A stretch of 21,207 bases of DNA, taken from positions 1-21,207 of the IMG/VR virus record IMGVR_UViG_3300028025_006429. One strand, written 5' to 3'. The translations under genes were made by a program, and so were the position numbers. Below are positions 1 to 21,207 of this stretch, piece after piece (position 1 is the first letter of the stretch; each line of letters begins with the position of its first letter). Below the pieces are notes generated by a model that was given only the letters and a program-made list of their open reading frames with translations, was not told where the DNA came from and did no database searches. The DNA comes from a virus.

Positions 1-47
1 AAGGTACAACAGAGCAACGTATTGCTACAATTTTACAAAATATTTAA
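1..47 (+). CDS. C-terminal end of an upstream gene (partial)
   Basis: Codons from position 3 read GTTEQRIATILQNI and stop at a TAA (45-47) that directly abuts the TATTTATA leader motif of the next gene. The segment is helix-like and ends where a new transcription unit seems to begin, as expected for the 3' end of a gene lying mostly outside the window. Only 14 residues are visible, so no function can be assigned. The other two forward frames are also open or nearly open here, so the frame choice rests on the position of the stop. Confidence 0.4.
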   Translation, partial: GTTEQRIATILQNI

Positions 48-55
48 TATTTATA
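48..55 (+). promoter_or_regulatory. TATTTATA leader motif, copy 1 (candidate late promoter)
   Basis: The exact octamer TATTTATA sits between the stop of the upstream reading frame and the gene starting at 82. Similar copies precede six other genes in the window. The context is ATATTTATATG; an ATG at 55 overlaps the motif, while the ATG at 82 lies 26 nt after it, close to the 19-22 nt seen at most other copies. Promoter function is inferred from recurrence and placement only. Confidence 0.5.
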
Positions 56-81
56 TGACGAACAACACGAACGCCGACAAA

Positions 82-1053
82 ATGAAAAGTAAAGAACTAC
101 GCAAAATTATACGCGAAGCCATCGCTGAAGTATTATCTGAAGAAGTAATCGATGTAAGTAATCCAAATGCATTGACTGATCCTCAAAAACAAGCGATGAT
201 CCAAAAAGCACGCCAAGCAAAGAAAAATCCAAAATTAGGTACAGCTGACGATCCAGTTGAGTTTGTTGAAGAAGGAGATATTGATGAATTAGCTCGTATC
301 GCTAAAGGCTATAGACTAGCTGATGATAATGTTGATACATCAAGATTCACTAAAACAATCTCAGGTACATCATTAGCTGATGTTATTAATTACTTTAGAG
401 AAAATCCAGGTGCTGATAAAAAAGCATTACAAACACAATTTAATTTTGCTCGCCCACAAATCGCTAACGCTATCGTTAATGGTTTAATGGATGCAGGAGT
501 ATTAGTTAAATTAGGTGCAGGTGGTGAAGAGGAACCAGCAGGTACTCAAGCACAAGCTCCAGCAGCAACTGATGCTGAAGATATGTTTGTTGGAGGTGCT
601 GAAAACCCATTAGCAATGTATTTTGATGGTGAACCAAATGCTGATGGTTCTGAAGATATGATTGAACCTGAAGAAGATGCAATTGAAAAAGCAGCCCCAG
701 TTCAAGTTGGTAAAGTATCAGATGCTGATTTTGAAGCATCGTTAAAATATTCTGAATTAGAGCGTCGTTTAGCTGCTACTAAATCTAACATTCTAAAATT
801 AAGAAAAGGTAAATCAGCTGCCGGTGATATCAGTGATAAACCATCTACTGAATTACAACGTTTACGTGATTTAAAAGCATCATTAGAAAAACGTATTGCA
901 GATGTGCTTGCATCATCTGAATATGTTAGAAAGATGGCAAATAAAGAAGAACCAGAAGATTTAGAAATGCCAGATACTGAAGAAGAACCAATACAAGAAA
1001 TTGATCAATACGATCTTAACAGAATGAAATATTACGCAGGAATTATAAAATAA
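82..1053 (+). CDS. Head-module protein with winged-helix-like segment
   Basis: A 323-residue protein from the ATG at 82. In-frame alternatives are ATG 55 and TTG 22; 82 is preferred because it lies a normal distance after the leader motif and gives the N-terminus MKSKELRKIIREAIAEVLSEE-like tag seen in other proteins here. Residues about 100-144 (DVINYFRENPGADKKAL through GLMDAGVLVKL) look like a helix-turn-helix/winged-helix unit. A Gly/Ala/Glu/Pro-rich acidic linker follows, then a charged coiled-coil-like region (about 200-285), an acidic stretch and the C-terminus RMKYYAGIIK, a type of ending I associate with structural proteins of marine T4-like phages. It lies two genes before the large terminase. 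T4 has its small terminase (gp16) directly before gp17, so a small-terminase or core role is possible but unproven. No family is firmly recognised. Confidence 0.85.
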   Translation: MKSKELRKIIREAIAEVLSEEVIDVSNPNALTDPQKQAMIQKARQAKKNPKLGTADDPVEFVEEGDIDELARIAKGYRLADDNVDTSRFTKTISGTSLADVINYFRENPGADKKALQTQFNFARPQIANAIVNGLMDAGVLVKLGAGGEEEPAGTQAQAPAATDAEDMFVGGAENPLAMYFDGEPNADGSEDMIEPEEDAIEKAAPVQVGKVSDADFEASLKYSELERRLAATKSNILKLRKGKSAAGDISDKPSTELQRLRDLKASLEKRIADVLASSEYVRKMANKEEPEDLEMPDTEEEPIQEIDQYDLNRMKYYAGIIK

Positions 1054-1058
1054 AATAT

Positions 1059-1733
1059 ATGAAAAAAGCAGTTTTAGGAATTTTAGCATTTTTAGTATTA
1101 GCTTATATCATTTTTGATAAAGTTAGTGATGCTGGATTGTCAAAAGAATTTTTACAAAGACAAGATAGCTTAGTACATGCTGTTGACTCAATGAAATTAG
1201 ATTTAGCTAAAGATAGTGCTAAGATTGATTCATTAGTATTAGTAGATGTACAATTACAAGACAAATTAGCTCACGCTAAGGGTAAAGTAGTTAAAGTTGT
1301 TCAATATGTTGATTCATCAAAAGCAGCAGTTGACACTTATAGCGAACACGAATTAATTACATTTTTTAATAATCGTTACCCTAAAGATACAACAACTAAC
1401 AAATTACCTTTAGCACAACCAGTATTAGTATCTACAGCTAAAGATTTAGCAGAATTAGATGGTGCAAAACAAATCATTACAATTAAAGATAGTGTTATTG
1501 CATTAACTGAATCAAGAGTAAATGGTAAAGACAGTGTTATTTCAGTTTATATTAAGAAAGAAGGCACATATAGAAATATTATGACCAATCAAGATTTACA
1601 AATCAAAGATTGGAAAAACCAATACCAAACATTATACTTACAAAACCAAAAGCTTAAATTTAAGAACAAAATCACTAAGATTGGAGCTGGTATTGTAGTA
1701 GGTGGATTAGTATATTTGATGGTTGCAAAATAG
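1059..1733 (+). CDS. Membrane-anchored coiled-coil protein, possibly spanin-like
   Basis: A 224-residue protein starting 5 nt after the previous stop. Residues 3-20 (KKAVLGILAFLVLAYIIF) form a hydrophobic N-terminal anchor without an obvious cleavage site. The long middle is rich in Lys, Asp, Leu and Ser with repeated phrases such as DSLVHAVDSMKL, DSAKIDSLVL, IKDSVIALTES and KDSVISV, which suggests a coiled coil. The last 20 residues (KIGAGIVVGGLVYLMVAK) form a second hydrophobic, glycine-rich segment. Anchors at both ends joined by a coiled coil would suit a periplasm-spanning lysis protein (spanin type) or a tail/membrane factor. No lipobox or lysozyme motif is visible. Its position between head genes rather than beside an endolysin weakens the lysis reading. 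A terminator follows it. Confidence 0.85.
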   Translation: MKKAVLGILAFLVLAYIIFDKVSDAGLSKEFLQRQDSLVHAVDSMKLDLAKDSAKIDSLVLVDVQLQDKLAHAKGKVVKVVQYVDSSKAAVDTYSEHELITFFNNRYPKDTTTNKLPLAQPVLVSTAKDLAELDGAKQIITIKDSVIALTESRVNGKDSVISVYIKKEGTYRNIMTNQDLQIKDWKNQYQTLYLQNQKLKFKNKITKIGAGIVVGGLVYLMVAK

Positions 1734-1779
1734 TTCTACCTTAGGAACATACCCCGCTATAGTCTCTGTATTATAGCTC

Positions 1780-1810
1780 TGAGCTCATCCGCAAGGTTGA
1801 GCTCACTTTT
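1780..1810 (+). terminator. Rho-independent terminator after the membrane-protein gene
   Basis: The inverted repeat TGAGCTCA (1780-1787) / TGAGCTCA (1798-1805) forms an 8-bp stem. Inside it, after a T-T mismatch, CC/GG closes a GCAA tetraloop (1791-1794). CTTTT follows directly (1806-1810). A weaker 6-bp hairpin (GCTATA 1756-1761 / TATAGC 1772-1777) lies just upstream. The structure separates the first two genes from the terminase leader that begins 4 nt later. Confidence 0.8.
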
Positions 1811-1813
1811 ATA

Positions 1814-1821
1814 TATTTATA
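1814..1821 (+). promoter_or_regulatory. TATTTATA leader motif, copy 2 (before terminase)
   Basis: An exact copy in the context TATATATTTATATACATG. It lies 4 nt after the terminator T-run and only 3 nt before the terminase ATG at 1825. This is the tightest motif-to-start spacing among the copies that precede a gene, and it is hard to reconcile with a T4-type start point 6-7 nt downstream of the box. Confidence 0.5.
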
Positions 1822-1824
1822 TAC

Positions 1825-3405
1825 ATGAGTCAAGCGAATATTAAAGAAATAATCAAGGCGGAATACATCAAATGTGCTACCGATCCTGTACACTTCTTTA
1901 GAAAATACTGCTACATTACTCACCCTGTAAAAGGTAGAGTATTATTTCATTTATATCCCTTTCAAGAGAACGTATTAAATGATCTTAGAAATAATAGATT
2001 TAGTATTATAAATAAATCAAGACAGTTAGGTATATCAACACTATCAGCTGGTTTTGCATTATGGACAATGTTGTTCCAAAAGGATAAAACTGTGTTGTGT
2101 ATTGCAACAAAACAAGAAACAGCTAAAGGAATGGTAGAGAAGGTACAATTTATGTACAATTCATTACCTTCTTGGTTAAAAGGTAACATAAAACCAATAT
2201 CAGATAATAAATTATCACTAAAACTAGCCAATAACTCTCAAATTGTTGCTACATCAGCTGCATCAGATGCAGGTAGATCGTACGCCGTTTCGTTACTTAT
2301 TGTAGATGAGGCTGCTTTCATTGAAGGTATTGATAGAATTTATACAAGTATTAAACCAACCATTGCAACGGGTGGAGGAATTATAGCATTATCATCTCCA
2401 AATGGTGTAGGTAACTGGTTTCATAGAATGTATACCGATGCTGAAATAGGAAAGAACGAATTTAAAGCAATTAAATTAAAATGGGATTTACACCCTGATA
2501 GAGATGAAAAGTGGGAAGAAACAGAGCGTGCAAATATGTCGTCTCGTGAATTTGCTCAAGAGTATGATTGTGACTTCTTAGGATCTGGAAATTCAGTTAT
2601 TGAACCTGATATATTATCATTTTATGAAGAAACTTTTATCACCGATCCTATTGAGCGCCGCTTTATGGGTGGGGATTTTTGGATTTGGGCTTATCCTGAT
2701 TATAGTAAGCAGTATGTTGTGTGCGCTGACGTTGCTCGCGGTGACGGTGCGGACTATTCAGCATTTCACGTTATCGATGCTGTATCACTTGAACAAGTGG
2801 CTGAGTACAAATCACAAGTGGATACCCGTACTTATGGAAATATGTTGGTATCTGTTGCTACTGAGTACAACAATGCTTTACTTGTAGTAGAGAATGCTAA
2901 TATTGGGTGGGATGTTATCAATACAATAATAGAAAAAGGATACCCTAACACATATTACTCACCACGTGCTTATGGTGAGATGCAAATGGATAAATGGATG
3001 GCTAAAATGGACAGTGAACAAACAGTTCCTGGATTTACTACATCAGCTAAGACAAGACCACTTGTTATCTCCAAAATGGAGGCGTATATTCGAGAACGAC
3101 AATTCACCTTTCATTCAAAACGTTTGTTAGAAGAATTGCGTGTATTCATTTGGATGAATGGTAAAGCACAATCTCAAAATGGATATAATGATGACTTAGT
3201 AATGGCGTTGGGAATGGGATTGTTTGTAAGAGATACTGCAATGAAATTCTTTCAACAAAGTGTAGATTTAAGCAGAGCAACTCTTGGTGGTATTATTCGC
3301 ACTGCATTGCCTACAGATCCATCAATGCCAAGTGGTATGGCTAATCCTTATCAAATAGATTTAGGTAATGGAACGATCGAAGATGTGTCATGGGTCTTAG
3401 GGTAA
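1825..3405 (+). CDS. gp17: Terminase large subunit (T4 gp17-like)
   Basis: The ATP-driven DNA-packaging motor and headful nuclease, 526 residues (T4 gp17 is 610). ATPase half: adenine-binding region PFQENVL (45-51), Walker A SRQLGIST (65-72), Walker B LLIVDEAAF (157-165) with catalytic E162, and coupling motif ALSSPNG (188-194). Nuclease half (RNase H-like): acidic residues in VCADVARGDGADYS (D302), LLVVENANIGW (E356) and GYNDDLVMALG (D456/D457), matching the D-E-D triad of gp17. The start at 1825 is used because no other ATG occurs before residue 77. The gene follows a terminator and a TATTTATA motif and is followed directly by the portal gene, its docking partner. The sheath and tube genes that lie between 17 and 20 in T4 are absent here. 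There is no sign of intein, intron or frameshift. Confidence 0.96.
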   Translation: MSQANIKEIIKAEYIKCATDPVHFFRKYCYITHPVKGRVLFHLYPFQENVLNDLRNNRFSIINKSRQLGISTLSAGFALWTMLFQKDKTVLCIATKQETAKGMVEKVQFMYNSLPSWLKGNIKPISDNKLSLKLANNSQIVATSAASDAGRSYAVSLLIVDEAAFIEGIDRIYTSIKPTIATGGGIIALSSPNGVGNWFHRMYTDAEIGKNEFKAIKLKWDLHPDRDEKWEETERANMSSREFAQEYDCDFLGSGNSVIEPDILSFYEETFITDPIERRFMGGDFWIWAYPDYSKQYVVCADVARGDGADYSAFHVIDAVSLEQVAEYKSQVDTRTYGNMLVSVATEYNNALLVVENANIGWDVINTIIEKGYPNTYYSPRAYGEMQMDKWMAKMDSEQTVPGFTTSAKTRPLVISKMEAYIRERQFTFHSKRLLEELRVFIWMNGKAQSQNGYNDDLVMALGMGLFVRDTAMKFFQQSVDLSRATLGGIIRTALPTDPSMPSGMANPYQIDLGNGTIEDVSWVLG

Positions 3406-3409
3406 CAAA

Positions 3410-3417
3410 TATTTATA
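3410..3417 (+). promoter_or_regulatory. TATTTATA leader motif, copy 3 (before portal)
   Basis: An exact copy in the 32-nt terminase-portal gap (AAATATTTATACATATAAC), 20 nt before the portal ATG at 3438. The leader after it is A/T-rich with no Shine-Dalgarno sequence. Confidence 0.55.
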
Positions 3418-3437
3418 CATATAACAAATTATAAAAA

Positions 3438-5312
3438 ATGGCTGATCAAAATACTGGTCTTTTCAGTAGATTAACAAGATTGTTTAGCACTGATGTCATC
3501 ATCCGAAACGTTGGTGGTAATCAATTAAAAACAATAGACGTAGACCGAATTCAAGCCTACGGTAACGTAAAGACAAACGCATTAGTAGACAGATTTACTA
3601 AATTACATAGATACGGGGCTAACATGCCATACAACCCTACTATGAATTATCAAACACTTCGTATTCAGTTATATACTGACTATGAAGCAATGGATACAGA
3701 ATCAATTATCGCATCTGCATTAGATATTATTGCTGATGAATCTACATTGAAAAACGAAGCTGGAGAGGTATTACAAATTAGAAGCTCAGACGAAAACACA
3801 CAACGTATTCTATATAACTTATTTTATGATATATTAAATATCGAATTTAATTTATGGTTATGGATTCGTAATATGTGTAAGTATGGTGATTTTTATTTAC
3901 ACTTAGAAATTGCTGAACAATTTGGTGTGTATAATGTTACACCATTATCAGTATACGATATGGTGCGTGAAGAAGGTACTGATCCTCAAAATCCATCTAA
4001 AGTTGTATTCAGAATTGACCCATCAGTAATCGCGGCGGGTGGTATTAATACTCGTATGAAGGATAAAGATGGTAAAGTCCAATTTGAAAACTATGAAGTA
4101 GCGCATTTTAGGCTATTAACTGACGTTAATTACCTACCTTATGGGCGTTCGTATATAGAACCAGCACGTAAAACTTATAAACAGTATGTGTTGATGAAAG
4201 ATGCGATGTTATTGCATCGTATTACCCGTGCCCCGGAAAAGCGCGTATTTAGCATTAATGTTGGTAACATACCTCCAAATGAAGTAGACGGATATATGCA
4301 GAAGTTGGTTCAGAAAATGAAGAAAACTCCATATATCGATCCACAAACAGGTGAATACAACTTAAAGTATAACATGCAGAACCTAATGGAGGATTTTTAT
4401 ATTCCTACACGTGGTAATGATACAGCAACTAAAATTGATACTTTAAAAGGATTAGAATATAATGCTATAGAAGACGTTGCGTTTTTACGTGATGAGATGT
4501 TAGCTGCCTTAAAGGTACCTAAAGCATTCTTCGGATTTGAAAAAGATTTACAAGGTAAAGCTACATTAGCTGCTGAAGATATTCGCTTCGCTCGTACTGT
4601 TGAACGCATTCAACGTATCGCATTATCTGAATTATATAAAGTTGCATTAGTACACTTATATACACAGGGATATGATGGTGCTTCTTTAACTAACTTTGAG
4701 TTATCATTAACTACACCATCTGTTGTTTACGAACAAGAAAAGATAGCATTGTGGAAAGAAAAAGTTGATTTAGCTAAATCTATCCAAGATACAAACCTAT
4801 TGCCTTCAGACTTTATATATCACAATATCTTCCAATTCAGTGAAGATCAATATGATGAGTATCGTGATTTAGTTCTTGAAGATAAAAAACGTACATTTAG
4901 AATAGGTCAAATTGAAAATGAAGGTAATGACCCAGCTAAAACTGGTAAATCATACGGTACACCACATGACTTAGCTTCATTATATGGTAAAGGTAGAACA
5001 GGAATGGATATAGATGGTCCTATACCTCCGGGTTATGATGAGAAACGTCCTGTTGGTCGTCCTGAAGAAAAAGCATCAATTATTGGTACACAAAAAGATC
5101 CATTAGGTAAAGATAGATTAGGAAGTAAAGAAAATGGTTCGTTATACACTGCGAATGCTACTGAAGAAGGTAGTGGCTCTCCAAAAGCAATGTTTGAGTT
5201 AAAGAAAAACAAAGGATTGTTTGAAGGATTTGCAATACCACGTAAGGAAATAGTATTCGAAGAGGAACAAGAATCATCATTACTTAATGAAAATAATATC
5301 AAGGGCATATAA
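3438..5312 (+). CDS. gp20: Portal vertex protein (T4 gp20-like)
   Basis: The dodecameric portal at one capsid vertex: it nucleates prohead assembly, is the DNA channel for the terminase, and is the docking site for the neck. At 624 residues it is longer than T4 gp20 (524). Portal-family features include TDYEAMDTESIIASALDIIADE (first helix-rich block), the LWLWIRNMCKYGDFYLHLE segment, a YLPYGRSYIEPARKTYKQY block, PYIDPQTGEYNLKYNMQNLMEDFYIPTRG, and KVPKAFFGFEKDLQGKATLA near the tunnel/stem region. The extra length is mostly a Gly/Lys/Pro-rich C-terminal tail (about 495-624) ending in SSLLNENNIKGI, where LNE is a candidate site for the gp21-type protease. It follows the terminase, as in many packaging modules. 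Confidence 0.93.
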   Translation: MADQNTGLFSRLTRLFSTDVIIRNVGGNQLKTIDVDRIQAYGNVKTNALVDRFTKLHRYGANMPYNPTMNYQTLRIQLYTDYEAMDTESIIASALDIIADESTLKNEAGEVLQIRSSDENTQRILYNLFYDILNIEFNLWLWIRNMCKYGDFYLHLEIAEQFGVYNVTPLSVYDMVREEGTDPQNPSKVVFRIDPSVIAAGGINTRMKDKDGKVQFENYEVAHFRLLTDVNYLPYGRSYIEPARKTYKQYVLMKDAMLLHRITRAPEKRVFSINVGNIPPNEVDGYMQKLVQKMKKTPYIDPQTGEYNLKYNMQNLMEDFYIPTRGNDTATKIDTLKGLEYNAIEDVAFLRDEMLAALKVPKAFFGFEKDLQGKATLAAEDIRFARTVERIQRIALSELYKVALVHLYTQGYDGASLTNFELSLTTPSVVYEQEKIALWKEKVDLAKSIQDTNLLPSDFIYHNIFQFSEDQYDEYRDLVLEDKKRTFRIGQIENEGNDPAKTGKSYGTPHDLASLYGKGRTGMDIDGPIPPGYDEKRPVGRPEEKASIIGTQKDPLGKDRLGSKENGSLYTANATEEGSGSPKAMFELKKNKGLFEGFAIPRKEIVFEEEQESSLLNENNIKGI

Positions 5313-5320
5313 CGACTACA

Positions 5321-5328
5321 TATTTATA
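5321..5328 (+). promoter_or_regulatory. TATTTATA leader motif, copy 4
   Basis: An exact copy (ACATATTTATAGGTAG) in the 36-nt gap after the portal gene, 20 nt before the ATG at 5349. The spacing is identical to that of the portal copy. Confidence 0.55.
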
Positions 5329-5348
5329 GGTAGTGCACACTATACACT

Positions 5349-6203
5349 ATGAAAATTAAACACAGCAAATACAAAAATACAGGTATTCTATTTGAACTTT
5401 TAGTTAGACAAATTGCATCTGATACAGTATCTGGTAAAGATTCTGCAGCAATTGCAATCGTTAAAAAATATTTTGGTAAAACCGAATTAACAAAAGAACA
5501 CAAACTATACCAGGCGTTAATTACAAGTAAAGCTTTGACCGAAGGTAAAGCTGAATCATTAATTAATTCAGTATTAGATATATCTTCCCGTTTAAATAAA
5601 ACGGCTTTACGTAAGGAAAAATACAATATTATTAAGGAAATTCGTAATCATTATGATATCGAAGAATTCTTTAAAGCAAAAATCAGCAACTATACACAAT
5701 ACGCCGCTGTATCTAATTTAATTGAAGCTCATGGATCGTTAGAATTCATTGAGCCTTCTCAAGTTATCGATAACAAAGTAACATTACTTGAACATATTAC
5801 TCGTAAAGAAGTTAATGTTGAAGACGTGAAAGATCGCGTGTTAGAAGAATACAGTAAAATGGATTCTGGTACACGTATTTTAGCATACAAAATGTTGTTA
5901 GAGAAATTTAATGAGAAGTATGGTGACTTAACCCCAGCTCAAAAATCAGTATTAAAAGAATATATTAACAACGTTACTAATACTGTTAAATTAAGAGAAT
6001 TTGTTAATGAACAATTTTCTCAAATTAACAAAACATTAACTGAATTAATTCCTACAGTAACTGATAAAACTACACAAATTAAGTTAGCTGAAGTAGCTAC
6101 TTTGTTACAACCTTTAGATAAGACACAAAATGTAAAGGATGAGAATATTGTTTCTCTTTTACAATATCACCAATTAATAGCTGAATTAAAAGCCATTAAA
6201 TAA
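5349..6203 (+). CDS. Conserved-looking helical head-module protein, function unknown
   Basis: A 284-residue, lysine- and glutamate-rich protein predicted by eye to be almost wholly helical. The N-terminus KYKNTGILFELLVRQIASDT resembles that of uncharacterised proteins I recall near the portal in marine T4-like phages; I cannot name a family. Later segments such as RKEKYNIIKEIRNHYDIEEFF and VTLLEHITRKEVNVEDVKDRV are also helical. There are no transmembrane segments, cysteines or visible catalytic motifs. It sits where T4 carries the prohead-core genes 67 and 68 (between 20 and 21), so a core or portal-associated assembly role is the simplest inference. It starts after its own TATTTATA motif, and its stop overlaps the next start by one base (TAATG), indicating translational coupling. 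Confidence 0.88.
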   Translation: MKIKHSKYKNTGILFELLVRQIASDTVSGKDSAAIAIVKKYFGKTELTKEHKLYQALITSKALTEGKAESLINSVLDISSRLNKTALRKEKYNIIKEIRNHYDIEEFFKAKISNYTQYAAVSNLIEAHGSLEFIEPSQVIDNKVTLLEHITRKEVNVEDVKDRVLEEYSKMDSGTRILAYKMLLEKFNEKYGDLTPAQKSVLKEYINNVTNTVKLREFVNEQFSQINKTLTELIPTVTDKTTQIKLAEVATLLQPLDKTQNVKDENIVSLLQYHQLIAELKAIK

Positions 6204-6748
6204 TGGATAAATTAAAGGAATATATTAAAACATTAGTACGTGAATTGTTAGATGAAGAATCTACATCAGGCGATGCTGGTGCTTATTCTACTCCATTTGC
6301 TTTTGCTAAAAAAGGTCAAAAAACAAACGCTGCTGTTAAAACTGCTCAATCACAAGGAATGAAGCTAGCACCGACTGGTATGCCAAGTGATTCTAAAATT
6401 AAAGATTATAAAGCAATTTGGAAATCAGCTGAAAAACCATCATATAAAATGTATAAAGAAAGTTTAGAAGATATAATCAAAGAAGAATTGTTAAATGAGG
6501 GAACTTATAAGCAATTTAAAAAAGAAGTTAAGTTTAGAACTAAAGCTGAACAATTGCATAAAGCAATGCGTGAGGTAAAAAGAAAAATAAACGAAATCGA
6601 TCGTATTGTTGATTATACTCAACGTATGAAACAAGAATTGAGCGAAGGTGATGGTGTACAATATTGGGGTAGAACAGAAAAAGCTGTTGCTCAAATCTCT
6701 GAAATGGTAAATCATTTAAACACTAAAATAAATAACCTTAAACAGTAA
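6203..6748 (+). CDS. Small prohead-core-like protein
   Basis: A 181-residue protein coupled to the previous gene through TAATG. It opens with an amphipathic tag, MDKLKEYIKTLVRELLDEE, then a Gly/Ala region with AYSTPFAFAKKGQK, a phrase style I recall from head-core proteins of marine T4-like phages. A second tag follows at about residue 84-98 (SLEDIIKEELLNEG), then a strongly charged coiled coil to the end (KEVKFRTKAEQLHKAMREVK onward). LDE and LNE within the tags match the [L/I/V]-x-E rule of T4 gp21 cleavage. Position between portal and protease corresponds to T4 gp67/gp68, but sequence homology to those is not evident. Function is inferred. Confidence 0.85.
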   Translation: MDKLKEYIKTLVRELLDEESTSGDAGAYSTPFAFAKKGQKTNAAVKTAQSQGMKLAPTGMPSDSKIKDYKAIWKSAEKPSYKMYKESLEDIIKEELLNEGTYKQFKKEVKFRTKAEQLHKAMREVKRKINEIDRIVDYTQRMKQELSEGDGVQYWGRTEKAVAQISEMVNHLNTKINNLKQ

Positions 6749-6882
6749 TGGCAAAAGCTAAAGCAGCAGGAAACGCTAATAAAGTTTCTTTTGGTAAACG
6801 CAAACAAGGACCAGGTTCAGCTCAAAAATCATTTAATAAACACACTCCAAAGCCAAAAGCTTACAGAGGACAAGGAAGATAA
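6748..6882 (+). CDS. 44-aa very basic protein ending in YRGQGR
   Basis: A short ORF sharing one base with the upstream stop (TAATG) and ending 4 nt before the next ATG (6887), so it fills the gap exactly. The product begins MAKAKAAGNANKVSFGK and ends KPKAYRGQGR. It has about a dozen Lys/Arg, no acidic residues and no hydrophobic core, as expected of a nucleic-acid- or scaffold-binding peptide. I recall similar basic peptides ending in YRGQGR from Bacteroidota phages, but cannot confirm this. In T4 the slot between 20 and 21 encodes small core proteins. The tight fit, coupling and intact frame make it a real gene despite its size. Confidence 0.7.
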   Translation: MAKAKAAGNANKVSFGKRKQGPGSAQKSFNKHTPKPKAYRGQGR

Positions 6883-6886
6883 TAAT

Positions 6887-7912
6887 ATGAAAAGTATACA
6901 AAACCAATACAACGACTTAAAAGAAGGTAAAATGTCACAAGCGAATTTCATGAGAAATTTACGCATGACAATGCCTCAATACGTAACTAACATCACATCA
7001 TTCCAAGATTCAGTTAGAATCCTTAAGAATAAGGGTTTATTACATGAATCTATAGCAGCATATGATGAAGCAGTAGTTTTATCTAAAGAAGAATTTGAAC
7101 AACCAGAAGAATCTAACGATGATGCTGAGTTTGATGCTATATTAAAGCAACTTGAAGATGAAATGGCAGGTGAAATTGCTGTTAAATCTGATGTTTTAGA
7201 CAAACCATTAGAAGAAGAAGAGCAATTAAACGAAGGTAAAGGTAAAGATTTACATCCAAACACAATCCATCCAGGTGAATTAAGAATGGGTATTAGAGTT
7301 GAAATGGAACATACTGATGATTTAAATGTAGCTAAAAAAATTGCTTTAGATCATTTAGCTGAAAATCCATTCTACTATACAGCATTAAAATTGTCTGGTA
7401 TTGAATCACCTTCAGCTCCAAAAGTTAAAGCACCTAAAGAAGTTAAAGAGAAAAAAGCTAAAGACACAACTGAATTAGTTGATAAAGCTAATCAAATGCA
7501 AAAGGTTAAAATGCCTAAAAAAGACGAAAAAAAAAAGCTTAAAGAAGAATTAGAAAACGAAGCTACAATGCGTTTTAAAGATTTACCTGCTGATCCTGAA
7601 AAATATAAAATTGTAAGAGATAGCAAAGGTTACATCATTAAAGCAACAAACGCTGATGGAGTTGAATTTCAAAAAGGAGATGTTGTTAAAACATATGATG
7701 GTGAAGAAATTAAAATAGCTAAATTCGAAGAAAGCCAAGGTAAAGTTAAAGCTATATATAGCACTGGAATGTTTTACAGAGGAATTGATATTGATGGTTT
7801 AGAAGCAGGAAAACCAGAATTTAGACCAGGAGTTGATATGGGTAAATCATTCGAAAAGATAAAAGAACAGTTAAGAAAAATAGTACGTCAAGCGTTAGCT
7901 GAAAACAAATAA
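6887..7912 (+). CDS. Head-module protein with DUF5661-like domain
   Basis: A 341-residue protein. The ATG at 6887 is chosen because the in-frame upstream start (6791) would run through the 44-aa gene, and because it sits 4 nt after that gene's stop. Layout: an N-terminal helical block (1-55, with SQANFMRNLRMTMPQYV), an acidic linker (60-118), a block at about 120-170 with HPGELRMGIRVEMEHT and AKKIALDHLAENPFYYTAL, then a Lys-rich linker and a mostly beta C-terminal part. The 120-170 block matches the DUF5661 pattern as I recall it (VEMEHT ... IALDHLAE ... YY). The last residues are IKEQLRKIVRQALAENK, another copy of the amphipathic tag. LHE, LNE and LAE are candidate protease sites. A prohead-core or protease-associated role is inferred from its place just before gene 21. 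Confidence 0.88.
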   Translation: MKSIQNQYNDLKEGKMSQANFMRNLRMTMPQYVTNITSFQDSVRILKNKGLLHESIAAYDEAVVLSKEEFEQPEESNDDAEFDAILKQLEDEMAGEIAVKSDVLDKPLEEEEQLNEGKGKDLHPNTIHPGELRMGIRVEMEHTDDLNVAKKIALDHLAENPFYYTALKLSGIESPSAPKVKAPKEVKEKKAKDTTELVDKANQMQKVKMPKKDEKKKLKEELENEATMRFKDLPADPEKYKIVRDSKGYIIKATNADGVEFQKGDVVKTYDGEEIKIAKFEESQGKVKAIYSTGMFYRGIDIDGLEAGKPEFRPGVDMGKSFEKIKEQLRKIVRQALAENK

Positions 7913-7913
7913 T

Positions 7914-8522
7914 ATGAAAGAATTATTAATAGATCACACACCATTCCACATTGCTAAACTAACTCTAACTGAAGCAAAAGCAACAGTTGGTGGTAGAATG
8001 CGTATTAAAGGTAAATTACAAGAATCTGAAGTTAAAAACGGTAATGGCCGTGTTTATCCTAAAGAAGTATTAGCTCGTGAGGCTAAAAAATATGCAGAAG
8101 GACCAGTAGCATCTAACACAGCAATGGGTGAATTAGATCATCCTGAATCAACAATTGTTAATTTAAATAACGTATCTCACGTTATAAAGCGTGTGTGGTG
8201 GGAAGGTAATGATTTAATGGGTGAATTAGAATTATTAAACACACCATCAGGTAAGATTGCACAAGAAATTGTATCAGCAGGTATTCCATTAGGTATATCA
8301 TCTCGTGGTATGGGTTCAGTTAAGCAAATTGGTGAAACTGTACAAGTACAAGACGATTTTGAATTATTATGTTGGGATTTGGTATCAGTACCATCAACAC
8401 CTAATGCATATATGACATTATCTGAAAGCAAGCAACGTCAAGATAACGCAGACTATAGTAAAGTTAATGGATTAATTACAGAAATTATCTGTAACGCAAC
8501 AGGAGTTTGTCCTCTTTGCTAG
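7914..8522 (+). CDS. gp21: Prohead core protease (T4 gp21-like)
   Basis: The serine protease that matures the prohead by cleaving scaffold, core and major capsid proteins after [L/I/V]-x-E. At 202 residues it is close to T4 gp21 (212). Visible hallmarks of the prohead-protease fold are GRMRIKGKLQESEVKNGNGRVYP (27-49), catalytic His in GELDHPES (H76), nucleophile in LGISSRGMGS (S129 or S130), and the downstream LLCWDLVSVPSTPNAY block (D155). Near the N-terminus LTLTE-A (17-21) is a plausible self-cleavage site. The C-terminus is unusual: it ends NATGVCPLC, with three cysteines in the last twelve residues. It starts one base after the previous stop. A hairpin terminator lies 34 nt downstream, separating it from the scaffold gene. 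Confidence 0.94.
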   Translation: MKELLIDHTPFHIAKLTLTEAKATVGGRMRIKGKLQESEVKNGNGRVYPKEVLAREAKKYAEGPVASNTAMGELDHPESTIVNLNNVSHVIKRVWWEGNDLMGELELLNTPSGKIAQEIVSAGIPLGISSRGMGSVKQIGETVQVQDDFELLCWDLVSVPSTPNAYMTLSESKQRQDNADYSKVNGLITEIICNATGVCPLC

Positions 8523-8551
8523 AAAGGATCGCGTTTTAACGTATCTACATA

Positions 8552-8559
8552 TATTTATG
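8552..8559 (+). promoter_or_regulatory. TATTTATG variant of the leader motif, copy 5
   Basis: This one-mismatch form of TATTTATA (ACATATATTTATGGG) lies between genes 21 and 22. Its last three bases are the first bases of the terminator hairpin stem at 8557-8583, and it is 111 nt from the gene 22 start. The overlap suggests either a promoter whose transcript meets an immediate hairpin or a motif that acts at RNA level. Confidence 0.35.
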
Positions 8560-8589
8560 GGTAACCTAAAATGGGTTGCCCATCTTTTT
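8557..8589 (+). terminator. Terminator between genes 21 and 22
   Basis: The arms ATGGGTAACC (8557-8566) and GGTTGCCCAT (8574-8583) pair over 10 bp with one U-G wobble, enclosing a 7-nt loop, followed by CTTTTT (8584-8589). It is a good intrinsic terminator or an attenuator that lowers read-through into the scaffold and capsid genes. Confidence 0.75.
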
Positions 8590-8617
8590 GCAACTCAGGT
8601 ATTACAAACCCATCTAT

Positions 8618-8638
8618 TAAGATTTTTTAATAATCTTA
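8618..8638 (+). other. A/T-rich hairpin in the gene 22 leader
   Basis: TAAGATT (8618-8624) and AATCTTA (8632-8638) form a perfect 7-bp stem with a 7-nt loop, 32 nt before the scaffold ATG. It has no long T-run and is weak, so it may be an mRNA-stabilising or translational element rather than a terminator. Confidence 0.35.
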
Positions 8639-8655
8639 TTTCCAAAATTAAATTT

Positions 8656-8661
8656 AAGGAG
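8656..8661 (+). promoter_or_regulatory. Shine-Dalgarno AAGGAG for gene 22
   Basis: AAGGAG lies 9 nt before ATG 8671, the clearest Shine-Dalgarno sequence in the window. It decides the start: an in-frame ATG at 8557 sits in the terminator stem and would add 38 residues unlike a scaffold N-terminus. Confidence 0.7.
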
Positions 8662-8670
8662 AAACACAAA

Positions 8671-9804
8671 ATGAGTACAAACAAAGATTTGTTCAAAGAA
8701 GCTATCGCTGACGCTAAACAAGTACGCGAAGCCGCATTAGCAAATGCAAAAGCTGCTCTTGAAGAAGCTCTTACTCCAAAATTACATTCTATGTTAGCTG
8801 CAAAGTTAGAAGAAATGAATGATAATGATGAAGATGAGAAACTTGAAGAAGTAGATTACATCTCTGCTAATGACAAAAGTAACGACTCTGATATGATCAG
8901 AAAGAGAGCTATCGATGCTGGTCAAATGTCAGAAGGCGAAGAATTAGAAGAAGATTTTGATTTGTCTGCAATTTTAGCAGAATTAGATTCTGAAGAATCT
9001 ATTGATGAAGCTAAAAAAGAAGATGAAGAAAAAATCGATGAAGCTAAAGAAGAAACAGAAGAAGCAGAAGAAGAAGAAACAGAAGACGAAGAGTCTGAAG
9101 AAGAAACTGAAACTGAAGAAACTGAAATCGAAGATGAAACTGAAGAAGATGTTAAAATTACAGATTTAACTGTAGACGAATTAAAAGACATTATCAAAGA
9201 CATCATCTCAGCTGAAATGGGTGCTGAAGCGGGCATGGAAATGGGCGCTGAAGACGAAATGGCAGATATGGGTGGTGAAGAAGAAATGGCTGTAGATTTA
9301 GGCGGTGAAGAAGCTGGAATGGAAATGGGCGCTGAAGAAGAAATCGACGAAGTAGATTTAGATGAATTATTAGCAGAATTAGATGCTTTAGACGAAGCTG
9401 ATGACAAAGAAGAAATGGACGAAGCTAAGAAAAAAGAAGCTAAAGAAGACGAAAAAGACGAAATGAAAGAAGCGATTGAAACAATCGAAGCATTACGTAA
9501 TGAATTACATGAGCAAAACTTATTAAATGCTAAGTTATTGTATGTAAACAAAATCTTCAAAGCTAAGAATTTAACTGAATCACAAAAAGTAAAAGTAATT
9601 GCATCTTTCGATAAAGCAACTACACCTGCACAAGCTAAAGAATTATTCGAATCAATCCAAAACTCTGAAATCGGAGCTAAGAAAGAAATCGTTAAAGAAT
9701 CATTAGGATTCGCTTCTAAAGCAGCTGGTGTTGCACCTAAGAAAGTGATCGTAGAATCAAATGATGTAATTTCTCGTATGCAAAAACTTGCAAACATTAA
9801 ATAA
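8671..9804 (+). CDS. gp22: Prohead scaffold / core protein (T4 gp22-like)
   Basis: The internal scaffold around which the major capsid protein assembles; it is degraded by the gp21-type protease. The product has 377 residues (T4 gp22 is 269). The N-terminus MSTNKDLFKEAIADAKQVRE and the following ALANAKAALEEAL-TPKL block are typical of gp22 in marine T4-like phages. The middle (roughly 50-270) is extremely acidic, with E/D runs and Met-Gly-Ala-Glu repeats (GMEMGAEDEMADMGGEEEM, AGMEMGAEEEIDEVDLDELL), which explains the extra length. The C-terminal third is helical: IEALRNELHEQNLLNAKLLY, then the NLTESQKVKVIASFDKA block. The order 21-22-23 is as in T4. The start is set by the Shine-Dalgarno sequence at 8656-8661. 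A long antisense reading frame over it is a composition artefact. Confidence 0.93.
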   Translation: MSTNKDLFKEAIADAKQVREAALANAKAALEEALTPKLHSMLAAKLEEMNDNDEDEKLEEVDYISANDKSNDSDMIRKRAIDAGQMSEGEELEEDFDLSAILAELDSEESIDEAKKEDEEKIDEAKEETEEAEEEETEDEESEEETETEETEIEDETEEDVKITDLTVDELKDIIKDIISAEMGAEAGMEMGAEDEMADMGGEEEMAVDLGGEEAGMEMGAEEEIDEVDLDELLAELDALDEADDKEEMDEAKKKEAKEDEKDEMKEAIETIEALRNELHEQNLLNAKLLYVNKIFKAKNLTESQKVKVIASFDKATTPAQAKELFESIQNSEIGAKKEIVKESLGFASKAAGVAPKKVIVESNDVISRMQKLANIK

Positions 9805-9832
9805 ATTTAAATAAAAACAAACTCGTTTAAAA

Positions 9833-11410
9833 ATGAACGTACAACAATTATTAGAATCATCTAATCAGTTTAAAACTGTAAGTGATGATGCGAAAAAATT
9901 GAGCACAAAATGGGCTCAATCAGGCCTTTTGGAAGGTCTTAAAGGAGAGAACGACAAGAATTCAATCGCTATGTTATTGGAAAACCAAGCTAAGCAATTG
10001 ATTGTTGAGCAATCTTCTACAGGTGGAACTAACTCAATGACAGGTGGTGGCTACAACTCAGAAAACTGGGCTGGTGTTGCTTTACCATTAGTAAGAAGAG
10101 TATTTGGTGAAATCGCTGCTAAAGAATTCGTTAGTGTACAACCTATGAACTTACCTTCAGGTCTTGTATTCTATCTTGACTTCAAATACGGTAACACTAA
10201 GGCTCCATTTACAGCAGGTGGTTCTTTATATGGTGCTAATGGTACTACAAACGTAACTGATATCGCTTCAGCTTCATTATATGGTGCTGGTAAGTTCGGT
10301 TACTCTATCAATAGCCAATCTTTAGCTATCGTAGCTACAACTGGTTCAGCAACTTGGGCAACATTCAACTTGAATGCTGACTACTCTGCATCAGCTACAA
10401 CTTACAAGACTTTAACAGTAACTTTACCAGCTTCTGCTGATGCTAACGCTGTTAGATCTTTCATTTGGACTTCAGGTTCAATCGTTGCTTCTGATATCTT
10501 ACAAGAATTCACTTCTACAAACGGTACAACTGTAACTTTCGTTGTAACTGGTTCTAAATTACCTTTAGTAAGTGGACCTACTTACTCTGGTAGCTTACAA
10601 TATTCTATCCAACCAACTCCAGCTGCTCGTGGTGATTACGAAGATGCTCCTGCAAATTCAATCGCTATCCCAGAAATCAATGTACAATTGAAATCTGAAG
10701 CAATCGTTGCTAAGACAAGAAAATTAAAAGCACAATGGACTCCAGAATTCGCTCAAGACTTAAACGCTTACCATAGTGTTGATGCTGAAGCTGAATTAAC
10801 TGGTGTTTTATCTCAATACATCTCTATGGAGATTGATTTAGAGATCTTGGATATGTTAATCCAAAACGCTTTCACAGTAGATTATTGGTCAGCAGTAAAC
10901 AACCAAGCGGTTGATGGTACTGGTGTTACTAACTCTAACTTAGCGTTCTTCAACACTCAAGGTGGTTGGTTCCAAACTTTAGGTACTAAGTTACAAAAAG
11001 TTTCTAACAAAATCCATCAGTTAACTTTAAGAGGTGGTGCTAATTTCTTAGTAACTTCTCCTACAGTAGCTACTATCTTAGAATCAATCCCAGGATTTGC
11101 TTCAGATGGTGACGGTGAGAAAATGGAATTCAACTTCGGTGTTCAAAAGGTTGGTACTTTAAATTCTCGTTATAAGGTTTACAAAAACCCTTACATGACT
11201 GAGAACGTAATCTTAATGGGTTACAAAGGTGCTCAGTTCTTAGAAGCTGGTGCTGTATTCGCTCCATATGTACCATTGATCATGACTCCATTGTTATACG
11301 ATCCAAATACCTTCACTCCACGTAAAGGTTTAATGACTCGTTACGCGAAGAAAATGATCCGTCCTGATTACTATGGTAAGATCTATGTTGCTGGTTTAAA
11401 TACTATCTAG
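9833..11410 (+). CDS. gp23: Major capsid protein (T4 gp23-like)
   Basis: The capsid hexamer protein (HK97 fold), 525 residues (T4 gp23 is 521). Signature region at 84-111: LPLVRRVFGE, then VSVQPMNLPSGLVFYLDF, equivalent to the T4 VRR...GVQPMN.PTG.VF block. The C-terminus has DPNTFTPRKGLMTRYAKK and MIRPDYYGKIYVAGL, as in marine gp23 proteins. Residues 1-59 (ending KQLIVE) form a charged, helical delta-like region, and cleavage IVE59-Q60 matches the gp21 [L/I/V]-x-E rule and the T4 site near residue 65. Residues about 125-265 are a Thr/Ser/Ala-rich beta region, a likely surface insertion domain. No separate vertex protein (gp24-like) gene is seen. The leader has no Shine-Dalgarno sequence and no TATTTATA, so it is probably co-transcribed with gene 22. 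A very strong terminator follows. Confidence 0.96.
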   Translation: MNVQQLLESSNQFKTVSDDAKKLSTKWAQSGLLEGLKGENDKNSIAMLLENQAKQLIVEQSSTGGTNSMTGGGYNSENWAGVALPLVRRVFGEIAAKEFVSVQPMNLPSGLVFYLDFKYGNTKAPFTAGGSLYGANGTTNVTDIASASLYGAGKFGYSINSQSLAIVATTGSATWATFNLNADYSASATTYKTLTVTLPASADANAVRSFIWTSGSIVASDILQEFTSTNGTTVTFVVTGSKLPLVSGPTYSGSLQYSIQPTPAARGDYEDAPANSIAIPEINVQLKSEAIVAKTRKLKAQWTPEFAQDLNAYHSVDAEAELTGVLSQYISMEIDLEILDMLIQNAFTVDYWSAVNNQAVDGTGVTNSNLAFFNTQGGWFQTLGTKLQKVSNKIHQLTLRGGANFLVTSPTVATILESIPGFASDGDGEKMEFNFGVQKVGTLNSRYKVYKNPYMTENVILMGYKGAQFLEAGAVFAPYVPLIMTPLLYDPNTFTPRKGLMTRYAKKMIRPDYYGKIYVAGLNTI

Positions 11411-11449
11411 TATTAACTAAACATAATTAGCCCCGTAAGGCTATAAATT

Positions 11450-11480
11450 GAGACTCGAGCGCAAGCTCGGGTCTCTTTTT
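11450..11480 (+). terminator. Strong terminator after the major capsid gene
   Basis: The arms GAGACTCGAGC (11450-11460) and GCTCGGGTCTC (11465-11475) form an 11-bp stem with one T-G wobble, capped by a GCAA tetraloop (11461-11464) and followed by TTTTT (11476-11480). It is the best terminator in the window, as expected after the most abundant structural gene. A small 5-bp hairpin (TAGCC 11428-11432 / GGCTA 11439-11443) precedes it. Confidence 0.9.
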
Positions 11481-11483
11481 GCA

Positions 11484-11491
11484 TATGTATA
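11484..11491 (+). promoter_or_regulatory. TATGTATA variant of the leader motif, copy 6 (before phoH)
   Basis: A one-mismatch form in the context CATATGTATACGTAAC; the flanks (CATA before, CGT after) match the exact copies. It lies just after the capsid terminator and 19 nt before the PhoH ATG at 11511, the same geometry as the portal copy. Confidence 0.4.
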
Positions 11492-11510
11492 CGTAACCAA
11501 ATTGTTATAC

Positions 11511-12179
11511 ATGAAAGAACCTAATCGCGAGAGAAAAAGTGAAATTAAGTCTATAAACGCTTTGCAATTAAATGAAGAGCAAAAAGAAGCAAAAAGGTTA
11601 ATAGTAGAAAATCAAATCGTAGTAATTACAGGTAGAGCAGGTAGTGGTAAATCATTAGTATGTGCTCAAGCCGCTCTAGATTTCCTTAAGAAAAAACAAA
11701 TTAACTGTATCTACAATACCCGCGCAGCTATTGAGGTAGGTAGAAGTTTAGGATTTTTACCTGGTGACATTAATGGTAAATTTGATCCATACATGGAAGC
11801 ACTAGTTGAAAACCTAGCTAAATGTTGTTCAGACAAAAATGAAGTACCTAAACTAATCGAAGATGGTAAAGTTAAAGCATTACCCGTTCAGTTTATCCGT
11901 GGTAAAACAATTGATGATATTCTAATAGTCGAGGAGGCACAAAACCTAACTAAAGGTGAAATGCTAGCCATATTGACACGCTTAGGTAAAAATGGTAAAA
12001 TTGTCATCAACGGTGATAATGAACAAACCGATATCAAATCATCTACAGGCGAAATAAACGGCTTAAGCTACGTTATCGAATTATCTAAAAAAATCGAGGA
12101 AATCAAGTGGATTAAATTGAAGGAGAACCATCGTTCTGACCTAGTAGGTAAAATACTTGAATACGAATACGGGAAATAG
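11511..12179 (+). CDS. phoH: PhoH-like P-loop ATPase
   Basis: A cytoplasmic ATPase of the PhoH family, common in marine phages; its physiological role in phages is unsettled (phosphate response, RNA metabolism). The product has 222 residues. Motifs: Walker A GRAGSGKS (41-48), the family motif GFLPGDINGKFDPYMEAL (81-98), Walker B ILIVEEAQNLT (137-147, with E where D is usual), sensor-like GDNEQTDI (168-175) and a C-terminal NHRSDLVGKILEY (206-218) arginine motif. The ATG at 11511 is chosen because the in-frame ATG at 11448 lies at the edge of the terminator stem and would put the terminator inside the gene. The gene is framed by the capsid terminator and a TATTTATA motif, so it looks like an independent cassette in the structural region. 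Confidence 0.92.
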   Translation: MKEPNRERKSEIKSINALQLNEEQKEAKRLIVENQIVVITGRAGSGKSLVCAQAALDFLKKKQINCIYNTRAAIEVGRSLGFLPGDINGKFDPYMEALVENLAKCCSDKNEVPKLIEDGKVKALPVQFIRGKTIDDILIVEEAQNLTKGEMLAILTRLGKNGKIVINGDNEQTDIKSSTGEINGLSYVIELSKKIEEIKWIKLKENHRSDLVGKILEYEYGK

Positions 12180-12182
12180 TTA

Positions 12183-12190
12183 TATTTATA
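12183..12190 (+). promoter_or_regulatory. TATTTATA leader motif, copy 7 (before neck gene)
   Basis: An exact copy (TTATATTTATACGTG), 22 nt before the ATG at 12213. A 10-bp palindrome TACTTAAGTA (12203-12212) lies between it and the start codon. It heads a run of coupled neck and tail-completion genes. Confidence 0.55.
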
Positions 12191-12212
12191 CGTGTTAAAT
12201 ACTACTTAAGTA

Positions 12213-13388
12213 ATGTCAAATATAGCAATTTATAACGGCTCATCAACATTTGTTTCGGGCAGTTCAACCCCCTTTGGATTTTATGATAATGATAGCACCT
12301 TTAGAACAGATGCTGTTAATGTATCACAATGGTGTGCACAACGCTTAGGTTATCCTTTAGTTGAAGTCGAATTACAATCAGGTTCATTTTTTACTGCTTT
12401 TGAAGAAGCAGTTACTACATATGGTAACGAAGTTTACCAATGGAAAGTTCGTGAAAACTATCTTAATTTAGAAGGATCTTCAACAGGTTCTAATCTAAAT
12501 AACCAATTGATTACCCCTAATATGGGTAATATAATCCGTATTTCCGAAATGTATGCTTCAGAAGCAGGAACTGGTGGTAATATAAACATTTATACAGGTT
12601 CTGTTGTACTACAGAATGGTGTTCAAGATTATGATATTGATCTTGCTATATCTGCATCTATTGGCTATACAGGTTCAGTTGAAGTTAAAAGAGTATTCTA
12701 CGAAAACCCACCAGCAATTGTAAGATATTTTGATCCATATGCTGGTACAGGTACTGGTATCCAATCATTACTTGAAACATTTGGTTTTGGCCAAATGTCT
12801 CCTGGTATTAACTTCTTGTTAATGCCTATCTATTTTGATGTTCAAAAAATCCAAGCAATTGAATTAAATGACCAAATTAGAAAGTCAGCGTATTCATTTG
12901 ATTTAGTGAATAACAAATTAAGAGTATTCCCTATTCCAACTAGCGTAATGTTAGGAATGAACGATAAATTATTTTTCCATTACATTAAAACAGAAGAAAG
13001 AAATAATCCTGTAACAGCAGCTGCGGCTCAAGCATCAGGTAGTTTAATTACTAATGTTTCAAATGTACCATATCAGAATCCAATTTACGCTCAAATTAAT
13101 TCAATTGGTAAACAGTGGATTCGTCAATATACTTTAGCAACTGCTAAAGAAATTTTAGCATACGTTAGAGGTAAATACTCTACTGTACCTATTCCAGGTG
13201 CTGAGGTAACATTAAATCAACAAGATTTATTGACTGATGCTAGAGCAGAAAAAGCAGCTTTATTAGAACAATTACGTGCTATGTTAGATCAAACATCTCG
13301 TAAAACTCAACTTGAACAACAAGCTAATGAAGTTGATTTTATTAATAAACAATTAACAAACGTTCCACTTCCAATTTATATATTCTAA
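12213..13388 (+). CDS. gp13: Neck protein (probably T4 gp13-like)
   Basis: A 391-residue protein. Residues about 37-75 (VSQWCAQRLGYPLVEVEL, then FFTAFEEAVTTYGNEVYQW) form a compact helical segment that I associate with head-completion/neck proteins of T4-like phages. The middle is beta-rich and Gly/Ser/Thr-rich; the C-terminal third is helical (ATAKEILAYVRGKYSTVPIP, then LLTDARAEKAALLEQLRAML). Such proteins form the ring below the portal that seals packaged DNA and accepts the tail. T4 gp13 is shorter (309), and the assignment leans on gene order (directly before the gp14-like and gp15-like genes). It ends in TAATG, coupled to the next gene. An alternative is another head-tail connector family with the same role. 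Confidence 0.6.
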   Translation: MSNIAIYNGSSTFVSGSSTPFGFYDNDSTFRTDAVNVSQWCAQRLGYPLVEVELQSGSFFTAFEEAVTTYGNEVYQWKVRENYLNLEGSSTGSNLNNQLITPNMGNIIRISEMYASEAGTGGNINIYTGSVVLQNGVQDYDIDLAISASIGYTGSVEVKRVFYENPPAIVRYFDPYAGTGTGIQSLLETFGFGQMSPGINFLLMPIYFDVQKIQAIELNDQIRKSAYSFDLVNNKLRVFPIPTSVMLGMNDKLFFHYIKTEERNNPVTAAAAQASGSLITNVSNVPYQNPIYAQINSIGKQWIRQYTLATAKEILAYVRGKYSTVPIPGAEVTLNQQDLLTDARAEKAALLEQLRAMLDQTSRKTQLEQQANEVDFINKQLTNVPLPIYIF

Positions 13389-13726
13389 TGACACAATTAT
13401 CAAATTTACTATTAGAGGGTCTTGTACTATATAAAATTGAAGTACTGATCAAAACATCAACTGATGAAAATCAGGTGTATGTTTATAATGAAATTAGAGG
13501 ATTAAAAGATATAGTAGTAGTTACTGTTGAGCAAAATGATTTCTTAAAAACCAAAAGTAATGAAAAACATCAGTTTGCACTACTTAAGATGAAATATCTT
13601 GCTTCAGAAGAACCTAAAGCCGCTATTAATACTATTAAAACAGATGCTCTAGTAACTACTAGAATACCTGGTTTATTACAATTTATTCCTCGTTTTAATA
13701 CACTAGAAAAAGTAGGAGAATACTAA
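13388..13726 (+). CDS. 112-aa protein in the neck operon, function unknown
   Basis: The start overlaps the previous stop by one base. The pattern YKIEVLIKTS / YVYNEIRGLKDIVVVTV / HQFALLKMKYLA / PKAAINTIKTDALVTTRIPG alternates strand-helix-strand-strand-helix, compatible with a ferredoxin-like (ACT-like) fold. I recall similar small proteins with an EIRGLKDI-type segment near neck genes of T4-like phages, but no named family is recognised. It lies between the gp13-like and gp14-like genes, so a connector or assembly-factor role is inferred. Confidence 0.8.
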   Translation: MTQLSNLLLEGLVLYKIEVLIKTSTDENQVYVYNEIRGLKDIVVVTVEQNDFLKTKSNEKHQFALLKMKYLASEEPKAAINTIKTDALVTTRIPGLLQFIPRFNTLEKVGEY

Positions 13727-13727
13727 T

Positions 13728-14267
13728 ATGAGTTTATTTGGTACCGCGCGTGACGCAAGTTTAGTTAGGCACATTGGTCGTGAGTTGGTCAATAATATTA
13801 TTGAGCAACAAGTGGGCTACTATAAGCTTGACTTAAAACAAACCACTACAAACATGTATGGTGAAGCAAACGGCTCTAAAATATACTACAACCCAGTATT
13901 AATAAACTGTATTATAGAAAGAACACCACAAACTTGGAGTACTGATAGCTTTGGTCCTGATGTTAAACAAGATTTAACAGTTAGATTTTTAAGAGATGAT
14001 CTAGCAGGTATTGATTTATCAATAGAATTATCAGGAGGAGGTCAAGGATTTGCTTATGGAGTAGTACCTGAAGTAGGCGATATAATGGTGTGGCAAAATA
14101 ACTACTATGAAGTAGATGGTATTATAGAAAATCAATTATTTGTAGGTAAAGATCCAGGTTATTCATATTCAACAGATAATGATGGGTTTGGTTCTTCAAT
14201 CTCAATTATAGTAAACGCTCATTACACTCGTATTGAGAAATTAGGCATAGAAAAAGATAGATTATAA
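13728..14267 (+). CDS. gp14: Neck protein (T4 gp14-like)
   Basis: A 179-residue protein. The N-terminal block FGTARDASLVRHIGRELVNN followed by IIEQQVGYYKLDLKQTTTNMYGEA, and the C-terminal block VGKDPGYSYSTDNDGFG with SISIIVNAHYTR, match the pattern I know from gp14-type neck proteins in T4-like marine phages (YK.....TN.YGE ... FG.S.SI...AH.TR). T4 gp14 is 256 residues, so this form is compact. The central part, with PEVGDIMVWQNNYYEVDGI, is beta-rich. With gp13 it would form the collar joining head and tail. A TAGGAG sequence inside the preceding gene could act as a Shine-Dalgarno sequence. The stop overlaps the next start. Confidence 0.7.
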   Translation: MSLFGTARDASLVRHIGRELVNNIIEQQVGYYKLDLKQTTTNMYGEANGSKIYYNPVLINCIIERTPQTWSTDSFGPDVKQDLTVRFLRDDLAGIDLSIELSGGGQGFAYGVVPEVGDIMVWQNNYYEVDGIIENQLFVGKDPGYSYSTDNDGFGSSISIIVNAHYTRIEKLGIEKDRL

Positions 14268-14602
14268 TGATAAAATTAACAGATTTATTAGAAGAAGTAT
14301 ACGTTCAAACACCAGACGGTGAAGAAGGCGATGAAACCCTTATGAAACAAGGTTTCAAGTTAGGTAAGGCAACCGTAGATCCTGAAACAGGAGCTAGTGT
14401 TACTGACGTAACATATTTACCTGAATTTGAAAATATTCGTAGAAAAATTCTTACAATGCGTAAAGAATTTCAACCATTTAAGTTCGCTGCAGACGAAAAT
14501 GTAGCTAAAGTAGCTAAAGAAATTAATACTAATATGACTAAATTAAGTCAATTAATTTTTGCTATGGATAAAATGATTGAATTACAAAAGAAAAATAAAT
14601 AA
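14267..14602 (+). CDS. 111-aa helical protein in the neck/tail operon, unknown
   Basis: Coupled at both ends by TAATG overlaps. It begins MIKLTDLLEEVYVQTPDGEEG and has a helical second half (FENIRRKILTMRKEF, then ENVAKVAKEINTNMTKLSQL) ending in a basic tail KKNK. The opening resembles the short amphipathic N-terminal tags on head proteins in this window. No family recognised; it could be a tail-completion chaperone or small structural subunit. Confidence 0.78.
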   Translation: MIKLTDLLEEVYVQTPDGEEGDETLMKQGFKLGKATVDPETGASVTDVTYLPEFENIRRKILTMRKEFQPFKFAADENVAKVAKEINTNMTKLSQLIFAMDKMIELQKKNK

Positions 14603-15858
14603 TGCCTCGCGATCTAAAACCAATACCGCGTAATATTGTTCAAGTAGAACAATCACAAATTACACCTTATCTTGCTAGCCAGGGAAAACCTGATAGTGAT
14701 GAGGGTACTGTATTTTCGCGTAATAGAGGTAAAGATTTATCTTTTAAAGGTAATAAAATAAAGGATATTTCTATTGGTTTAGATGATATAGATGGTGCAG
14801 TACAATATTATTTTGATAATATTATTAAACCTAATGTTATACAAAATGGAAATAGAGTAGCAGTACCAGTTATTTTTGGTGATGCTGAAAAATGGAAATC
14901 AGTCCAAAACGATGGTTTTTACCGTGATAAAGATGGTAAAATAATGGCACCACTTATCATGTACAAACGTACTAATGTTGAAAAGAATAGAACATTAGGA
15001 AGTAAAATAGATGGTAATCAAGCTCATTTATTTAATGTGTTTGAAACTAGATATAATGCTAAAAATTTTTATGATAAGTTTGATATTTTAACTAATAGAA
15101 AACCATCAAAACAATATTATGTTTCTGTAGTCCCAGATTATGTTACTGTAACTTATGAATGTGTTTTATTTACAAACTTTGTAGAACAAAATAACAGCTT
15201 AATTGAAGCAATTGAATATGCTTCTGATTCATATTGGGGTGATTTTAAAAGATGGCACTTCAGAACTAGAATTGATACTTTTGCTGTAACAAATGTTGTA
15301 GAACAAGGCGATGATAGAGCAGCTAGAACTACATTTACAATGACTTTAAATGGTTATTTAATACCAGATACAGTTAATAAGCAATTAGCAAACGAAGATT
15401 TATTATATTCACCTGCTCAAGTAGTATTTGGTTTAGAAACAACATCAGATTTATCTACTGTTGATTCAACAACTCAAATGGCTGCTAACAATACTGCAGG
15501 TTCAACATCATTTATAGGTGATGGAAATATTATAGAAAATGTTACTATTGAGGGTGCTGCACTTGCTGACTTAAATTATTTAAATACAAATATACCTAAG
15601 AAAGCAGATGTAATTACAATACCAAACCAAGCTTTATTTACAGGAGCTGTAATATTACAACCAGATGGTGCTTCAGAATTACCAGTAACCACAGTTAATA
15701 ATTTCGTATTTTATATTAACGGACAATATGTTCCAACAGCATTCGCATCATTTGTACCTGATGCTTTTGGAGTGAGAGTTCAATTTAACACTACATCTAT
15801 TGGCTATACTTTAGAGGCAGACGATGAAGTAATAGCAATAGGTAAATTTGTATCATAA
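14602..15858 (+). CDS. gp15: Tail-terminator / sheath-stabiliser (T4 gp15-like) with an extra C-terminal domain
   Basis: A 418-residue protein (T4 gp15 is 272). Residues about 80-256 match the gp15 layout: VAVPVIFGDAEKWKS (87-100, like T4 VPITYASKEHF), the LIMYKRTNVEKN block, then YVSVVPDYVTVTYECVLFTN (173-192), FVEQNNSLIEAIEYASDSYWG, and FTMTLNGYLIPD (245-256), like T4 FEVNGWMYPP. In T4, gp15 caps the tail tube and holds the contracted sheath, so its presence argues for a contractile tail. After a Thr/Ser/Asn linker, residues about 323-418 form a separate beta-rich domain (NLNTNIP-like start, VFYINGQYVP, DDEVIAIGKF end) that recurs as the main body of the next gene. The gene overlaps both neighbours by one base. 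Confidence 0.75.
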   Translation: MPRDLKPIPRNIVQVEQSQITPYLASQGKPDSDEGTVFSRNRGKDLSFKGNKIKDISIGLDDIDGAVQYYFDNIIKPNVIQNGNRVAVPVIFGDAEKWKSVQNDGFYRDKDGKIMAPLIMYKRTNVEKNRTLGSKIDGNQAHLFNVFETRYNAKNFYDKFDILTNRKPSKQYYVSVVPDYVTVTYECVLFTNFVEQNNSLIEAIEYASDSYWGDFKRWHFRTRIDTFAVTNVVEQGDDRAARTTFTMTLNGYLIPDTVNKQLANEDLLYSPAQVVFGLETTSDLSTVDSTTQMAANNTAGSTSFIGDGNIIENVTIEGAALADLNYLNTNIPKKADVITIPNQALFTGAVILQPDGASELPVTTVNNFVFYINGQYVPTAFASFVPDAFGVRVQFNTTSIGYTLEADDEVIAIGKFVS

Positions 15859-16181
15859 TGGCAGATGCTTATATCAATATAGTACAACAGTTATCACCAA
15901 GTGATTTGTTTTATATCAACACTAAAAAACAATTACAAGCTGATATTATAACTGTACCTGATACTTTTATATTTTCAGGAGCAGCTATATTACAACCATC
16001 TTCATTATTACCACCAACAACAATAGCTAATTTTGAATTTTACGTAAATGGGCAAAACATTCCATCATCTTTAGCATCGTTCAATAATTATGAGGGAGGA
16101 ATATCTGTAACTTTTAATACGGCATCTGTAGGTTTTAGTTTAGAAACAGACGATGAAGTAATAGCAATAGGAAAATTCGCA
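15568..16181 (+). repeat. Direct duplication of a ~95-codon domain (gp15 C-terminus and next gene)
   Basis: Codons 323-418 of the gp15-like gene (15568-15855) and codons 16-108 of the following gene (15903-16181) encode matching segments: DLNYLNTN / DLFYINTK, ADVITIP / ADIITVP, GAVILQP / GAAILQP, NFVFYINGQYVP / NFEFYVNGQNIP, and an identical DDEVIAIGKF. The DNA is also close, for example GACGATGAAGTAATAGCAAT is identical in both. This points to a fairly recent tandem duplication with one copy fused and one free. Confidence 0.85.
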
Positions 16182-16184
16182 TAA
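15858..16184 (+). CDS. Stand-alone paralogue of the gp15 C-terminal domain
   Basis: A 108-residue protein coupled to the gp15-like gene by TAATG. Apart from a 15-residue N-terminus (MADAYINIVQQLSPS) it is a copy of the preceding protein's C-terminal domain, with the same strand-rich order ADIITVP, FIFSGAAILQP, FEFYVNGQNIP, ISVTFNTASVGFSLE and DDEVIAIGKFA. It has no catalytic motif, and the appearance is that of a small Ig-like or adhesin-like virion domain. It may decorate or extend the tail terminus or baseplate. The function is inferred only from duplication and context. Confidence 0.82.
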   Translation: MADAYINIVQQLSPSDLFYINTKKQLQADIITVPDTFIFSGAAILQPSSLLPPTTIANFEFYVNGQNIPSSLASFNNYEGGISVTFNTASVGFSLETDDEVIAIGKFA

Positions 16185-16186
16185 CA

Positions 16187-16414
16187 ATGGCAAGACTTAA
16201 ATTTAAACAAATAAATAGTAGCATAAGTTACAACACAAGCACCAATGTGCTTACTGTGTCTGGTTCATTACAAGTAAAAACAGATAATCCAAATGTCGAT
16301 GCATTAGCCGTTTCAGGTGCAATGTTCATCGTTGATGCTCCTAATGTAGCATCTGCTTCTTTCAATACAAGCGGTTCAATAAACGTCGATATAATCGACG
16401 CGGGATCTTATTAG
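16187..16414 (+). CDS. 75-aa fibre-like small protein, unknown
   Basis: Starts 2 nt after the previous stop (ACAATGGC). The sequence (MARLKFKQINSSISYNTST, then VLTVSGSLQVK, ALAVSGAMFIV, ASFNTSGSINVDIIDAG) has the same SGS-rich beta style as the large fibre protein that follows, so it may be a small fibre or adaptor subunit, or a remnant of one. No family recognised. A 7-bp hairpin lies in its last codons. The reading frame is intact and in register with the operon. Confidence 0.7.
   Translation: MARLKFKQINSSISYNTSTNVLTVSGSLQVKTDNPNVDALAVSGAMFIVDAPNVASASFNTSGSINVDIIDAGSY
16384..16400 (+). other. Hairpin at the 3' end of the 75-aa gene
   Basis: CGTCGAT (16384-16390) and ATCGACG (16394-16400) form a perfect 7-bp stem with a 3-nt ATA loop, just before the stop codon. 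No T-run follows, so it is not a classic terminator; it may stabilise the transcript end or be incidental to coding sequence. Confidence 0.35.
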
Positions 16415-16420
16415 TAGGTA

Positions 16421-16428
16421 TATTTATA
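16421..16428 (+). promoter_or_regulatory. TATTTATA leader motif, copy 8 (before tail fibre)
   Basis: An exact copy (GGTATATTTATATGTGG) in the 75-nt gap before the fibre gene, 61 nt before its ATG. The last base is also the first base of the hairpin at 16428-16449. Confidence 0.55.
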
Positions 16429-16449
16429 TGTGGCTTACATAAGTCACAT
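16428..16449 (+). other. Leader hairpin just after the TATTTATA motif
   Basis: ATGTGGCTT (16428-16436) and AAGTCACAT (16441-16449) pair over 9 bp with one G-U, around an ACAT loop. There is no T-run. If the motif is a promoter, the hairpin would be at or near the 5' end of the fibre mRNA and could protect it or modulate ribosome loading. Confidence 0.5.
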
Positions 16450-16489
16450 TATAACCCTGGTACATACCACTAAATAAGGACCCATTCAT

Positions 16490-19400
16490 ATGGCAGTTAA
16501 TAAACTACAGTTAAAACGCAGCGCCGTTGCAGGCAAAGAGCCTACTACCTCATCATTAGCCCTAGGAGAATTAGCAATTAATACCTACGAAGGTAAAGTT
16601 TTTCTTAAAAAAGATAATGGTGTCGAAACTATAGTACAACTAGCCGATGTAAGTGGTTCAATTTTTAGTGCATCTTATGCCCAAACTTCATCTCATTCAG
16701 ACAAATTTACAGTAACAGGACCTGTTGACGTATATGGATCTCAATATATATCTGGTTCATTAATTGTAGGGAACGATATTACAGCACGACGTTTAGTGGT
16801 GCAAACAATTACTTCATCAGTAATTTATTCTTCAGGATCAAACATATTTGGTGATGCTACTAGTGATACACAAACATTCACGGGTAGTGTTAATATTTCA
16901 GGTTCATTAAATTTAGTTGGTAATCAAAGTATTAATGCTGGTTATGAATTAGATGTAGATACTATTAATGTTAATACAATCACAGATAGAAATGGTGGTA
17001 CTTTAACATTAGGTGCTTCAACATCATCTGTTTCAGGATTTCTAACAGTAAATAACAGTATATCAGCTTCTGGTAAAATAGAAGCAGTATCATTTACTGG
17101 TTCATTTAGTGGTTCATTATACAATTTACAAGGTACTGCTACACATATCCCATACTTTAGTTCATCTCAAGTATTGCAGGATAGTATTATGTACCAAACC
17201 TTTAATGGTGATGGAAGTAATAGCATTGCTATTAATCAAAATGCTGTTACAACAGCTGCTCCAGAAGCATTATATGTGTGGCAACCATCATCTGCTTCAT
17301 TTAATGTAATTAGTGGTAAAGGTAATTTAGATAATTACTTACAATTAAATATACAAAATACCAATCAAGGAGTTAGTGCATCATCAGATATTGTAGCTAC
17401 AGCAAACAATGGTAATGAAACAACTCATTATATTGATATGGGTATTAACAATGAAAACTTTGCAGGTTTTCTTGGTGGTCCTAATGATGCTTATTTATAC
17501 TCTACTGGTCATGATTTGTGGATTGGTAACTACACTGATGGTAGAGCAGTAAAAATATTTAACAGTTCAAGTTTATCTCCAACTATTATTTTAGATGTAG
17601 ATGGAGTAACTAAAATATTTTCTAGAGTTTCAATTTCAGGTTCATTAAACGTATCAAGCAGTATTGTTGCTCAATCTTTTATTACTAGAGGAGCTACAGC
17701 AGCCGACTTTGTAAAAGGAGATGGCTCTTTAGATAATACCTTATATACATCTGCTTCTGTATTTAACAATACAACTTCTTCATTACAAGAATTTAGCGCT
17801 TCAATGTTAGCTTTTACAGCTTCAACATTAGTAAACAGCGCTTCATTCGACACAAGAATAAATTATTTAAGCAGCTCATTTGAGGCAAATACAGCTTCAT
17901 TTAATGCTTATAGTGCATCAATGAATGCATTTAGTGCTTCAATCTTAAGCACAACAGCATCAATAAACTTATTCAGTTCTTCAGTATTAAACTTTACTGC
18001 ATCTACACTAGTAAATTCAGCTTCGTTTGATACAAGAATAAAATATATTAGTAGTTCATTTGAGGCAGCAACAGCTAGCTTAAATGCGTTTAGCTCATCA
18101 ATGCTAAACTTTACAGCATCTCAAAAGAACTCAAACGGTACTTTTGCAACTACTGGTTCAAACATTTTTAAAGGTAACCAAACAATAACTGGTTCTTTAA
18201 GTGTAAGTGGTAGCACAAACATTTATGGTACTACAAATATAACTGGTTCAGTTAATGTTTCTGGAAGTACAGGTACAGCTATTACAGCAAATGTAGATAC
18301 AATTGTATTTACTGGTTCTTATGCTCAATCAGGAAATGTAAATTTATCTAGTTCAGTTGATATTACAGGTTCCTTAGTAGTAAATGGTAGAAACTATATT
18401 ACAGATAGCGGTTCATTCGATACTAGAATAAATTACTTAAGCTCTTCATTTAATGCATCTACAGCAAGTATAAATTCATTTACTGCTTCTATGAATGCAT
18501 TTAGTGCTAGTATGTTGTCTACAACAGCTAGTTTGAACGCATTTAGCTCTTCAGTATTAAACTTTACATCATCTACTCTTGTTAATAGCGCTTCATTTGA
18601 TACTAGAATTAAGTATGTAAGCTCTTCATTCGAAGCTGCTACTGCATCATTAAATCTATTCAGTGCAAGTGTATTATCTTATACTGCATCTAACAATGAA
18701 GTAATAGCTAAATTATATGCTGAAACTTCTAGCTTATTAGCTAACACAGCATCAATGAATTTGTTTAGCGCTAGTATATTATCATATACAGCTTCAAACA
18801 ATGAGTTCGTAGCTGATATGCTTACTGAAACAGCATCTTTACAAGCAGCTACAGCATCATTAAATGCTAATACAGCATCAATGAATCTGTTTAGTGCTAG
18901 CATGTTAAGCTTTACTTCTTCTACTTTAGTAAACAGTGCTTCTTTCGATACTAGAATAAACTATTTAAGTAGTTCATTCGAAGCAAATACTGCATCATTA
19001 AACTTATTTACAGCATCTTTTAATGCATTTAGCTCTAGTATTTTAAATACAACAGCATCAATAAATGCATTTAGTGCTTCAATGTTATCATTTACTGCTT
19101 CACAAAAAGACTTAAATGGTACTTTAGCAACTACTGGTTCAAACACATTTATAGGAAATCAAGTTATTAGTGGTTCTACCTTAATGACTGGTTCTTTAAG
19201 TTTAACAGGTAGTCAAAATATTATTGGTAACTTAACAGTTACAGATACAATTACTGCACAAAGATTAATAGTACAATTTATAACTTCATCTGTAGCACAG
19301 ATTACTGGTTCTACTAAATTCGGAGATGAAGTAACTGATACTCATCAATTTACTGGTTCAGTATTAGTAAGTGGTTCATTAGTAGTAAACGGAAGAGATT

Positions 19401-21207
19401 ATATTACTGATAGTGGTTCATTTGATACAAGAATAAACTACATCAGTTCTTCATTCGAAGCGGCTACAGCTAGTTTAAATAACTTTAGCGCTTCAATCTT
19501 AAGCTATACAGCTTCAAATAATGAGTTTGTAGCGGATATGCTTACAGAAACTGCTTCTTTACAAGCAGCAACAGCTTCATTAAATCTGTTTAGTGCTAGT
19601 GTATTAAGTTTTACAGCATCCGCATTAGTAGATAGTGCTTCATTTGATACAAGAATTAAGTATGTAAGTTCTTCATTCGAAGCAGCAACAGCATCATTAA
19701 ATCTATTTAGTGCATCCATACTTTCTTATACATCATCTAATAATGCCTTTGTAGCTGATATGTTATTAGAAACTGCTAGTTTACAAGCAGCAACAGCTAG
19801 TTTGTATAACTTTAGTAGTTCAATTTTATCTTATACTGCATCTAACAATGAAGTAATAGCTAAATTATACTCTGAAACAGCGTCATTAAATGCCTTCAGT
19901 GCTAGTGTTTTAAACTTTACAGCTTCAACACTTACCAATTCAGCTTCATTTGATACTAGAATACAGTATGTAAGCACTTCATTTGAAGCCGCTACAGCAT
20001 CATTAAATGCATTTAGCGCTTCAATCTTAAACTATACTGCTTCAAATAACTTATTTGTAGCGGATATGCTTACAGAAACTGCTTCATTACAAGCAGCTAC
20101 TGCAAGTTTAAATTTATTTAGTGCATCAATACTTTTATATACTGCTTCAAATAATTTGTTTGTAGCAGATATGTTGCTTGAAACTGCTTCATTACAAGCA
20201 GCTACTGCTTCATTAAATGAATTTAGCGCTTCAATGTTGAATTTCACATCTTCAACATTAACGAATTCAGCATCTTTCGATACAAGAATTCATTACGTAA
20301 GTACTTCATTTGAATCTCATACAGCGTCATTCAACAACTTTAGCTCTAGTATTTTAAGTACTACAGCCTCTATTAATAATTTTAGTGCAAGTGTATTAGC
20401 ATACACTGCATCAAATGATATTACTATATCTGCAATTTATGCAGAAACAGCTTCATTAGAAGCAACAACAGCTAGTCTAAATTTATTTAGCGCTAGTATG
20501 TTAAGCTTTACAGCTTCACAAAAGAATTTAAATGGTACTTTTGCAACTACTGGTTCAAACACATTCATAGGAAACGAAACAATATCAGGCTCTTTAAGTA
20601 TAACTAGCGGAATTACAGGTTCATTATTAGGAACTTCGTCATATGCTATTTCTTCATCTTATGCTTTTGCTTCTACTAATGCCGAGTTTTCTACTAGAAC
20701 AACTCAAGTAGATGTTTATGTAAAAAACATGACTGGTGCTCAAATTAATAAGGGCACTGTTGTAAGAATTATAGATGCTGTAGGAGATAATCCTTTAATT
20801 CAAACAGCTTCTTATACAAATGATGCTAATTCAGCTAATACTTTAGGTATTACTACTCAAAATATTCCTAATGATAGTTTTGGATATATAATTTCTGAAG
20901 GTATTTTGATAGGAATTGATACAAGTGCTTATGTACCTGGACAATTATTATACTTAGGTCTTAATGGTGCTATAACTGGTTCTGCTCCTTTAGCTCCACT
21001 TCATGCTGTTAGATTAGGTGAAGTTCTAAGAGTCCAACAAAATAATGGTTCAATGTATGTTCGTATAGATAACGGATACGAAATAGGAGAACTACATGAT
21101 GTTAGAGATTCTAGTACAACAGGCTCATATGGTGATTTATTAATTAAGAGTGGAAGTGTATGGACTAATTCAAAACAACTAACTGGTTCTTATGGCTTAA
21201 CAGGCTC
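16490..21207 (+). CDS. Long tail-fibre protein, 5' part (open at window end)
   Basis: An uninterrupted frame from ATG 16490 (AAGGA 10 nt upstream) to the window edge: at least 1,572 residues. Order of parts: residues 1-50 (MAVNKLQLKRSAVAGKEPTT, GELAINTYEGKVFLKKDNG) resemble the N-terminal attachment domain of Mtd-like and other fibre proteins; then SGS-rich beta repeats with ARRLVVQTITSS and DTQTFTGSVNISGSL; a beta domain at about 275-380 (ASSDIVATANNGNETTHYID, then GGPNDAYLYSTGHDLWIG); a long Ser/Ala/Thr heptad-repeat shaft with nine SFDTRI units; then GSLLGTSSYAISSSYAF and a beta domain (KGTVVRIIDAVGDNP, VRLGEVLRVQ) near 1400-1540. The shaft should form a trimeric coiled coil. The receptor-binding tip is presumably beyond the window. 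Role: host adsorption. No chaperone or diversity-generating element is visible. Confidence 0.9.
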   Translation, partial: MAVNKLQLKRSAVAGKEPTTSSLALGELAINTYEGKVFLKKDNGVETIVQLADVSGSIFSASYAQTSSHSDKFTVTGPVDVYGSQYISGSLIVGNDITARRLVVQTITSSVIYSSGSNIFGDATSDTQTFTGSVNISGSLNLVGNQSINAGYELDVDTINVNTITDRNGGTLTLGASTSSVSGFLTVNNSISASGKIEAVSFTGSFSGSLYNLQGTATHIPYFSSSQVLQDSIMYQTFNGDGSNSIAINQNAVTTAAPEALYVWQPSSASFNVISGKGNLDNYLQLNIQNTNQGVSASSDIVATANNGNETTHYIDMGINNENFAGFLGGPNDAYLYSTGHDLWIGNYTDGRAVKIFNSSSLSPTIILDVDGVTKIFSRVSISGSLNVSSSIVAQSFITRGATAADFVKGDGSLDNTLYTSASVFNNTTSSLQEFSASMLAFTASTLVNSASFDTRINYLSSSFEANTASFNAYSASMNAFSASILSTTASINLFSSSVLNFTASTLVNSASFDTRIKYISSSFEAATASLNAFSSSMLNFTASQKNSNGTFATTGSNIFKGNQTITGSLSVSGSTNIYGTTNITGSVNVSGSTGTAITANVDTIVFTGSYAQSGNVNLSSSVDITGSLVVNGRNYITDSGSFDTRINYLSSSFNASTASINSFTASMNAFSASMLSTTASLNAFSSSVLNFTSSTLVNSASFDTRIKYVSSSFEAATASLNLFSASVLSYTASNNEVIAKLYAETSSLLANTASMNLFSASILSYTASNNEFVADMLTETASLQAATASLNANTASMNLFSASMLSFTSSTLVNSASFDTRINYLSSSFEANTASLNLFTASFNAFSSSILNTTASINAFSASMLSFTASQKDLNGTLATTGSNTFIGNQVISGSTLMTGSLSLTGSQNIIGNLTVTDTITAQRLIVQFITSSVAQITGSTKFGDEVTDTHQFTGSVLVSGSLVVNGRDYITDSGSFDTRINYISSSFEAATASLNNFSASILSYTASNNEFVADMLTETASLQAATASLNLFSASVLSFTASALVDSASFDTRIKYVSSSFEAATASLNLFSASILSYTSSNNAFVADMLLETASLQAATASLYNFSSSILSYTASNNEVIAKLYSETASLNAFSASVLNFTASTLTNSASFDTRIQYVSTSFEAATASLNAFSASILNYTASNNLFVADMLTETASLQAATASLNLFSASILLYTASNNLFVADMLLETASLQAATASLNEFSASMLNFTSSTLTNSASFDTRIHYVSTSFESHTASFNNFSSSILSTTASINNFSASVLAYTASNDITISAIYAETASLEATTASLNLFSASMLSFTASQKNLNGTFATTGSNTFIGNETISGSLSITSGITGSLLGTSSYAISSSYAFASTNAEFSTRTTQVDVYVKNMTGAQINKGTVVRIIDAVGDNPLIQTASYTNDANSANTLGITTQNIPNDSFGYIISEGILIGIDTSAYVPGQLLYLGLNGAITGSAPLAPLHAVRLGEVLRVQQNNGSMYVRIDNGYEIGELHDVRDSSTTGSYGDLLIKSGSVWTNSKQLTGSYGLTG
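17843..20290 (+). repeat. Nine-copy SFDTRI shaft repeat array
   Basis: Nine copies of a block of the form S-[AG]-SFDTRI-x-Y-[LIV]-S-[ST]-SF occur in frame inside the fibre gene. Most are followed by heptads such as xTASLNxFSASxLxxTAS. Copies differ at synonymous sites and a few residues. The conserved DTRI probably interrupts or staggers the coiled coil at regular points. A second interspersed unit, TTGSN[TI]F followed by [IK]GN and a GS-rich stretch, occurs three times (around 18150, 19130 and 20550), each after an ASQK segment. Confidence 0.85.
19988..20197 (+). repeat. Tandem 105-bp (5-heptad) repeat in the fibre shaft
   Basis: Two adjacent 35-codon units (19988-20092 and 20093-20197) both read AATASLN, FSASIL, YTASNNL, FVADML and ETASLQ, with a third partial unit following. 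Each is exactly five heptads, so copy-number change would keep both reading frame and coiled-coil register. Confidence 0.85.

Follow-up and report, generated by a model that had tools for sequence, protein, structure and literature searches.

Collagen-like repeats form shafts in phage receptor-binding proteins, and the loss of repeats is there a route to variation. Shafts may also be built as coiled coils. The tail needles of P22-like phages (P22 gp26, Sf6 and HS1) have a trimeric coiled-coil shaft of 11 to 16 heptads among close relatives (HS1 against Sf6), with ends that are 98–99% identical and a shaft that is only 67% identical (PMC3741392). Variation in heptad number with near-identical ends is thus already known for a phage coiled-coil shaft. 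T4 fibritin (wac) is described as a segmented coiled-coil collar fibre with a well conserved shaft and an exchanged C-terminal end (PMC3797505). The stalks of trimeric autotransporter adhesins also carry insertions into the heptad pattern, and a hendecad is the standard outcome when a heptad coiled coil takes up a stutter of four residues (both PMC4786415). In the open-access literature on coiled-coil fibre length variation, hendecads, receptor-binding repeats, Ala-rich fibres and fibritin segments, the fibre type described below was not found in titles or the starts of abstracts.

The window, by which is meant the whole stretch of viral DNA that was analysed (21,207 nucleotides), holds a T4-type structural cluster with genes for a terminase, a gp20-like portal, a protease, a gp23-like capsid protein, a neck protein and PhoH. 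Among named phages, Flavobacterium phage immuto has the nearest capsid protein, with 60.7% identity over the full length. These T4-type structural genes lie upstream of a long fibre gene that runs off the end of the window. A longer record (L002), identical to the window at all of the aligned bases (10718/10718), extends the fibre to at least 2235 residues, and the frame is still open there. The first 44–58 residues match structural proteins of cyanophages and vibriophages, and residues 1406–1565 match proteins annotated as tail fibre. The combination of a T4-type structural cluster with likeness to annotated fibres indicates that this is probably a T4-like tail-fibre gene; judged by the capsid protein, the named phage closest to its carrier infects Flavobacterium. 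The closest fibre with data is that of locus L012, used below as the reference for identities.

16490..21205, + strand: tail-fibre gene, 1572 codons of open frame within the window, continuing past its end
16490..17716, + strand: N-terminal part of the fibre, aa 1–409, 81% amino acid identity to L012

Two other places in the cluster may be recorded. A 415-residue ORF between the protease and capsid genes (8557–9804) contains Glu-rich tandem repeats (9047–9313) and has a 291-residue antisense ORF opposite it; by position it may encode a prohead core or scaffold protein, and in immuto the equivalent place carries the annotation ‘DNA polymerase phi-like’. The PhoH-like gene (11448–12179), which separates the capsid gene from the neck gene, ranks with the best conserved genes in the comparison with locus L028 (98% amino acid identity).

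An earlier, sequence-only reading of this DNA had described one heptad-repeat fibre shaft at 17743–20540. The repeat is confirmed and lies well outside chance expectation, yet the region consists of three shafts separated by two Gly-rich modules. The start given is shifted by one base from the reading frame; read in frame, the stretch is 17744–20539. The parts are as follows.

17774..18133, + strand: shaft I, aa 429–548, complete tiling by heptads and 2 hendecads
18134..18406, + strand: Gly-rich beta module 1, between shafts I and II, Gly 14.5%; 83 aa with 90% amino acid identity to L012
18407..19114, + strand: shaft II, aa 640–875, complete tiling by heptads and 3 hendecads
19115..19411, + strand: Gly-rich beta module 2, between shafts II and III, Gly 12.1%; 91 aa with 65% amino acid identity to L012
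19412..20530, + strand: shaft III, aa 975–1347, complete tiling by heptads and 4 hendecads
20531..21184, + strand: module after shaft III, including the domain at aa 1406–1565; a 135-aa stretch is 96% identical to L012

The domain at aa 1406–1565 (20705–21184) matches, at 32–35%, the tail fibres of several phages, Pseudomonas phage Rollin and Nitrincola phage 1M3-16 among them, and is common to 46 viral loci, the window type among these.

The three shafts are built entirely of whole heptads and SFDTRI hendecads. Together they contain 90 heptads and 9 hendecads with zero residues left over, the heptad count falling to 87 if three end heptads that start with TASQ are omitted. Motif tiling gives 59–225 against a maximum of 25 in shuffled sequences (300 shuffles per shaft), and does so in 8 of 8 shafts from three phages. 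All nine SFDTRI blocks that the earlier reading had counted are present inside its interval, starting at aa 452, 512, 642, 702, 818, 977, 1051, 1153 and 1262. It had called them marker blocks and missed that every one is an 11-residue hendecad, xxSFDTRIxYx, that is a heptad plus four residues. Together with the F that follows, the hydrophobic residues of this unit are F-I-(V/L/I)-F at a spacing of 4, 3 and 4. The tiling places the hendecads as follows.

17837..17869, + strand: SFDTRI hendecad 1, aa 450–460
18017..18049, + strand: SFDTRI hendecad 2, aa 510–520
18407..18439, + strand: SFDTRI hendecad 3, aa 640–650
18587..18619, + strand: SFDTRI hendecad 4, aa 700–710
18935..18967, + strand: SFDTRI hendecad 5, aa 816–826
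19412..19444, + strand: SFDTRI hendecad 6, aa 975–985
19634..19666, + strand: SFDTRI hendecad 7, aa 1049–1059
19940..19972, + strand: SFDTRI hendecad 8, aa 1151–1161
20267..20299, + strand: SFDTRI hendecad 9, aa 1260–1270

A fourth shaft, in the part of L002 beyond the window (10719–12705 of that record), is made up of 46 heptads and one hendecad, with three residues that fit neither; the no-remainder rule applies to shafts I–III and not to shaft IV. The hendecad of shaft IV is one more SFDTRI block, and the three-residue irregularity, SSLDSTYATDADLN, recurs in locus L010. A search for the SFDTRI-type hendecad pattern found only the window-type record in viral contigs and none in genome contigs.

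The heptad is written here as T-A-S-[LMIF]-x-x-[FYA], in which the fourth place is a, the seventh is d and T-A-S occupies e-f-g. Large hydrophobic residues stand at 80% of a positions, 58% of d positions and 0% of f and g positions. Position a is L, M, I or F, position d is mostly F, N, A, Y or E (Ala in 11% of window heptads), f is mostly Ala and g mostly Ser. The Ala/Ser-rich core that had been proposed is thus misplaced, as Ala and Ser belong to the e-f-g stretch. The pattern of 7 or 11 residues is continuous, with hydrophobic residues at a and d, as in a coiled coil. The shafts of L012 and of a further locus, L011, have the same layout, with L or I at a and A at d in about half of the heptads. 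Structure prediction, which the earlier reading had named as a check, was run on one module of shaft III and gave a helix.

19940..20266, + strand: modelled 109-aa module, one hendecad plus 14 heptads, predicted single helix

The predicted helix spans residues 3–108 of the 109 (106 residues) at a mean pLDDT of 95.0. A 532-residue AlphaFold model of the shaft was unusable (pLDDT 35.7). A profile of 12 shaft pieces aligns with the trimeric autotransporter fragment 2wpr (E=0.0017) over 80 ungapped residues and in register, pairing L with I at a, A/F with N/L at d and T with T at e. The shaft would therefore be an alpha-helical coiled coil, and the thin trimer that had been proposed may be its form, with indirect support from the 2wpr profile match. 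Sequence searches of the PDB with the shaft gave no close solved relative, and the helical module as a query against a viral structure library gave no match, a lone helix being a weak query.

Five-heptad units of 35 residues had been taken as the building unit of the shaft. A 35-mer does occur at 11 non-overlapping places with an identity of at least 18/35 (shuffled maximum 15), including three tandem pairs, yet there is no regular array. The basic unit is the heptad; the 35-mer is real but not the general unit.

18635..18844, + strand: tandem 35-aa pair, aa 716 and 751, from the repeat comparison
19682..19891, + strand: tandem 35-aa pair, aa 1065 and 1100, from the repeat comparison
19988..20197, + strand: tandem 35-aa pair, aa 1167 and 1202, 32/35 residues identical

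The last of these pairs lies exactly where the earlier reading had placed two directly tandem units, and has a DNA identity of 0.80 in one unit frame. Among repeat pairs of the window with at least 17 of 21 residues identical (132 pairs), identical residues share a codon in 57.2% of cases (0.572) against 50.5% (0.505) expected from codon usage, and this fraction is independent of the distance between the repeats. As it is so near the codon-usage expectation, the repeats of the window are old and held by selection at the protein level. They are near synonymous saturation, and hence no recent duplication is visible in the window gene; recent unequal recombination between its own units is not supported. 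The longest exact repeat in the window is 44 bp.

For comparison, heptad runs were sought in 144 loci, several of which share a contig, a long shaft being defined as more than 30 heptads in runs of at least 4. Long shafts are present in the window/L002 type, L010, L011, L012 and L013, and the other loci have none or 4–18 heptads. A search of genome contigs gave no shaft alignment, and among named phages no good shaft match was found (7 records at E≤10, the best at 0.007). Four of the six long-shaft records break inside the fibre gene (window end 21207; L002 12705; L011 1; L012 8867), as assemblers do at strain mixtures or repeats, which is a weak hint of strain mixture. Repeated SHAEG motifs are found in related fibres (L010 6666–15413; L014 3643–7437; L003 4609–7962). 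We take these to resemble the heads of YadA-type adhesins, and hence presumably trimers; no family of this kind came up in Pfam for L010 or L014, and a stretch of L010 found nothing in the PDB.

The upstream genes of L012, which are those compared as L028, have 51–98% amino acid identity to those of the window. In the fibre, the N-terminus and the beta modules of L012 and the window are 65–96% identical, whereas the shafts are only 51–53% identical. The beta modules align without a gap (83/83 and 91/91), as does the stretch after shaft III (135/135); the N-terminal part is 409 residues long in the window and 402 in L012. All three shafts differ in make-up, L012 having 13, 34 and 44 heptads and no hendecad against 13, 28 and 46 heptads with two, three and four hendecads in the window. 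When the two genes are compared, 89 of 96 units in the window and 78 of 79 in L012 are closer to units of their own gene, a resemblance that, as read from the sequences, is a mark of within-gene turnover. The part after shaft III is 96% identical between them, as against 75% for the capsid protein, which suggests exchange.

The L011 and L012 shafts are much closer to each other, with 92.9% DNA identity over the best 673-base stretch, and the same-codon comparison of their ungapped block gives 146/161. The alignment of the two proteins has exactly three gaps, of 14, 28 and 7 residues (2, 4 and 1 heptads), all within about 830 bases; these near-identical shafts are a single pair, from metagenome contigs. 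If the lengths of in-frame gaps were free, the chance of three multiples of 7 would be (1/7)^3, about 0.003. Close to the gaps there are exact direct repeats (16, 17 and 6 bp), which would fit deletion or duplication between imperfect 21-bp repeats. Past the shared shaft the two fibres diverge, L011 continuing with a different beta module, and so the shaft is a junction between modules as well.

Within single genes the same step recurs. L013 has seven shafts with the same caps in one gene, six of which have lengths of 2 modulo 7; the seventh departs from this by four residues, which a single hendecad would explain. In L014 all three same-cap shafts are congruent modulo 7, which brings the two loci together to 9 of 10. 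For L010 the same-cap pattern caught only two of its shafts. Tiling of this locus gave seven rows, stretches of at least 300 residues being omitted and the row at 2002 discarded as it crosses a beta module; of the six usable rows four consist of nothing but heptads, a fifth requires a hendecad and the sixth has a remainder of three residues. The proposal that shaft length changes while frame and phase are kept is borne out by these gaps and lengths, with the heptad and not the 35-mer as the quantum.

The explanation that we favour is that long alpha-helical coiled-coil spacers, presumably trimeric, connect the fixed beta modules of the fibre. Since every heptad or hendecad would keep the core in phase, a spacer could gain or lose whole heptads, or recombine, while the adjoining modules are undisturbed, so that shaft length would drift in heptad steps between fixed flanking modules. 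It is probable that the heptad-built shafts of this T4-like tail fibre do drift in this way. Repeat-mediated indels or recombination would be the route of change, and shaft length may in turn affect adsorption. One heptad corresponds to about 1 nm. Heptad multiples are expected if the repeats are 21 bp long, and equally if selection removes indels that break the phase; the two are inseparable here.

An appreciable chance, though less than even, is given to the shafts being static structural spacers, from which selection removes out-of-phase indels and in which the repeats have no role in generating variation. The repeats near synonymous saturation with conserved protein sequence, the lack of any difference between the two window-type records and a longest exact repeat of only 44 bp all agree with this; three indels within about 830 bases at about 93% identity, however, show active turnover in the family, as does the within-gene resemblance of units. 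A further possibility, which goes beyond the built-in device for length variation of the sequence-only reading, is that the repeats are kept so that unequal recombination yields length variants in the population that are favoured on different hosts. The whole-heptad indels between L011 and L012, the shafts that vary in sequence and length beside conserved flanking modules, the own-gene resemblance of units and, as a weak hint of strain mixture, the records that break inside the gene would all suit such a device. Yet the window-type records are identical over the 10718 bases, the whole shaft included, the repeats of the window are old at the DNA level, and repeats with purifying selection give quantised indels in the absence of selection for variation, of which nothing was seen; we regard the device as unlikely.

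Both the indels and the fold could be questioned more fundamentally. Short-read assemblers may have collapsed or mis-joined the repeats, and the relatives are indeed all metagenome contigs, several ending inside the gene. Ordinary sequencing reads are, however, longer than 44 bp, the longest exact repeat in the window, and the exact repeats at the L011/L012 gaps are shorter still (16, 17 and 6 bp); the L011 and L012 contigs also carry substitutions throughout, and L013 holds seven same-cap shafts of differing length within one contig. Assembly artefacts are thus a very unlikely source of the length differences. The shaft could also be beta structure like the adjoining modules, with no coiled coil, since two scales put the peak of the hydrophobic moment near 155 degrees (7/3). 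Both of these scales treat Ala as hydrophobic, which is why the 7/3 period is stronger on them than 7/2; with large hydrophobic residues only, the 7/2 period is ahead, and on one scale the two are about equal. The shafts have 0.3% Gly and no Pro against 9.5–14.5% Gly in the non-shaft parts, and with the helix predicted at pLDDT 95 and the in-register match to the trimeric coiled coil 2wpr, a beta shaft is highly improbable. Drift of coiled-coil spacers by whole heptads is retained as the preferred explanation.

The reach of a fibre is seldom treated as an evolving trait. These fibre genes give a natural length series, bounded by recurring end sequences and running from about 2 to 46 heptads, with which one could ask whether fibre length is adjusted to hosts and whether modules recombine at coiled-coil joints. 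A wider notion, that phase-locked coiled-coil cassettes serve as general recombination joints through which reach is tuned in steps of about 1 nm and distal modules are traded, the variability being kept by selection, is speculative and seems to us rather doubtful.

Among known shafts, those of the window differ from collagen-like ones, having no Gly-X-Y repeat and 0.3% Gly. They stand as long, low-charge coiled coils of heptads plus hendecads for which sequence search gives no close solved relative. With the SadA-type stalks (PDB 2wpr and 2wpq) they share heptads that are polar and low in charge and carry I/L at a and T at e; position d is Asn in those stalks and F, Y or A in the window shafts, and the genes are different. 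Like T4 fibritin, this is a T4-like phage fibre in which coiled-coil segments are broken by other elements; the variable part is the shaft in the window fibre and the C-terminal end in fibritin. Pfam searches of the fibre protein (P0002), whose C-terminus lies beyond the record, gave no family and no fibritin (foldon) domain. No needle occurs among the PDB sequence matches and no needle family was found in Pfam or PHROG, and no homology to the gp26-type needle is claimed. The P22-like needle has one short shaft, whereas the window fibre has three, with one more in L002, that range from 13 to 46 heptads and, unlike the needle, alternating beta modules and SFDTRI hendecads. The needles are nonetheless the precedent for a shaft whose heptad number varies while its ends stay nearly identical.
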